From: Immundisolibacterales bacterium | Lineage (GTDB): Bacteria; Pseudomonadota; Gammaproteobacteria; HK1 | Assembly (NCBI GenBank): GCA_026712715.1 | Contig: JAPOPW010000059.1 | Location: 1 to 64,000, forward strand | Direction: 5' to 3' | DNA: 64,000 nt | Shown: positions 1 through 64,000 of the stretch, piece by piece | Layout: the number at the start of each line of letters is the position of its first letter | Position numbering within the stretch: the first letter of the stretch is position 1 | The notes under the pieces: generated by a model | Databases searched by the model: none | What the model saw: the letters and a program-made list of their open reading frames with translations, nothing else | Told to the model about the DNA's origin: nothing | Made by a program: the position numbers and the translations under genes

Positions 1-530
1 CGCCCGAGCTCGTAGTCCTGCCGTTTCTCTTCGTGCCGGAATTCCACGTCCTCGCCTGGGAGGCCCGGTACATCCTTCGCATCGGTCCCCGCCACTCAGA
101 CGCTCCTCTCATGGACCTCTACCCCATGGGAGATTCGCTTGATGGGCATCGCGTGCGCGTGACCGAGATCGATTCGTACGCGGATCCACGGCTCGTCGAC
201 TGGTTCTCCGACCTCGAGCTCCTGATTGCCTGTAACAGGCGAGCGATCGACGCGATCGTCGGTGCGTGTTCACCGCTCGGTACTGGGCTCCGAATCGCCC
301 TTGATGACGCCGTTGATTGGTCGGATTTCGCGACCGGTGTCCCGCCCGTGGACGCACCTCGCCCGGATGGGGATCCGCCCGTTTCCCCGCTCCATCTGTG
401 CGCGCTATTGGGCGCGGCGCTCGCTCTGCCGGAGCGGATCTCCAGGGACGAGCCGCGCACCGCGGCGTGGCGCGTCCTCGAATCGCTCCGCGCCCACTTT
501 CCGGACTCGTCAGCTCAGAGCAGGACCTGA
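1..530 (+). CDS. Uncharacterised protein, 5'-truncated by the window edge
   Basis: The reading frame is open from the first bases of the window to a TGA at 528-530, so the true start lies upstream and at least 175 residues are visible. A GTG at 33 is in frame but has no ribosome binding site. I recognise no family. The visible part is acidic and soluble, with no membrane segment or signal peptide. The next gene begins about 100 bases later on the same strand, so the two may be co-transcribed. Codon use is less extreme than in the catabolic genes downstream, which fits an acquired island. Confidence 0.55.
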   Translation, partial: PELVVLPFLFVPEFHVLAWEARYILRIGPRHSDAPLMDLYPMGDSLDGHRVRVTEIDSYADPRLVDWFSDLELLIACNRRAIDAIVGACSPLGTGLRIALDDAVDWSDFATGVPPVDAPRPDGDPPVSPLHLCALLGAALALPERISRDEPRTAAWRVLESLRAHFPDSSAQSRT

Positions 531-634
531 CCATGGAGTTCCGCACTTCGCCGTCCCTAACGGCGCCCCGCTCTGGGTGCCGCCATCCCCGCGTTCCCGC
601 CCGATCCATTCGGCGTCATGCCCAGGAGGTCCCC

Positions 635-3238
635 GTGCCCGAAATTCTCACCGCCCACGTCATCACCGCGTGCCATGCGCTTTCCCATCGCATCGCCCTG
701 CGCGCTGAAGAAGTCGCCCTCCTCGACGAGCAGGGCCAAGCTCTCACACCCGCTTTCTGGTGCGAGACAAAGGCCATGTTCGCGCTCGCGGACCAGGCGG
801 ACGGGCCCTTCGAGCTCGACCTCGGCTTTTCGTCCCTCATATATCGGTGGCTCGGGCTGCAGGACGAGTCCGAGCTGCTCCATCGCTTCGGCATGACCAT
901 TTCCGAGGCGCTCGCTCTTGACAGCGGCAATCTCGCCGCGCTCGCTTCGTCGCTCGAGCAGGGGCAACGCTCCGGTGGCGAGTCTCTCGCGCTGCCCATC
1001 TCCCACGCCTGGAGCGCGCGGGCATCTCGCCTCATGGACGATCTTCCGGAGACCGGAGAGCTCGTCCTCCTCACGCTCGAGCGCGCCCTCGACGGGTGTC
1101 CCTGGGAGCCGGACTGGATCCGGCCACTGTTCGAGGCCCTTGTCCACGTCGCGAGCCAAGTGGGCGACGAGAGCCGTGAGCGTCAGGCGCGGAAGATGCT
1201 CGCGACGATTGATGCCGAAGTCTCCTCCAGGGAGCCGGCGCCGTTCCTCGTTGGCGTCGCGGCGCAGCTCCTGACCTCACTGTGGTGCATCGCGCACAAA
1301 GGTCTTCTCCTCCAGGACGAGCGCACCCTTTTCCCCGGCATCAACCCGTCGCATGAGACATGGGATCGAGTCGGGGCCGCGATCAAGGAAGGGGGTGTAG
1401 ACACAATCCCCATTCCGGTGCTGCTCCTCCAGGCGTGGGGCGCCCCTGAGGAAGCGACCGAAGAGGCGGTGCGAGGGGTTCTTCGCGAAGACCTGGAGGT
1501 ACTCGCTCAGGTGTCCGCAGAGGTCGAACGCCTCTGGGGAGACAACGAGACCACCGATGTGCCCGAAGCCGTCGCCCGCAGCGTCGCCGCCATGGCCGTC
1601 ATCCGCCATACGCAGCTTCGGTCCGGCTTCCGGCCCATCCCGGGCGAACCTCAGTGCCCGTTCTACGAGCTGCACCAGGGGGCACGCCGAGCGAAGACGG
1701 TCGAACTCGCGGAGCTGCTTCGCCGTCTCCGGGACGTGCTCGAACGAGCCGCCATCGACCCGCTCGCGGTGGCCGACGCGCACCTCGATGCAGCTCGGGA
1801 AAGTCAAGCCTTGGGGACGCATCGGGCGACCCGCTCGCACCTTGCCGCTGCCATGCGCTCGGCCTCGCAGCATGACGGCGAACCCTCCCGCCGGGACCAC
1901 GGGGCCGCCTGCGTTGCGCAGTTCCTGTGGCAGTCAGGCGAGCCCGACGAGGCAATGCAACGGCTTCTGGGGATCGAGGGCGAGCTCGCCGGGAGCCTCG
2001 TTCGAACCATCGAGGCGCATGACCGGGAGCGAGAGGCCCTCCGCCGGGCGGAGCAGTCCCACCTCGAGCGCGACGACGTCGAGACAGTCTGTGCGCTCGT
2101 CACCTCGAACGCCGCCGCGGGGCATCCCGTCCGGGCGGAGGTGATCGCAAGGGATGCATGCGAGCGCTGGCCAGGCGATCCACGCACCTGGGAGGTTCTC
2201 GCCAGGGTTCTGTTTGTCGCCGAGCGGTACCGGGAAGCCATCGACCCTTGCCGCAAGGCCCTTTCGAAGGGGACAGGAAGGACCCCTGGCGCCTCGCTCC
2301 TTGCCCGGATCCTGAGCCATGTCGGAGCCGAAGGACGTGACGAGAGCGTGCGGCTCGCCGCCCAGGCCATCGAAGCGGATGATGCCCGAGACGTACTTCC
2401 GAGCGAGATCCTCGCCGAGCTTGCGGACATCGTTCACTACGCAGGACCCGACATCGCTCCCGCTCGCCTTGCGGACGACCTGGTCGGGCTCATGCGAGTT
2501 GACGCCCCGGCGCCCGCGGAGTGGCTCGGCGCAGCCGTCGCGCGCCGCTCCTTCGGGATCTGGTCGGACGACGCCGTCGCATTCCTCGCCCGGCTTGTCG
2601 TAGCCGGCAAGGACGCTCCCGCGGCACTTGCACGCTTCGTTGTCGAGCGAGTGGAGGCACTCCTTTGGTGGCGGTCCCTCATCGAGCGCCGGCTCAACCC
2701 ACCGGTGCTTGCCAGCCCGGCGGACACGCTGCCCAAGTGGCACGAGGTAGGTCGGCTGAAGGCCACCCGTCATGCCTCTCGCTCCGATGCGGTTGGATTG
2801 GTGCTCCGGGCTGCCGTGTCCCTCGGCTACGTCGAACCTGACTTGGACGATGCTGATGCCGAGACCGGGCCGGGCATTGCCTTCGCCCGGCACTGGGAGC
2901 CGCACCTTCCGCTGGTTGAGTCGTGCTTCGGTCAGCAGCTTGCCGTTTGTCTTCGTGCCTCCGAGCTGGCGCAAGTGGTCTGGTTCGGGGCGGGCGAGGT
3001 CTCCCACACCGATCTGCTTGTCGCCCTCGAGACTTTCGACAACGAGCGGATCGGCTGGATCCGGTGGGCTGGGGAGAGCGGCGCGATCGGAGACACGGAT
3101 GCGATCCCCGGTCTCACCCCCGAGACCAGGGTGCGGCTGCTGAGGGTGTTCGAAGCGGGCGAGTATGTCGAGGACGCCGCAGTCAGGGACGCTGGCTCCG
3201 ACTGGTCCACCCGGTGGCACGAGACCGAGCGACGGTAG
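635..3238 (+). CDS. Large uncharacterised protein with a TPR-like helical middle
   Basis: I place the start at GTG 635 because a perfect AGGAGGT lies at 624-630, four bases before it; the frame is open further upstream, with an ATG at 533, but that lacks a comparable site. The product is about 867 residues, soluble and strongly helical. Around residues 480-600 it has tetratricopeptide-like repeats (pairs of helices with A/G and Y/W at regular spacing, for example near the WPGDPRTWEVLARVLF segment), suggesting a protein-binding solenoid. No catalytic motif, P-loop or nuclease signature is visible. It follows another unknown gene and ends convergently with a LexA-like regulator. Function unknown; a scaffold or sensor in an island-encoded system is a guess from context only. 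Confidence 0.6.
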   Translation: MPEILTAHVITACHALSHRIALRAEEVALLDEQGQALTPAFWCETKAMFALADQADGPFELDLGFSSLIYRWLGLQDESELLHRFGMTISEALALDSGNLAALASSLEQGQRSGGESLALPISHAWSARASRLMDDLPETGELVLLTLERALDGCPWEPDWIRPLFEALVHVASQVGDESRERQARKMLATIDAEVSSREPAPFLVGVAAQLLTSLWCIAHKGLLLQDERTLFPGINPSHETWDRVGAAIKEGGVDTIPIPVLLLQAWGAPEEATEEAVRGVLREDLEVLAQVSAEVERLWGDNETTDVPEAVARSVAAMAVIRHTQLRSGFRPIPGEPQCPFYELHQGARRAKTVELAELLRRLRDVLERAAIDPLAVADAHLDAARESQALGTHRATRSHLAAAMRSASQHDGEPSRRDHGAACVAQFLWQSGEPDEAMQRLLGIEGELAGSLVRTIEAHDREREALRRAEQSHLERDDVETVCALVTSNAAAGHPVRAEVIARDACERWPGDPRTWEVLARVLFVAERYREAIDPCRKALSKGTGRTPGASLLARILSHVGAEGRDESVRLAAQAIEADDARDVLPSEILAELADIVHYAGPDIAPARLADDLVGLMRVDAPAPAEWLGAAVARRSFGIWSDDAVAFLARLVVAGKDAPAALARFVVERVEALLWWRSLIERRLNPPVLASPADTLPKWHEVGRLKATRHASRSDAVGLVLRAAVSLGYVEPDLDDADAETGPGIAFARHWEPHLPLVESCFGQQLAVCLRASELAQVVWFGAGEVSHTDLLVALETFDNERIGWIRWAGESGAIGDTDAIPGLTPETRVRLLRVFEAGEYVEDAAVRDAGSDWSTRWHETERR

Positions 3239-3321
3239 TGGTGATTCAGGACAAGGCGGGTTCTCCCCCGGTGAGTATCGTGTCCCGAGTCAGTTCTCGC
3301 CCGGGAAGCGCGCTGGCGCCG

Positions 3322-4098
3322 TCAGTCTGCCGTATGGCTGCCGGTCGTGCCCTGGCGTCCCGTTCCGCCTCCCTCGAACCACGGCTGAAGTTCCCGATAC
3401 CACGGCAACATCGTGAGCCGGTTCACTTGCAGGCAGCCCAGCACGACGCCTTCGAGTACCACGCTGTCCTTCTGGAGGTCCACGCGGTGTGGCAAAGGCC
3501 CCGCGTCGCGGTCCACGTCGATGTACTCCGCGAATCGCTCGTCGATCTTGCGGTACACCCTGCACTGGATCCAGTCGTTGATTCGCGCCACGAGGATGGC
3601 CCCGTTGCTCACCGCCTCTTGTTGTGCCTTGGTATCGAGGGCCACTATCGCTCCTTCGGTGAAGCCGGGTACGTTCATGCCGTAGTGCCCGAGTTGCAGG
3701 AAGCACGTCACCCCGCGAAACCGTTTCGCGACCGCCCCGCTCATCCGATCCCTGACGTCCACCTCCGGGTCCAGTCGTCTTCGGAGCGGGCCGTGACCAT
3801 CCACATACAGCAACGGTACCTCCCCTGTTCCCTTGAGCACGAGGCCCCGTTGCTGCCCGGGCACAATCTCGACGAGACCGCGGGCAGCGAGATGTTTCAG
3901 GTGGATGTCGACCGACGTCAAAGACGTGATTTTCAGCCAGTCAGCAATGGCCCGGCGCGTCGGCATCGCGCGCCCGAGGAAAGCCTCCCGTCTGAGGTAG
4001 TTGTACACCGCCTGCGCTCGGGGGCTCAGGGTGGGATCCTGTTCCATCTTCTCTTCGTCGGCCTTCTTCGGCTCGTTGAGGTTGGGTTCGGTCTTCAT
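3322..4098 (-). CDS. LexA-like winged-helix regulator with inactivated S24 peptidase domain
   Basis: The 258-residue product has an N-terminal LexA-type winged helix (about residues 24-85; SPRAQAVYNYL, then MPTRRAIADWL) and a C-terminal S24/LexA-like fold (about 93-230). In LexA the catalytic serine sits in a GDSM motif and the lysine in TVKR. Here the corresponding segments read GHYGMN (137-142) and IQCRVYRK (177-184), so serine and lysine both appear replaced. The Ala-Gly cleavage site is also not evident. The protein probably binds DNA but should not self-cleave on RecA filaments. It is transcribed away from a palindrome at 4141-4158 and converges with the 867-residue gene. It could be an island or prophage repressor rather than the host SOS regulator. 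Confidence 0.75.
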   Translation of the reverse strand: MKTEPNLNEPKKADEEKMEQDPTLSPRAQAVYNYLRREAFLGRAMPTRRAIADWLKITSLTSVDIHLKHLAARGLVEIVPGQQRGLVLKGTGEVPLLYVDGHGPLRRRLDPEVDVRDRMSGAVAKRFRGVTCFLQLGHYGMNVPGFTEGAIVALDTKAQQEAVSNGAILVARINDWIQCRVYRKIDERFAEYIDVDRDAGPLPHRVDLQKDSVVLEGVVLGCLQVNRLTMLPWYRELQPWFEGGGTGRQGTTGSHTAD

Positions 4099-4140
4099 CG
4101 TACCTCAGTCCTCTCTCCCTATTCCCAGAAAAATGGTTGT

Positions 4141-4158
4141 GATCCGGTATAACGGATC
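4141..4158. promoter_or_regulatory. Candidate operator palindrome upstream of the LexA-like gene
   Basis: Perfect 6-base arms (GATCCG/CGGATC) separated by six bases lie 43 bases upstream of the LexA-like start codon. The A/T-rich spacer (GTATAA on the plus strand, TTATAC on the minus) could form part of a -10 element, so a bound repressor would block transcription. It does not match the Escherichia coli CTG-N10-CAG SOS box. Autoregulation is inferred from position alone. Confidence 0.4.
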
Positions 4159-5002
4159 CATATTAGTGACTGTGACACATTTCCGAGCAAGACAACGCAC
4201 CCGTCTCCTCGCCGAAGGCGTGCGCTCAGGCTGGCGCCGAGCCGCTTCTGGCAGAGGTGTGGGGAGACCGCTTCAGGGGTCTGTTGACCCGGGCTGTCCC
4301 GCTGTCAGCCTGGGTGAGGTCGGTATCGGTCCCCGGCTCGAGTCGCACTACGCGAGCCCGGACCGGGGCCCTGTCTTGTCCTCCCACGGTGCCGGGCACC
4401 GTCGCGATCGGCGGGAGAGTTCTCCTGCAGGGGGACGCCGGACAGCGTTTTCTCTTGCCCGTTCGTTTCCGAGATCAGGTATCGAGATTCTTCGAGCGCC
4501 CCGTGCTCTGTCTCCTCATCTCGTCGGCACTGGGGCGGTGGCTAATCTCCCCGCACCGGGGATAACTGAGGGCGTCCGGTCAAAGGGCGCCTCGCAACGG
4601 TGCCGGAGCACTCCTGCGAACCGCTCCGGGACCGTATGTGTCAGTCAGGCCGCAGACTCGCGCTGTGCCCTCGTGGCGGGGCCGGCTCTGTTCCTTTCTT
4701 GCTTTCTCAATCTTCAGGCGGGATGCATTGCGCAGCTCGTCGACTTACCCCTTCCTTCGTCTCGCACCTCGTTCATGACGAGGAATGTTCTCCCACGTCC
4801 TTCGGGCGCGGCAGGCGACGAGCGTGCGGGGCAGGGGTGGGCAGGCCCCGGGAGCCGCTGGGGGCGGTCCCGGAGCCTTGTGAGACGAGGGAGATCTCGG
4901 CGCACATCTGGCAAGAGCCCGAATCCATTGTCTGTGCAGTGGTCGGGATGCGTCAAGACTCCCTCGTGTTTCCCCAGCGTGCCAACACGGGAGAACTCTT
5001 TC
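4159..5002. other. Intergenic stretch without a supportable gene
   Basis: About 840 bases between the LexA-like start and the AlpA-like start. The open frames here lack ribosome binding sites, recognisable motifs and the G/C third-position bias of the neighbours. No tRNA or clear repeat is seen. It may be decayed island DNA or a long regulatory region. Confidence 0.4.
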
Positions 5003-5650
5003 ATGGCACATCCTTCAAACGCTACAAAAAATGTAGGCAACGCATACTTGATCGAGACGGAGATTCATGGCGTTCGTCGTTGCCCGCACCGGCTGATCCG
5101 GATGCGGGAGCTATGTGACATCACGACGCTCTCGCCTCAGACGATCAATCGTGAGATCGACTCCGGTCGTGTCCCCGCGGGCGTCCTGGACGGCTCCTGT
5201 CGTCTGTGGCACACCCGCGCCATCAACTCGTTGCTGTGGGTGCGGTGCGAGGAGAGCTGGGCTCGTAGGCGCCTGACCGACGAACCCGCCTTCAAGCCAT
5301 GGTCAACCAAGATGGAACGAGACGACATCCCGCATCTTCGCCTGGTGCGTCGTCGTGATGCACTTGCCAAGGTCGGCCTTGCGAGGTCGACCTACTATTC
5401 CAGGTGTCTCGGTCCGGGCCCTTGGTCGAAAGAGGCAGCGCTGCACGAGATCAGTTCCAGGCGGCTGCGCCACGTCCCGACGCCGCCGTCGATCCAGCTT
5501 ACTGCCATGCGCGGAGCGTTCTTGGTCGACGATCTCGATCGCTTCCTCGAGCTGCGGACTGACGTGCTCGGCCCTGCTGGCATCGACTTCGAGGTGGTCG
5601 CGGCTCGCCTTGAGGCGTATTCTTCGGGCGATGAGGTGCCTGCTCACTAG
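5003..5650 (+). CDS. AlpA-family regulator with two AlpA-like helix-turn-helix modules
   Basis: The ATG at 5003 follows a GGGAG about ten bases upstream; the frame is open much further upstream but without coding character. The 215-residue protein contains an AlpA/MerR-like module at about residues 28-80 (RLIRMRELCDITTLS, then TINREIDSGRVPAG), the form used by phage and island excision activators. A second, more diverged copy lies at about 110-175 (LRLVRRRDALAKVGLARSTYY). Classical AlpA proteins are about 70 residues, so this is a tandem-domain version. Near the LexA-like repressor it suggests a remnant of an integrative element, but no integrase is found in the window. A hairpin follows the stop. 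Confidence 0.65.
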   Translation: MAHPSNATKNVGNAYLIETEIHGVRRCPHRLIRMRELCDITTLSPQTINREIDSGRVPAGVLDGSCRLWHTRAINSLLWVRCEESWARRRLTDEPAFKPWSTKMERDDIPHLRLVRRRDALAKVGLARSTYYSRCLGPGPWSKEAALHEISSRRLRHVPTPPSIQLTAMRGAFLVDDLDRFLELRTDVLGPAGIDFEVVAARLEAYSSGDEVPAH

Positions 5651-5664
5651 GGTCCTCGTTCTCA

Positions 5665-5698
5665 GACGACGGGCTCCCGTCCGGGAGCCTTCGTCGTC
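5665..5698 (+). terminator. Two-tier hairpin after the AlpA-like gene
   Basis: Fifteen bases after the stop, an outer GACGAC/GTCGTC stem encloses an inner GGCTCCCG/CGGGAGCC stem with a two-base loop. There is no U-run, so it is an intrinsic-like or processing hairpin. Confidence 0.45.
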
Positions 5699-5848
5699 GC
5701 TCCGTAGACTTCATGAAGGCCTCTCGGCTTCCACGCAAGCCAGGATTTTAGGGGGGAAGGAAGGGTGGAATACGGATCAGGATCGGCTACAAAAGGTCCT
5801 GAAAACCTATTCCAAACAGTCAGATGCTGTCTCACATGGTCCTTCGAG

Positions 5849-6043
5849 ATGTGGAACGGCAAGGGCGAGAACGGCCTCTCGATCTTCTTCCCGAGCCCCT
5901 TCCTCGGGGACGACGACTCCCTTCTCGACACCCCGGACTTCGGCCGGCTCGCGGCGTGGCGCTCCATCGCGGCGCGCTGGCTCGGGCGCGAGTCCGAAGC
6001 GCTCGACGAGGAGGGGGCCGGATTCCGGAAGTCCGGCCATTGA
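5849..6043 (+). pseudogene. Short coding remnant of unknown origin
   Basis: From ATG 5849 to a TGA at 6041 the frame has almost exclusively G or C in third positions, the mark of real coding DNA in this genome, although it encodes only 64 residues. The frame is open further upstream, but that part has a different composition. The product is acidic with two Trp-containing helices and matches no family I know. It is most likely the 3' end of a gene truncated at the island boundary. A genuine small protein cannot be excluded. Confidence 0.35.
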
Positions 6044-6330
6044 CCGGCCGTCCCCGTCTCCACGACCCGTTACCGCGCACCATCCGGCGCATCGGACTCG
6101 GTTGAGCAGGGGCTCCGTTCGAGCCGGACCGGTGCCTGAATTTGCTGCCGGCTCACCCCGGTCCCCATGTCGATTCGAAACGGTGGCTTGCGGTTTTCTT
6201 TCAATGGATTGACGCGCTGTTCGGCCGAAGCGATCGTCGTTCTCCGATCACGAGTCACGATCGAAAGGGCATGAATTCGCCACCCGGGGCGTGTATGGTT
6301 CGGCCACCAGAAACGGGAGGATCCCACGTC

Positions 6331-7332
6331 ATGAAGAAGCTCAGCCTCACCACGCTCGCGCTCGCCGCGACCGTCCTCGTCGGCACCACGTTCGGGGTCG
6401 CCGGCGATGCCGGCGCGCAGGAGCGCAAGTTCATCTCCATCGGCACCGGTGGCCCGACGGGCGTCTATTTCGTGGTCGGCAACTCGGTCTGCCGCATGGT
6501 CCACAAGGAGGCCGCGGAAGGCCGCAAGAAGGGCCGCAAGCACGGCATTCGTTGCGCCGCTCCCTCGACCGGCGGCTCGACCTACAACATCGGCCAGATC
6601 TGCCAGGGCGAGCTCGAGTTCGGCGTCGCCCAGTCCGACTGGCAGCACCACGCGGTCAACGGCAGCTCGGAGAAGGTCACGAACTGTCCGGGCCTGCGCG
6701 CGGTCTTCTCCGCGCACCCGGAGCCCTTCCACCTGATCGCGGGCGACGGCTCCGGCATCGCGTCCTTCACCGATACCAAGGGCAAGCGCATGAACATCGG
6801 GAACCCGGGCTCGGGCCAGCGCGGGACGACCGAGGTGCTGATGAGCGGCTACGGCATGAGCGCCGACGACCTTGCGGTGGCGACGGAGCTGACCTCGACA
6901 GAGCAGTCGCAGGCCCTCTGCGACGGCAAGATCGACGCTTACGGCTACACCGTCGGGGTGCCGAACGCCGGGGTCGCGGTGGCGACCGACGGCTGCGGGG
7001 CCTACATCGTCAACCTCCAGGGCGAGGTCGAGCAGAAGCTGGTCGCGGACAACCCGTTCTACGCCTTCACGACCATTCCGGCCGGCACCTACAAGACCAC
7101 CGCCGAGGACGTGACCACGTTCGGGGTGATGGCGACCTTCGTCAGCCACGAGAGCGTGCCCGAGGACGTGGTCTACGAGGTCACCCGGGCGGTGATGGAG
7201 AACCTGGACGATTTCAGGTCCCTGCATCCCGCGTTCAAGAACCTCGACCCCGCGACGATGATCAAGGACGGTCTCTCGGCTCCCCTCCATCCGGGAGCGG
7301 CGAAGTACTACCAGGAAAAGGGCTGGATGTAG
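6331..7332 (+). CDS. TAXI-family TRAP transporter substrate-binding protein
   Basis: This 333-residue periplasmic receptor delivers an unknown solute, usually a carboxylate or amino-acid-like compound in this family, to the TRAP permease encoded next. ATG 6331 is preceded by GGGAGG at 6315-6320. Residues 1-30 form a Sec signal peptide (MKKL, a hydrophobic stretch, AGDAGAQ). The mature part opens with the TAXI hallmark ISIGTGGPTGVYF, followed by the GSTYNI and FGVAQSDW segments of the binding fold. Length is typical. The permease starts about 350 bases downstream after a strong hairpin, so higher expression of the binding protein is expected. The substrate cannot be read from sequence; the downstream DapA-like and SDR genes suggest a catabolised acid. 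Confidence 0.9.
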   Translation: MKKLSLTTLALAATVLVGTTFGVAGDAGAQERKFISIGTGGPTGVYFVVGNSVCRMVHKEAAEGRKKGRKHGIRCAAPSTGGSTYNIGQICQGELEFGVAQSDWQHHAVNGSSEKVTNCPGLRAVFSAHPEPFHLIAGDGSGIASFTDTKGKRMNIGNPGSGQRGTTEVLMSGYGMSADDLAVATELTSTEQSQALCDGKIDAYGYTVGVPNAGVAVATDGCGAYIVNLQGEVEQKLVADNPFYAFTTIPAGTYKTTAEDVTTFGVMATFVSHESVPEDVVYEVTRAVMENLDDFRSLHPAFKNLDPATMIKDGLSAPLHPGAAKYYQEKGWM

Positions 7333-7683
7333 CCCGGCTTTGCGGTGGCCGGCGCCCGCCGCCAGCGGGCGCCGGCCCCGTCATCCCGCCCGGATCTCTC
7401 CGGTGCGCGGGAGGTCCCGGGGTCGGGTCAGTGTGGGGAGCTTCGTCGGCTCGTCGTTGGCGAACCTCGAGTACCGGAAATCGGGCATCGGGCCCGATGC
7501 CGGCCGGCGAAGCGGTTCCGGGCCGCCGCCATGCCGTTTCACGGCCCTCTCCAGCCGGTCCGGCTGCCGATTCACGCACCCCCCGGCGGCGTGCCGCGCG
7601 CGGTGGGTCCGGCCACAGGAACATCGCGCCCTATCCGGTAGCGAGCTGAGCCGGGAGGACGAGCGACGAACCACGATCCGAAC
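7333..7683. other. Intergenic region between TRAP binding protein and permease
   Basis: This 351-base gap holds the hairpin at 7347-7377 and otherwise shows no supportable gene. Its length is unusual inside a TRAP operon and leaves room for an attenuator or a separate permease promoter. Confidence 0.5.
7347..7377 (+). terminator. Strong hairpin after the TAXI gene, possible attenuator
   Basis: A perfect 13-base stem (GGCCGGCGCCCGC and its complement) with a five-base loop starts 15 bases after the stop codon. No U-tract follows, so partial termination or 3' mRNA protection is more likely than full termination. Confidence 0.6.
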
Positions 7684-10062
7684 GTGACCGCCGGCCCCGC
7701 CGAGGTCGACAGGGCTCCTGGCGACGTCGAGTACCAGGGGCGCCGGCAAGGACCGCGACTGGCGGTGCTGGTGAGCGTGCTCTGCTTCGCGTGGTCGGTC
7801 TATCAGCTCTGGATCGCCTCCCCTCTCCCCTTCATGCTGGACTTCGCCGTCATCGGCGACGTCCCGGCGCGCGGGATCCACCTCGCCTTCGCCCTCCTCC
7901 TTTGCTTCCTCATCTTTCCGCTCACGCGCGGCCGGGGCGGGGGGCGCGTGCCGCTCTACGACGTCGCCCTTGCCCTCCTCGCTTCGGGCGCCGCGTTCTA
8001 CCTCTTCCTCGGCTGGAGCGGCCTCGTGTCGCGCCAGGGGGTTCTCTACGTCTGGAACGGCATTCCGGTCGAGGCGATCCTCGGCGGGGTCGGCATCTTG
8101 CTCCTGCTCGACGCCACCCGCCGGGCGATCGGCATTCCGCTCGTCATCGTGTGCGCCGTCTTCCTCGTCTACTCGATCTTCGGCCAGTCGATGCCGGACA
8201 TCGTGTCGCACAAGGGGCTGAGCCTCAACCGGCTGATCGGCTACCAGTGGCTGACCGGCGAGGCGGTCTTCGGCATCCCGATCAGCGTCTCGGTGAGCTT
8301 CGTGTTCCTCTTCGTGCTGTTCGGCGCCCTCCTCGACAAGGCGGGAGCGGGGCAGTACTTCCTTGCGCTCTCCTTCGCCATGGTGGGGCGGTTCAGCGGC
8401 GGCCCGGCCAAGGCGGCGATCCTCGCCTCGGGCATGACGGGGATGATCTCGGGCTCGTCGATCGCGAACGTCGTCACCACCGGCACCTTCACCATTCCGG
8501 TCATGCGGCGGATCGGCATGCCCGCGGTCAAGGCGGGGGCGATCGAGGTCGCCGCCTCGACGAACGGCCAGGTGATGCCGCCCATCATGGGGGCGGCCGC
8601 CTTCATCATCGCCGAGTTCATCGGCATCTCGTACTTCGACGTGGTCGTCGCGGCCGCGATCCCCGCGGTGCTCAGCTACGTCGCGCTCCTCTACATCTCC
8701 CACCTCGAGGCGCAGAAGCTCGGCCTCGCGGGGCTCCCCCGGGCGGAGATCCCGCCGCTTCGAGAGACGTTCCTCGGTGGCCTGCACCATCTCATCCCGA
8801 TCGTCATCCTCGTCTACCTGCTGATCGTCGAGCGGTGGAGCGCGCACAGCGCCGTCTTCTATTCCATCCTCTCGCTGATGGTCATCATCGTCGCCCGCCG
8901 GGTCGCCGCCTCGGCCCGCGGCGCCGGTGGAGAGGCCGGGGGGCTCGGGGAGGCGGTCCGCGACGGCTTCACCGAGATCTACCTCGGCATGGGCGCGGGG
9001 GCGCGCAACATGATCGGCATCGCGGTGGCGGTGGCCGCGGCCGGGATCATCGTCGGCTCGGTCTCGTCGACGGGCCTCAACAACGCGATGGTCGGCGTCG
9101 TCGAAGCGATCGCGGGCAGCAACGTCTTCATCCTCCTCGGCCTGACCGCGGTGCTGTGCATCGTGCTCGGCATGGGCCTGCCGACGACCGCGAACTACCT
9201 CGTCGTCGCCTCCCTGCTCGGGGGCGTGCTGGTGGAGCTCGGGAGCGCGGCCGGCCTCGTCCTCCCGCTCATCGCGGTGCACCTGTACGTCCTTTACTAC
9301 GGGCTCCTCGCGGACTCGACCCCGCCAGTTTGCCTCGCCGCCTTCGCCGCCTCCGCGATCTCGAGGGCCGATCCACTGAAGACAGGCGTGCAGTCCTTCC
9401 TCTACGACATCCGCACTGCGATCCTCCCGCTCGTGTTCCTCTTCAACACCGAGCTCCTGCTGATCGGCGTCGAGAGCGTCTGGCACGGCACGCTCGTCGT
9501 AGTCATGTCGCTGCTCGCCATCCTCGCCTTCAGCGCGCTCACCCAGGGCTGGATGTTCGTCAAGGTGCGGTGGTTCGAGGGCGTGCTGCTCGCGCTCGCG
9601 TGCTTCATGCTGTTCCGCCCCGGCTTCTTCATGGACCGGATCGCCCCGCCCTTCGAGCCGGTCGGGTTCGAGGCGTTCGTCGCGGGCGAGTTCGATCCTG
9701 AGCCGGGGCGGCACGTCCGGCTCCACGTGACGCGCGAGACCGACTACGGCGAGCGCTACAAGCTCTACCGATTCGAGGTGCCGGAGGACGTGGCGGCGGC
9801 GAGTCCGGCGGAGACCTTCGGGCTCGCGCTCGAGCGCGAGGAGGACGGGCGCCACGCGGGCGTCGACCTCGCCTTCAACGGCATGGCGGAGCGGGCGGGG
9901 CTCGACTGGGGGGACTACGTCACCGGGGTCGACGTCGAGCAGGGCGACCTTCCGCCGAAGGAGCTCATCTATCCGGTCGGGGTCGCGGTGCTCGCGCTGG
10001 TCGGCCTGTCCCAGTACCGGCGCCGGCGGCGGCACCGGGCCGGCGCCGCGCCCGCCCCGTGA
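7684..10062 (+). CDS. Fused TRAP transporter permease (small plus large subunits) with DUF3394-like tail
   Basis: This 792-residue inner-membrane protein combines the 4-TM small subunit (about residues 25-160) with the 12-TM DctM-like large subunit (about 185-640), as is usual for TAXI-type TRAP systems. Signature loops are visible, for example the SGGPAKAAILASGMTGMISGS segment near residue 240 and NGQVMPPIMGA near 295. After the last membrane region a soluble segment (about 660-770) fits the DUF3394 domain commonly fused to these permeases, followed by a final hydrophobic segment and an Arg-rich end. The start is a GTG at 7684 with only a weak, distant Shine-Dalgarno. It uses the Na+ or proton gradient to import the solute bound by the upstream TAXI protein. 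Confidence 0.9.
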   Translation: MTAGPAEVDRAPGDVEYQGRRQGPRLAVLVSVLCFAWSVYQLWIASPLPFMLDFAVIGDVPARGIHLAFALLLCFLIFPLTRGRGGGRVPLYDVALALLASGAAFYLFLGWSGLVSRQGVLYVWNGIPVEAILGGVGILLLLDATRRAIGIPLVIVCAVFLVYSIFGQSMPDIVSHKGLSLNRLIGYQWLTGEAVFGIPISVSVSFVFLFVLFGALLDKAGAGQYFLALSFAMVGRFSGGPAKAAILASGMTGMISGSSIANVVTTGTFTIPVMRRIGMPAVKAGAIEVAASTNGQVMPPIMGAAAFIIAEFIGISYFDVVVAAAIPAVLSYVALLYISHLEAQKLGLAGLPRAEIPPLRETFLGGLHHLIPIVILVYLLIVERWSAHSAVFYSILSLMVIIVARRVAASARGAGGEAGGLGEAVRDGFTEIYLGMGAGARNMIGIAVAVAAAGIIVGSVSSTGLNNAMVGVVEAIAGSNVFILLGLTAVLCIVLGMGLPTTANYLVVASLLGGVLVELGSAAGLVLPLIAVHLYVLYYGLLADSTPPVCLAAFAASAISRADPLKTGVQSFLYDIRTAILPLVFLFNTELLLIGVESVWHGTLVVVMSLLAILAFSALTQGWMFVKVRWFEGVLLALACFMLFRPGFFMDRIAPPFEPVGFEAFVAGEFDPEPGRHVRLHVTRETDYGERYKLYRFEVPEDVAAASPAETFGLALEREEDGRHAGVDLAFNGMAERAGLDWGDYVTGVDVEQGDLPPKELIYPVGVAVLALVGLSQYRRRRRHRAGAAPAP

Positions 10063-10230
10063 AACGCATGGCGCGAGGCGCCATGGACCCGTGCCTCGGC
10101 GGCGAGATGCAAGCCTTCGCGTCCGGCGAAGGGAAGCCGGTGGATTCTCCGCGCTGGTCTCGCGCCGGGCCGGTGGACGCGGCCGCCCGGACCGGAGCGC
10201 ACACCTCGCGCGCAAACCCGAGAGGACGAC

Positions 10231-11151
10231 ATGGACCGAACCTCGGTTGACTGGACCGGCCCGATGCCGGCGCTGACGACGCCGTTTCGCGACGACTTCA
10301 CGATCGACGAGGAGGCGTTCGCCTCGAACGTCGACCGCCTCTTCGAGGCCGGCGCCACGGGGATGGTGGTGGCCGGCTGCACCGGCGAGTTCTGGGCGTT
10401 GACGCTCGCCGAGCGCGCGCGGCTCGCACGGACCGCGGTGTCCGCCGGCCGGGGGCGCGGTCCGGTCATCGTCGGGACCGGCGCGATCCGCGAGGGCGAG
10501 GTCGTCGATCAGATCCATGCCGCGAAGGAAGCCGGGGCGGACGGGGCCCTGGTCCTGCCGCCCTATTTCGTGCACTTGAGCGACCACGAGTTGAGCCGGC
10601 ACTTCGAGACCGTCGATGCGCAATCGGTGCTGCCGCTCGTGCTCTACAACATCCCCGGGAACGCCGGGAACGCGATCGGTCCGGCGCTCGCCGATCGCCT
10701 CGCCGATCTCGACCGGGTCGTCGCCATCAAGGAGAGCGGTGGCGACTGGACGAGCTTCCACGACACGCTCCTTCGGGTGCGCGACCGGATCCGGGTCTTC
10801 TGCGGGCCGTCCTCGCTATTCGGGGTGGCCGCCACTCTCGCGGGGGCAGACGGACTCATCGACTGCTTCCCGAACGTCTGGTCCCCGGGGTGCCTCGACC
10901 TCTGGCACGCCACCCGGGCGGGGCGGATGCGCGAGGCCTGGTCGCTGCAACGGACCGGGCTCGCCCTGACCGAGCTGTTCACGACGGGGGGGCGCTCGCT
11001 CTACCCGGCGACCAAGGCGGCGATGGACCGGCTGGACCTCCCCGGAGGAGGTCGGCCGCGCCCGCCCCTCCGGCCGCTCGAGGGAGAGGCGCTGCGCGGA
11101 CTCGAGGAAGGTCTCGACCGGCTGCTCGCGCGGGCGGCGGAAGCGGCCTGA
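10231..11151 (+). CDS. DapA/NanA-family lyase or aldolase
   Basis: A 306-residue (beta/alpha)8 enzyme of the dihydrodipicolinate synthase/N-acetylneuraminate lyase family. The Schiff-base lysine is in VVAIKESGG (about residue 170) and the conserved tyrosine in LYNIPGNAG (about 142). The usual GTTGE loop reads GCTGEFWALT, so one of the two conserved threonines is changed, which argues against housekeeping DapA. ATG 10231 follows AGAGGA. It sits 170 bases after the TRAP permease and 50 bases before an SDR gene, so it probably cleaves or condenses a keto acid derived from the imported solute. Confidence 0.8.
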   Translation: MDRTSVDWTGPMPALTTPFRDDFTIDEEAFASNVDRLFEAGATGMVVAGCTGEFWALTLAERARLARTAVSAGRGRGPVIVGTGAIREGEVVDQIHAAKEAGADGALVLPPYFVHLSDHELSRHFETVDAQSVLPLVLYNIPGNAGNAIGPALADRLADLDRVVAIKESGGDWTSFHDTLLRVRDRIRVFCGPSSLFGVAATLAGADGLIDCFPNVWSPGCLDLWHATRAGRMREAWSLQRTGLALTELFTTGGRSLYPATKAAMDRLDLPGGGRPRPPLRPLEGEALRGLEEGLDRLLARAAEAA

Positions 11152-11203
11152 CGGAGCGGCGGGCAATGCCGGACCGCGGCGGCACCGGGGAGGGGCGATC
11201 CTG

Positions 11204-11905
11204 ATGGCGCGGGTCGCCATGGTCTCCGGCGGGGGACGGGGACTCGGGGCCGCCATCGCCGAACGGCTTCTCGACGATGGCTGGACGGTCTCGCTGGGTC
11301 TGAGGGATGTCGGTCAGGCCGCCCGGTTCGACGCGCCCGCGGGCCACCTGATGGCGGTGCGTTTCGATGCGGACCGGCCGGCCACGGCCGATGCGTGGGT
11401 CTCCGCGACGGTGGAGCGTCTGGGGCGGATCGACGCCCTCGTGAACAACGCCGGGATCCTTCGCACGGTCGACTTCGAGCAGGGGAGCGAGGCCGACCTG
11501 GACGCGATGTGGGCGGTGAACGTGAAGGCGCCCTTCCGGCTGGTCCGTGCGGCGTTGCCGCACCTGCGCAAGACGGGCAACGGCCGGATCGTCAACATCG
11601 CGTCGACCGACGCCAGGCGCTACCGTCCGGGTACCTCCATCGGCTACGCGATGACGAAGCACGCGCTGCTCGCGATGACCCAGGCCGCGCGTTTCGCCGG
11701 TTGGGACGACGGCGTGCGGGCCACCGCGCTCTGTCCCGGCGCCATCGATACCGATCTCGTCGCCGGGCTTCCCGGGGTGACTCCGAAGGGGGACCGTCTG
11801 ACCCCCGAGACCGTGGCCGGCCTCGTCGCCACGATCCTGACCCTTCCCAATCAGGCAAGCCTTCCCGAGCTCATCGTGAACACCCGCCTGGAAACCCTGA
11901 TCTGA
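11204..11905 (+). CDS. Short-chain dehydrogenase/reductase (SDR)
   Basis: A 233-residue classical SDR. The NAD(P)-binding GGGRGLG motif is at residues 9-15, NNAG near 80, the catalytic serine in NIAST and the catalytic YAMTK (YxxxK) near 148-152. The ATG is preceded by GGGGAGGGG. It follows the DapA-like gene closely on the same strand and is likely the next step in the same catabolic unit, oxidising or reducing a hydroxy/keto acid. Substrate unknown. Confidence 0.85.
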   Translation: MARVAMVSGGGRGLGAAIAERLLDDGWTVSLGLRDVGQAARFDAPAGHLMAVRFDADRPATADAWVSATVERLGRIDALVNNAGILRTVDFEQGSEADLDAMWAVNVKAPFRLVRAALPHLRKTGNGRIVNIASTDARRYRPGTSIGYAMTKHALLAMTQAARFAGWDDGVRATALCPGAIDTDLVAGLPGVTPKGDRLTPETVAGLVATILTLPNQASLPELIVNTRLETLI

Positions 11906-11930
11906 CCCGCGTCGCCTTGTGACCGTGGCG

Positions 11931-11957
11931 GGCCGGTGAGGACCGGTGAGGACCGGG
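11931..11957. repeat. Short decamer tandem repeat
   Basis: Two and a half copies of GACCGGTGAG (first copy GG instead of GA) lie just after the SDR gene. No function is apparent. Confidence 0.4.
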
Positions 11958-12156
11958 GGGTGGGGACGGCGAATGGGCCCCGCGACATGCAATGCGAAGG
12001 ATGCGATCCGGGTACTCGAACCGCGATGTCCTGGCCGCTCGAGCGATGAAGCGTCGTCGAATGACGAGTCACGTGTGAACGCGGTCTTCCGTCTCCTGTC
12101 CGCCGGCGACTTCCGAAGTCCGCTCGATGAGATGAAAATCGTCGACGTATTGCAGC

Positions 12157-12961
12157 TCAGGCTCGCGCCGTCTCGAACGCGACGACGTTGCGCGATTCCT
12201 TGCTGAACTCCACCGCGACGAGGTGGATCGGCCGGCCGAGGTGGCGATACTTGTCGGCGTAGCCGCGACCTCTTAGCTGCGCCATCGCGGCCCCTTCCCC
12301 GGCGAGCTCCACCACCTTGAACTCGAAGAGATACACGTTGTCGTTGAACTCGACCGCCATGTCGAGGCGCCCGTGGCTCGAGCTGTCCTCCACGGTGACC
12401 TCGAGCCCGAGGGCCGTGAAGTACGAGTAGACGACGCTCGCGTAGTAGCCCTCGTAGCGGGCGATGTCGTTGTTCGTGTACCACTCGTAAGGGATGCTCG
12501 CAAAGAAGGCGCGGAACAGCTCCTCGATCCCCACGAAGTCGTTCTTCTCCAGCCGCCGGTAGAGATGCACCTGGTTCGCCGTCTGGCGCGGTCCGGTAAT
12601 CGGAATCGAGGCTCGCGCGCCGCTCGGCGGCGTCGAGCTGCTCCATGACGTTGGCTTCGAGATGGCCCGGGTCCTTGAAGTGGCCGGCCCCGAAGTCGAG
12701 CCGCACCACCGTATGGCGCACCGACCAGTCCCAGTGCGGGTGGATGTGGAGCCCTTCGAACAAGGCCTCGTTGCCCTCGAACAGCTCCTTCAGCGTGTCG
12801 AGGAACAGGCTCTTGCCGAAGCGCCGCGGGCGCGACAGGAAGTAGTGGGACCCGCCATCGAGCAGGCGCCGGATATACGCCGTCTTGTCGACGTAGTAGC
12901 AGCCCTCCTCGCGCAGCTTGCCGAAGGTCTGGATGCCGATGGGGAGCTGCCGCCGGTCCAT
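12157..12961 (-). pseudogene. Internally deleted AAA-ATPase-like / PD-(D/E)XK family gene
   Basis: Two pieces of one protein family are joined out of frame. The first (start at 12961, about 130 residues) has the N-terminal AAA-ATPase-like region typical of this family, with LPIGIQTFGKLRE, YVDKT and the P-loop-like SRPRRFGKSLFL. The second (about 12157-12600, other frame) is its C-terminal nuclease-like domain: FFASIPYEWYTNND, GRLDMAVE and YLFEFKVVE, matching the D...ExK core. Intact members are about 500-530 residues, so some 230-250 residues are missing and the frames no longer match. The gene is dead as it stands. Such proteins are often multi-copy and of unknown function. Confidence 0.75.
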
Positions 12962-13042
12962 CCAGTCACCTTATACCGCGGCCGGCCATGCGGCCGCGCC
13001 GGACCGGGCACTCACCGCCACCCGGGCGGCGCGATCAGGCGG

Positions 13043-13876
13043 TCAGGCGGGGTCGGCGAGGGCCTGGCGGAGGCGGGTGCGGTCGGCCGGGCTGCCGAGG
13101 AAGATCTCGGTGCAGACCACTCCCTGCTCGAAGAAGAGCTCGTAGCCGCTCAGGGTGTCGAGGCCGGTCGCCTGCGCGTCGGCGAGGAAGCGGGTGTCGA
13201 CCGGGGTGTAGACCGCATCGAAGGCCCATGCGGTCCCGATCATGAGCCCGCGCGGAACGGGGGTTCCGTCATGGCCGACCATGCCGACCGGCGAGCAGTT
13301 GACGATGCCGTTCGCTCCGGTCGCGGCTTCCTCGAGGCTCGCGGCCGCGGTCACGTCGAAGCCGGGACGAGCCTCCCGAAGGTCCGCCGCGACGCTCTCG
13401 GCTCGCGCGCGGTCGAGGTCGAAGAGCCGGACGGCCGCCGCCCCGAGCTCCGCGAGGCCGAATGCCACCGCCCGGCCGACGCCGCCCGCCCCCACCTGGC
13501 AGACGATACCCGGCCTCGCCGGACTGAACCTGACCCGCCAGGCCGCCATGAAGCCGGTATGGTCGGTGTTGAACCCCCGCGGTCCGGCCGGTTCGAACAG
13601 GATCGTGTTGACCGCTCCCATCGCGCGGACGACGGGGCTCTCGATTTCGACCCGCTCCGCCGCCCGCTCCTTGTAGGGGTGGGTGATGTTGATCCCGTGG
13701 TAGTTCCCCGCCGCGCACCGGTCGAACAGCTCGTCGAATCCGGCGCCCTGCTCGGCCGGGACCAGCAGGTCGTAGGTGATCTCGACGCCCCGCATGCGCC
13801 CCGCGATCGCGTGCAGCCGCGGTGCCTTCGAGGCCGCGATGTTGTCGCCGATAAGGCCGAGCCGGACCTTTTTCAC
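13043..13876 (-). CDS. Shikimate dehydrogenase-family oxidoreductase
   Basis: A 277-residue AroE/YdiB-type enzyme. The catalytic lysine is in NITHPYKE (about residue 67) and the catalytic aspartate in FNTDHTGF (about 104). The NADP-binding glycine motif is GAGGVGRA (about 128-135). The start is a GTG at 13876 preceded by a GGAAGG-type site. Whether it is the biosynthetic AroE or a quinate/shikimate catabolic paralog is unclear; isolation from other aro genes and the catabolic neighbourhood favour a paralog. Confidence 0.85.
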   Translation of the reverse strand: MKKVRLGLIGDNIAASKAPRLHAIAGRMRGVEITYDLLVPAEQGAGFDELFDRCAAGNYHGINITHPYKERAAERVEIESPVVRAMGAVNTILFEPAGPRGFNTDHTGFMAAWRVRFSPARPGIVCQVGAGGVGRAVAFGLAELGAAAVRLFDLDRARAESVAADLREARPGFDVTAAASLEEAATGANGIVNCSPVGMVGHDGTPVPRGLMIGTAWAFDAVYTPVDTRFLADAQATGLDTLSGYELFFEQGVVCTEIFLGSPADRTRLRQALADPA

Positions 13877-13977
13877 GCGCCTTCCCTCCCGCGCAACCTG
13901 GACGTGGCAATCGAGGGCACGCCGTGGAGCGCGTCCCCTGAAGTGGACAGATTCCGCGAGGCGGAAATCGTGGATCG

Positions 13978-14166
13978 CTACCGAAGGGCCGATTCCGCCC
14001 GCGCCGCTTCAAAATGGCGAACCGCGCTTGCGAACCTGTCGCGGCAGCCGGGGTTGCGGAACCCGACGACCGCGCCGTCACACCCGGTCAGCGAGTCGGC
14101 CTGTACCGGCTTGCCCCACCAGGGGCAGGTCTCGTTGATGCACTCGACAATGTCGAGGTTCGGCAC
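13978..14166 (-). CDS. Small YHS/TRASH-like metal-binding protein
   Basis: I choose GTG 14166 because a GGAGG sits four bases upstream; the frame is open to an ATG at 14229. The 62-residue product has three cysteines in the pattern CINETCPWWGKPV...GFRNPGC, close to the YHS/TRASH metal-binding fold in which a Cys pair and a later Cys bind a metal ion. Relatives are often labelled glutathione S-transferase, which I think is a misnomer. It starts only about 60 bases from the oppositely oriented hydrolase relic at 14228. Confidence 0.6.
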   Translation of the reverse strand: MPNLDIVECINETCPWWGKPVQADSLTGCDGAVVGFRNPGCRDRFASAVRHFEAARAESALR

Positions 14167-14227
14167 GGTGCCTCCGGTCGTCTCATGATCGCGGTAGTCC
14201 ATCTTACTCGTGAGGAAGGGGAACGCC

Positions 14228-15121
14228 ATGGAGAACGAGACCGCAGCCGGCGGCGTTCGGCGGATCGAGACCGCGTGGATCGCGATGCGCGACGGCTGCC
14301 GGCTGGCCGCCCGGCTCTGGGTGCCCGTCGATGCTCGGATTCGGCTCGCGGCCGCCCGACCCGGCCGTCGTCGGCGAGCGCTGGCGGGAGATCTGGCTCG
14401 AGCGCCTCGACCGGATGTCGCCCTGGATCCTGCGCCGGCTCCGGCACCAGCGCCGCGACCGGCAATGGACGCACGGCTCGGTGTGCGAGGACCCGAGCCG
14501 CATCGAAGCCGCCGTCTACGCTGTCGGAGGCTGGGCGGACGGCTACTCGAACGCGATCCCGCGTCTCTTCGCCGGACTCGAGTCCCCCTGCAAGGGTCTC
14601 ATCTGGCCCTGGTCCCGTGTCTGGCCGTCGCCGGAGCCCGTCACCCTGTGGCTCTTCGCCGGCGCGGGCGAGCTCCGCCTGCCGGCCCGGCCCGCGAATC
14701 CCGCCGACGGCGCGCTCGAGGATCCGGATTCGCCCCGACCCGGCCCGACCGCTCCCCACCGGGAGTACCGCTCCCCCGACCGTGGCCGCCTGGTCGAGCA
14801 CGACCACCGGCGCGTCCGGACGGTCATCCGGAGCTTCAAGGACCGGGGCCGGACCCGTCTCGACGAGACCGGAATGACCATCGAGGCGCGGGGCGACGAG
14901 CGCTACGCCATCGCCGGGGACGATCCGCTCTCCGCGGAGCACGAAGTCCGGTACGTGATCGAGATGTCGCGGGAAGACTGGCGCATCCGCACCGAGTCCC
15001 GGACCACGATGACCGCGACCGCGGAGAAGTTCCTGGTTACGGCGACCCTCGACGCCTTCGAAGGGGACGTGCGGGGACGGGCAAGGGCCTGGTCGGAGCG
15101 GCTCCCGCGCGACGGAACCCG
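14228..15121 (+). pseudogene. Deletion-ridden copy of a CocE/NonD hydrolase
   Basis: From ATG 14228, with GAGGAAGGGG upstream, about 37 codons match the start of the intact hydrolase at 15171-17231 on the other strand. The frame then shifts and resumes at the segment RPPDPAVVGERWREIW. Some 150 codons, including the catalytic GxSxxG region, are gone. A second deletion follows GLIWPWS, and a third removes part of the C-terminal domain. The last about 100 residues align to the intact protein down to PRDGT, but no stop codon follows. The relic and the intact gene face each other and end about 50 bases apart, as expected from an old inverted duplication. Confidence 0.8.
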
Positions 15122-15170
15122 ATCGTTCGGGGCGCCGCCGTCAGCCAAGGAAATCGGAGACGCTTCCCGG

Positions 15171-17231
15171 TCAGGTGCCGTCGCGAGGGATGTCCTCGAG
15201 CCAGGCGCGCGCGAAGACGCAGCGCCCGTCCTCGAACACGTCGAGACGGGCGTGGATCCGGAAGCTCTCGCGGTCCGACGTCATCTCGAGCCGGGTTCGG
15301 ATGCGCACGTCGAGCCCCTCGCGGCCGTAGCGATCCTCGCCATTGAGGAGCAGCCGGGCGGAGAGCGGATCGTCCGGCGCAATCTCGAACCGGCGCCGGA
15401 TCACGTTGCCGCTGTGCCATCCGCATCGGTCCATCCGGGTTGTCCCGGCGTCCTCGACGTGGATGAACGCGAGGCGCCCGGTCCGGAAGTCCTCCTCGAA
15501 CCGGGCCACCACCGGCGCCGGCGGCGACAGCTCGGTCCGCGGGTCGAGCGAGGTCCGGCGCGCCGGCGGGAGCGCCGGCAGGAGGTCATCGGTCTCGCGG
15601 TCCCGGCGCGCCGGAAGCACGAAGCACGAGGACCCCGTGTAGAGCGTGAGCTCCACCGGCTCCGGCGCGGGCCACGCGATGGGCCACATCCCCGTGGAGA
15701 GCGCGAGGCGGATCCGGCTGCCCTTCGCGAATCGATAGGCATTTGCGTTCATCACAATCGACGTCGAGAACGCCTCGCCCGGTGCGAGCGGTGCGGCCGT
15801 CTCGTGGGACTCGTCGTGGGTCAGGTTCCGGAGTCCGAAGCTCACCAGGTTCACTGCGCCATCGGCGCGCACCTCGGACAGCCGCGCGCCCAACTGGGCC
15901 ACCGGACGATCGCTCGCGAGCCGGAGGTGGGCGACCGGCATGCCGAAGAACGCCAGCGGCTCCTCGAGCGGCTCGGTGTCGAAGCAGAGCGAGACCGCGT
16001 CGTCGATGCGCTGGTCGCCCGGGCCCTCCGGGGCGTCGAGGCCGTTGTGCCCCCAGAACGGGTTCGCCCGCCCGACCGTCGCGGGCGATGTGAACGCAAG
16101 AGCCGTCTCCGCCCCCGGCGTCTCCCGGAGCCCGTCCGTGTCGAGATGCCAGGTCCGCGCGGATTCCGCGCCCGGCGGCCAGCCATTCTCCGCGATCCAG
16201 TGTCCCGGGACCTCCCGGAGCACCGGCGAGGGCCGGTAGCTGTCGTGCATCCAGGCCCGGATCATGGGCTCGCGGTCAACGCCGGTGTCCTCGTCCTTGA
16301 GCCACCGGTCCCACCACCGGAGGCTCTCCTGCAGGAACCCGGAATCGGGCGCCGGCAGGGCCTGGTGGGGGTACTGGTGACCCCACGGGCCGATCCAAGC
16401 GCGCCGCGGCACGCTCAAGCCCGCCATCAGCCGGAGAGCGGGATCCGTGTAGGGGTCCGCCCATCCTCCCACCGCGAAGACCGGGCAGGCGATGGCGGAG
16501 AAGTCCTCGCAGACCGAGCCGTGCTTCCAGAACGCGTCGCGGCGCTGGTGACGGAGCCATTCGAGAATCCAGGGGGGGCTGTTCTCGAGGCGCCGGAACC
16601 ACGTCTCGCGCCAGTCCGGCCCGACCAGCGCCGGATCCGGCGGCCGGGCGTTGTGGCCGAACATCGTGAAGCACCAGTTCGGATTCTCGACGAGCTGGCA
16701 ACCGCCCATGGTGTGGATGTCGGTCGCGTATCGGTCGTCCGTCGAGCAGACCGAAATGACCGCCCCGAGAGCGGGAGGACGGCGGGCGGCGACCTGAAGG
16801 CAGTTGAATCCGCCCCAGCTCTTGCCGAACATCCCCACCCGTGCGGTGCACCAGGGTTGGGCGGCGAGCCAGGCGATGACCTCGACCGCGTCGGCCTGCT
16901 CCTGCTCGAGGTATTCGCCGAGAAGGAGGCCGTCGGACTCTCCGCTCCCCCGAAGATCAACGCGGAACGAGGCGTAGCCGTGCCCGGCGAAGTAGGGGTG
17001 CATCGCCTCGTCGCGCGCCGACGTCCCGTCCCGCTTGCAGTAGGGGATGTACTCGAGGAGCGCGGGAACCGGATGGTCTTCCGCGTCGGCCGGCAACCAG
17101 CACCGGTAGGCGAGCCGGGTCCCGTCCGACAGCGGGATCCAGCCATGCTCGATCTCGCGAATGGGTCTCGGCAACGCCTCGTGGCTCACCACCCCCGTCT
17201 CGTCTTCGGCTCCACGTTGCGGGGCGATCAT
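15171..17231 (-). CDS. CocE/NonD family hydrolase (X-Pro dipeptidyl-peptidase S15-like)
   Basis: A 686-residue alpha/beta hydrolase. The nucleophile is the serine of GMFGKSWGGF (about residue 150); the aspartate is in GGWADPYTD (about 275) and the histidine in GPWGHQYPH (about 300). The C-terminal jelly-roll domain of the S15/CocE group covers about 360-590, and the rest is a family-specific tail. ATG 17231 is preceded by GGGAGG five bases away. It is directly downstream of a collapsed peptide ABC transporter on the same strand, so it may once have cleaved imported peptides or esters. There is no signal peptide. Confidence 0.85.
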   Translation of the reverse strand: MIAPQRGAEDETGVVSHEALPRPIREIEHGWIPLSDGTRLAYRCWLPADAEDHPVPALLEYIPYCKRDGTSARDEAMHPYFAGHGYASFRVDLRGSGESDGLLLGEYLEQEQADAVEVIAWLAAQPWCTARVGMFGKSWGGFNCLQVAARRPPALGAVISVCSTDDRYATDIHTMGGCQLVENPNWCFTMFGHNARPPDPALVGPDWRETWFRRLENSPPWILEWLRHQRRDAFWKHGSVCEDFSAIACPVFAVGGWADPYTDPALRLMAGLSVPRRAWIGPWGHQYPHQALPAPDSGFLQESLRWWDRWLKDEDTGVDREPMIRAWMHDSYRPSPVLREVPGHWIAENGWPPGAESARTWHLDTDGLRETPGAETALAFTSPATVGRANPFWGHNGLDAPEGPGDQRIDDAVSLCFDTEPLEEPLAFFGMPVAHLRLASDRPVAQLGARLSEVRADGAVNLVSFGLRNLTHDESHETAAPLAPGEAFSTSIVMNANAYRFAKGSRIRLALSTGMWPIAWPAPEPVELTLYTGSSCFVLPARRDRETDDLLPALPPARRTSLDPRTELSPPAPVVARFEEDFRTGRLAFIHVEDAGTTRMDRCGWHSGNVIRRRFEIAPDDPLSARLLLNGEDRYGREGLDVRIRTRLEMTSDRESFRIHARLDVFEDGRCVFARAWLEDIPRDGT

Positions 17232-17481
17232 CGCTACCTCCCGGGACTCATTGCTTGGCGTGAAAGTTCAAGGTCGGGCCAGACCCGCAGATCGGTTTCG
17301 TGAACGGGAAGTACAAGGCGGCTACCAACAGACTTGCAGGCAACTCTCGTGTCGGCGTGCTCCACGGGCTTGCGATAAACGGGGTGACTTCGAGCATGTC
17401 TCGTCGGTCGTTGGCTCCGCCTTGCCGGACTTGCGCTCACAACGTTCATCATCGCCTCCCGCGCTTCGCCCGCGCCGGCGC

Positions 17482-18740
17482 TCATGCGATGCCGACCAGC
17501 GGATGATGGCACCGGACCTGGCGGCCTTCCATGATTCTCCGTTCGACCGGAATCTCGGCCGAGCAACGCGGGGTTGCATGGGGGCAGCGGGTGCGGAACT
17601 CGCAGCCCGTCGGCCGGTTGATGAGGCTCGGGATCTCTCCCTGGATGGGGGCGGCCAGGACCCGTTTCGCGGGGTCCGGCCGGGGGATCCCGCGAATCAG
17701 GGCGTCGGTATAGGGATGCGCGGGCGCCCGGAACACGGCCTCGCAGGGGCCCCGCTCGACGATGCGGCCGAGATACATGATCGCGAGGCTGTCGCAGATG
17801 TGCCGGATCGCGGGCAGGTTGTGGCTGACCAGCAGGTAGCTCAACCCCCGCTCCTCGCGCAGCTCCGCCAGGAGGTTCAGGATCTCTCCCTGCACGGACA
17901 CGTCGAGGCCGGCGGTCGGCTCGTCCGCCACCACCAGCGAAGGCTCGAGCGCGAGCGCACGGGCAACGCCGACCCGCCGCGCCTGCCCGCCGGAGAACTC
18001 GTGGGGATACCGGTCAAGCAGGGGGGCCGGAAGCTGCACCATCTCGCAGAGCCGTCGAATGATGGACTCCACGCTGCCGTCGGTGCCTCCATGGATGTGG
18101 AACGGCTCCGCGAGCAGGGAGCGCACGGTCTTTCGGGGGCTCAAGGACCCCACCGGATCCTGGAAGATCATCGCAAGGTGACGCCGGAAGGCGGTCCACT
18201 CGCTGGCGGAAAGCTCCCCGACGTCCCTGCCGTCGACGACGATCGAGCCCTCCGCGGTCGCGATCTCCGCCGCGTCCTGAACCGCGCCGGTGACCATCTG
18301 GAGGGACTGCCTCACCCGGGGATCGAGCGCCGCGATCGCGAGGTCCGCGACGAGGATCACGTTGACGTAGAGCACCGAGGTGACGAGCACCGCGCCCTGC
18401 ACGACGGGGAAGTTCCGCGTCATCACCATGTCGAAGATGAGCTTTCCCACCCCGGGGCGGGCGAAGATGATCTCGGCGAAGACCGCGCCGGAGAGGAGCC
18501 CGCCGAAGCCCATGCCGATGAGGGTGAGGGTCGGAAGGATTGCCGCCCTCAGGGCATAGCCATAGACGATCCGCGGCCGCGAGATGCCGAGGGACCGCGC
18601 CGCGCGAAAGTAGGTCTCCCCCATCACCTCCAGCATCGACGCCCGCACCATGCGCGCGAGGTACCCCACCCAGCCAAGGCCCACCGCAAACGCGGGAAGG
18701 ACGAGATGGTGCAACTGGTCGACGGGGTCCCCCGGGTCGC
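17482..18740 (-). pseudogene. DppB permease / DppF ATPase fusion left by deletions
   Basis: Read on the minus strand, the first about 140 codons are the C-terminal half of a DppB-like permease (HLVLPAFAVGLG onward to AALDPRVR). They run in frame into a DppF/OppF-like ATPase that begins after the P-loop (EGSIVVDGRDVG). The ATPase part keeps the Q-loop (MIFQDPVGSLSP), signature (EFSGGQARR), Walker B (SLVVADEPT), H-loop (SHNL) and oligopeptide C-terminal Cys motif (CEFRTRCPHA). Walker A, the first half of DppB and all of DppC and DppD are missing. A 410-residue frame from ATG 18714 is open, but the product cannot hydrolyse ATP. Gene order SBP-B-C-D-F explains all the pieces. Confidence 0.85.
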
Positions 18741-18744
18741 CGTC

Positions 18745-19132
18745 GCCGATAAATGGAGAACTTCACGTCCTCGGCGGTGAATTCCCCGTAGCCGTTGGTC
18801 GACATCAGGCCGGGTCGGAGCTTGAAGTCGATGCTCAGCGGATCGCGCTGGGTCACGCTCTCGATGTGCCAGCCGGGGCCGGCTCCGAGCCCGCCCGGAC
18901 CGTAGGTGTACTGCGCAACGCGCGGAAGAATGGAGTCTTCGACGTCGATCCCCGATCCGCCGACCATGTAGCCCGGATCGAGGGAGGTGATGTCATCGCG
19001 TGCGCGGAGCTTGAGGGTGCCGTCCTGCGCCCTTGCCAGGATCGGCAGTCCCAACGCACCTCCGGCCGCCATTCCGGCGGCGCCGCCGGCTGCGGACAGA
19101 AACCGTCGCCGGGTAAGATTGAAGGGGTTCGT
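18745..19132 (-). pseudogene. Truncated Tat-exported peptide-binding protein (SBP_bac_5)
   Basis: The fragment keeps a twin-arginine leader (TRRRFLSAAGGAAG, cleaved near ILARAQD) and about 90 residues of an oligopeptide-binding protein (TSLDPGYMVGG, then EFTAEDVKFSI). It then runs out of frame into the DppB piece. A GAGGAGG at 19138-19144 lies five bases before an ACG at 19130-19132 in the expected start position, so the start codon itself seems to be lost (ATG to ACG). This is the 5' end of the collapsed dipeptide transporter operon. Confidence 0.75.
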
Positions 19133-19370
19133 GCGCGCCTCCTCGTTCAGTTTGCGGCGGCCCGGTACGGTCCGCCGCGATTGATCGTGCCGCCGGAACG
19201 ACCGCGGCCCGAGTACGCCTGAGGAACCGCGCGTCCCGGTCGGCTGCGCCCGAACTACTAGCCGAGACCCAAGACTGCGCAACTCCGGCCGCCGGGCGAG
19301 ACCCGCCTCCGATCGCGGGCATTGCCGTAGACTCCCCGCCACCGGCTTCCTCGAGCGTTCTCGCCCTGCA

Positions 19371-20267
19371 ATGATCTTCCCCGCCGGCCGGGAGCCGCTC
19401 GTCGCCGTCGCGTTCATGGTGCTCGGCGCAAGCCTCATCCCCGCGATGAACGCCCTCGCGAAGTACCTCGCGAGCGACTACCCGGTGTGGCAGGTGGTGT
19501 GGGCGCGTTTCCTCGGGCACCTCATCTGGATGACGCTCTTCTTCTGGCCGCGGCGGGGATTCGCGTTCCTTCGCACCGCCCGGCCGACGACCCAGGCGGT
19601 GCGCTCGCTCGTCTTCTTCATCGCGAACGTGTGCTTCATCACCGCCCTCCCGTTCGTCGACCTCGCGACTGCGTCCGCGGTGATGTTCACCGCGCCGATC
19701 ATCGTCACCGCCCTCGCCGTCCCGCTGCTCCGCGAGCGGGTCGGATGGCGGCGGTGGACGGCGGTCGCGGTCGGATTCGCCGGGGCGCTCGTCATCATCC
19801 GTCCCGCGAGCACCCTCTTCGACCCATGGGCGCTGCTCGTCCTCGTCTCGGCCTCCTACTATGCGGTCTACCAGATCTGGACCCGGCGCCTGACCCTCGT
19901 GGATTCCCCGGAGACCCTCATCGTCTACACCGCGGCGGCGGGCGCGCTCGTCACCACGGTCGCCTTTCCGTGGTTCGCACGCATGCCCGCCTCGGTGGGG
20001 GACCTCGCCGCGTTCGCCGCACTCGGGCTCGTGGGTGCGCTCGCCCACCTTTGCATCGTGCAGGCATTGAAACGCGCCCCCGTCTCGACCATCTCCCCCA
20101 TCGGCTACTTCGAGCTCGTGACCGCGGTGCTCTTCGGCTACGCCGTGTTCGGCGAGCTGCCCGACGCCGCGACCTGGGCGGGCGCCGCCCTCATCGTCGC
20201 CTCGGGCGCCTGGATCGCGTTCCGGGGCGGGCGCTCCGCGCGGCCCGGGGGTCGCCGCGGGAACTGA
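19371..20267 (+). CDS. EamA/DMT-superfamily transporter
   Basis: A 298-residue inner-membrane protein with ten predicted transmembrane helices arranged as two EamA repeats (about residues 12-143 and 150-282). Typical features include PAMNALAKYL in helix 1 and SPIGYFELVTAVLFGY in the second repeat. It starts at ATG 19371 and is divergent from the collapsed ABC operon. Family members export amino acids, purines or other metabolites; the substrate is not evident. It is followed by the formate dehydrogenase gene, but about 160 bases separate them, so it may be a single-gene unit. Confidence 0.85.
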   Translation: MIFPAGREPLVAVAFMVLGASLIPAMNALAKYLASDYPVWQVVWARFLGHLIWMTLFFWPRRGFAFLRTARPTTQAVRSLVFFIANVCFITALPFVDLATASAVMFTAPIIVTALAVPLLRERVGWRRWTAVAVGFAGALVIIRPASTLFDPWALLVLVSASYYAVYQIWTRRLTLVDSPETLIVYTAAAGALVTTVAFPWFARMPASVGDLAAFAALGLVGALAHLCIVQALKRAPVSTISPIGYFELVTAVLFGYAVFGELPDAATWAGAALIVASGAWIAFRGGRSARPGGRRGN

Positions 20268-20424
20268 GAGGGGCGGACTGCCGGGGGCGGACTGCCGGGG
20301 GCGCGCCGCGGGCAATCGATTCCGGAATCTTTCCATGTTCCCCCGGACTCGCTAACCTTCGGGATCGGGGTCCGTCCGGTGCGCGGCGGGTCGCGGAGTG
20401 CCGAACCGGAAGGGAGCGGGCAGC

Positions 20425-23208
20425 ATGAGCGAGGCAGTCGCCTTCAGTCTGGACGGCCGCGACGTCGCGGCGGCGCCGGGGGAGACCATCTGGCAGGTCG
20501 CGGCGCGCGAGGGAGTGCCGATTCCGCACCTTTGCCACTCGGCCGAGCCCGGCTACCGCCCGGACGGCAACTGCCGTGCCTGCATGGTCGAGGTGGAGGG
20601 CGAGCGGGTCCTCGCCGCGTCCTGCATCCGTCACCCCGCGCCGGGCATGAAGGTGAAGACGGACACCGAGCGCGCCCGTCACTCGCGCCGCAGCGTGTTC
20701 GAGCTTCTCCTCGCGGACCAACCCGCGCGCGACGCCGCCCACGAGCACGACTCGCGTTTCTGGGGGTGGGCGGACCGGATCGGGCTCGGGAAAAGCCGAT
20801 TCCCGGTACGCGAGTCCTCCCCCGCGCCCGACGCTTCCCACCCCGCGATGCGCGTCGCCCTCGACGCCTGCATCCAGTGCAACCTCTGTGTACGGGCATG
20901 TCGCGAGGTGCAGGTGAACGACGTCATCGGCATGGCCTGGCGCGGGCACGGTTCGAGCATCGTCTTCGACTTCGACGACCCGATGGGGGAGAGCACCTGC
21001 GTCGCGTGCGGCGAGTGCGTGCAGGCGTGTCCGACCGGGGCGCTCATGGAGGCGTCGCTCGTGGACGAGGTCGGCGTGGACCGGCGGCTCGCGCTCCGCG
21101 AGGTCGAGAGCGTGTGCCCCTACTGCGGGGGCGGGGGCCAGATCACCTACCGCATCGACGGCGACCGGATTGCGGCCGTCGCCGGCCGCAACGGTCCGTC
21201 GAACGAGCAGCGCCTCTGCGTCAAGGGTCGCTTCGGATTCGACTACGTCGCGCATTCGGACCGGCTCACCCGCCCGCTCGTTCGCCGCGACGACGCGCCG
21301 AAGTCCGCGGACGACGCGGTCGACCCCGCGAACCCCTGGACCCACTTCCGCGAGGCGACCTGGGAGGAGGCCCTCGACCGGGCCGCCGCGGGTCTTGCGC
21401 GCATCCGCGACCGGGACGGGGGCGGGGCGCTCGCCGGGTTCGGCTCCGCCAAGGGGTCGAACGAGGAGGCGTACCTCGTCCAGAAGATGATCCGCACCGG
21501 GTTCGGCACCAACAACGTCGACCACTGCACGCGCCTTTGCCACGCATCTTCGGTGGTGGCGCTCCTCGAGGGTATCGGCTCGGGGGCGGTCACCGCCCCG
21601 TTCACCGCGTGCGCGGAGTCGGACGTCGTCATCGTCATCGGCGCGAACCCGACCGAGAACCACCCGGTCGCGGCCACCTTCTTCAAGCAGGCGTCGAAGA
21701 CGAAGACCCTCATCCTCATGGACCCGCGCCGCAACGGCCTCGCCCGGCACGCCCGGCACGTGCTCCAGTTCGAGCCCGGGACCGACGTCGCGCTCCTGAA
21801 CGCCCTCCTCAACGTCATCGTCACCGAAGAGCTCCACGACCGGCAGTACGTCGAGGCCCAGACCGAAGGCTTCGAGAACCTGCGCCGGCACATTGCGCAG
21901 TTCACCCCGGAGGCGATGGCGCCGGTGTGCGGCATCGATGCCGAGACCATCCGCACGGTGGCCCGCACCTACGCCAAGGCGGAAAGGGGAATCATCTTCT
22001 GGGGGATGGGGATTTCGCAGAGCACCCACGGAACCGACAACGCGCGCTGCCTCATCGCGCTCGCCACGATCACGGGGCACGTGGGACGCCCCGGCACCGG
22101 GCTCCACCCGCTCCGGGGCCAGAACAACGTGCAGGGGGCCTCGGACGTCGGCCTCATCCCGATGGTGTTTCCCGACTACCAGGCCGTCGATGCGCCGGAC
22201 ATCCGCGCCCGCTTCGAGGACGCATGGGGCACCTCCCTCGACCCCGAGCGCGGCCTCACGGTGGTCGAGATCATGCACGCGATCCTCGCGGACGAGATCA
22301 AGGGCATGTACATCATGGGAGAGAACCCCGCGATGTCGGACCCCGACATGCAGCACGCTCGCGAGGCCCTCGCGAAGCTCGAGCATCTCGTGGTGCAGGA
22401 CCTCTTCCTCACCGAGACCGCGGTCCACGCCGACGTGATCCTCCCCGCATCGGCGTGGCCGGAGAAGGACGGCACGGTCACCAACACGAACCGCCAGGTC
22501 CAGCTCGGGCGTACCGCCCTTCCGCTCCCCGGCGACGCGCGCCAGGACTGGTGGATCGTGCAGGAGATCGCGCGTCGCCTCGGGCTCGACTGGCGCTACG
22601 AGCACCCGCGCGACGTATTCGCGGAGATGACGGAGGTGATGCCGTCGCTCGACAACATCACCTGGGAGCGGCTCGAGCGCGAGAGCGGGGGGACGTATCC
22701 GTGCCTCGGGCCGGAGCAGCCTGGCGAGGACATCGTCTTCGGCGACGGGTTCCCGACCGAGTCGGGGCGGGCGAAGCTCGTGCCGGCGCTGATCGTGCGC
22801 GCCGTCGAGGAGCCGGACGACGAGTACCCGATGGTGCTGACGACCGGACGGCAGCTCGAGCACTGGCACACGGGGGCGATCACCCGGCGGGCGGAGATCC
22901 TCGACGCGCTCGAGCCCGAGGCGGTGGCGAGCCTCTCGCCGGCGGACCTTGGGCGGCTCGGGCTCGCGGCCGGCGCGCCGGTCCGCATCTCGACCCGGCG
23001 CGGAGCCATCGAGATCGCGACCCGACGCGATCCGGCCGTCCCCGAAGGCATGGTGTTCGTGCCCTTCTGCTTCGCGGAGGCGGCGGCCAACGTCCTCACC
23101 AACCCCGAGCTCGACCCCTTCGGCAAGATCCCCGGCTTCAAGCTCTGCGCGGCGCGGGTCGAGCCGGTGGCGGTCGAGGCCGAGCCGGCGCCCGCCGCAG
23201 CCGACTGA
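20425..23208 (+). CDS. Formate dehydrogenase alpha subunit (Mo/W-bisMGD, cysteine type)
   Basis: A 927-residue cytoplasmic oxidoreductase that oxidises formate to CO2, or the reverse. ATG 20425 has GGGAG upstream. The N-terminal [2Fe-2S] domain uses Cys37, 50, 53 and 67. Two [4Fe-4S] ferredoxin motifs follow (CIQCNLCVRAC near 150, CVACGECVQAC near 190), then the fourth cluster motif CPYCGGGG near 230 and the catalytic domain. The molybdenum ligand is a cysteine in CTRLCHASS, where selenoprotein relatives have Sec. The C-terminus is the molybdopterin dinucleotide-binding barrel. This is the FdsA-like architecture of soluble NAD-linked enzymes, but no FdsB/FdsG diaphorase subunits or FdhD lie nearby. 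Confidence 0.88.
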   Translation: MSEAVAFSLDGRDVAAAPGETIWQVAAREGVPIPHLCHSAEPGYRPDGNCRACMVEVEGERVLAASCIRHPAPGMKVKTDTERARHSRRSVFELLLADQPARDAAHEHDSRFWGWADRIGLGKSRFPVRESSPAPDASHPAMRVALDACIQCNLCVRACREVQVNDVIGMAWRGHGSSIVFDFDDPMGESTCVACGECVQACPTGALMEASLVDEVGVDRRLALREVESVCPYCGGGGQITYRIDGDRIAAVAGRNGPSNEQRLCVKGRFGFDYVAHSDRLTRPLVRRDDAPKSADDAVDPANPWTHFREATWEEALDRAAAGLARIRDRDGGGALAGFGSAKGSNEEAYLVQKMIRTGFGTNNVDHCTRLCHASSVVALLEGIGSGAVTAPFTACAESDVVIVIGANPTENHPVAATFFKQASKTKTLILMDPRRNGLARHARHVLQFEPGTDVALLNALLNVIVTEELHDRQYVEAQTEGFENLRRHIAQFTPEAMAPVCGIDAETIRTVARTYAKAERGIIFWGMGISQSTHGTDNARCLIALATITGHVGRPGTGLHPLRGQNNVQGASDVGLIPMVFPDYQAVDAPDIRARFEDAWGTSLDPERGLTVVEIMHAILADEIKGMYIMGENPAMSDPDMQHAREALAKLEHLVVQDLFLTETAVHADVILPASAWPEKDGTVTNTNRQVQLGRTALPLPGDARQDWWIVQEIARRLGLDWRYEHPRDVFAEMTEVMPSLDNITWERLERESGGTYPCLGPEQPGEDIVFGDGFPTESGRAKLVPALIVRAVEEPDDEYPMVLTTGRQLEHWHTGAITRRAEILDALEPEAVASLSPADLGRLGLAAGAPVRISTRRGAIEIATRRDPAVPEGMVFVPFCFAEAAANVLTNPELDPFGKIPGFKLCAARVEPVAVEAEPAPAAAD

Positions 23209-23255
23209 CCCGAATCGGGCCGCCCCCCGTCCGATTCGGGCGACCGTCCGGTCCG

Positions 23256-23284
23256 CGCCCCGGGCTTCGCCGCGGGGGGCGTTT
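23256..23284 (+). terminator. Candidate terminator of the formate dehydrogenase gene
   Basis: A CGCCCC/GGGGCG stem with a 14-base loop, followed by TTT, lies 48 bases after the stop codon. The U-run is short. Confidence 0.4.
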
Positions 23285-23439
23285 CCGTCGCTTCCCGGTG
23301 ATGGGACCGGCCGCCTGGTGCGGCATTGCGATTCGCCGGTCCGGTTCGGCCGTTCGACCGGCCGGTCCGACCGACCGCCCGGGTCCGGCAACACTCCCCA
23401 TCGTCGGGCTCCCGCGTGGCCCGGACGCGGCCCGCTCCG

Positions 23440-24276
23440 TCAGGCCCGGCGGACGGCGTGATGGAATCCGAACTGCCCGATCGCGGGCCGCCGGCGGTCG
23501 TGCTCGGCGACGAAGGTGTCGAGCGTCCCCGCTTCGTCGTGCACGCGGACCGTGTCGAGGGCGCGCGCGAGCTCGGGTTCCGACACGGTCGACCAGAGCG
23601 AATCGCCGCGTCGCCATGCGGGGTCGAGAGGCCCTTGCCCGTCGAAGTACGCCTCGCCCTGCATGAGCGCGTCGCTCGGCACGAAACGGGTGCGCGGGGT
23701 CAGGCCGGCATCGGCGAGGAGCCCGTTCAGCACGTTCGTGTCCGCGTGACGCCGGCACATCGCCTCCACCGCGCCCGGAACGAGCGCCGCGTACCACCAC
23801 CCGTGGCGGAGCTGCTCGTGCGAGCAGGTGTTGATGACCGCGCTGCCGCCCGGGCGGAGCACCCGGGCGAGCTCGGCGAGGACCCGGCGAAGGTGCGGCC
23901 GGCCGTCGCCCGGCGGGTCGGGCAGATGGTGGAGCACCTGGTTCACCATCACCGCGTCGAAGCGGCCGTCCTCGAAGGGGAGCGCCTCGAGGCTCGCCTC
24001 GTGCAGGGTGACCGGGCAGCCGCCCGGCGCGCGGTCGAGCTTCGCCCGCGCGGCTTCCAGCATCGACGGGTTGAGGTCCGCCGCGTCGATCGCGCCCACG
24101 TGGGGGCGCAGCGCGGTCGCGTAGCTGCCCGTCCCGCACCCCGCGTCGAGCACCCGTATCGAGGAGAGGGGGCCGCCGGCGGAGGCGAGACAGCCGAGGA
24201 TGATCTCGACTCCGATCGGAACGCGCGTCCGGTCGTAGTCCGCCGCGACCGTGGTGTAGTCCTCGTACGCGCTCAT
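23440..24276 (-). CDS. Class I SAM-dependent methyltransferase
   Basis: A 278-residue Rossmann methyltransferase. The SAM motif I is VLDAGCGTGSYA (about residues 43-54), the acidic residue after strand 2 is in DAADLN, and post-I motifs include FDAVMVNQVLHHL. I take ATG 24276 (MSAYEDYTTVAADYD) as the start because the YDxxR opening is the normal beginning of this UbiE/arsenite-methyltransferase-like family; the frame is open far upstream but non-coding in character. Substrate unknown. A related methyltransferase lies at 37990-38850. Confidence 0.8.
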   Translation of the reverse strand: MSAYEDYTTVAADYDRTRVPIGVEIILGCLASAGGPLSSIRVLDAGCGTGSYATALRPHVGAIDAADLNPSMLEAARAKLDRAPGGCPVTLHEASLEALPFEDGRFDAVMVNQVLHHLPDPPGDGRPHLRRVLAELARVLRPGGSAVINTCSHEQLRHGWWYAALVPGAVEAMCRRHADTNVLNGLLADAGLTPRTRFVPSDALMQGEAYFDGQGPLDPAWRRGDSLWSTVSEPELARALDTVRVHDEAGTLDTFVAEHDRRRPAIGQFGFHHAVRRA

Positions 24277-24446
24277 CGTCGCTGCACGGGTCGTCGCCGC
24301 CCGGAGAGCTGACTGCCACCTCTTCGACGCGGGCCGGAACGCCTCGCGAGGAGGGGCTCGCCCGGCCCTCGTTCGGGCGCCCGTGCCATGTGCGGCGGCA
24401 TGGCGGCGTTGGTCTGATCGGACGCCGGACGGCGGCCGGCGGCCGG

Positions 24447-25076
24447 TCAGTGGCGCCTTGGCTCCGGAAATCCGGGGTATTCGGAGGAGTGGTCGCCCTC
24501 GTGGTTCGGCATGCCGGGTTTGGTGAGGAGAAAGTTGTTGGGCGAAAAAGCCCGGATGCTGCGAGCCGGCTTCTCGTGCCACCGCAGGTTGAACGCGCAA
24601 TACTTTCCCTTGACCGCGAAGAACATCATGTCCGAATAGGGCAGGTGGTCGTGTATCCACCAGGCGAGCGCCTGCCAGGGTGTTCCAGCGTCGTAGCGCG
24701 CGATGAACCAGGGAATGACGATGCTCGCCGTTGCCCCCATGCAGCCGTCCGCGTCGCGCCGGTCCCACACGTGGCGGGAATGGTTCCAGGTCGTCTCGCC
24801 GCATGAGTACCCATGCACGTTGCCGTAGGTGTTGACCTCGACGGAGCGGAACGCGGAGCGGACCGTCACGTGTCCGAATGTGGCGTGCAGGGGCTCGAGC
24901 AGCTCCTCGCAGAGCCGCGTACCCGCGGCGATGGCGAGATCGGGGTCGTCGGGGATGTTCGGGATCCCGTAGTAGTTCGCGATCTCGCTGTAGAGCATCT
25001 CGCGCATGAAGAAGTGCTCGGACAGCCGGACTCGGCCAAGCTTCTCGAGGGTCCTCACTGAGGCGGGCTTGCGCAT
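24447..25076 (-). CDS. Putative peptidase M15-like protein
   Basis: A 209-residue soluble protein starting at ATG 25076 after a GGAGGAG. The opening LGRVRLSEHFFMREML, the VTVRSAFRS segment and the NHSRHVWDRRDADGC motif (His with a downstream Asp) resemble the zinc-binding core of D-Ala-D-Ala carboxypeptidase-type M15 domains. A clear second histidine ligand is not obvious and there is no signal peptide, so it may be a non-peptidase homolog. It lies between a methyltransferase and a cupin on the same strand. Function unproven. Confidence 0.5.
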   Translation of the reverse strand: MRKPASVRTLEKLGRVRLSEHFFMREMLYSEIANYYGIPNIPDDPDLAIAAGTRLCEELLEPLHATFGHVTVRSAFRSVEVNTYGNVHGYSCGETTWNHSRHVWDRRDADGCMGATASIVIPWFIARYDAGTPWQALAWWIHDHLPYSDMMFFAVKGKYCAFNLRWHEKPARSIRAFSPNNFLLTKPGMPNHEGDHSSEYPGFPEPRRH

Positions 25077-25187
25077 CGGAGTCTCCTCCGGCGACGGGCG
25101 GCGGACGCCGCCCGCCGGTCCGGGTCGGGCCGGTGGCCCGGGAGGGGAGGCGGGCGCCGGCCCGGGGAGGCCGGCGCCGCTGGTGCT

Positions 25188-25622
25188 CTAGGCGACCGGC
25201 GGGTCGCAGGGCTCGGTGCCCATGTCGGCGGGCACGCTCACCTCGACCAGCTCGAACCCATCCGAGGTCGCGATCTCGTTGTGGGGGGTGCCGCCCGGGA
25301 TGTACATGCTGTCACCCTCCTCGATGCGCACGACCTTGCCGCCCGCGAACTCGAGGTCGACCCAGCCGCTCAGCATGTAGACGAGCTGGCCTTCGCAGAG
25401 GTGAATGTGCCAGCCGGTCGGCTCCGAGAGGCCCTGGGACGCCGAGGTGACCTGGGCGCGGATCTTCCCGTCGCTCGCCTCGGTGACGCCGAGCTCCCGG
25501 TACTTCATCCAGTCGCGGCGCCCCTTGACGTAGACCGCCTCGTTCTTCTTCGCAAGGACGAAGTCGTCGGAACGCTCCGCCACTTCCGGCATTTCGACGA
25601 CTGCCGCAGCACTGCTGCTCAT
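25188..25622 (-). CDS. Small cupin-domain protein
   Basis: A 144-residue single-domain cupin (barrel at about residues 60-130). The metal-ligand pattern is GWHIHLCEGQ (His, His, Glu) and later PGGTPHNE (His). The ATG is preceded by GGAAGAGGAG. Such proteins are sugar or amino-acid isomerases, dioxygenases or ligand sensors; no specific activity can be read. It is followed on the same strand by the M15-like gene about 110 bases away. Confidence 0.75.
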   Translation of the reverse strand: MSSSAAAVVEMPEVAERSDDFVLAKKNEAVYVKGRRDWMKYRELGVTEASDGKIRAQVTSASQGLSEPTGWHIHLCEGQLVYMLSGWVDLEFAGGKVVRIEEGDSMYIPGGTPHNEIATSDGFELVEVSVPADMGTEPCDPPVA

Positions 25623-25979
25623 GCTCTTCTCCTCTTCCGGTGATGCGCCGCTTCCGCGCGGCCGTGCAACGTCTCCAATCGAGAACGCGCTATTTCACCG
25701 CTTTTCCGCCGCGAACGCCAATCTGCTCGCGAAGTCGCGAACCCATGCAAGGTTCGCGCGAGCGGTCCGGGCGCCCCCGATCCGCTTCGGCCGCGGACGG
25801 CTGACGCCGAGGGCAGGGCGCGTCGTCGGGGCCGACTGCGCCGCGATCGAGGTCGGGTGCCCGGCGGCTTGCGGGGGAGGGGGGCGGACGGCGCCCCGAA
25901 GGTGGACAATGACGCGCCGCGCCGGCGCGGGAACGCGGCAGCGGCGGCGGATGCGATGGAGGCAGCGGGAGGGACGCGC

Positions 25980-26807
25980 ATGAGTGCGGGGATGACGGTC
26001 AGGGCGGTGATCTTCGACTGGTCGGGGACGGTGGTCGACTTCGGCTCGCGCGCGCCGGCGGCGGCATTCGTCGAGGTGTTCCGGGAGTTCGGGGTCGAGC
26101 TCTCCGAGGCCGAGGCGCGCGGCCCGATGGGTCTCCCGAAATGGGACCACCTGCGCGCCCTCGGGGACCTCCCGCGGATCGGGGCGGCGTGGCGCGCGGC
26201 GCACGGCCGCGCGTTCGAGAACGCGGACGTGGACCGCCTGCACGAGGTTTTCGAGCCGCTCACCGCCCGGGTGGCCGCACGCCACGCCGCTCTCGTGCCG
26301 GGGGTGGTGGAGGCGGTGCGCGAGCTCAGGCGGCGCGGGGTGAAGATCGGCTCGACGACCGGCTACACGCGCCCCATCATGGAGAGGGTCGGTCCGCTCG
26401 CCGCCGAGCACGGGTTCGCGCCCGACAACCTCGTTTGTGCCGGCGACCTCCCCGCCGGGCGGCCGACCCCGTTGATGATGTACCGGTGTTTCGTGGACCT
26501 CGCGGTCTGGCCGGCGCGCGCCGTGGTCAAGGTGGACGACACCGCGCCCGGCCTCGTGGAGGCGACGGCGGCGGGGAGCTGGGCGGTCGGGGTCGCGATG
26601 TCCGGCAACGCGGTCGGGCTCGCGCCGGAGGAGCTCGCGCGCCTCGGCGCGGGCGAGCAGGCGCGCCTGCGCGATGCCGCGACGGACGCGCTCCGCGCCG
26701 CCGGGGCGCACTACGTCATCGACACGGTCGCCGACCTGCTGCCCGTCGTCGACGCGATCGATGCGCGCCTCGCGGCCGGCGAGTCCCCGCCGGCGCCCCC
26801 GCCCTGA
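25980..26807 (+). CDS. phnX: Phosphonoacetaldehyde hydrolase
   Basis: A 275-residue HAD-superfamily enzyme that splits phosphonoacetaldehyde into acetaldehyde and phosphate, the last step of 2-aminoethylphosphonate use. The nucleophile is in VIFDWSGTVVDFGS (about residues 10-23). The PhnX-specific Schiff-base lysine is in GPMGLPKWDHLRAL, and the GYTRPIM and VKVDDTAPG motifs are present. ATG 25980 follows GGGAGGG; the frame is open upstream without coding character. No phnW transaminase or phosphonate transporter is in the window, so its substrate may come from elsewhere in the genome. It converges with the hydantoinase B gene. Confidence 0.85.
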   Translation: MSAGMTVRAVIFDWSGTVVDFGSRAPAAAFVEVFREFGVELSEAEARGPMGLPKWDHLRALGDLPRIGAAWRAAHGRAFENADVDRLHEVFEPLTARVAARHAALVPGVVEAVRELRRRGVKIGSTTGYTRPIMERVGPLAAEHGFAPDNLVCAGDLPAGRPTPLMMYRCFVDLAVWPARAVVKVDDTAPGLVEATAAGSWAVGVAMSGNAVGLAPEELARLGAGEQARLRDAATDALRAAGAHYVIDTVADLLPVVDAIDARLAAGESPPAPPP

Positions 26808-26963
26808 GCCCCGGCGCCCCGAGCCCGCCGGACCCGACCCGATCGATTCCGGTCACATGCCGGGCACCGACGCGGCCGTCCGGTTTCCCTTCCGCGGGAG
26901 CCGTCATCTGGCGGGTCAAGGTCGTCCCGTCCATCGCGCGATCCGCCCGACGGCCGGAAGCGG

Positions 26964-29339
26964 TCAGGGACGGGCTTCAAGGGCGGCGGCGCAGTCGCGA
27001 AGGCAGGCGTCGCTCGCGCGCTTGAGCTGCTCGCCGCGGCCGTTGCCGCCGCCGTTCGCGCGCGCGGTCCGCTGGACGGAGCTGCCGTTCGCGCGGAGCT
27101 GGCCGGTCACCTCCCCCTCGTCGTCGCCGAGGTGGTAGCCGACGATCTCGAAGCTCCAGCTCTCGCCGTAGCGCGCGCTCAGGGAGCGGGCGGTGCCGTT
27201 GCCGCCCGCGCCGCCGTTCGGGCGCGCCGCGCCGTTCCCGGCCCTCGCCGTCGTCGTCCGCGGTGTCGCGACGATGGGCGGTGGCGGGAGCGGCATTTCC
27301 GGCAGCGCGGACGGCGGCGCCCTCCCCGCATCGCGAGGCGGGGAGGCGGCCGCGGCGGCGCGGGCCCGGCGGCCGATGTCGGCGGACGAATGAGCGGCCG
27401 CGCCGGGGCGTCCGTCGGAACGGGCGGGAGCGGAGGCGCGAAGGGGCGCCGGAGCGCGTCCACGCGCCTCTCCCCCTGGCGTTGCCGCAGCGGCCGCCGC
27501 GCCGTCCGCGGTCGCGGCGACCGGTCCGAGGTCCGTCCCGGCCCCGACCCGCTGCTCGGCTGGCCGCGCCCGCAGCTCGCGCCGCGCCGCCTCCGTCGCC
27601 GTCTCGTCGACCCGCTCCGCGTCGAGGTCCACCACCACCCCGAACGTCGAGCGCGCCGCCTCGGCGGTGAAGAACCCGTCCAGCACGTCTTCGAGCACCT
27701 TCTCCGCGGGCCGCTCGAGCGGATCGCCGTAGCCGCCGCCGCTCGGCCCGTAGAAGGCCATCACGTCGCCCGGCGCGACCCGAAGGCCCGAGAACTTCGC
27801 GGGCATGTCGCGACCGTCCGCCGGGCGAGAGTCGTTGTAGATCCGAAGCCGCCCCCCCGCGCCGTCCCAGCCGCCGAAGACGCCCCAGGGAACGTCCTCG
27901 TGCCGGTCCGCCTCGTGGGTGATGAAGCCTTCCTTCAGCATCCGCTGCTTCTTGACCACCCCGAGTCCGCCCCGGAACCGGCCGGGGGCGGGCATGATGT
28001 CGTCCCGCAGCTCGTAGCGGTCGCACACCATCGGGAGGTGCATCGCGAGGTCCTCGAGCGGGTTGTTGCGGGTGTTCGCCATCAGGCTGTCGATGCTGTC
28101 CGGCCCGTCCGACGCCGGCCGCCCGCCGTAGGAGCCCTCGTTCACCTCGAGGAACACCCAGTAGTCGCCGGACGGGCGGATCCCGGAGTACGCCGCGAAG
28201 GAGAGGGTCGCGGAGCTGCCGGCGATGATCTCCTCCGGCAGCACCGGGCTGAGAGCCTTGTAGATGAGGTCGATGACCCGGTTGATCTGGGAGAAGCGGG
28301 CCTCCGCGGCGGCCGGGAAGCGCGGGTTGAAGATCGAGCCCTCGGGCGCGATGACGTGGATCGGACGAAACGATCCCTGGTTCGACGGGACCTTGATCTC
28401 GGAGGTCTCCGCGTCGAGGAGGAGGGAGCGGATCGCGCAGAAGCACGCCACCTTGGTCGACCCCTCGAAGGGCACGTTGAACCCGGTCTCGACCTGGTCC
28501 GACGACCCCGTGAGGTCGACGACGATGCCGTCGCCCTCGATCCGCACGCACACCTTGATCGGGAGGCGGACGTCGCGGTTTCGCCCGTCGTCGTCGAGGA
28601 ACCCCTCCGCCCGGTACTCGCCGTCCGGGATGGCCGCGATCCGCTGGCGAAGGACCCGCTCCGTGTAGTCCATGAGCTGGCGGGTCGCGGCGAGCACGTC
28701 GTCGTGGCCGAAGCGGTCCATGAGCTCCACGTAGCGGCGCACCCCGAGGCGGGCGGAGGCGATCTGGGCGTCGAGGTCGTCGAGGAGCTGGCGCGACGCG
28801 CGCGAGTTGTTGCGGATGTAGTCCCACATCGCCTCGTTGCGCCGCCCCGCCTCGTAGAGCTTGGTCCCCGCGAACAGCATCCCCTCCGCGTAGACGTCCG
28901 GGATGTCGATGATGAGCCCCGGCGTCGCGGCCCCGATGTCGAGGTGGTGGGCGGTGTTGGCGGAGTAGCCGACGAGCTCGTCCCGGTAGAAGATGGGGAT
29001 GACGACCGCGATGTCGGGCGAGTGGCTCGACCCGTAGTAGGGGTGGTTGTGGATGACGACGTCCCCGTCCGCCCAGTCCCCCTTGACCACCTTCTCGATG
29101 CCTTCGAGGTAGCCGGGGAGGGACCCGATGTGGAGCGGGGTCGACTCCGATTCGCACAGGGTGTTGTACTCGGTGTCGAAGAGCCCGGCGCCCAAGTCCT
29201 GCGACTCGCGGATGATGGACGAGAAGGACATCCGGTAAAGGACGTGCCCCATCTCTTCGGCGATGGTGTCGAGCGCCCCGCTGATGACCTGGAGGGTGAT
29301 CGGGTCGAGCTCGCGGCTGCTGCTGTTGCTGCTGGCCAT
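26964..29339 (-). CDS. Hydantoinase B/oxoprolinase family subunit with long C-terminal extension
   Basis: The 791-residue product pairs with the HyuA-like protein encoded just upstream (155 bases apart, same strand) to form an ATP-dependent hydantoinase, 5-oxoprolinase or acetone-carboxylase-like enzyme. The conserved domain covers about residues 8-590 (DPITLQVISGAL at the start, SFSSIIRESQDLGAGLFD, GSFRPIHVIAPEGSIFNPRFP, GPSGGGYGDPLERP near the end). Normal HyuB proteins stop here. This one continues for about 200 residues, first a low-complexity Ala/Pro/Gly/Arg linker, then a short ordered-looking segment (SARYGESWSFEIVGYHLGDD) and a final helix with two cysteines. Start at ATG 29339 after AGGAG. 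Confidence 0.9.
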   Translation of the reverse strand: MASSNSSSRELDPITLQVISGALDTIAEEMGHVLYRMSFSSIIRESQDLGAGLFDTEYNTLCESESTPLHIGSLPGYLEGIEKVVKGDWADGDVVIHNHPYYGSSHSPDIAVVIPIFYRDELVGYSANTAHHLDIGAATPGLIIDIPDVYAEGMLFAGTKLYEAGRRNEAMWDYIRNNSRASRQLLDDLDAQIASARLGVRRYVELMDRFGHDDVLAATRQLMDYTERVLRQRIAAIPDGEYRAEGFLDDDGRNRDVRLPIKVCVRIEGDGIVVDLTGSSDQVETGFNVPFEGSTKVACFCAIRSLLLDAETSEIKVPSNQGSFRPIHVIAPEGSIFNPRFPAAAEARFSQINRVIDLIYKALSPVLPEEIIAGSSATLSFAAYSGIRPSGDYWVFLEVNEGSYGGRPASDGPDSIDSLMANTRNNPLEDLAMHLPMVCDRYELRDDIMPAPGRFRGGLGVVKKQRMLKEGFITHEADRHEDVPWGVFGGWDGAGGRLRIYNDSRPADGRDMPAKFSGLRVAPGDVMAFYGPSGGGYGDPLERPAEKVLEDVLDGFFTAEAARSTFGVVVDLDAERVDETATEAARRELRARPAEQRVGAGTDLGPVAATADGAAAAAATPGGEARGRAPAPLRASAPARSDGRPGAAAHSSADIGRRARAAAAASPPRDAGRAPPSALPEMPLPPPPIVATPRTTTARAGNGAARPNGGAGGNGTARSLSARYGESWSFEIVGYHLGDDEGEVTGQLRANGSSVQRTARANGGGNGRGEQLKRASDACLRDCAAALEARP

Positions 29340-29493
29340 GGGTTGCTCCTGTTCTTTGTGCGGGCGGGCGGGTGGGCGCGCCGCCCCGTACCCCCGCCCC
29401 GCGCGCTCCGTCGCGTACGTTTCTCGCCGTGCGCGCGCCTCGCCCCGTGTTCCCCGCCCCCGTGCGTTCCGCCGGGTGCGCTCCTCGCCGCCG

Positions 29494-31569
29494 TCAGCTC
29501 CGGCGCACGTGCAGGCTGCCGTAGTCGCTCACCTCGGCCGCGTACGCGGGCGGCACGAGCACCGTCGAGTCGTGCTGGACGAGGACGGCCGGCCCCGCCA
29601 CCCGGTGCCCGGCCTTGAGCCGGCCCCGGTCGTAGCGCGGGGTGTCGGCGGTCGTGCCGTCGTCGAAGGTCGTCGCGCGCGAGTAAAGCAGGGTCGACTC
29701 GTACGAGGCGCCGTTCGCGCGCTCGAGGCGCTGGAGGCGAAGCGGCTCGATCTTGTCCGTTCCGATGACCCGCACGGTGATGAGCTCCACCTCCGTGTCG
29801 TCGAAGGCGTAGCCGTAGTCGAGGCGGTGCTGCGCGTAGAAGCTCTCGATGATCCGCCCGACGTCGCCGGCCGCGAGCCGTCCCTCCGGGATCTCCGCCC
29901 GGAGCTCGACCCCCTGCCCGTGGTAGCGGCACTCCGCGATCCGCTGGAAGGTCTGGCGCTCCGGCGGCACCCCGTCGTTCTCGAGGTCCTGGCGGCAGAG
30001 CCCGACCAGCTCCTCGACGAGGGCGTTCAGCCGCTCGACCGCCGCCTCTTCGACGTTCGTCAAGGACGTGATGAACGAGCGCACGTGCTCGTACTGCATG
30101 TCCGTCTCGAGGAGCCCCATCGCGGCCGTGATCCCGGGCGCGACCGGCACGAGCACGTCGCGCGCCGACACCGCTTCGGCGAGGGCGACCCCGTGCAGCG
30201 GCCCCGCCCCGCCGAAGGGCACGAGCGAGAACTCGCGCGGATCCACCCCGCGCGCGACCGAGTTGGAGCGGATCGCGAGGGCCATGTTCGAGTTGATGAC
30301 GCGGATGATGCCGAGCGCCGCGTCCTTGACGGAAAGCCCGAGCTTCTTTCCGACTTCCCGCTCGACGGCGCGGCTCGCGAGGTCGGGGTCGATCGGGAGG
30401 TCGCCGCCCAGCATCTTGTCCGCGTCGAGCCGCCCGAGGGCGACCTGCGCGTCCGTCACCGTCGGTTCGTCGCCGCCCTTGCCGTAGCAGGCGGGGCCGG
30501 GGTCCGCCCCCGCCGAGCGCGGCCCCACGTGGAACCCGCCCGCCGAGTCGATGTAGGCGATCGAGCCGCCCCCCGCCCCGATGGTCACGAGGTCGATCAT
30601 CGGCACCAGGATCGGGTGCCCGCTCACGTAGGAGTCGCGCGGGTTCATGATCTTGATGCGCCCGCCGGGAACGGTGCTGATGTCGGCCGACGTGCCGCCG
30701 ATGTCGACGGTGATGACGTTCTCGGCGCCCGCGAGGAGCCCCTCCGCCCGCCCCCCGATGACCCCGCCGGCCGGCCCCGACATGAGGATGTTGACCGCGC
30801 GCTGCGAGCACGTCTCGACCGTCGACACGCCGCCGTTCGACTGGATGAGGCGAAGGTTCGCGCGGTACCCCTGGCGCGCGAGCTGGTCGCGGAGGTTGGT
30901 GAGATAGAGGCTCGTCTTCGGTCCGATGAACGCGTTCATCGCGGCGGTCGAGAAGCGCTCGTACTCGCGGAGCATGTTCGCGACGTCCGAGGAGCAGCAC
31001 ACGTAGGCGTCCGGCATCTCGCGCTCGACGATGGCGCGGGCGCGCTGCTCGTGCTCGTCGTTGATGAAAGAGAAGAGGAAGCCGATGACGACGGAGCGGA
31101 TCCCGCGCTTCTTGAAGATGCGAACCGCTTCCAGCACGTCGTTCTCGTCGAGCGGGGTCCCGATCCGGCCGTCCGGCGGCAGGATCCGTTCGGTGACCGG
31201 GATGCGGTTGCGGCGCTTGACGAGGGGGCGCGACTGCCAGGGGACGTCGAAGTGGAGCGAGAAGTTGTGCGGGCGCTTGTGGCGCGCGATGTGCAGGATG
31301 TCGCGGAAGTTGCGGGTGGTGAGCATGCCCACCTCCGCGCCGGTGTGCTCGATGGTGATGTTGGTCGCGACGGTGGTGCCGTGGACCACGAGGTCGATGT
31401 CCTCGCGGGTGACGCCCGCCATCTCGCAGAGCTCCACGAGGCCCTTCAGCACCCCGACGGACTGGTCCTCGGGGGTGCTCTGGACCTTGTGCACGAACAC
31501 CCCACGCTCGGACTCGAGCACAAGGTCCGTGTTCGTCCCGCCGACGTCGACTCCTACTCGTGCGCCCAT
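29494..31569 (-). CDS. Hydantoinase A/oxoprolinase family subunit
   Basis: A 691-residue ATP-binding subunit of the ASKHA fold. The phosphate-binding motif DVGGTNTDLVL is at residues 8-18, HGTTVATN near 63, and a second phosphate motif at DIGGTSADIS near 285. It starts at ATG 31569 and is followed by the HyuB-like gene. With HyuB it opens a cyclic amide (hydantoin, 5-oxoproline) or carboxylates a ketone using ATP; the family cannot be resolved further. The two selenocysteine peroxiredoxins lie just upstream on the same strand, about 80 bases away, so they may share a transcript. Confidence 0.9.
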   Translation of the reverse strand: MGARVGVDVGGTNTDLVLESERGVFVHKVQSTPEDQSVGVLKGLVELCEMAGVTREDIDLVVHGTTVATNITIEHTGAEVGMLTTRNFRDILHIARHKRPHNFSLHFDVPWQSRPLVKRRNRIPVTERILPPDGRIGTPLDENDVLEAVRIFKKRGIRSVVIGFLFSFINDEHEQRARAIVEREMPDAYVCCSSDVANMLREYERFSTAAMNAFIGPKTSLYLTNLRDQLARQGYRANLRLIQSNGGVSTVETCSQRAVNILMSGPAGGVIGGRAEGLLAGAENVITVDIGGTSADISTVPGGRIKIMNPRDSYVSGHPILVPMIDLVTIGAGGGSIAYIDSAGGFHVGPRSAGADPGPACYGKGGDEPTVTDAQVALGRLDADKMLGGDLPIDPDLASRAVEREVGKKLGLSVKDAALGIIRVINSNMALAIRSNSVARGVDPREFSLVPFGGAGPLHGVALAEAVSARDVLVPVAPGITAAMGLLETDMQYEHVRSFITSLTNVEEAAVERLNALVEELVGLCRQDLENDGVPPERQTFQRIAECRYHGQGVELRAEIPEGRLAAGDVGRIIESFYAQHRLDYGYAFDDTEVELITVRVIGTDKIEPLRLQRLERANGASYESTLLYSRATTFDDGTTADTPRYDRGRLKAGHRVAGPAVLVQHDSTVLVPPAYAAEVSDYGSLHVRRS

Positions 31570-31651
31570 CGCATCCTCGTGCTGCCGCCCGTCGCCCGCT
31601 TCGCCGCCGGAGCTGTCCGCTGCGCCCGCGCCACCGCCGTCGTCCGGCCGG

Positions 31652-32206
31652 TCACCCGCCGCCCGCCCGCGGCCCGTTCATGTTCCTAATCGCCGGCCGC
31701 GGTCCGTGCTCCGCTCCATCGCCGCCGGTGCGCCGCTCCACCTTGCATCCGAGCTCGTCGAGTGCGGTCAGGACCTCGTCCGCATGCCGGCCGGGCTTCA
31801 CCTTCTCGTACACCCTCGCGATGCGCCCCTCCGGATCGATGAGGTAGCTGATGCGCCGCGCGAACCACTGTCTCGGCTTCTTCGCCGCGCCGTAGCGCAT
31901 CGACACGGACCGATCCTCGTCGCTGAGGAGGTCGAACGGGAAGGCGTTCTTCTCCCGGAACGCCCGGTTCTTCGCTTGCGAGTCGAAGCTCACGCCGACG
32001 ATGACCGCGTTGCGGGATGCGAATTCCTGGATTCGATCACGGAACCCCCTGCCCTCCACGCTTCACCCGTAGGTACCGGCCTTGGGATACCACCAGAGGA
32101 GGAGGTAGCGGCCCCTAAAGTCGGCGAGGGCGCTCGGCACGCCGTCCTGGTTGGAGAGCTTGAACGCCGGAGCGGGTTCGCCCGCGCTTCGAAGGGTGGG
32201 GGTCAT
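31652..32206 (-). CDS. Bcp-type peroxiredoxin, probable selenoprotein, copy A (in-frame UGA at 32063-32065)
   Basis: From ATG 32206 the frame encodes a thioredoxin-fold peroxiredoxin (AFKLSNQDGVPSALADFRGRYLLLWWYPKAGTYG). It meets UGA exactly where Bcp proteins have the peroxidatic cysteine (TPGCT), then continues in frame (SVEGRGFRDRIQEF, IVGVSFDSQAKNRAF, ISYLIDPEGRIARVY) to a TGA at 31652. Read through, it is 184 residues with Sec47 or 48 as peroxidatic residue. The C-terminus is about 30 residues longer than copy B. No resolving cysteine follows at +5. A hairpin at 32016-32038 could act as a SECIS. It lies between copy B and hyuA on the same strand. The alternative is a pseudogene, which the intact downstream frame makes less likely. 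Confidence 0.72.
32016..32038 (-). promoter_or_regulatory. Candidate SECIS-like hairpin downstream of the copy-A UGA
   Basis: Starting 25 bases after the UGA, GAUCGAAU pairs with AUUCG-C-AUC (eight pairs, one bulged C) around a six-base loop CCAGGA containing GG. Position fits the usual bacterial window, but in copy B only five pairs of this helix are kept, so it remains a candidate. Confidence 0.35.
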
Positions 32207-32350
32207 GCCTTCTCGCCTCGCTCCTGCGTCACCACAAACCGACGCCGCCACTGCGGCGGAGACCGGCCGCGGCGCGCGCCACCGCCGGCCGCCTGCGCAC
32301 CGTCGCCGTTTTCCTCCCGCCGAGATCCCGGCGTTCCGCCGCGCCGGCCT

Positions 32351-32812
32351 TCATCCAAGCTCTTCGAGCGCGGCGAGCACCTCGGCCGGATGCTCGGCCG
32401 GCACCACGTTCCCGTAGACCCGCACGATGCGGCCCTCCGGATCGATGAGGTAGCTGATGCGCTTGGGGTACTCCTGGTCCGCGCTCTCCGCCGCGCCGTA
32501 GCGCATCGAGACCGACCGGTCCTCGTCGCAGAGGAGGTCGAACGGAAAGTCGAACTTGCCGCGGAACGCCCGGTTCTCGGCCGGCGAGTCGCAGCTCACC
32601 CCGACGATGACCGCGTTGCGGGAGGAGAAATCCTGGATTCGATCACGGAACCCTTTTCCCTCCACCGTTCACCCGGGGGTGTCGGCCTTCGGGTACCACC
32701 AAAGGAGCAGGTAGTGTCCCCGGAACTCGGCGAGATCCGTCGGCACGCCGTCCTGGTTGGAGAGCTTGAACGCCGGGGCCGCCTCGCCCGCGCTTCGAAG
32801 GGTGGAGCTCAT
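32351..32812 (-). CDS. Bcp-type peroxiredoxin, probable selenoprotein, copy B (in-frame UGA at 32669-32671)
   Basis: ATG 32812 opens a frame identical in plan to copy A (AFKLSNQDGVPTDLAEFRGHYLLLWWYPKADTPG), then UGA at codon 48, then TVEGKGFRDRIQDF, IVGVSCDSPAENRAF, YPKRISYLIDPEGRIVRVY and a stop at 32351. With Sec the product is 153 residues. The context TPG-U-TVEG matches the peroxidatic TPGCT motif of the Bcp/PrxQ family position for position. Two other cysteines (VSCDS, LLCDED) might serve as resolving residues. Compared with copy A there are many substitutions but no frame damage, which suggests selection on readthrough. A TTGACA-type promoter lies upstream. Confidence 0.75.
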
Positions 32813-32842
32813 GTATCGCGCCTCGCTTGTTTCGCTCCGGCG

Positions 32843-32871
32843 AATCTGCGGGATCGGTCGGGTACTGTCAA
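32843..32871 (-). promoter_or_regulatory. Candidate promoter of the tandem peroxiredoxins
   Basis: On the minus strand a perfect TTGACA (32871-32866) is followed after 17 bases by CAGATT (32848-32843), about 30 bases before the copy-B ATG. The rest of the 325-base divergent gap up to 33137 holds no gene. Confidence 0.4.
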
Positions 32872-33137
32872 CAAACCGGACGGGGCATGTGCCCTGTCAC
32901 CGCGTGCCTGCCCGAGGGGGCACGGGCATCCCGACCGCACGCCCACCCGGGAGCGCACCGGTCTTGACGGCACGGCTACCCCGGAGCGCGGGCGTCCCTG
33001 CCCGCGATTGGCGGCCGACCGGGCAATGTCCCTCCACGCGGGCCGGAACCCCACGCCCCCGCGGCCCCGCCGCGCGAGCTCCGGTTCAACGCTAAGATGA
33101 TGCCTCCTCGAGGGGCCCGGAAGGGAGGAGGGACACC

Positions 33138-34319
33138 ATGAGCACTTCGGCGAGCGAAGCGGTGGCGGCGCCAGCGCGAGCACCGGCCCAAGCGGACTAC
33201 GGCCCGGAAGAAGCCGCCTTCCAGGCGTATCTCAAGGACGGCGAACGCCGCGCCTTCGCGCTCGGGAACCGCGGCCCCATCCGTTTCCTTCCCGACGGGT
33301 CGCTCGCCCCCGACATCCTCGACGCCTACTGGCGCTGCGGCTTCTACGTCTTCGAAGGGGTGGTCGGCGCCGAGGAGCTTGCCGACGTCGAGGCGGACCT
33401 CTTCGACATCATCGACCGGCTGCCGACCGAGCAGGGCTCCCCGGTGGACGCCAAGGGCCGGCCCGCTCTCGCCCACGGCTGCGAGGCCCCGACCCTCTTC
33501 TGGTCGAAGCCGCTTGCCGATCCCTTCGGCGGCACCGACCTCGCGAACGGCCGGCACCCGGTGAAGATGATGGAGCCGGTTCCCGCCCCGGACGCCCCGA
33601 AGGAGGTGGTCTACCTCATCCTCGGGTCGCTTCAGTTCTCGAAAGCCTGCGTCCGGCTCTACGGCCACCCGGAGCTCCTCCGGGTCGCGGCCGCGGTCAA
33701 CGGCGAAGACTTCGTCCCGTTCGCCGACGCCCTCTTCATCAAGGAGCCGGGGCGGGGCGCCTCGGTCGCCTGGCACCAGGACGGGACCACCCACTGGGAG
33801 AGCCCCGACTGGGACCAGGGCTCGCACGGCTTCAACTTCATGGCCCAGCTCTACGGCTGCACCCCGGCGAACGGAGTGTGGGTGGTGCCCGGCACCCACC
33901 GCCTCGGCAAGGTGGACATCAAGGCGAAGGTGGCCGAGGCGGGAACGGAGCGGCTGCCCGACGCGGTGCCCATGGTCTGCGCGCCGGGGGACGTCGTCAT
34001 CAGCAACCGCCAGGTGCTCCACGGCTCGTTTGCGAATACGAGCGACGAGTGGCGGGTGACCGTGAACATGGGCTTCCACCGCCGCGCCTCGGTGCTCGGC
34101 GTGCAGGGAGGCGGCGTCCACAACGCCCCCGCCGTCTACGACGACGAGCGCATTCGCCAGCGCTCGCGCATGATCGGCTACGCCATCGACGCCCGCCGCC
34201 AGCGCTTCCCCGACGAGACCCCCTACACCTACCGCCCCTTCGCCGACTCCGGCGAGGTCTGCCGCTGGTCGGACGAAGTCGACCTCAAGGACTACAACCT
34301 CCTCGACCTAAGCATCTGA
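33138..34319 (+). CDS. Phytanoyl-CoA dioxygenase (PhyH)-family Fe(II)/2-oxoglutarate oxygenase
   Basis: A 393-residue double-stranded beta-helix oxygenase. The iron facial triad is visible as WHQDGTTHW (His and Asp, about residues 217-219) and NRQVLHGSF (distal His, about 296); the 2-oxoglutarate arginine is in DEWRVTVN. ATG 33138 has GGAAGGAGGG upstream. Compared with short PhyH proteins it has about 70 extra N-terminal residues. Substrate unknown; relatives hydroxylate lipids, amino acids and natural products. It is divergent from the peroxiredoxin-hyuAB cluster and converges with a transposase chimera that overlaps its last 35 bases. Confidence 0.85.
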   Translation: MSTSASEAVAAPARAPAQADYGPEEAAFQAYLKDGERRAFALGNRGPIRFLPDGSLAPDILDAYWRCGFYVFEGVVGAEELADVEADLFDIIDRLPTEQGSPVDAKGRPALAHGCEAPTLFWSKPLADPFGGTDLANGRHPVKMMEPVPAPDAPKEVVYLILGSLQFSKACVRLYGHPELLRVAAAVNGEDFVPFADALFIKEPGRGASVAWHQDGTTHWESPDWDQGSHGFNFMAQLYGCTPANGVWVVPGTHRLGKVDIKAKVAEAGTERLPDAVPMVCAPGDVVISNRQVLHGSFANTSDEWRVTVNMGFHRRASVLGVQGGGVHNAPAVYDDERIRQRSRMIGYAIDARRQRFPDETPYTYRPFADSGEVCRWSDEVDLKDYNLLDLSI

Positions 34320-35292
34320 GGAAGTCCATCATAAAACGGTCTCCGGAAAACCCGGGGCGGTTCATGTTGACCCAGGTGAGCGCCGGATGCTGGGCGCTTT
34401 GCGGTCCACTTCCGGTCACGAACGGCTGGTGAATGCACCCGGCTGGTTGCACGGCGCGGAAGCAACCCAAACCGTCAGACACGACCACGGTGCCGGGCTC
34501 CAGATGGCACCGGGCCCAGGCTTCGATCTCGTCGCGTCGAAACCCACCGACACGGCTCAGGCGCATCCTCATCGGCCGGCCCTCTGCATTGAGCTCCACA
34601 GCGGCAATGAACGGCGTCTTGCCCGGCGCACCTCGCCCGGATTTTCCCCCGCGGCGCTCCCCGCCCCAATACGCATCATCGAGCTGCACCCACCCGCCCA
34701 AAGGGCGCGTGTCGTCACGCTCCTTCAGCACCTGCATCAGCTTGTGCTTGACTTTCCACGCAGTGTTGTAGCTCACCGACAGCTGCCGCGACAGCTCCAC
34801 CGCCGAAATCCCGTTCTTCGTCTGCGTCATCAGGTACATCGCCAGAAACCACGTGCGAAGCGGCAACTTCGTGCTCGCCAGAATCGTCCCCGCGGTCAGC
34901 GAGACTTGGTATCGACAACCGCTGCACTGGTACAGCCCGCGGCTTTGAACGCGACGGTGCCCGCTGTGCGAGCATCTGGGGCACACGGCCCGCTCCTCGA
35001 TACCGGCCCGCTCGAGCGCCTCGGCCGCCGACTCGACCTCGGCGAGCTCTTCGGGCGTGATCGCGACGAGCCGGCGAACGGCGTCGGACCGGAGGCGCGA
35101 GTGTTGCTTCGCGTCACCGGTGTCCACGCGTTCGAGTGAGCCGAACACCTCGCCGACCGCGTCGCGCATGCGCTCGGCGGTCCTGCGGCTGACGGAGAAG
35201 GCGTCCTGAATGTCCTCGAGCGTCAGACCGGCGGACGCGGCCTGAAGCCGCACGGCAAGGCGAACGATGTCCTTCAGGCGGTCGTATCGCAT
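34285..35292 (-). pseudogene. Chimera of a WYL-type regulator N-terminus and a truncated IS1595 transposase
   Basis: From ATG 35292, about 100 codons form the start of a WYL-domain transcription regulator (MRYDRLKDIVRLAVRLQ, SRRTAERMRDAV, TPEELAEVESAAEALERAG). They continue in frame into an IS1595-family transposase, beginning at its zinc ribbon (VCPRCSHSGH...YQCSGC), then LPLRTWFLAMYLM, the DDE residues in VQLDDAYWGGE and VVVSDGLGCF, and ALTWVN, where homology stops about 40 residues before a normal C-terminus. The transposase lacks its own N-terminal about 35 residues, and the regulator lacks its WYL domain. Neither half should work as usual. The open 335-codon frame suggests a recent recombination or a decaying insertion. 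Confidence 0.7.
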
Positions 35293-35393
35293 CGTGGCGC
35301 TCACCGTTTCCCGCTCTCCCCCGATTGCCCACACCGTAGCGGGCGCCGGCAAGGGACGAAACCGGCCGATGGCGGAATCCCGTCATCCCGCGC

Positions 35394-37472
35394 CTACGGC
35401 CGGAATCCGATCGGGGGGAGCCGGTTCGGCTTTGCCTCGCACTCGGCGCGGAGCATGCCCGCGAGTGCATCCGGCTCGGCGTGCTTCCCCAGGATCTCCG
35501 CCTTCCGGTGCACCACCGCGAAGTCCCCGGGCGTGAGGGCGGCAAGGTCCGTGAGGCCGGCGGGTGGCGGGAGCGCGAAGAAAGTCCGGAACGCCTCCTC
35601 CACCTGCTCCGGCGTGAGGTAGTCGAGCCGCACCTTGAAGACGAAGCGGCGCAAGGTGGCGGGGTTGAGGTGCTCGCCGAAGTTCGTGGTGCACGCGAAG
35701 GGGAGGGGATGGCTCTCCATCTAGGTCAGCATTTCGTTCACCTGGCTCACCTCCCAACTCCGGTGCGCGGAGCGTCGGTCGGCGAGGAGCGAATCGGCCT
35801 CGTCGAAGATGAGGAAAGCCTGCGAGTCGCGCGCCTCGGCGAACGCCTCCGCGATTCGCTGCTCGGTCTCGCCCACCCAGGGCGAGAGGAGATCGGAGGC
35901 GCGCTTCTGGAGGACCTCGAGCCCGAGGCGCTCCGCGAGGTAGCGCGCGAACGCGCTCTTGCCGGTCCCGGGCGGACCCTGGAGGGAGAGCGAGAGGCCC
36001 CGGTCGGCGTTCCCGACGAGACTCTCGGCAAGGGTGACCGGATCCGTATCGGCCTGGATGAGGCCGAGATCGAACCTCGGCGGCGGACCCTGGGGCGGCG
36101 TCTCGCACCCGAGCACCCGGGAGAGGCTCCGGACCCCGTGGCGCACCGCGTCGATACCGCCGCCCGCGAGCCCGGCCGCCGCCGTCGCGCCGGCCCCCAC
36201 CCCGGGCGTGGCCTCGAACTCCCGCGCGAGCGAGAGCACGTCCTCGCTCGGCGCCTCGATGCCGCGGCGAGCGAGCTCCCGCGCCCAGATCCGGGCCCGC
36301 ACCCGGGGCGTCGGGCGGCGAAGCTCGAACGCGAACATCATCCGCCGGAGGAGGGTCTCGCTCACCCCGCGGGGGCTGTTCATGGTCCACAGGGTCGGCG
36401 TCGGCGCCGCCTCGAGGAGCCGGTGCATGTACACCTTGGAGCCCGTGTTGCGCTGGGCCATACGCGAGCGCGGACCGAAGAGCCCCCACGCGGGGAACGG
36501 GTCTGCGAGAAGGTCCTCCATCTCGTCGAAGAGGAGGAGCGACCCGCGGTTTCCGGCGAGCAGGCGCTGGGCGAGGCGGAGCTCCTGGATGCGTTCGCCG
36601 CGCACCGGCTCGTCGCCCGTGTCGTCGGTTTCGCCCACGCTGTAGAGCGAAGCGTCGAGCCGCCCGGCGAGGACCTTGCAGAACTCGGTCTTGCCCGTCC
36701 CGGGCGGGCCGAAGAGAAGGATGTTCACCCCTCGCGCGCCGCTCGCGAGCGCGCCCCCGATCACCCGCTCGACGTGGTCGCGGTCGCGGGCTACGTGGTC
36801 GAAGTCCGACCATTCGAGCTCGCTCGCGGGCGCGGCATCCAGCAGCAGCCGGTGCACGTCGGTTCCGGAGCCGGCCGGAGCGGCGGCGAGCCGGTTCAGC
36901 CGGTCGAGGGCCTTCAGGTCCCCGTCGCTGTCGACGCAGACGAGTCCCGAGCGGACGAGCGGCGCGTCCGCCCGGAGGCGCCCCTGGACGGTGTTCGCCG
37001 ACACGCCAAGGAGCACGGGCAACGCCGGGCCCTGGACGTTGAGCGGCGTGAATCTCCTCGATGACCGGAACACGTCGTCGATCATCGACTCGATGACGGG
37101 CTGCGCCTGGTAGCGGAGGACAAGCTCAAGGAGGTCGACGTCCGTCCGCGAGAGGCCGGTCGCCCGCGCGAGGCGGCGGAGCCGCTGCCCGGTTTGGTCA
37201 GGGCGCGCCTTCCGCGCGGCCGAGTACTCCCCGTGCAAGGCGGCCTGGAGCGAGCGCCAGTTGCCCCCCGACAGCCCCTCGTCACGCCCGCGCTTCCCCG
37301 CGACCGCCCGAATGGGCGACGGCCGCTTCCTCCTCCCGAACGCCACCCGGTTCTCGCGATCGGCAATCCAACCAGCCAAGTCCGACGCCTCCCGGTCCCG
37401 GTGGTGAAGGGCCGCGGCGGCGTTCGCGAGGTAAAAGGCCACCAGGCGCTGCTCGTACGCGTTCAGCATCAT
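35394..37472 (-). pseudogene. Double AAA+ ATPase gene with an in-frame amber codon
   Basis: Start at ATG 37472. The protein has an all-helical N-terminus (about 230 residues) and two AAA+ modules: Walker A GPPGTGKTEF with Walker B LLLFDEMEDLL, and Walker A GPPGTGKSAF with Walker B FLIFDEADSLLADR. At 35721-35723 a TAG interrupts the frame after VNEMLT. The frame then continues without change for 108 codons (sensor-1 ACTTNFGEHL, PATLRRFVFKVRL) to 35394. In the related fragment at 43167-43541 this codon is TGG (MLTWMEN), so a single G-to-A change made the amber. Read through, the protein would be about 691 residues. Whether the 583-residue truncated product has a role is unknown. Function of the family is unclear to me. 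Confidence 0.75.
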
Positions 37473-37989
37473 CGCTCTCCAGACTTGCGGTACTTGCGGT
37501 CCGGAAGAGGCTACCGCCCAACTACGTCAGAAACGGACGTATTCGACGAGCAGATTTTCAGCCGGTGGAAGGAGGCGACGCGGGGGCCTCGCTAGTTGGG
37601 GTCGTAGCGGTACCCGGCTTTCCGGGTGAGCGCCCGAAGGTAACCGCCATCAATGAATACGGTGGCCTTCATGCCGGACCTCCGTGTCGTACTTCGCAGA
37701 AGGAAGAAGCCCCTCGCGGCGGACCACGAGGGGCTTCGGGATACATGCCCGCCTACCGGCGTATCGGATAGGAGGAGGGATCCATGTGAAGACGGTGGTC
37801 TCCGTCAATACGGGCGTTGGTGGGATCCGGACCGGAGACTGGCGCCGCCTTCGCAGGGCCTTGAACGTCCCGTCGGCGCCGTCGCCCTGCGCGGGAAGCG
37901 ACTTGAACGAGCGCGAACCCGATGACCTGCGCGACGTGAGCGGGACGGCAGTGGACTACATGAAGCGCTGCGCCTCACGGTCCGGTGGG
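37473..37989. other. Intergenic stretch with a perfect hairpin at 37706-37737
   Basis: No gene can be supported. An 11-base perfect stem (GAAGCCCCTCG/CGAGGGGCTTC) with a ten-base loop sits in the middle. There is no U-run on either side, so it may be a terminator for the AAA gene region, a recombination hairpin or a remnant of an element end. Confidence 0.4.
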
Positions 37990-38850
37990 TCATTCAGCGA
38001 CGAGGAAGCAGTAGTCACCTCGGCCTTGCTCGGCACGGGCCCGGATCGCCTCCCATCGGCCCGAATCGAGATCCGCGCGGAGCCTCGCGAGACCGTCAGC
38101 CACTTCCGCGCTTGCAAATTCCCGGAATGACGAAATGCCGTTGCGGAGTCCCTCGTCATGGTAGAGCTCGGGGCGGTCCTTGCCCGCGTAGAGGAACATG
38201 TCCACAGGGTCGGGCGGCACGTCCCAGGGTTCGAGGCCGGCCAAGCGGAAGCCCGCGGCGGACAGGGCCTTGTCCACCGCACTCCGGGACGGGCACGCGC
38301 ACACCGCCGCCGTCATCATCGACGGGAAGTAGTGCCCGAGCCAGTACGCCTCGAGCTGCTCGGGAAACGCAGAGAAGATGACGTAGCGGCCGCCCTTGGC
38401 CACCATCCGTCGGACGCTCGAGAACACCGCCGTCAAGTCCGCCATGTGATGGATGGCGAGAGTGGTGACGGCGTGGGCGAAGGCGCCACCCGCGAAGGGG
38501 AGCGCGGCGCCGTCGGCGCATACCAGGGGGAGTCGAGGATGCTTGGCCCGGGCCATTGCAAGCATGGTCCGCGACAGGTCGAGTCCGACCATCGTCAACC
38601 CGCGTTTCGCCAGCGCCGACGTATAGTTGCCCGTGCCGCAGCCGATATCCAGCACGGAAGCGCCGGGAACGCTTTCGAGCAGCGACACCAGGCGATCGGC
38701 GATCCGGGGATCGGCCCGCCGGGTGCGGTCGTAGGTGTCGCCGATACGGTCGTACTTGACGGCCATGCCCGGATTCTCGTCGAAATCGTCCTCGGGTAGC
38801 GACTGAACAGGGACGGACCGTTCCATCGGACGTGAACCGTCGCGTCGCAT
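37990..38850 (-). CDS. Class I SAM-dependent methyltransferase
   Basis: Up to 286 residues. The recognisable domain begins at ATG 38766 (MAVKYDRIGDTYDRTRR); ATG 38850 has a GAAAGGG upstream, and the extra 28 residues look unstructured, so the start is uncertain. Motif I is VLDIGCGTGNYT, followed by VGLDLSRTML, CADGAALPF and the LAIHHM post-I segment. The UbiE/arsenite-methyltransferase-like layout is the same as that of the gene at 23440-24276. It lies alone, divergent from the amidohydrolase gene. Substrate unknown. Confidence 0.8.
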   Translation of the reverse strand: MRRDGSRPMERSVPVQSLPEDDFDENPGMAVKYDRIGDTYDRTRRADPRIADRLVSLLESVPGASVLDIGCGTGNYTSALAKRGLTMVGLDLSRTMLAMARAKHPRLPLVCADGAALPFAGGAFAHAVTTLAIHHMADLTAVFSSVRRMVAKGGRYVIFSAFPEQLEAYWLGHYFPSMMTAAVCACPSRSAVDKALSAAGFRLAGLEPWDVPPDPVDMFLYAGKDRPELYHDEGLRNGISSFREFASAEVADGLARLRADLDSGRWEAIRARAEQGRGDYCFLVAE

Positions 38851-39053
38851 GCTCGGATCCCTTTCGGGGGGCTCCTCGTTTGCGCCACATCACCTCAATC
38901 CTGACCATCCCGCGCTCCGTCGCGTGCGAACCGCGAGCGAGTTCGAGTTCGGCTGAACCGCGCCGGTATCGCCCGGTACTGCGCTTGCGCGTCGTATGCT
39001 CGCGTGCCGTATCCTGACTGCGACCTTCGCGCTGCACGAGGAAACCTCCTCAG

Positions 39054-40286
39054 ATGCTGGACACCGTGCTTCGGGGGGCCCGCATCGCGGGCGCGGACGC
39101 CGATGCGCCGCTCGTGGACATCGCAATTGCGGGCGGCACGATCGCCGCCGTAGAGCCGAGCATCCGTTCCGATGCCGACTGCGTCGAACTCGGCGGGAAG
39201 CTGGTCTCGCCCGGCCTCGTCGAGACCCACATCCACCTCGACAAGTCGCGCATCGTGGACCGCTGCGCACCCGCCGCGGGGCGCGCCCGCGACCACATGG
39301 AGCGGGTGTCCGCGGTCAAGCCCGGGTTCACGGTCGAGGACGTGTACGCCCGGGCCGCCGCGACGCTGGAGCAGTGCATTCTCAACGGCACGACGCATGT
39401 TCGAACCCACGTGGAGGTGGACCCGAACGTCGGCCTTCGGTCCTTCGAGGCGCTCGAGCAGCTCGCGACCGACTATGCATGGGCCGTCGATCTGGAGCTC
39501 TGCGTCTTCGCGCAGGAAGGCTGGACCAACGTGCCGGAGACCGACCGGAACGTCGTCGCGGCGCTCGATCGGGGGGCCTCCGTGGTGGGCGGCGCGCCGG
39601 GGTACGACCCGGACCGCGCGGGTCAGATCCGGCGCATCTTCGAGCTCGCGCGTGAGTATGACCGGGACGTGGACATCCATCTCGACGTCGGCCCGAGTGC
39701 CGACGAAATGGACATCGGCCTTGTCTGCGAACTGACCGAGCGCCACGGATACGGCGGGCGGGTCGCGGTGGGGCACGGAACGAAGTACTCGCTGTTGCCG
39801 CCCGACCGGTTGCGGGCGCTCGGGGAGCGCCTCGCCTCGGCCGGGGTCGCGGTGACGGTGCTGCCCGCGACCGACCTCTTCGTGACCGGCCGGCACCAGG
39901 ACCACGCGGTGGTGCGGGGCGTCGCGGACGCGAACGCGCTCGTCGCGCACGGCGCGAACTGCTCCCTCTCCACCAACAACGTGCTGAATCCGTTCACGCC
40001 CTATGGCGACTGCTCGCTCATCCGCATCGCGAACCTCTACGCCAACGTCGTGCAGCGCGGCAACGAGGACGAACTCGCGGAGTGCTTCGAGATGCTCACC
40101 CGGCGCTCGGCGCGGCTCATCCGATGCGAGGACTACGGCATCGCGGTGGGCCGCCCGGCGGATCTCGTGGTGTGGAACGCGCGCTCCGCCGCCGACGCGG
40201 TGGCGACCATCGCGCTCCCGCTCACCGGCTTCAAGCGCGGGCGGCGGACCTTCAGCCGTGCCCGGCCGGAACTCCATCGACCCTGA
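39054..40286 (+). CDS. Cytosine deaminase-like amidohydrolase
   Basis: A 410-residue metal-dependent hydrolase of the CodA/AtzC group. The first metal-binding pair is in VETHIHLDKS (HxH, about residues 61-63), followed by THVRTHVEVD, the metal histidine in DIHLDVG (about 208), VAVGHGTK, and the catalytic-aspartate region near CSLSTNNVLNP, where the usual Asp is replaced by Asn or Thr. The C-terminal strand AVGRPADLVVWN closes the composite beta-sandwich. It deaminates or hydrolyses a cyclic amidine or amide such as a pyrimidine, creatinine or triazine analogue; the exact substrate is open. Start ATG 39054. It fits the hydantoinase theme of the window. Confidence 0.82.
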   Translation: MLDTVLRGARIAGADADAPLVDIAIAGGTIAAVEPSIRSDADCVELGGKLVSPGLVETHIHLDKSRIVDRCAPAAGRARDHMERVSAVKPGFTVEDVYARAAATLEQCILNGTTHVRTHVEVDPNVGLRSFEALEQLATDYAWAVDLELCVFAQEGWTNVPETDRNVVAALDRGASVVGGAPGYDPDRAGQIRRIFELAREYDRDVDIHLDVGPSADEMDIGLVCELTERHGYGGRVAVGHGTKYSLLPPDRLRALGERLASAGVAVTVLPATDLFVTGRHQDHAVVRGVADANALVAHGANCSLSTNNVLNPFTPYGDCSLIRIANLYANVVQRGNEDELAECFEMLTRRSARLIRCEDYGIAVGRPADLVVWNARSAADAVATIALPLTGFKRGRRTFSRARPELHRP

Positions 40287-40821
40287 TCCGGATCGAGTCG
40301 CGTCGCGGACGCGTAACGGGCTGACGTCGCCCTCCTTCCCGAGGCCCGGCGCCACCGCTTCGCATGTCCGAACTCCGCCGACGGTGCTGCCGCGGCGGCA
40401 TGGCGACGCATCGCTACCCCGAACGTCTTGTGGAGCGCGGACGAGTCGCAGGGAGTGTCGCGTCGAGTCGTACTACCGGGGGTCCCGGACCGTCCGCGAG
40501 CGGTGGGGTTTGTTCCGTCCTCTTGCCTGGTGGTACATGAAGGGCGGGTGGCGCAGATCGAGAAGACCAGGCGCTTCAGCTCGACCGTGGTACCCGACCC
40601 GGGCGACGATCTCCGTTCGGACGGACCGACCGACACTCCAGCCTGAGTCGCCCCGGCGCATATGCCTTTCCACGGTCCTGCCCGGACTTGTCGGCGAACC
40701 GAGGACACGTTCCGCTATGCTTGGTTTCGAGTGTGGCCGAGGCGCGGAAGGAAGAGACGACAATCCGTCCTGACCACGACCGGCGGACAGCAGTACCGGT
40801 GACGCAGGAGGAGATGACACC
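40287..40821. other. Intergenic stretch, nothing recognised
   Basis: About 535 bases between the amidohydrolase and the DUF433 gene. Short open frames have no ribosome binding sites or motifs, and third-position bias is weak. No repeat or RNA gene is seen. Confidence 0.4.
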
Positions 40822-41049
40822 ATGGCCGATTGGAACACGTGCCCCGTGGTCGAACGCCGGCCCGGCAAGCTCAGCGGAGCTTGGACGTTCGCGGGAACGC
40901 GGGTGCCGGTCTCGGCGCTCTTCGAGAACCTTGGAAGCGGGGCCACGGTGGAGCAGTTTCTGGACTGGTTCCCGGAAGTCGAGGAATGGAAAGTCAGAGC
41001 CGTTCTTGAACACGAAGCCGAGGCCCTCAAGGCTGTCGCGCAACCGTGA
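40822..41049 (+). CDS. DUF433 family putative antitoxin
   Basis: A 75-residue protein of the DUF433 winged-helix type (KLSGAWTFAGTRVPVSALFENL, then TVEQFLDWFP). Members are usually encoded directly before a DUF5615 PIN-like protein and are thought to act as the antitoxin. The stop overlaps the next start by four bases (GTGA), which implies translational coupling. ATG 40822 follows an AGGAGG-type site at about 40807-40812. Confidence 0.8.
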   Translation: MADWNTCPVVERRPGKLSGAWTFAGTRVPVSALFENLGSGATVEQFLDWFPEVEEWKVRAVLEHEAEALKAVAQP

Positions 41050-41363
41050 AGGTTCTCTTCGATCAGGGCACTCCGATGCCTCTCCGGCGACATCTGGCCG
41101 AGCATTCGGTGGATACTGCCGCAGAGAGAGGCTGGTCCGACGTGGACAACGGCGCGCTGATCGACAAGGCGGAGCTGGAAGGGTACGAGGTCCTCGTCAC
41201 CACCGACCAGAATATGCGACATCAGCAAAATCTCGGGAAGCGGCGGTTGGCGCTGGTCGTCCTCCTTTCCACTGCGTGGCCTCGCATTCAACTGCGCACG
41301 GAGGAGATTCGCGCGGCCATCGACGGGATACGACCGGGAGAAACAAGAGATGTCCCGATCTGA
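41046..41363 (+). CDS. DUF5615 PIN-like putative toxin
   Basis: A 105-residue PIN/Mut7-like protein starting at GTG 41046. The first acidic residue is in MKVLFDQGTPMPLRRHL, the second in RGWSDVDNGALI, and VLVTTDQNMRHQQNL carries the next aspartate, the pattern of a metal-dependent RNase. It forms a putative toxin-antitoxin pair with the overlapping DUF433 gene. Both genes look intact. Confidence 0.8.
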   Translation: MKVLFDQGTPMPLRRHLAEHSVDTAAERGWSDVDNGALIDKAELEGYEVLVTTDQNMRHQQNLGKRRLALVVLLSTAWPRIQLRTEEIRAAIDGIRPGETRDVPI

Positions 41364-41381
41364 AGATGGAGGCGGGACAGC

Positions 41382-41656
41382 GTGACCACGGATACGTCGG
41401 AGCGCGGGCTCGACCGCCTCATCTGCACGGCGCTGGCCGGCCATCCCTGCGAGCCGCCACCGGCGGACACCGCGGCCGAACCTCCGGCCGGCTACGGGGG
41501 GGTGGGCTGGCGTGGCGGCAGCCACCTCGACCACGACCGCGAGGCGAAATCCGGAGTTGGCGCAGGGGTGGGGGTGGGCCACACCAGCGATCGGCGTCAG
41601 CCACCTCACGTTTCGACGCAACCGCAAACCGGCGGACTGAGAGGAAGGGACGCACG
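41382..41656 (+). pseudogene. Possible HsdR (type I restriction subunit) N-terminal remnant
   Basis: From GTG 41382 the frame reads [16 protein letters not shown], then a short gap and [11 protein letters not shown]. These resemble the opening of type I restriction R subunits (TSEKGLE..I, DYDRE). Homology ends after about 55 codons and the rest is low-complexity. A full HsdR is about 1000 residues, so this is at most a stub. The match is short, hence low confidence. Confidence 0.35.
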
Positions 41657-41833
41657 GTGAGTCGTGCGAACAACATCAACCCGGCCATGCTGGTGTGGGC
41701 GCGCGAAGGAGCCGGCTTCGAGGTTGAAGAGGCAACGGACCGCCTCGGCTTCATAAAGCCGACCGAGAAGGAGAGCGCGGCCCGGCGACTGATGGCTCTT
41801 GAAAAGGGCGAGAGAGTGCCAACCCGTGCTCGG
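41657..41833 (+). pseudogene. ImmA/IrrE-type peptidase gene, N-terminal stub
   Basis: GTG 41657 (GAGGAAGG upstream) opens a frame reading [20 protein letters not shown], then ATDRLGF and [18 protein letters not shown]. This is the Xre-like opening of ImmA/IrrE-family metallopeptidases that accompany phage and defence loci. After about 58 codons the sequence runs into the antisense of the SWIM-like fragment, so the HExxH peptidase domain is missing. Confidence 0.5.
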
Positions 41834-42040
41834 CTAGCGAACGCACCTCCACGACATACGCGCTGCCGCTCGCCGAAGCGACCCGATAGTCTGCAAACGG
41901 GCCATGTTCCCGATCGAGTACGCGTACCTCGTCGATCTGCGTCCACCCGCGCCATTCCCGCCGCTTGACCTCGTCCTCGCCCGTCGATATCCACCCCCGG
42001 AATGTCGGGGGTCGATTCTTCGTCTCGTACCGCCGCCGGC
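41825..42040 (-). pseudogene. SWIM-domain protein/helicase N-terminal fragment
   Basis: The minus strand encodes [20 protein letters not shown], then [20 protein letters not shown] and AYVVEVRSL. This matches the segment just before the CxCx(n)CxH zinc motif of SWIM-domain proteins found next to SNF2 helicases. The zinc ligands themselves are cut off at the junction with the ImmA/IrrE stub. Both ends are broken. Confidence 0.4.
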
Positions 42041-42074
42041 CGCCGGCTGTCCCCTTCCGCCGTGCCATGTCCTC

Positions 42075-42411
42075 GTTTCGATCCTGACTGATCGAGGTGA
42101 TAGGTAATCAGGGGGCGGCGCGGTTGTTCCCGATAGGCGATTTCGATGAGCACCGGCCCCGCTCCGTCCCGTGACTTCAACTCCCGAGCTCTTCCGCGCT
42201 TTTCCCACGCCCGGCGCAATCCGCCTTCGAAGCATTCTGCGAGAAAGGCGAAGACATCGAACACCGTCGATTTTTCGATTCCGTTGGGACCGAGCAGCCC
42301 GGTCAGCGGTGTCAAGGGCGTGAGCTCGACATCCCTCAAGGCCCGAAAGTTCCGCACCCTGAGACGTTCAATCCGCGGCGGTGCCCCGCCCTTGATCGTC
42401 ACCGCGCTCAT
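42075..42411 (-). pseudogene. OLD-like AAA ATPase N-terminal fragment
   Basis: From ATG 42411 the minus strand reads [42 protein letters not shown], then [19 protein letters not shown]. This is the start of an ABC-type AAA ATPase of the OLD/RecF-like group used in anti-phage systems. The Walker A should be GPNGSGKST and reads GPNGIEKST, and after about 110 codons the frame is lost at the SWIM-like fragment. It is a dead relic. Confidence 0.55.
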
Positions 42412-42486
42412 TCCGCTGATCAGCCCGGTGATGGCAGCCCGTTTGTGCCTGGCCGGTGTTGCGCCCGGAGCGCCCATCGCAGCGCA

Positions 42487-42514
42487 TTGCGCCAGTACCA
42501 AGTCTTGGTATAGT
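42487..42514 (+). promoter_or_regulatory. parDE promoter with embedded operator
   Basis: A TTGCGC -35 (42487-42492) and TATAGT -10 (42509-42514) are spaced by 16 bases. Between them lies a perfect inverted repeat TACCAA-GTC-TTGGTA (42496-42510), a good candidate for the ParD autoregulatory site. Confidence 0.55.
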
Positions 42515-42535
42515 GCGCGCCAAAGGAGTAACCCC

Positions 42536-42772
42536 ATGCCACGCAACACATCGGTCTCGCTTGGCGATCACTTCACGGGCTTCATCGGCGAGCGGGTCGC
42601 GTCCGGCCGCTACAACTCCGCAAGCGACGTCGTGCGTGCCGCGTTGCGCCTGTTGGAGGAGCACGAGACCAGGGTGGAAGCGCTACGCGACGCCCTGGTC
42701 GAGGGGGAACGGTCCGGTCCCGCCGTTTCGTTCGATTTCGACGCGTTCATCGCTCGCAAGACATCCGCCTGA
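42536..42772 (+). CDS. parD: ParD-family antitoxin
   Basis: A 78-residue ribbon-helix-helix protein ([21 protein letters not shown], then [17 protein letters not shown]) with an acidic C-terminal tail for toxin binding ([10 protein letters not shown]). ATG 42536 has AAGGAG at 42522-42527. It is followed five bases later by a frameshifted ParE, and an operator-like repeat lies in its promoter. The antitoxin looks intact although its toxin is broken. Confidence 0.85.
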
Positions 42773-42777
42773 ACGCC

Positions 42778-43119
42778 ATGGCGGGCTATGCCCTGTCTCC
42801 GGCGGCCCGGGCCGACATCGAAGAGATCTGGACTACACGGTCCGGCATTGGGGCGAGGCGCAGGCCGAGCGCTGCACGCAGGGCATCCGTGATGCATGCG
42901 AGGCGCTGGGCGACGGCACCGTGTCCGGCCGGTCGGCCGAAGACATCCGGGCCGGTTATCGCAAGGCCGCCGTCGGCTCGCACGTGATGTTCTATCGGGT
43001 GCGCGCGGACGTGGTGGAAATCGTCCGCATCCTGCACCGGAATATGGACGTGGCCCGCCACATCCAGCCTCGATTGGGGGGCGCTCCACCGTCCCCGGGC
43101 AAGTTGCTTCGACGTTGAC
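42778..43119 (+). pseudogene. parE: parE toxin with a one-base frameshift
   Basis: ATG 42778 begins a typical ParE (MAGYALSPAARADIEEIW), but after 18 codons the frame breaks. In the other frame the protein goes on as DYTVRHWGEAQAERC, AGYRKAAVGSHVMFYR, VEIVRILHRNMDVARH. Restoring one G after the TGG near 42831 reunites the two parts. The toxin should therefore be inactive unless frameshifting or sequencing error intervenes. Normal ParE length is about 95-100 residues; the second frame runs about 15 codons further. Confidence 0.8.
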
Positions 43120-43166
43120 GGAGCCCCCCAGGGGGCGGAAGTCCTCCCTTCCCCCACCCCCCGCCG

Positions 43167-43541
43167 CTACGGTCGGAACCCGATCGGGCGGGGGCGGTCC
43201 GGCTTCGCGTCGCACTCGGCGCGGAGCATGTCCGCGAGTGCTTCGGGCTCGCCGTGCTTTCCGAGGAACCACGCCTTCCGGTGCACCACCGCGAAGTCCC
43301 CGGGCGTCAGGGCGGCAAGGTCCGTGAGGCCGGCGGGTGGCGGGAGCGCGAAGTACGCCCGGAACGCGGCCTCCACCTGCACCGGCGCGAGGTAGTCGAG
43401 TCGCACCTTGAAGACGAACCGGCGCAGGGTGGCGGGGTCGAGGTGCTCGCCGAAGTTCGTGGTGCACGCGAAGGGGAAAGGGCGGTTCTCCATCCAGGTC
43501 AGCATCTCGTTGACCCGGCTCACCTCCCAGCTCCGGTGAGC
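43167..43541 (-). pseudogene. 3' fragment of a double AAA+ ATPase gene
   Basis: About 120 codons on the minus strand (AHRSWEVSRVNEMLTWMEN, ACTTNFGEHLDPATLRRF, down to PIGFRP) are close to identical to the 3' end of the ATPase gene at 35394-37472, also at the DNA level. Upstream of HRSWEV the homology stops abruptly, so Walker motifs and both ATPase cores are missing. The codon that is TAG in the large copy is TGG here. It is either a duplicated fragment or the rest of a second gene. Confidence 0.75.
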
Positions 43542-43848
43542 GAGAGGGCCCCGGCTTGCCTGCACCCGGTGCGACGCCGGCAGACGCAACCATGTGGGAA
43601 GGGGCCCGGAGTAGTCGGGACAATGGGACCGACAGGTCCGGAGAAGCCCGCTCCGGCGCAAATCCTGTGTATTCGCCAGGACGAAGTTTGTAGGTTCGCG
43701 CAGTCTCCCTTTCCCTGCAAATCTTTTTGGCTGCACCTTCGCAATCCAGGCGTTACGCTTGCCGCATGTGCATGCGAAGCGAGCCGTTGCTGCGCGGGGA
43801 GCGAGTCCGGCACCGTGCCCGGTCGCGACGCCCGGAGCCCCGCGGCCG
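43542..43848. other. Intergenic stretch before the LuxR-type gene
   Basis: About 307 bases between the truncation point of the AAA fragment and the LuxR-type start. Nothing recognisable; it presumably contains that gene's promoter. Confidence 0.35.
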
Positions 43849-46617
43849 ATGACCGAGACCGACCCGAGTCCGAGCCCGGGCGACGGCGGCGGGCTCGTCC
43901 GCCCGCTGCTGGACGAAGGCGCCTACGACGCACGCGCGACCGCTTGGCTGCTGCGCCAGAAGATCGCCGTCCCCGACCGGGTGGCCGGGTATCTCGACCG
44001 CAGCGGGCTGGTGGAACGGGCCATGCCGACGCGGCGGCGCCTGACGGTGGTGGTGGCGCCGGGTGGGTTCGGAAAGACGACCCTGCTCGGCGCGTGCTGC
44101 CGCCGGGCGCGCGAGGACGGGATCCCCGTCGCGTGGGTTTCCGTGGACGAGCAGGACGAGCCCGCGGTTCTGGACACCTATGTCGCCTGCGCCTGCCGGA
44201 GCGCCGCCCGCGGCGGGCCTGCGGATGTGGAGGATCTCGGGGTTTCGGTTCTCGGACAGGCGGGCAAAGAGACCGGTGCCCGCACCGCACTCGCGCTGCG
44301 CGAGATCGAGGCCCACGACGGGCCGTTCGTGCTGGTGTTCGACGAGCTGGAACGGCTCGGGAGCCCGGATGCGGTGGCCTTGCTGGAGTTCCTGCTGCAG
44401 CGCGGCCCGGCGAACCTGCACCTGGCCTTTTCGGGCCGCGATCTTCCCGCCGGGGTGAATGTCGCCAGCGCGGTGCTGGACGGCCAGGCCGAAGTCCTTT
44501 CGGCGGAGGACCTGCGGTTCACCAGCGCGGAGGTCGCGGACTTCTTCGACGGCAGGCTGTCCGGCCGGCGACTGGACGCGGTGATGTCGGAGTCGGCCGG
44601 CTGGGCGTTCGCGCTCAGGCTCTCCCGAAACGAGTTGGAGCGGGGCGCACGCGACGATACGCGCGCCTCGCGCAAGCTCGTCGAGAACTGGGTGGAGTCG
44701 CGGCTGTTCGCGGGCCTCGGGACGCAGGACCGGGAGTTCCTGCTCGACATCGGCCTGTTCGAATGGATGGACGCGGCGCTGCTCGACGAGGTGCTGGAGC
44801 GCGGCGATTCGTTGCGCCGGATCGACACGATGCCGGCCCTGGCCGGCCTGCTCGAGCCGGTGCGCGACGGCGCAAGGCAGGTTTGGCGGCTGCATCCGCT
44901 GGTCCGGGAGCATTGCGCCCGGCGGCGCTTCCGCGAGGCGCCGCTGCGGTTCCGGGCCATCCATCGGCGGATTGCCGGCGCTCTCGGGCGCCGGGGGCAG
45001 ACGGTGGACGCCGTGCGCCATGCGGTCGAGGCCGGGGAGCCGGGGCTTGCGGGCGACATCGTGGAGGACGCCGGCGGCGTCCGCCTGTACCACCGCGAAG
45101 GGGCGGTGCAGTTTCAGGCCGCTCACCGCCTGCTCACCGAGGACGCCGTCGCCGCGCGCCCGCGCCTTGCGCTGGTGCGGTGCCTGTCGTCGCTCCTGTC
45201 GGGGCGGATGGACGAGGCGAGGGCGCGATACCACTCGCTCGCCGGGGCCCTGGGCAGCCTTCAGGTCAATGCGAGCGGCGCCGCGTTCGAGCTGGCGGCG
45301 GACCATTGCATGGTGCGGGGCATGCTCCTGCTCTATGGCAGCGAAAGCCTGGACTCGACGTTGATGCGCGCGCATCTGGCCGACGTTGCGCGCCTCGCGG
45401 AATCGCCGCACGCGGATGTCCTGACCCGGGGGATTCTCGAATACACCCTTTGCCTGGCGGGCAACTGGACCGGGAACATCAAGGAGGCGCTCGGCCATGC
45501 CGCTCGCGCGCGGCCGTGCTTCGCCCAGAGCCGCTACATGTCGATGTTCCTGGACGTGCAGGAGGGGCTGGCCGCGATGGCGCAGGGCCGGGTGGAGGAT
45601 GCGGCTGCGCTGTACCGTCGCGCCGAGCGGGTCGTCACGGAGCGTTATGTGCTGGACCCCGAACCGGCGGCCGTGTGCAACGCACTGATGCACGAGCTCT
45701 CGCTCGAGTGCGGCCGCGCGGCGCCGGAGGCGGAGCCGAACCGCGTCCCCGAAGCGCTGAGGCAGGGCAACACGTCCTTCCAGGCCTACGCGGCGGCGAG
45801 CGGCGCCGTGCTGGAGACGAAGCTTCGCCACGAGGGGGCCGATGCGGCGCTCGCGGCCGCAGACGAGATGCTGGACTACGTGCGCAACGCCCGGCTGCCG
45901 GCGCTCGTGCGGTACGTGTCGGCGCTCCGGGTGTCGCTGCTGGCGACCGCCGGCCCCATCGGCGACGCTGAGCGGGCCTGGAAGGCGGCCGATCTGCCCC
46001 CGGACGCGGCCGGCTGCCTGGACCTCGCCGGCCAGACCTGGCGGGAGATGGAGGCGCTGTCCTCGGCCCGCCTGCGCCTGGCGATCGGGCGCTGGCGCTT
46101 CGAGGAAGCCCGCGGCTTCGCCGGAGAGCTGCGCGCGGCGGCGGCGGCGCGGGGGCTGAAGCGCACGCTGATGCGCTTGCTCGCGCTGTCGGCGGTGCTG
46201 GAAAGGCGCGCCGGGGACGGGGCGGCGGCCGCCGCACACGTGGAGGAATATCTCTTCGCCTACGCAGATTCTCCCTACGCGGGGCCGCTGGTGCGCGAGC
46301 GCGCCGAGTGCGCCGAGCTCCTGGCCGCCTGTCTCGAGACGGCGCCCGGCTCGCGTGCCCGGGACGCGGCGCGCGCGCTCCTTGCGGCGATGGAGAGCGC
46401 GGACGACCCGCGGCATCGGCTGCTCAGCGCGCGCGAGCGGCAGGTCCTGGAGCGGCTCGCGGGCCGGCGGGACAAGCAGATTGCGGCGGAGCTGGGCCTG
46501 AGCGTGTATGGCGTTCGCCATCACCTGCGCAACGTGTTCGCCAAGCTCGGGGTGCGCAACCGGGCCGAGGCGGTGCGCCGGGCCCGGGAGATGGGCCTCA
46601 TCCACGGCGGCTCCTGA
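43849..46617 (+). CDS. Large ATP-binding LuxR-family regulator (MalT/LAL type)
   Basis: A 922-residue regulator. The P-loop is VVAPGGFGKTTLL (about residues 63-75), followed by a STAND/MalT-like ATPase with FVLVFDELERL as Walker B (about 160). A helical repeat (TPR-like) region spans about 350-830. The C-terminal LuxR helix-turn-helix (about 860-915) reads LLSARERQVLERLAGRRDKQIAAELGLS, split here over its recognition helices. I take ATG 43849, with GGAG upstream; an alternative in-frame start lies 30 codons earlier. MalT-like proteins bind an inducer and ATP before activating transcription. The ligand and targets are unknown; no adjacent operon is obvious, and a 28-base palindrome follows the gene. 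Confidence 0.85.
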   Translation: MTETDPSPSPGDGGGLVRPLLDEGAYDARATAWLLRQKIAVPDRVAGYLDRSGLVERAMPTRRRLTVVVAPGGFGKTTLLGACCRRAREDGIPVAWVSVDEQDEPAVLDTYVACACRSAARGGPADVEDLGVSVLGQAGKETGARTALALREIEAHDGPFVLVFDELERLGSPDAVALLEFLLQRGPANLHLAFSGRDLPAGVNVASAVLDGQAEVLSAEDLRFTSAEVADFFDGRLSGRRLDAVMSESAGWAFALRLSRNELERGARDDTRASRKLVENWVESRLFAGLGTQDREFLLDIGLFEWMDAALLDEVLERGDSLRRIDTMPALAGLLEPVRDGARQVWRLHPLVREHCARRRFREAPLRFRAIHRRIAGALGRRGQTVDAVRHAVEAGEPGLAGDIVEDAGGVRLYHREGAVQFQAAHRLLTEDAVAARPRLALVRCLSSLLSGRMDEARARYHSLAGALGSLQVNASGAAFELAADHCMVRGMLLLYGSESLDSTLMRAHLADVARLAESPHADVLTRGILEYTLCLAGNWTGNIKEALGHAARARPCFAQSRYMSMFLDVQEGLAAMAQGRVEDAAALYRRAERVVTERYVLDPEPAAVCNALMHELSLECGRAAPEAEPNRVPEALRQGNTSFQAYAAASGAVLETKLRHEGADAALAAADEMLDYVRNARLPALVRYVSALRVSLLATAGPIGDAERAWKAADLPPDAAGCLDLAGQTWREMEALSSARLRLAIGRWRFEEARGFAGELRAAAAARGLKRTLMRLLALSAVLERRAGDGAAAAAHVEEYLFAYADSPYAGPLVRERAECAELLAACLETAPGSRARDAARALLAAMESADDPRHRLLSARERQVLERLAGRRDKQIAAELGLSVYGVRHHLRNVFAKLGVRNRAEAVRRAREMGLIHGGS

Positions 46618-46662
46618 GGAGCTGCAGCGCAGAGAAGAGTGCGCCGGCCGATTGGGGTTAAC

Positions 46663-46690
46663 CCGCCTATGCGGAGCTCCGCATAGGCGG
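46663..46690. repeat. Perfect 28-base palindrome after the LuxR-type gene
   Basis: CCGCCTATGCGGAG joined directly to its own complement, with no spacer, 46 bases after the stop codon. It can form a cruciform or RNA hairpin. It could be the gene's terminator, a protein-binding dyad or the trace of an element end. Confidence 0.6.
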
Positions 46691-46707
46691 ATCAACTTCA
46701 ACCGATG

Positions 46708-46887
46708 TCAAATGGTGCAGCAAGACGAATTCCTGCATGGAAGCATACGCTGGCCGCCATTTTCCGCCATGGCCGGCGCGGCCACGATGCCGCGCACGCG
46801 CTCCACGAGGTCCTGTTTCATCAGCCGGGACGAGTCGTTCTCGAATAGCCGGCGCAAGCCCCGATGACGAATGGAACGAACGATCAT
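46708..46887 (-). pseudogene. HigB-type toxin stub
   Basis: From ATG 46887 the minus strand encodes MIVRSIRHRGLRRLFEND, then VERVRGIVAA, the start of a HigB/RelE-superfamily toxin (MIKSFRHKGLxxLFE). After about 38 codons the similarity ends and the frame stops at 46708. An intact HigB is about 92 residues and carries its catalytic residues in the missing part. No HigA antitoxin is found beside it. Confidence 0.45.
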
Positions 46888-47336
46888 GCCCGAACGCGCG
46901 CGGCACGACCGTGCGCAATGCAAGTGCCCGGTGGCAGGGGCGTACCGGGACCGGAGTTGCCGCGCCCGTGCGGAGCCCTGCATGGTGGGGGCCAAGCCCA
47001 CTCCGAAGGAGTACTCGCGGGCGCATACCGGGGCAGGTGAACCTGCTCCCGGACCATCATCCCGATTGCGTGGGCGTCGTGCCGTGCGGAGAGCTGCAGC
47101 GGCACGTTCACGTGCGCCTCGCCCCACGGGCTGTCGCCGTTACGAAGCGGCCATCTCTTGGTCGCCGTCGCCGGCGGACCGGCCATCGGGCTCGAATTCG
47201 CAACCCACCTGGTGCCGCCAGTCGCGGGGATTTCCCAGCTCAGGGGTGTCGAGCGCGGAGCCGCCCGCTCGCGCGCTCGTCGGTTGTCCCAATTGCATTC
47301 TCGTCGTCGGAGAGGGCGGAGGCAGGGGCAAGTTGG
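46888..47336. other. Intergenic stretch, nothing recognised
   Basis: About 450 bases between the HigB stub and the hairpin behind cspA. Several open frames exist on both strands but none has a ribosome binding site, motif or consistent codon bias. Confidence 0.35.
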
Positions 47337-47382
47337 CTCGGAGATCTCATCGGCACGGAGCGTGCCGGGAGTGAGATCCGAG
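47337..47382 (-). terminator. Stepped hairpin downstream of cspA
   Basis: Nested stems CTCG/CGAG, ATCTCA/TGAGAT and CGGCAC/GTGCCG with a five-base loop lie nine bases beyond the cspA stop. A clear U-run is lacking. Confidence 0.45.
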
Positions 47383-47390
47383 GGTCACGG

Positions 47391-47600
47391 CTAGTCGGCG
47401 AGGGTGAGGTCCTCGGCCGAGGACTTGCCGTTGCGTCCGGGCCGAAGCTCGAAGCTGAGTCTCTGCCCTTCGTTGAGGGTGGAGAGTCCGGCCCTTTCAA
47501 CGGCCGAGATGTGGACGAAAGCGTCGTTCGAGCCATCTTCCGGCTCGATGAACCCGTAACCCTTGGCGGCGTTGAACCACTTGACGGTACCAGTTGGCAT
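47391..47600 (-). CDS. cspA: Cold-shock protein, CspA family
   Basis: A 69-residue single cold-shock domain: MPTGTVKWFNAAKGYGFIEP (RNP1 region), DAFVHISAVERAG (RNP2 region) and the C-terminal LSFELRPGRNGKSSAEDL. It binds single-stranded RNA/DNA and acts as an RNA chaperone. ATG 47600 has a GGAGA at a spacing of eight; the frame extends upstream without coding character. The 380-base gap upstream to 47981 holds no other gene and is long enough for a structured cold-shock leader, but I could not locate a convincing promoter. Confidence 0.92.
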   Translation of the reverse strand: MPTGTVKWFNAAKGYGFIEPEDGSNDAFVHISAVERAGLSTLNEGQRLSFELRPGRNGKSSAEDLTLAD

Positions 47601-47981
47601 ATTCGATTTCTCCAGATGGTGGAATTCCCCGCGTGTTGATACGCGGTGGAGCGGTCGCTTGACGTTCACATTGTTGGGGGGATTTCTGTCGGTCCGGAAG
47701 ACCAGGACCACGGAGAGCACCTGACGAATGCAACGTGCTTGGGAATGTGCAATCTTCGGGCTGCGAAGTCAATCCGTTCGGCGTCCGGATGGTCCCCGCG
47801 TTGCTCGCGGCAGCCGCCGCGCCGACGGAATTTACAACCGCGTTGACCGGACTCGTGGCATTGCCCCCCGAGCGCGGCACGGTCGCCGGCTCGCCGCGCC
47901 CCCCGGCGATTCGACGGATTCGGTTCGACCGGGCGGAAGGAGCGGGCCGGATCGATGCCGCCGACCCGGGCCGGACTCCGG

Positions 47982-48608
47982 CTACCCTCGTGTCGGTGCG
48001 CCCTTGCGCCAGACCGTGGCGAGCCACGGCTGCTGCGCCCGCGGCCGGCCCGGCGGCCGGTAGTAGTGGCGCAGCTCCCGAAAGCCCGCGCCGGTGACGT
48101 ACGTTCGCCAGGTCTCGAGATCATGGAAGCAGCCGTAGCGCCCGTCGGCCCACCCCTCCTCGTTGCGGCCCCGCGGATTGGAGCAGAACAGCACCCCGCC
48201 GGGTCGCAGGGTCGCGGCGAGCTCCCGGAGAACCCGGGCGAGCTGGCTGCTCGGCACGTGGAACAGCGAGGCGTTGGCGAAGATCCCGTCGAAGCGGGCG
48301 GGCGGCAGGTCGAGCGCGAGGAAGTCCTGGTGCAGCACTTCGCACACGGTCTCGGCGCGCGCCATGGCGACGAGCTCGATCGAGCCGTCCAGCCCGACCG
48401 CCTCGTGGCCGAGCGCGGTGAACCGGCGCAGATCCCGGCCGGGGCCGCAGCCGAGATCGAGAATCGCGTGTGGCGCCTCGCCCTCGATCGCCTCGAGCAG
48501 CGCTTCGATGTTCTGGCTGACGTCGTGATCGGCGGTCCCGCGGCGGAAGGCCGCCGCCATGCGGTCGTATTCCGCGATCGTGATGGCCGCGGCCTCGTGC
48601 GCCTGCAC
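47982..48608 (-). CDS. Class I SAM-dependent methyltransferase
   Basis: I choose GTG 48608, with GGGAAG upstream, because it directly precedes the family opening (AITIAEYDRMAAAFRRGT). The 208-residue product has motif I in ILDLGCGPGRDLRRF (about residues 44-58), AVGLDGSIELVAMAR, and LASLF-type post motifs (FANASLFHV), then LRPGGVLFCSNPRG. Such small enzymes are often annotated tellurite- or phosphatidylethanolamine-type methyltransferases; the substrate is unclear. It is on the same strand as the desaturase upstream, about 150 bases away. Confidence 0.82.
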   Translation of the reverse strand: MQAHEAAAITIAEYDRMAAAFRRGTADHDVSQNIEALLEAIEGEAPHAILDLGCGPGRDLRRFTALGHEAVGLDGSIELVAMARAETVCEVLHQDFLALDLPPARFDGIFANASLFHVPSSQLARVLRELAATLRPGGVLFCSNPRGRNEEGWADGRYGCFHDLETWRTYVTGAGFRELRHYYRPPGRPRAQQPWLATVWRKGAPTRG

Positions 48609-48759
48609 CGCAGTCTGCTTCCCGGAAGGTGTGTCCGCGGCCCCGACGACCGTTACGGTCCAGCCGCCGGTCCCCGTCGCGCCGCCTCGTCCCCCGCCTC
48701 CGTTGTCGGACGGGGTTGGTCGCGCCCGCGCCGTTCGCTCCCCGGCTCCGTTCGTGCGA

Positions 48760-49644
48760 TCACCCGAGGCCCCGGGCCAGCTCCCGGTGAAACCGCACGT
48801 ACCCGCGTGTCTGGTTCCGGACCTCCGGACCCAGCACGGCATGCGCGCGCGGCAACGCGTGGAACGGAATGGCGGCGTACGCATGGTGCTCGGCGTGGTA
48901 CGGCATGTTCCATGCAAGGAACCGGACGATCGCGTTGGTGTGGACCGTGCGCGAGTTCTCGAGCATGTCGGGGGAGATCGGACAGCCCGTGTGCTCGGCG
49001 AGCAGGTAGAGCCGCAACATGGGTTGGCCGAGCAGCACGGGAACGATCCAGAACCACACCAGCAAGCTGCTGCCCGCCACGGCCGAGACCACCGCCACCG
49101 CGGCATAGCTCGCGAGGATGAACCGCGCCTCGCGAACGATCTGCCTTCGTTCCGAACGGGTGAAGTAGGTCTCCGTCACCCGCCCCGCCGCGTGCAGAAC
49201 GGTGGACCGGACCTGGCGCGTCCAGTAGTGGAGCCCGCTCACCCGCCAGAGGTACTGTCGCCAGGTGCGAAGCGGCGCGCCCGCGAGCTCGGGATCGCGC
49301 TCGGGGTCCTGGGTGTACCGGTGATGCTCGAGGTGGAATGCGCGGAAGTAGGCGGGCGGCAGCACGAGGACCCACCCGAATGCGACCGAGACCGCGCGGT
49401 TGAGCCAGCGGCTGCGAAACGCGGTGTAGTGAACCGTCTCGTGAAGCGGCGCGAACAGGAATGCGATGCAGGTCCCGTAGACGAAGGCCGCCGGCGCCGC
49501 CCAAAGGGTGCCGGACGCGGCCGCGTACGCCGCTCCCGCCAACGCGATCGCCGCGACGTGGAGTCCGAGACGGGCGAGTCCCTTCGCGTCCGATCGTTCG
49601 GTGAGCGCCTCTAGCGCGGGGCCGGAAAGCAGGGCGGTCGCCAT
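48760..49644 (-). CDS. Fatty acid desaturase-family membrane protein
   Basis: A 294-residue inner-membrane di-iron enzyme with the three histidine boxes: HETVH (about residue 63), HLEHH (about 104) and HAEHH (about 247). Two pairs of membrane helices surround them (around 25-60 and 175-215). I take ATG 49644; in-frame starts exist further upstream (for example 49728), and no good Shine-Dalgarno decides. It could desaturate fatty acids or hydroxylate carotenoids or sphingolipids. It is followed by a methyltransferase on the same strand. Confidence 0.85.
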   Translation of the reverse strand: MATALLSGPALEALTERSDAKGLARLGLHVAAIALAGAAYAAASGTLWAAPAAFVYGTCIAFLFAPLHETVHYTAFRSRWLNRAVSVAFGWVLVLPPAYFRAFHLEHHRYTQDPERDPELAGAPLRTWRQYLWRVSGLHYWTRQVRSTVLHAAGRVTETYFTRSERRQIVREARFILASYAAVAVVSAVAGSSLLVWFWIVPVLLGQPMLRLYLLAEHTGCPISPDMLENSRTVHTNAIVRFLAWNMPYHAEHHAYAAIPFHALPRAHAVLGPEVRNQTRGYVRFHRELARGLG

Positions 49645-49870
49645 GCCGGCAACATGCCCGAATCCACCCCGCCGCGCAACCGCGACTCCGGCGAACCGGG
49701 TCCGCCCCCGGCCGGTCGTTGCTGCCATGTGACCGCGCGTGGCCGGGTCGACTCCCATCGCCTCGTCGAAGCCCCGATTGCGGGTCTCGACGGTGGGCCG
49801 GGAGCTCGCTCGGGCCAGGCTCACGAGCCGCCGCCGCGCGGCCCGCGAGACCGGAAGGGAAGGAGAACGG

Positions 49871-49960
49871 ACCGGCCGGGCGGTCCCGGGTGGTCCAGGG
49901 TGGTTCCGGGCGATCCCGGGTGGTCCCGGGTGCCACCGGACGGTCCCGGGCGGCACCGGT
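49871..49960. repeat. Nine imperfect decamer tandem repeats
   Basis: A strict 10-base period of variants of yGGTCCCGGG (for example CGGTCCCGGG, TGGTCCAGGG, TGGTTCCGGG, CGATCCCGGG) lies in the 379-base gap between the desaturase and MtfA genes, about 65 bases before the MtfA start. A ten-base period places each copy on the same DNA face. Confidence 0.7.
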
Positions 49961-50023
49961 GGACGGCGCGCGCGGGGGTTGGGTATCGTGCCGGCCGGAG
50001 TCACGGGAGGGCTGGAGAGAGGC

Positions 50024-50830
50024 GTGTGGCGCCGCAGGCGTGAACGGGCGATCGAGGAGGCCGACTGGTCGGCCGTTCTCGACGCCGTGCCGATCCTCGA
50101 CCCGCTCGACGATGACGAGCGCGCGCGTCTGCGCGGCCTCGCCGAGCGTTTCATCGCCACCAGGTCCATCGAGCCGATGCTCGACCAGCGCCTCGGCCCG
50201 GTGGACGCTGCGGTCATCGCCGCCCAGGCGTGCCTCCCCGTCCTCGCGCTCGGGCTTGACGCCTACGCATCGTGGCGGACGGTCGTGGTCTACCCCGCGG
50301 GCTTCGTCGCCCGCGGGCAGGAGGTGGACGAGGCCGGGGTCGAGCACGAGTGGGAGGAGGAGCGAAGCGGCGAGTCCTGGTCCGGCGGCCCGGTGGTGCT
50401 CTCGTTCGAGGATGTCGAGGCCTCGGGTCAGGGGGAGGGCTACAACGTCGTCATCCACGAGGTGGCGCACAAGCTCGACATGCTGGACGGCGACGCGAAC
50501 GGCAGGCCGCCGCTCCACCGGGGGATGGACGCCGTGGCGTGGTCGCGGGATTTCGGCGCCGCCTTCGACGATCTCAACCGTTGCATCGACGCGGGCGAGG
50601 TGCCGCCGCTCGACGAGTATGCGGCCGAAGAGCCGGGAGAGTTCTTCGCCGTCGCGAGCGAGTGCTTCTTCGAGACGCCGGCCGAGCTCGACTCCGCGTT
50701 CCCCCGCGTCTACGGTCACCTTCGCGACTTCTATCGCCAGGACCCGCTGGCCCGCCTCGCGCGCAGGGGCGGTGAGCGGGGCCGGTCGGTCCGCGCGTGC
50801 CCGGTACCGGGGAAGGCGGCGTGCGAATGA
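50024..50830 (+). CDS. mtfA: MtfA-type zinc peptidase (M90 family)
   Basis: A 268-residue zinc metallopeptidase. The HExxH motif is in VVIHEVAHKLDMLDGDANG (about residue 145), a signature that is almost specific for the MtfA/M90 family, and the third ligand is likely the Glu of FFAVASECFFE. GTG 50024 has GGAGA upstream. In enterobacteria MtfA binds the Mlc repressor and affects glucose PTS expression; elsewhere it is a general peptidase. An upstream decamer repeat may belong to its promoter region. Confidence 0.85.
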   Translation: MWRRRRERAIEEADWSAVLDAVPILDPLDDDERARLRGLAERFIATRSIEPMLDQRLGPVDAAVIAAQACLPVLALGLDAYASWRTVVVYPAGFVARGQEVDEAGVEHEWEEERSGESWSGGPVVLSFEDVEASGQGEGYNVVIHEVAHKLDMLDGDANGRPPLHRGMDAVAWSRDFGAAFDDLNRCIDAGEVPPLDEYAAEEPGEFFAVASECFFETPAELDSAFPRVYGHLRDFYRQDPLARLARRGGERGRSVRACPVPGKAACE

Positions 50831-51151
50831 CCTGACGGGCGGCCGTGACCGTCCCGTCACGCGCTACAATCGCGCCGCCCGTGTTTCTCGGGTTTCGCGT
50901 CGCGTTGCGTCGCGGCCGTGCCGCGGCCGCGATGCGCGCGCGGAGCCGCCCGGAAAGCGAAGGCTCCGGCCCCGTTCCGGTGGCCGAACGGCTGCGCTCC
51001 GGCCCGCGTCCGTGTCCGACGGTCCGAACACGCGGGGCAACCGGGGCGTTCGCTCGTGCAGCGCCGGGGCGGAACGCGCAGCCTGTCGCGGTCCGCCCGG
51101 GCGCTTGGCCGAACCCGTGCCGCGGTCCTTCTCAAGTCACAGGAGCTCGAA
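50831..51151. other. Leader region of aspS
   Basis: About 320 bases without a supportable gene, presumably holding the aspS promoter. No T-box or tRNA was recognised. Confidence 0.4.
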
Positions 51152-52993
51152 GTGCGTACTCATTTCTGCGGTGAAGTCACCGAGCGGCTCGACGGCGAGC
51201 CGGTCGCGGTGTGCGGATGGCTGCATCGGCGGCGCGACCACGGCGGCGTCATCTTCATCGATCTCCGCGATCGCTCCGGACTGCTCCAGGTCGTGATCGA
51301 CCCCGATACCCCGGAGGCGTTCGCGCTCGCCGACCGCGCGCGAAGCGAGTACGTGCTGCGGGTGGAGGGCCGGGTGCGCTACCGGCCCGAGGGGACCGAG
51401 AACCCGGAGCTCGCGACCGGCCGGGTGGAGGTGCTCGCGAAGACCATCGAGGTGCTGAACGAGTCGCGGACCCCGCCCTTCCAGCTCGACGACGAAGCGG
51501 TGAACGAAGAGACCCGCCTTCGCTACCGCTACGTGGACCTTCGCCGCCCGAAGATGCACGGGAACCTGCGGCTTCGAAGCGAGGTGACCCGGACGGTGCG
51601 GGCGTACCTCGACTCCCACGGCTTCCTCGATGTCGAGACCCCGATGCTGACCAAGGCGACGCCGGAGGGCGCGCGCGACTACCTCGTGCCGAGCCGCACC
51701 CAGCAGGGCCGCTTCTTCGCCCTGCCCCAGTCGCCCCAGCTCTTCAAGCAGCTCCTCATGATGTCGGGGGTGGAACGGTACTACCAGATCGTGCGCTGCT
51801 TCCGCGACGAGGACCTGCGCGCCGATCGCCAGCCCGAGTTCACCCAGATCGACATCGAGACGTCGTTCCTCGAGATGGACGCGTTCCTGGATCTGATCGA
51901 GGGCATGGTGCGTGACCTCTTTGCGCGGGCGGGGGGCGTCGAGCTCCCCGACCCGTTGCCGCGTCTCACGTGGCGCGAGGCGATGGAGCGCTTCGGCACC
52001 GACCGGCCCGACCTTCGCATCGGGCTCGAGCTGGTCGAGGTCGCGGATCTCGTGCGCGACTGCGAATTCAAGGTATTCGCGGGGCCCGCCCGCAATCCCC
52101 GGGGACGGGTGGCGGCCCTGCGGGTCCCCGGCGGGGGGGCGATCCCGCGCTCGCGGATCGACGGCTACACCGAGTTCGTCGGACGGTTCGGCGCCAAGGG
52201 CCTCGCCTGGATCAAGGTGAACGACGCGCGGGCGGGGCGCGAGGGCCTCCAGTCACCCATCGTCAAGTTCCTCGACGACGCGGCGATCGCGGGGATCGTC
52301 GAGCGGACCGGGGCCGAGGACGGAGACCTCGTCTTCTTCGGCGCGGATTCGGCAAACGTGGTGAACGACTCGCTCGGCGCGCTCCGGGTCCGGCTCGGTC
52401 GGGACCTCGAGCTCGTCCGGGACGGGTGGGAGGCGCTCTGGGTGGTCGAGTTCCCGATGTTCGGATGGGACGAGCGCGAGAAGCGCTGGTCGGCGCTCCA
52501 TCACCCGTTCACCGCCCCCGTGACCGACGACCCGGAGACCCTGCGCTTCGCCCCCGGGGACTGCGTGTCGCGCGCCTACGACCTCGTGGTCAACGGCCAC
52601 GAGCTCGGGGGCGGCTCAGTGCGCATCCACCGCCCGGAGATGCAACAGGCCGCGTTCCGGGTGCTCGGCATCGGCGAGGAGGAGGCCGAGGAGAAGTTCG
52701 GCTTCCTGCTCGAATCGCTCCGCTACGGTTGCCCGCCGCACGGCGGGATCGCGTTCGGCCTCGACCGCATCGTGATGCTGCTCGCGGGGGCGGAGTCGAT
52801 TCGCGACGTGATCGCCTTCCCCAAGACCCAGACCGCCCACTGCCCCCTGACCGGCGCCCCTTCCGCCGCCGCCCCGGACCAGCTCCGCGAGCTCGGCATC
52901 CGCGTCCGCACCCCCGCCGCCGCGCCCGCGCCCGCGCCGGCGCCGGCGCCGGCGCAGGGCGGAGCCCCCGACTCCGCAATCCAGACTCCTTGA
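51152..52993 (+). CDS. aspS: Aspartyl-tRNA synthetase, probably non-discriminating
   Basis: A 613-residue class II synthetase. GTG 51152 follows AGGAG by six bases. It has the N-terminal anticodon-binding OB fold (about 1-105), class II motif 2 ([20 protein letters not shown] near 215), the bacterial GAD insertion (about 285-400) and motif 3 ([12 protein letters not shown] near 525). The anticodon-domain stretch [11 protein letters not shown] has the histidine and following Gly seen in non-discriminating bacterial enzymes, which also charge tRNA-Asn. The C-terminus has an unusual Pro-Ala repeat tail of about 25 residues. It is followed by a GDPD gene on the opposite strand. Confidence 0.93.
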
Positions 52994-53139
52994 GGGGCTC
53001 CGATCGGTACAGATAGGTCAAGTTTGCAAATCGGTTTCAGGAACGAAGCGTACGAGGCTGCTACCGCTGCGGAGCGGCCGGGTCTCGAACCGGGATGAGC
53101 GGCTTGGGCGAGCCGCGCTCGGCGAACCGGTCGCTCTCG

Positions 53140-54081
53140 CTAACGCGAACGCCAGGGCGCCAGCGCCTCGATCGCGCGGTCCGGGTAGTCGGTGATGATC
53201 CCATCCACCCCGAGGCGCGCCAGCGCAACCATCTCGTCGGCCTCGTTCACGGTCCAGACCACGACCCGGAGGCCAAGCTCGTGGGCCTCGGCCAGCGCCT
53301 CTTCGCTCAGGTCGCGGTGGTTCGGCGACCACGCCGCGCATCCGGCCGCTTCCACCATTCTCGGCACCGAGCCGTCGAACGCCCCGATTTCGAGACCCGC
53401 GGTCCAGGGAGACGGTGTGCGGCGGCCGCGATGGACGTTGTCGAGCCAGCGCCGTTCGGCGGTGAGGCACACGGTCGCAAGCTCGGGCGCAAGCCTTCGC
53501 GCCGCGAAGAGGACTCTCCAGTCGAAGGACTGCAGACTGGAACGCTCGATCATTTCCTGCGCGCGCAGCACCGCCACCACCGCGCGGGCGAATTCGTCCG
53601 GCCCCGCGGCTTCCTCCGGCGCGAGCGGGGTCAGCTTGGTCTCGATGTTGAACCGGACCCCCTCGGCGCCGGGCCGTCGTCCGAGCCCGAGCACGTCGGC
53701 CAGGGTCGGAATGCGCGTGCCGTCGCGAGGCGTCTGCTCCGGAAACCGCTCCGCCGTCTTCCCGCCCGGAGCGGCCCTCCCGACATCGAATGCCGAGAGA
53801 TCCGACCGGTCCAGCGTGCGAAGGAGCGGCCCCGGCGACGACAGCCACGTGCCGGCGGCATCCCGGGTACGGTCCGGACTGAGCGCCCGGTCGTGGTGCA
53901 CGATCGGCACCCCGTCCCGGGTCATGCCGAGGTCCAGCTCGAGGACGTCGACGCCGAGGTCGATGGCGCGCTCGAAGGCGGGAATCGTGTTTTCGGGAAG
54001 CAGTCCGCGCGCCCCGCGATGCCCCTGGATCTCGATTGCCTGAGCGGTCATCGAGCTCCCGAGCACCGTGATGAACGCCAT
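53140..54081 (-). CDS. Glycerophosphodiester phosphodiesterase
   Basis: A (beta/alpha)8 GDPD enzyme that hydrolyses glycerophosphodiesters to glycerol-3-phosphate. The catalytic motif is IEIQGHRGARGLLPENT (HR...E/N) near the N-terminus, the metal ligands are in VLELDLGMTRDG and VHHDRAL, and the later conserved block is VVVWTVNEADEM. ATG 54081 gives 313 residues and leaves a short hydrophobic leader ending in AQA; ATG 54051, with GGGAG upstream, would start ten residues later. Relatives with this layout are periplasmic, so export is likely but the leader is weak. It is downstream of an enoyl-CoA hydratase on the same strand. Confidence 0.85.
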   Translation of the reverse strand: MAFITVLGSSMTAQAIEIQGHRGARGLLPENTIPAFERAIDLGVDVLELDLGMTRDGVPIVHHDRALSPDRTRDAAGTWLSSPGPLLRTLDRSDLSAFDVGRAAPGGKTAERFPEQTPRDGTRIPTLADVLGLGRRPGAEGVRFNIETKLTPLAPEEAAGPDEFARAVVAVLRAQEMIERSSLQSFDWRVLFAARRLAPELATVCLTAERRWLDNVHRGRRTPSPWTAGLEIGAFDGSVPRMVEAAGCAAWSPNHRDLSEEALAEAHELGLRVVVWTVNEADEMVALARLGVDGIITDYPDRAIEALAPWRSR

Positions 54082-54143
54082 TTCGCGTGCAAGTCGCCAC
54101 GCACCTCGGACCGTTTCAGACAAGACGGAGTCCGGTCGTTCCT

Positions 54144-54977
54144 TCAGGTGCCGAACCTGGGTGGGCGTTTCTCGATGAAGGCGCGGATCGCTTCCCGGTG
54201 GTCCTCCTCGGCGGCGGCCCGTACGAGCCGCTCCGCCTCTTCGTCGAGGGCCCGCGGGAAGTCGGAGTCGAGGGCCCGTTCGAGATTGCGCTTCATCAGG
54301 GCGAGCGCCCGTCTGGGTCCGGCGGCGAGACGGGCCGCGAAGGCGGCGGTCTCCGAACGCAGCGACTCGTCTTCGAAGACCCGGTTCACGAGACCGATGC
54401 GAAGGCAGGTCTCCGCGTCGACGCGGTCGGCGGTGAACATGAGCTCGCGCGCCTTCGCGGTGCCGACGAGACGGGTGAGGAGCCAGTTGATGCCGTAGTC
54501 CCCGCTCAGGCCGATGCGCGCGTAGCCGGTGGTGACGAAGGCGGAGGCGGCAGCGAAGCGGATGTCGCAGGCGAGCGCGATGGCGAGACCGGCGCCGGCC
54601 GCCGGACCGGGCAGGGCCGCGATGGTCGGCACCGGCAGGCGGGCAAATACCCCCCTCAGGGGGCGCTGGCGCTGTTGCAGCTCGAGCACCTTTTCGCCGG
54701 CCGTGCGCTCCCACGTACGCTCCCTTTCGGGGTCGCTGCTCATGCCCTTCACGTCGCCGCCGGCGCAAAATGCGGTCCCGGCGCCGGTGATGACCAGCGC
54801 CCCGACGGACGGGTCGTTTCCCAGGCGGGCGATCATCCGTCGCAGGGCCGGAGTCAACTCGTCGGAGAGCGCATTGCGGGCCTCCGGCCGGTTGAACGTC
54901 AAGGTCGCCACTCCATCCCGGACTTGGCCGAGCAGCAACTCGGTCCCGGTGTCGATCGCCCGGCCCGATCCTCCCAT
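54144..54977 (-). CDS. Enoyl-CoA hydratase/isomerase family protein
   Basis: A 277-residue crotonase-fold enzyme. The oxyanion-hole segments are GTAFCAGGDVKGM (about 75-87) and LPGPAAGAGLAIALACDIRFA (about 128-148, quoted in part), and GLVNRVFEDE is present. The typical catalytic glutamates are not obvious (GYARIGLSGD replaces FxxxGLxPE), so it may be a hydratase, isomerase or hydrolase. ATG 54977 has GGGAG at a spacing of seven. Because the leucine cluster at 55.9-61.7 kb lacks a methylglutaconyl-CoA hydratase (liuC) and keeps a tiny crotonase-like scar, this gene may supply that role. Confidence 0.82.
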   Translation of the reverse strand: MGGSGRAIDTGTELLLGQVRDGVATLTFNRPEARNALSDELTPALRRMIARLGNDPSVGALVITGAGTAFCAGGDVKGMSSDPERERTWERTAGEKVLELQQRQRPLRGVFARLPVPTIAALPGPAAGAGLAIALACDIRFAAASAFVTTGYARIGLSGDYGINWLLTRLVGTAKARELMFTADRVDAETCLRIGLVNRVFEDESLRSETAAFAARLAAGPRRALALMKRNLERALDSDFPRALDEEAERLVRAAAEEDHREAIRAFIEKRPPRFGT

Positions 54978-55014
54978 GCCGGTCTCCCTTCGAGATTCCC
55001 GATATCGAGGCGCT

Positions 55015-55075
55015 TCGCGTCGTTCCGCCTCCGGCGGACGCGACTCCGGCAGCGTAGCACGGGCCCGCTTCCGGG
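55015..55075. repeat. Dispersed repeat, copy 1
   Basis: About 57 bases (GCGTCGTTCCGCCTCCGGCG onward to GTAGCACGGGCCCG) closely match 58806-58862. This copy lies just upstream of the enoyl-CoA hydratase start. Confidence 0.55.
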
Positions 55076-55190
55076 GGCCGCTGGCCGGACCACGCGATCC
55101 GCCTCGCGTCGCTTCTCGGGGTCTCCGCCCCCCTCGTGGTCCACGGCGGGCGGGGAGGCGACCGCCGCGGCACCGGCGACGCTGGTGGCG

Positions 55191-55226
55191 ACCGCGACCG
55201 CGACCGCGACCGCGACCGCGACCGCG
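55191..55226. repeat. Hexamer microsatellite (ACCGCG)6
   Basis: Six perfect copies of ACCGCG just before the ABC-ATPase stub. It may mark a recombination or slippage point. Confidence 0.75.
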
Positions 55227-55257
55227 GGGCGGCCGATGGCCCCGCGACGGAGCCGAC

Positions 55258-55386
55258 GTGAGCCCCCCGCTTCTCTCCCTTCGCGGCGTGTCCAGGGAGT
55301 TCCGGTTCGCGGACCGCCTCGTGCGTGCGGCGAACGACATCTCGTTCGACATCGCGGCGGGCGAGTGCCTCGCGGTGGTCGGCGGC
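55258..55386 (+). pseudogene. Oligopeptide ABC ATPase N-terminal stub
   Basis: GTG 55258 opens LLSLRGVSREFRFADRLVRA, then NDISFDIAAGECLAVVG, the beginning of a DppF/OppF-like ATPase. The sequence ends exactly where the Walker A lysine motif should come and runs into the HicB remnant. Only about 43 residues remain. Confidence 0.6.
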
Positions 55387-55402
55387 TTCGACGAAGCGTC
55401 GG

Positions 55403-55636
55403 CCTCCGGCAAACGCATCGTGGTCGCGCCCGACCGAGCCGGCACATGCGCGCGATGGCGACTGGTACGTCGCATATTGCCCGGAGGTGCCGGGGGCGAA
55501 CGGGCAAGGTCGCACGAAGGAGGAGGCTCGGGCGAGTCTGGCGAGCGCAATCGACCTCATCATTCGGGATCGCCGTGAGGACGCGATGCAACACCTTCCC
55601 GACGATGCCGAACGCGGCACTGTCGTCGTCGGGTGA
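55403..55636 (+). pseudogene. hicB: hicB antitoxin, truncated or frameshifted
   Basis: The recognisable part, DGDWYVAYCPEVPGANGQGR, then TKEEARASLASAIDLII, is the HicB partial RNase-H fold and runs to a TGA at 55634-55636. In this frame there is no start codon before it. A likely N-terminus (KRIVVAPDRAG) is present in another frame from about 55410, so a frameshift near 55445-55453 probably broke the gene. The HicB C-terminal DNA-binding domain is also short. Order here is hicB then hicA, with overlap. Confidence 0.6.
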
Positions 55637-55824
55637 AGCGAGGAGTTCTGCTGCGGCACCTGCGTCGCTACGGTTGCTACCTCAAGCGAGAGGGTTCGGC
55701 GCACTCGCTCTGGTGCAATCCCGCCACCGGAGCCGTGGAAGCCGTTCCCCGCCATGCGGAGATCCCCAACGGATTGGGGAGAAAGATCTGCCGCGAGCCG
55801 TCCATTCCTCCAATTGGCGGATGA
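55633..55824 (+). CDS. hicA: HicA-family toxin
   Basis: A 63-residue double-stranded RNA-binding-like mRNA interferase. The catalytic histidine is in REGSAHSLWCNP, and AVPRHAEIPNGLGRKICRE is the typical second half. GTG 55633 overlaps the hicB stop by four bases. The toxin looks intact although its antitoxin reading frame is damaged, which is hard to tolerate unless translation is also lost through uncoupling. Confidence 0.75.
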   Translation: MKRGVLLRHLRRYGCYLKREGSAHSLWCNPATGAVEAVPRHAEIPNGLGRKICREPSIPPIGG

Positions 55825-55867
55825 CGCCGGAGTGCCGAACCCGCGAAATGGTCCGTCGCGATGCCGA

Positions 55868-57961
55868 TCAGCCGGTCCCGGCGGCGAGGACGACGAGCTC
55901 CGTCGCCTCGTCCACGAGGTCGCCCGGCGCGAAGCGGACCTCCTCCACCGTTCCGTCCGCCGGGGCGGTAAGGGTGTGCTCCATCTTCATCGCCTCGAGG
56001 ACGAGGATCGCCTGGCCCTCGCGGACGGAGTCCCCGGGCGCGACCAGCACCGAGACGATGCGCCCCGGCATGGGAGCCGTAAGTCCGCCGGCCATCTCGA
56101 GCCCTCCGGAGGCCGCGCCCGGGTCGTGCCGCATGAACTCGAAGCGCCGCCCTTCGCGAAAGACGAAGAAGCGTTCGCCGTGCTCGACGACGGTCATTGG
56201 ATGGCGGTTGCCGCCGACGTCGATCATCGGTCTTTCGTCGCCCGCGGACTCGCCTCTCACCGGGAATTCGCGGCCGGAGGGCAATCGAACGTCGTAGCCG
56301 TGCGCACCTCGCGCGCCGCCGCCGCCGCGTACCGCGATCTCCACCGGATCGCCGCTCTCGTCGCCGAACCGCAGGCGAACGATCCGTTCCCCGCTGCCGT
56401 TCATCCGCCAGTGGTCGCGGCGGTTCCAGGGCGACCAGGGGTCTCCGCCATCCGTGTCGTTGCCGCCTCCGCCGCCCGCCGCCGCGCCTTCGTCGTCGCG
56501 GGTCGCCAACGTCCACGCCGCGATGGCGAGATCGTCGTCCGCGGGCGGGCCGGCGTCCGTCGAGGCGAAGTCGTCCATCCGCTCCTCGATGAAGCGGGTA
56601 TGGAAGTCGCCGGCCCGGAACCGGGGGTGGTCGACGAGCGCGCGGAGGAAGCCGGCGTTCGCGGTGAGCCCGACGACCTCGGTGGCGGCGAGGGCATCCG
56701 CGAGTCGATCCGCGGCGCCGTTCCGGTCGGGTCCCCACGCGACGACCTTGGCGATCATCGGGTCGTAGTACATGCTGACCGTGTCCCCGGTCCGCACTCC
56801 GGTATCGACGCGGACTGCGCTCTCTCCCTGCGTTGCGTTGCCGGCCGCCGCGTCCGCGTCCGGTCCGGGTCCGGCGTCGGGCAGTCGAAGGTGGATCAGC
56901 CGCCCGGTGGACGGAAGGAATCCGCGCGCCGGGTCTTCCGCGTAGAGGCGCGCCTCGATGGCGTGCCCGCGGATGCCGATGTCGCTCTGGGCGAGCGGCA
57001 GGGGCTCGCCGGCCGCGCCCCGTAGCTGCCACTCCACGAGGTCGGTTCCGGTCACGAGCTCGGTCACCGGGTGCTCGACCTGGAGCCGGGTGTTCATCTC
57101 CATGAACCAGAAGCTCCCGCTCCGGTCGAGCAGGAACTCGACGGTCCCCGCCCCTTCGTAGCCGATCGCCCGGGCCGCCGCGATCGCCGCCTCGCACATC
57201 GCGGCCCGGAGCTCGCCCTCCACTCCGGGGGCGGGCGCTTCCTCGATGACCTTCTGGTGCCGACGCTGGGCCGAGCAGTCGCGCTCGAAGAGGTGCACGA
57301 AATGGCCGTGGCGGTCGGCGAACACCTGGATCTCCACGTGCCGGGGCGCGGCCACGTAGCGCTCGATGAGCATCGAGTCGTCCCCGAAGGCCGCGGCCGC
57401 TTCGCGCTTCGCCCCCGCGAGTGCCGCCTCGAAGCCGTTCGGCGCCTCCACCGCCCGCATGCCGCGCCCCCCGCCCCCCGCGGATGCCTTGAGGAGCACC
57501 GGCCAGCCGATCGCCTCCGCCTCGCCCCGGAGCCGCTCCGGCGACTGGTCCGCGCCGTGGTAGCCCGGCACGAGCGGGACTCCGGCCTTCGCCATGAGCC
57601 GCTTTGCCTCGCTCTTCGAGCCCATCGCCCGGATGGCGTCCGCGGGCGGGCCGACGAAGACGATCCCGCGCGCCGCGCATGCTTCGGCGAAGTCGGCATT
57701 CTCGGCGAGGAACCCGTAGCCGGGATGGATCGCGTCCGCGCGACCGCGCTCCGCCGCGTCCAGAATCGCGGCGGCGTCGAGATAGCTCTCGCGCGCCGGG
57801 GGAGGGCCGATGCGGTACGCCTCGTCCGCCATCTCGACGTGGAGGGCGTTCCCGTCGGCATCGGAATGCACCGCGACGCACCGGATGCCGAGCCGCCGGG
57901 CGGTCCGGATCACCCGGCAGGCGATCTCTCCGCGATTTGCGATGAGCAGCCGCTTGAACAT
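55868..57961 (-). CDS. liuD: Biotin-dependent acyl-CoA carboxylase alpha subunit (methylcrotonyl-CoA carboxylase type)
   Basis: A 697-residue biotin carboxylase plus biotin carrier protein. Biotin carboxylase covers about residues 1-450 (FKRLLIANRGEIACRVIR, the ATP-grasp loop KASAGGGGRGMR, FMEMNTRLQVEHPVTE). The BT/middle domain follows, and the biotinyl-lysine is in LEAMKMEHT near 655. The neighbouring MCC beta and isovaleryl-CoA dehydrogenase genes support the 3-methylcrotonyl-CoA carboxylase assignment in leucine degradation. ATG 57961 has GAGGAGAAA upstream. A Gly/Asp-rich insertion lies near 505-525. The vapBC pair separates it from its partner beta subunit. Confidence 0.88.
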   Translation of the reverse strand: MFKRLLIANRGEIACRVIRTARRLGIRCVAVHSDADGNALHVEMADEAYRIGPPPARESYLDAAAILDAAERGRADAIHPGYGFLAENADFAEACAARGIVFVGPPADAIRAMGSKSEAKRLMAKAGVPLVPGYHGADQSPERLRGEAEAIGWPVLLKASAGGGGRGMRAVEAPNGFEAALAGAKREAAAAFGDDSMLIERYVAAPRHVEIQVFADRHGHFVHLFERDCSAQRRHQKVIEEAPAPGVEGELRAAMCEAAIAAARAIGYEGAGTVEFLLDRSGSFWFMEMNTRLQVEHPVTELVTGTDLVEWQLRGAAGEPLPLAQSDIGIRGHAIEARLYAEDPARGFLPSTGRLIHLRLPDAGPGPDADAAAGNATQGESAVRVDTGVRTGDTVSMYYDPMIAKVVAWGPDRNGAADRLADALAATEVVGLTANAGFLRALVDHPRFRAGDFHTRFIEERMDDFASTDAGPPADDDLAIAAWTLATRDDEGAAAGGGGGNDTDGGDPWSPWNRRDHWRMNGSGERIVRLRFGDESGDPVEIAVRGGGGARGAHGYDVRLPSGREFPVRGESAGDERPMIDVGGNRHPMTVVEHGERFFVFREGRRFEFMRHDPGAASGGLEMAGGLTAPMPGRIVSVLVAPGDSVREGQAILVLEAMKMEHTLTAPADGTVEEVRFAPGDLVDEATELVVLAAGTG

Positions 57962-57993
57962 CGTCCGTTTCTCCTCTTCGCCAGGAAGTTGCG

Positions 57994-58392
57994 TCAGTTC
58001 GAGTGCCGGCAGGGTCGGAAGGCGGCAAGCCGGACGTCCGCGACCGATCCGAACCGGGCGTCGTTGCTCGGCACCGGGCGCGCGTGCTGCCGGGCAAGGT
58101 CCGCTATCCAGGCGTCATTGGACGGGATCGGACTTCCGGACCGCTTCATTCCCCGTCGGATCTCGGCGCAAATGGAAGCCGTGGCCGAGATTATCGCGGC
58201 GATCTCGGTCAGAGGCAGGTATCGGCGCAGCCATTCCTCGTGGCGGCTTCGATGCCGCTATTGACGAATGCCGGAGCAGTACTCGCCGAGAACGACGCTC
58301 GGAACGACGAGGCGCCCGGCGGACCGAAAGGGAGCCCTGACCGCCGGCACCCCTTCCGCCCACGCGGACAATGCGTTGGTATCGAGGATCAC
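57994..58392 (-). pseudogene. vapC: VapC-type PIN toxin with an in-frame amber codon
   Basis: From GTG 58392 the frame encodes a PIN domain (VILDTNALSAWAEG, VVPSVVLGEYCSGIRQ) to a TAG at 58258-58260. It continues in the same frame (RHRSRHEEWLRRYLPL, IPSNDAWIADLARQH, VPSNDARF) to a TGA at 57994. The total length is 132 codons, normal for VapC, and all PIN acidic residues lie on either side of the amber. A single base change could have made TAG. The start overlaps the antitoxin stop by four bases. It sits between the MCC subunit genes. Confidence 0.78.
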
Positions 58393-58655
58393 GCGAGGTC
58401 TTCGGGGGAGACGGTATCGAACTCCTGCGCGATGACGGCGTGGACGTGGTGGTTTTCGTCCGCCAGATTCGAATGCGCCCCGAACCCAGCCATCCATGGA
58501 ACCTCCGCCGCGTCGGAATCGACCGTGCGGGTGCAGCGCCGGAGGTGATCGTCGAGCGCTTCGGTGAAGAACCGCTTCAGGGTGATCCCGCGCGCGATGG
58601 CCAGGGTCTTGGCCTGCCGGAACGTGGCGTCCGGAAGCTCGATGGTTGTCTTCAT
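58389..58655 (-). CDS. VapB-type antitoxin
   Basis: An 88-residue protein with a ribbon-helix-helix N-terminus (MKTTIELPDATFRQAKTLAI, then ITLKRFFTEALDDHLRR) and an acidic toxin-binding tail. ATG 58655; the frame is open upstream, but that part has no coding character. The last codon overlaps the vapC start, a coupled toxin-antitoxin arrangement. It looks intact while its toxin carries an amber codon. Confidence 0.75.
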   Translation of the reverse strand: MKTTIELPDATFRQAKTLAIARGITLKRFFTEALDDHLRRCTRTVDSDAAEVPWMAGFGAHSNLADENHHVHAVIAQEFDTVSPEDLA

Positions 58656-58784
58656 GCTTCCGATACTCCCATATCTACGGTTTCGGTCAATCCGGCGCGG
58701 GGGCGGCATCCGCCGGGGCGTCGGGAGCCGGCCTCGTAGTCGCCAACCGCCCGGATCGGGACGCGACGAATCGTCGGGACAAAC

Positions 58785-58862
58785 CGGTTCACGAGGCCGA
58801 TGCGCGTCGCTCCGCCTTCGGCGGACGCGGTGCCGGCACCGTAGCACGGGCCCGATCCGGAC
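58785..58862 (-). pseudogene. Crotonase (liuC-like) scar with dispersed repeat copy 2
   Basis: Just behind the MCC beta gene the minus strand encodes TRIGLVNRFVPT, a fragment typical of enoyl-CoA hydratases (compare RIGLVNRVFE in the gene at 54144-54977). It is preceded by a 57-base repeat at 58806-58862 that also lies upstream of that hydratase gene. In liu operons a hydratase gene commonly stands here, so this may be the scar of a lost liuC. The fragment is very short. Confidence 0.35.
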
Positions 58863-58874
58863 CGGCGCAGGAGG

Positions 58875-60482
58875 CTACATCCGGAAGACGCCAAAGCGCG
58901 TCTCGCGGGGCGGGGCGTTGAGGGCCGCCGACAGTCCGAGCGAGAGCACGGTGCGGGTCTCGGCGGGGTCGAGGATGCCGTCGTCCCAGAGGCGGGCGCT
59001 CGCGTAGTAGGGGTGCCCCTCATGCTCGTACTGCTCGCGGATCGGGGCCTTGAACGCCTCCTCCTCCTCCGCGCTCCACGCCTCGCCGCGTGCCTCCAGG
59101 TTGTCGCGGCGCACCGTCGCGAGCACCGAGGCGGCCTGCTCGCCGCCCATTACCGAGATGCGCGCGTTCGGCCACATCCAGAGAAAACGCGGACTGTAGG
59201 CGCGCCCGCACATGCCGTAGTTCCCGGCTCCGAAGCTCCCCCCGATGATGAGGGTGAGCTTCGGTACCTGCACCGTCGCGACCGCGGTCACCATCTTCGC
59301 GCCGTCCTTCGCGATCCCGCCCGCCTCGTACTTGCGTCCCACCATGTAGCCGGTGATGTTCTGGAGGAAGACGAGGGGGATGCCGCGCTGGCCGCAGAGC
59401 TCGATGAAGTGGGCCGCCTTGAGGGACGACTCGGAGAAGAGGATCCCCTGGTTCGCGAGGATGCCGACCGGGTAGCCGTGGAGGTGGGCGAACCCGCAAA
59501 TGAGCGTCGTGCCGTAGAGCTGCTTGAACTCGTGCAGGCGGCTGTCGTCCACGATCCGGGCGATGACTTCGCGCACCTCGTAGGGGCGGCGGGGGTCGGC
59601 GGGGATGATGCCGCCCAGCTCGGCCGGGTCGTAGCGGGGGGGCGCCGGCGCGCGCACGTCGAGGGGGACGCTCTTCTTCCGGTTGAGGTGGGCGATGCAG
59701 CGCCTCGCGATGGCGAGGGCGTGGTGGTCGTCGAGGGCGTAGTGGTCGGTAACCCCGGACTGGCGCGAGTGGACGTCCGCGCCGCCGAGCTCCTCCGCGG
59801 TCACCACCTCCCCGATCGCGGCCTTCACGAGCGGCGGACCGCCGAGGAAGATGGTCCCCTGCTGCCGCACGATGATGCTCTCGTCGCACATGGCGGGCAC
59901 GTAGGCGCCGCCCGCGGTGCACGAGCCCATGACGACCGCAATCTGCGGGATGCCGAGCGCCGACATGTTGGCCTGGTTGTAGAACGCCCGCCCGAAGTGC
60001 TCGCGGTCCGGAAACACCTGGTCCTGGAGGGGGAGGAACGCGCCGCCCGAGTCCACGAGGTAGATGCACGGCAGGTGGTTCTGGAGCGCGACCTCCTGGG
60101 CGCGGAGGTGCTTCTTGACCCCCATCGGGTAATAGGTGCCGCCCTTGACCGTCGCGTCGTTCGCGATGACCACGCACTCGACCCCGCTCACCCGGCCGAC
60201 CCCGGTGATGAGGCTCGCGGACGGCACGTCGCCCCCGTACATGTCCCACGCGGCGAGCTGCGAGATCTCGAGGAAGGGGGTGCCCGGGTCGAGGAGCTCG
60301 CGCACCCGGTCGCGCGGGAGGAGCTTCCCGCGGGCGAGGTGGCGCGCGCGGGACCGTTCGCCTCCCCCCTTCTCCACCTCCGCCACCTTGGCGCGCAGGT
60401 CGTCGACGAGCGCGGCCATCGCCTGCGCGTTCTCGCGGAACTCCGCGGACCGCGGGTTCACGCGGCTCTCGATGACGGCCAT
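58875..60482 (-). CDS. liuB: Methylcrotonyl-CoA carboxylase beta (carboxyltransferase) subunit
   Basis: A 535-residue carboxyltransferase of two crotonase-like halves. The N-half has [18 protein letters not shown] and [21 protein letters not shown], the C-half [20 protein letters not shown] and [20 protein letters not shown], both typical for MCC beta rather than propionyl-CoA carboxylase. ATG 60482 has GGAAGGAG upstream. It follows the isovaleryl-CoA dehydrogenase gene by 37 bases, so those two are co-transcribed. It carboxylates 3-methylcrotonyl-CoA together with the biotinylated alpha subunit encoded further down. Confidence 0.92.
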
Positions 60483-60519
60483 CGCGTCCGGCTCCTTCCC
60501 TCTCGCGCCGCCCGCGGCT

Positions 60520-61704
60520 TCAGGCGGTTTCCCGGAAGAGCTCGCGCCCGATGAGCATGCGCCGGATCTCGGAGGTGCCGGCCCCGATCTCGTAGAGCTT
60601 GGCGTCCCGGAGGAGCCGCCCGGTCGGGAACTCGTTGACGTAGCCGTTGCCGCCGAGGCACTGAATGGCTTCGAGCGCCATCCACGTCGACTTCTCGGCC
60701 GCGTAGAGGATGACCCCGGCCGCGTCCTTGCGGGTCACGTCGCCCCGGTCGCACGCCTGCGCGACCGCGTAGACGTACGCCCGGCAGGCGTTGAGCGACG
60801 TGTACATGTCGGCGAGCTTGCCCTGGATGAGCTGGAACTCGCCGATCGGCCGGTCGAACTGGCGGCGCTCGTGCACGTAGGGGACCACCACGTCGAGGCA
60901 CGCCTGCATGAGGCCGACCGGTCCGGCGGCGAGCACCAGGCGCTCGTAGTCGAGGCCGCTCATCAGGACCCGCGCGCCTTCGCCCACCCCGCCAAGGACG
61001 TTCTCCTCCGGCACCTCGCAGTCCTCGAAGACGAGCTCGCAGGTGTTGGAGCCCCGCATCCCGAGCTTGTCGAGCTTCTGCGCGGTCGAGAAGCCGGGGA
61101 ACCCCTTCTCGACGAGGAACGCGGTGAGCCCGCGGGTGCCCGCGTCCGGGTCGGTGCGGGCGTAGACCACGAGGGTGTCCGCGTCCGGGCCGTTCGTGAT
61201 CCACATCTTGGCGCCGTTCAGGATGAAGCGGTCGCCCTTGCGCTCCGCCCGCGTGCGCATGCTCATGACGTCGGAGCCCGCCCCCGTCTCGCTCATCGCG
61301 AGCGCACCCACGTGCTTGCCGCGGATGAGGGGCGGGAGGTAGCGGTGCTTCTGCTCCTCGCTCCCGTTGCGGCGGATCTGGTTGACGCACAGGTTCGAGT
61401 GCGCCCCGTAGCTCAGGCCCACCGAGGCCGACCCGCGGCTCACCTCCTCCATCGCGACGCAGTGCTCGGTGTAGCCGAAGCCGGCCCCGCCGTACTCCTC
61501 CTCGACGGTCACCCCGAGGATGCCGAGGTCGCCCATCTTGGACCAGAGATCGGCCGGGAATTCGTTCGTCTCGTCGATCGCCGCGGCGCGCGGCGCGATC
61601 TCGTCCGAGACGAAGCGCATGACGCTGTCGCGGACGAGGTCGGCCTCGTCGCCGAGGCCGAAGTCGAGGCCGGGTAGCTGGTTCGGAAGCGTTACGGAGC
61701 TCAT
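60520..61704 (-). CDS. liuA: Isovaleryl-CoA dehydrogenase
   Basis: A 394-residue FAD acyl-CoA dehydrogenase, first enzyme of the leucine-specific branch. FAD and substrate motifs include [15 protein letters not shown] (about 130-144) and [14 protein letters not shown]. The glutamate in [16 protein letters not shown] (about 250) is at the special catalytic-base position of isovaleryl-CoA dehydrogenase, which supports this over generic acyl-CoA dehydrogenases. The C-terminal half has [16 protein letters not shown] 61704. It leads the liu cluster (dehydrogenase, MCC beta, then vapBC, MCC alpha) on the minus strand. Confidence 0.92.
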
Positions 61705-61852
61705 GGTTCGGCGCGCGCCTCTCGGGACCCGCCCGAAGTATGCCCCAACCCGTCGCCGCCCGTGCGCCCCGCCCGGTCAGCTCGTTGGACGCATCGGCCG
61801 CACCGCTCGAGCAACCCCTCCCGTTGCACCGCCGAACTACGCCACTTCGGCA

Positions 61853-61881
61853 TTGTCAGCATATACGTGTCCACCTATAAT
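61853..61881 (+). promoter_or_regulatory. Consensus-like promoter of vapBC, probably leaderless
   Basis: TTGTCA (61853-61858), a 17-base spacer and TATAAT (61876-61881). The antitoxin ATG begins at 61888, where transcription from this promoter should start, so the mRNA would have no leader. Confidence 0.65.
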
Positions 61882-61887
61882 TGATAA

Positions 61888-62109
61888 ATGGCCCAAGTCA
61901 CCATTTACCTGTCGGACAGTGTCCTCGCGGCCGCACGCAAGTGCGCGCAGGAGGAGCGAAGGAGCCTTTCGGCCTGGGTGAGCGCGCTCATCCGGGATGC
62001 GACCGCGACCGAATGGCCGGAAAGCCTCGTCGAACTGCTGCACCATGGCGGCGGCGATATCGCCGAGCCCGACGACCCTCCGCCGGGAGACCTGGACCTC
62101 TTCCGCTAG
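61888..62109 (+). CDS. vapB: VapB-type antitoxin
   Basis: A 73-residue ribbon-helix-helix protein (AQVTIYLSDSVLAAARKCAQ, then RSLSAWVSALIRD) with an acidic proline-rich tail. No Shine-Dalgarno precedes ATG 61888, fitting a leaderless transcript. The TAG stop shares its last base with the vapC GTG. The pair stands divergently from the isovaleryl-CoA dehydrogenase gene. Confidence 0.8.
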   Translation: MAQVTIYLSDSVLAAARKCAQEERRSLSAWVSALIRDATATEWPESLVELLHHGGGDIAEPDDPPPGDLDLFR

Positions 62110-62501
62110 TGTGGCTTCTCGATACCAGCGTCTGCGTGGCGCTCATCAATCGCACGGACGACCAGGCGGCGGCGCGCCTGTTCGAACATCCCCGCGCATC
62201 CGTTCGCCTTTGCAGCGTGGTCAAGGCGGAGCTTCATTTCGGGGCGCAGAATTCGTCACGGCTCGCCGAGAATCTGCAGCGGGTCGACATCTTCTGCCGG
62301 GCCTTCGATTCGCTGCCGTTCGACGACGAGTCGGCTCGCCACTACGGGATCGTGAGGGCGCAGCTACGCAGGGAAGGGCGGCCCATCGGCGGGAACGATC
62401 TCATGATCGCCTCCATCGCCATCGCCAATTCGCATGTCCTCGCCACCCGCAACCTCGGTGAATTTTCCCGGGTGTCCGGACTGGACGTGGAACGGTGGTA
62501 G
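62109..62501 (+). CDS. vapC: VapC-type PIN-domain toxin
   Basis: A 130-residue PIN ribonuclease starting at GTG 62109. The metal-binding acidic residues are in LLDTSVCVALIN (Asp5), VVKAELHFG (Glu), and GGNDLMIASIA (Asp near 98), with the closing ATRNLGEFSRVSGL. The closest relatives by motif are VapC proteins that cut initiator tRNA, but the target is not proven. It looks fully intact, unlike the vapC at 58.0-58.4 kb. Confidence 0.85.
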   Translation: MWLLDTSVCVALINRTDDQAAARLFEHPRASVRLCSVVKAELHFGAQNSSRLAENLQRVDIFCRAFDSLPFDDESARHYGIVRAQLRREGRPIGGNDLMIASIAIANSHVLATRNLGEFSRVSGLDVERW

Positions 62502-62598
62502 ACCGGGTTTCCGTCCGGAAACGTTCGCCATTGTCTGCGCGAGACGACGGGGCGCCCGCTGTACGGAGCGCCACGAAGTCTCCGGGAGGTTCGATCCG

Positions 62599-64000
62599 CT
62601 AGTCGGCGGCGGCGGGGGTGATCGAGGCGGCCGTCTCCCGCATCTCCGCGCGGAGGCGCCGGGTGGCGGGGAGGTCGACGGACCAGGTCCCCGGCTCTCC
62701 GTCTCCGGCGAGCACGACGCCGTAGGCTCGTTCCGCGTGCGCCGGCGTCACCTTCTCCTCGATGATGTCGCGGAGCACGTCTTCGGGTTCGCGCTCGAGC
62801 GGGTCGCCGTAGCCGCCCCCGCCCGACATCTCGTGGCGGAACACGTCGCCCCGCTTCAGCTTCTCGACTTCGGTCATCAGCACCGGGAGGACGCGGTCGG
62901 ATCGGCCGGGATTGACGTAGTTCCACGAGGGTGAACCGGATCGGCCGCCGAACAGCCCGTGCGGGGGGAAGCGGCGCTTGTCGGAGCGCACGTTGAGGAC
63001 GGCCTCCGCGGAGAGGATCTCGTATTCGCGCACGAGCCCGAGCCCGCCCCGGTGGCGCCCGGCTCCGCCCGTGTCCGCGAGCATCCCGTACTCGTTGATC
63101 CGGATGGGGTACTCGGACTCGATCATCTCGATCGAGACGTTCGACTGGTTCGCCCCCATGTGGGGGACGCCCTGCTGTCCGTCGTGCTCGCTCGTGCCGC
63201 CCCACGTGCCCATGAACGTCTCGCAGAAGACGAACGCCTTGCCGTTCTCGTAGCCCGCGATGGTGGGGAGGGTGGATCCGCCCGCGGTGTCCGCGGTCAC
63301 CCGGTCGGGCAGCGCCTTCGCGAGGGCGCCGAACAGGCAGTCGATGATCCGGTAGCCGGTGATGCCGCGCGCGCCGCAGGGAGACGGAAAGACCGGGTTG
63401 ACGAGCGAGCCCTTCGGCGCGGTCACCTCGATGGGGACCGTGAAGCCGTGGCAGTTCGGGATGTCCGACACCATCAGGGAGCGAAGGGCCGCGTAGCACG
63501 ACGCCTTCGTGAAGGGAAAGGTCGGGTTGATGCCGCCCTTGATCTGGTCCGAAGTACCGGTCCAGTCGATCGCGACGTCCTCGCCCGCGACCGTCACCCG
63601 CGCCTTCAGCACGACGAGCTCCGGCTCCTCGCCGAGCCCCTCGATGTGGTCGGTGAACTCGTAGACCCCGTCCGGGAACTCCGAGATCTCGGCCCGCGTC
63701 AGCCGTTCCGCGTAGTCCTGGAGGTGGGTGCCGTAGTCGAGCACCGTATCGACCCCGTAGCGCGCGAAGAGCTCGAGCATCTCGCGCTCCCCGCTCCGGC
63801 ACGCCGCGAGCTGGGCCTGGAGATCGCCCATCACCTTGTCGGGGGTGCGCACGTTGAGCGCGATCACGTCCCACAGGGCCCGGTTCGGCTCGCCCGCCGC
63901 GATGAACTTGACGATCGGGAGCCGGAGCCCCTCCTGGAAGATCTCCTCCGCCCCGAGCGCGTTGCTGCCGGCGACGATCCCGCCCACGTCGGAGTGGTGC
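62599..64000 (-). CDS. Hydantoinase B/oxoprolinase family subunit, partial
   Basis: The frame is open to the window edge, so the N-terminus is missing; 467 residues are seen. It begins inside the family motif HHSDVGGIVAGSNALGAEEI and has RDNPTFPFTKASCYA-like core segments (INPTFPFTKASCYAALR), VNPVFPSPCGARGITG, ANQSNVSIEMIE and the terminal SGGGGYGDPLEREPEDV. A normal C-terminus follows, without the long extension seen in the HyuB at 26964. It probably belongs to a second hydantoinase/oxoprolinase operon beyond the window. Confidence 0.88.
   Translation of the reverse strand, partial: HHSDVGGIVAGSNALGAEEIFQEGLRLPIVKFIAAGEPNRALWDVIALNVRTPDKVMGDLQAQLAACRSGEREMLELFARYGVDTVLDYGTHLQDYAERLTRAEISEFPDGVYEFTDHIEGLGEEPELVVLKARVTVAGEDVAIDWTGTSDQIKGGINPTFPFTKASCYAALRSLMVSDIPNCHGFTVPIEVTAPKGSLVNPVFPSPCGARGITGYRIIDCLFGALAKALPDRVTADTAGGSTLPTIAGYENGKAFVFCETFMGTWGGTSEHDGQQGVPHMGANQSNVSIEMIESEYPIRINEYGMLADTGGAGRHRGGLGLVREYEILSAEAVLNVRSDKRRFPPHGLFGGRSGSPSWNYVNPGRSDRVLPVLMTEVEKLKRGDVFRHEMSGGGGYGDPLEREPEDVLRDIIEEKVTPAHAERAYGVVLAGDGEPGTWSVDLPATRRLRAEMRETAASITPAAAD

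Follow-up and report, generated by a model that had tools for sequence, protein, structure and literature searches.

An Opp/Dpp-type peptide importer operon probably reduced to a dead remnant with an open permease-ATPase reading frame

In Mycobacterium tuberculosis multigene deletions create chimeric reading frames, of which one is reported to be functional and one more to be backed at the protein level (PMC7671302). ABC transporters count among the top prokaryote pseudogene families (PMC522871), and gene fragments together with small deletions in neighbouring genes are described for Rickettsia (PMC2374718). The locus analysed here lies on the minus strand, from position 19132 to 17482, of a window of 64,000 bases that forms the opening 64 kb of contig C27 in a draft genome of 5.05 Mb (82 contigs, ~5% contamination). 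It resembles the Opp/Dpp (PepT family) importers, in some relatives of which DppD and DppF are fused in one protein, both in gene order and in the sequence of the pieces that are left. Unlike them, it has kept about 30% of the DNA, has neither a P-loop nor DppC, retains half of DppB and has lost the start codon of its peptide-binding protein (SBP). We read it, with a probability of about 0.88, as what is left of an Opp/Dpp-type peptide importer operon, now dead, in which two or more internal deletions have occurred and the start codon has changed. In literature searches no listed title or abstract opening described this operon, which leaves its absence from the literature unproven.

Anatomy of the remnant beside intact operons

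By tblastn and Pfam, the minus strand carries the head of an SBP gene, the C-terminal half of DppB and a DppF without its P-loop, in this order, confirming both the coordinates and the anatomy of the SBP'-DppB'-DppF' collapse in the original prediction. The lost SBP gene still has a Shine-Dalgarno sequence, GAGGAGG (19138..19144, minus strand), followed after 5 nt by ACG (19130..19132, minus strand) in the start-codon position, so that this element of the prediction can be read directly from the letters. After the ACG comes a twin-arginine-like RRRFL, in the place where relatives have RR(E/G/R)F. SBP' itself (18757..19132, minus strand) is approximately the first quarter of a peptide-binding protein: in tblastn with four intact SBPs, stretches within 19162–18752 matched residues 22–151 of 545 in L037 (36%), 41–129 of 519 in L043 (45%), 55–151 of 542 in L061 (48%) and 55–181 of 573 in L041 (36%). 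Its reading frame is stop-free throughout, and taken alone it gave no Pfam match. The binding protein is incomplete, with about 130 of some 540 residues left and ACG where its start codon should be.

At junction 1 (18752..18757, minus strand), placed by the ends of the tblastn alignments, SBP' gives way to DppB' and the frame shifts. Since SBP' and DppB' occupy different frames, translation from the SBP start would miss the fusion. DppB' (18301..18756, minus strand; tblastn and Pfam) corresponds over 152 aa to residues 177–328 of 328 in L037 (72%) and also matches the C-terminal ends in L038, L039, L043 and L061, with values of 68–72% across relatives; the homology of the remaining pieces is above chance. 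The C terminus of DppB' is whole (LDPRVRQSL against LDPRVRKSL in L037) and its stop codon is gone. The permease pair is incomplete: DppB' stands alone, and no DppC lies between it and DppF'.

Junction 2 follows, together with about 14 codons of uncertain origin (18259..18300, minus strand; read from 18300 to 18259) that match no relative well. We scored these codons against the DppC-start, DppF and DppD segments of seven relatives and against 2000 shuffles. The best score with DppD was 31, reached by 1.35% of the shuffles and coming from one of the seven relatives, while the mean over all seven was reached by 37%; neither the DppC start (33% of shuffles) nor DppF (85%) leads. On this comparison of sequences our best guess is that the codons may be a scrap of DppD from beyond its P-loop. 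If so, junction 2 is really two junctions.

DppF' (17482..18258, minus strand) is an ATPase without N terminus and Walker A according to tblastn, Pfam and alignment. Between about 18258 and 17491 it matches seven relatives at 52–61%, in a stretch that starts past the P-loop and reaches the natural end. Walker A is missing, while both D and F of all seven aligned relatives have GESGxGK[ST]. DppF' keeps FSGGQ (LSGGQ in six aligned relatives), VVADEP, SHN and the letters of a Q-loop, which we take to be the ABC signature, Walker B, the H-loop and the Q-loop. Run on the fusion, Pfam covered positions 35–137 of 137 of the ABC_tran profile, the whole of oligo_HPY and positions 50–184 of 184 of BPD_transp_1. 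The predicted open permease-ATPase frame is present in the ORF list (17482..18714, minus strand), at 410 codons from a TTG at 18714 or 426 codons from stop to stop.

Relatives with the full operon, which the prediction had named as the comparison to make, hold the missing parts in the same order. L037 and L040 have SBP, DppB, DppC, DppD and DppF in series, with OppC_N and permease domains in DppC, and the order SBP-B-C-D-F with an OppC_N plus permease gene at the C position is found in each of L037, L061, L043 and L040. Two CocE/S15 peptidase genes come after the operon in L040; in L043, L061 and L039 DppD and DppF form one protein (frames of 681–693 codons) and CocE comes next. Other loci vary: L039 has B, D and F and is without an SBP end, L038 has B, D and F with a weak SBP match, and in L041 the SBP gene is inverted. 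From tblastn coordinates, the loss at junction 1 comes to 1860 bases relative to L037 and 1709 relative to L061, and that at junction 2 to 2083 and 2130 bases, respectively. In all, about 3.8–3.9 kb, some two thirds, is gone from an operon that would measure about 5.5 kb. These comparisons support the proposed erosion by at least two large deletions. Most of the SBP, half of DppB, all of DppC and the ATPase P-loop are lost as had been stated; for DppD, whose loss had been given as complete, we would say all or nearly all. At the level of sequence, the matter of which parts are missing is settled.

We propose that a formerly intact SBP-DppB-DppC-DppD-DppF operon, with CocE/S15 peptidase genes alongside, would have lost most of the SBP, half of DppB and all of DppC through two or more internal deletions, the SBP start codon having changed as well. 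Also lost in these events would be the P-loop with which DppF binds ATP and the whole, or almost the whole, of DppD, and the second junction would have come to lie in frame by accident, leaving the DppB'-DppF' frame open. The order of the deletions and the start-codon change, and with it the stepwise course named in the prediction, is not readable from one genome. Two of the five junctions in three relics (SBP'/DppB', DppB'/DppF', two in the CocE2 relic and one in an AAA/PDDEXK_9 gene, both treated below) are in frame, which is about the one in three expected without selection. We also considered repeat-mediated deletion and saw no sign of it: among the repeats listed (at least 20 for direct and at least 25 for inverted ones) all are short or weak, and none was seen to mark the junctions.

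Decay or use of the open frame

Several properties of the remnant bear on whether it is dead or in use. DppF' breaks 9 of 104 positions that are invariant in six others, as against 0/95, 2/97, 3/98, 1/96, 6/101 and 6/101 for the intact copies (L043 was left out of this test for its masked residues). SBP', compared with four relatives over 106 aa, breaks 5 of 23 such positions; intact SBPs break 0/18, 3/21, 1/19 and 9/27, and that of L041 breaks more than SBP' does. DppB' breaks 3 of 67, within the intact range of 0–7. In codon-position GC, DppB' and DppF' still look like live genes, and a codon-usage scan trained on four window genes returned 17590–18750, the greater part of the fusion, as one coding segment. 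Coding-like codon positions and the few breaks in DppB' fit recent decay, and they fit a frame in use as well; the evidence taken together points to recent decay and not to use.

A working fusion would be a membrane-anchored ATPase fragment that does not bind ATP and has a regulatory or decoy role, and the 410-codon open frame, its coding-like codon positions and the little-altered DppB' speak for it. Against it, such a protein would lack Walker A, would have half a membrane domain and no partner subunits, and its ATPase part is altered at the 9 of 104 conserved positions given above. Nor is an open frame of this length a sign of function here, since in the 64-kb window, at about 70% GC, stop-to-stop frames of 410 codons or more number 61; two other long frames overlie the gene at 20398–23208 (formate-dehydrogenase-like, by eye). 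Conservation of the fusion in other species, which the prediction had named as an argument for function, was sought and not seen at strict cut-offs: outside the window's own genome, no match spanning the fusion came up among 54 further relatives (E<=1e-120) or among 368 further genomes of the class (E<=1e-95, up to four candidates scored per genome), where G021 was matched by the ATPase part only. These sets share genomes, and a fusion that has diverged strongly would not be picked up at such E-values. We consider a working fusion protein highly unlikely, and the fusion of the two gene fragments is almost certainly dead.

The same pattern could arise if, at either junction or at both, the contig had jumped over sequence of an operon that is in truth intact, and the draft state of the genome, with its 82 contigs and about 5% contamination, makes this conceivable. 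An assembly artefact would need at least two skips in the operon plus two more in the CocE2 relic, and it leaves unexplained the ACG start and the additional substitutions in DppF'. Furthermore, a similar internal loss is seen in the congener G002, where EamA is down to residues 264–297 of 298, and no second, closer copy of the operon exists in the genome among the matches listed. We regard such an error as improbable, though less so than a working fusion. Returning to the reading of a dead remnant, we infer that the pieces are out of use and that their decay is recent. Their loss may have been tolerable thanks to the many other peptide-type ABC systems of this genome, which yields dozens of further ABC ATPase and DppB-type permease matches, none above 47% identity among those listed.

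Peptidase neighbours, repeat and history of the locus

Next to the remnant lies CocE1 (15171..17231, minus strand), an intact CocE/NonD (Peptidase_S15) hydrolase by Pfam and TIGR00976. Its 686 residues score 216.8 bits (CocE/NonD cut-off 66.3), match the family over the full length and hold GKSWGG, the nucleophile motif. Of 136 positions on which the eight other sequences agree, CocE1 departs at 2, a count that is shared for lowest among the nine. In score and in GKSWGG it is like the described CocE/NonD, Peptidase_S15 proteins (TIGR00976, PF02129); unlike its homologues in relatives, which adjoin transporter genes, this predicted hydrolase has lost the transporter beside it. A second gene, CocE2 (14228..15119, plus strand), is a relic by alignment to CocE1: residues 24–51, 187–288 and 516–686 (CocE1 numbering) are left after two internal deletions, the first junction being out of frame and the second in frame. 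This copy thus collapsed in the style of the transporter genes; the prediction had mentioned neither it nor the intact peptidase. Relatives have two CocE genes in L039, two in L043 and three in L040. Elsewhere in this genome, on L107 (G000:C50), positions 6694–6843 match CocE residues 19–68 with 74% identity to CocE1, the rest of the gene being unmatched on L107; the same locus has a 3-kb stretch that is 85% identical to window positions 43580–46635, where the gene bears a LuxR-type domain.

About 250 bases separate DppF' from CocE1. In L039 only some 40–60 bases lie between the DppDF frame and the start of the CocE match, and in L061 the CocE match overlaps the DppDF end. The spacer of the window contains a 187-nt copy of a dispersed repeat (17242..17428, plus strand; genome search and alignment). 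Repeat lengths are mostly 163 or 187 bases, the longer form having an extra 24-base hairpin insert, and the ends are well marked, with CYRG at both in most copies. Allowing at most 3 mismatches, the repeat core was counted 36 times in this genome, 11 times in G001 and once in G004, with none in G002, and a reversed-core control gave 0 matches. Copies lie in L113–L142. Twenty-eight were extracted (23 of the 36 in G000, 4 of the 11 in G001 and the single one in G004), L122 of G001 being seen apart from these, and a 24-row alignment was made without L114, L115, L128 and L140. A structured RNA was considered and is not claimed: six copies gave no Rfam match up to E=1, and there is hardly any covariation (a term of +0.09 over 24 copies, with two-sided change in 4 of 17 predicted pairs). 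Rfam likewise found no RNA element in the window at gathering scores. The repeat is perhaps a non-autonomous mobile element. A tentative and rather doubtful suggestion is that the transporter was deleted piecemeal while the peptidase was kept, set apart by this lineage-specific repeat, and that the peptidase may now serve another uptake system or substrate.

Remnant, repeat, CocE1 and CocE2 lie within a block of 5.4 kb (13901..19308) that is absent from this site in both congeners searched, G001 and G002. In G001 the same two flanking stretches align (up to 13900, shikimate-dehydrogenase-like; from 19309 on, EamA) and lie 244 bases from each other, and nothing in between matches the block. That spacer (L096 8326–8569, 244 bases) holds, by eye, an inverted repeat, GTCTTCCCGGGATCGCGGGC and its complement, that is unlike the repeat of the window. 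In G002 the shikimate-dehydrogenase-like gene adjoins the formate-dehydrogenase-like gene. What is left of EamA there (L097 7918–8022; 63% identity, E 1.8e-9) sits between two conserved genes and is decayed in the same style. Also near the dehydrogenase-like gene of G002 is a DUF7676-matching stretch (L097 9388–9598); in the window, a DUF7676 tail scored alone at 5843–6025 (plus strand; profile 121–166 of 166).

Within the reading of a dead remnant, the block may have been gained by transfer and then failed, or it may descend from an ancestral operon that the congeners lost. Transfer would agree with its absence from the site in G001 and G002, neither of which has a DppB' match at E<=1e-35, and with the best DppB'/DppF' match among 15 genomes being that of G021, from another family of the class. 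On the other side, G004, of the same family, has the whole operon L037 and matches DppB' nearly as well as G021 does, the nearest CocE of 13 genomes (68–70% identity) is in G001, elsewhere and at a contig end, and the composition of the block is unremarkable. The data favour neither history, and we hold the two in balance.

Two further features of the window were noted. At 12157–12967 (minus strand) an AAA-ATPase_like/PDDEXK_9 gene has one internal deletion, of about 740 bases relative to copies in G016:C39 and G013, and its head and tail lie in different frames. Tandem AhpC/TSA peroxiredoxin genes have an in-frame TGA at 32671–32669 and at 32065–32063 (minus strand), in the contexts WYPKADTPG-TGA-TVEG and WYPKAGTYG-TGA-SVEG, presumably at the expected position of the peroxidatic cysteine of AhpC/TSA. 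Folding the 60-base stretches that start at the two TGAs gives energies of -17.6 and -23.1 kcal/mol, with no shuffle control. A tRNA-Sec gene is also present in the genome (G000:C66:19507–19598; 72.5 bits, above cut-off). The pair are probably tandem selenoproteins, which gene callers would cut short.

The locus among known cases of gene decay

The finding is real, and it is one of ordinary and unsurprising gene decay that alters no general view. Its value is that of a clean worked example of operon death by internal deletions, in which heads and tails of genes persist, their frames remaining open for a time because the genome is GC-rich, and in which one partner gene outlives the operon. For annotation it is a caution: a "permease-ATPase fusion" of 410 codons may well turn up among gene calls, although it is almost certainly no real protein.

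At 5 Mb the genome studied here differs from those of Rickettsia, which are small and belong to intracellular bacteria. The likeness to Rickettsia is that adjacent, variably present genes decay through separate deletions (PMC2374718). With the prokaryote pseudogenes of the survey the locus shares an ABC family, many similar systems in the genome and a possible failed transfer; unlike that survey, ours is a junction-by-junction dissection of a single locus (PMC522871). As in the M. tuberculosis cases, a deletion across gene borders has joined two frames in frame, and unlike those cases nothing here suggests function or a protein (PMC7671302). We saw nothing outside the known picture of chimeric frames made by deletion, of which this locus is one more case.
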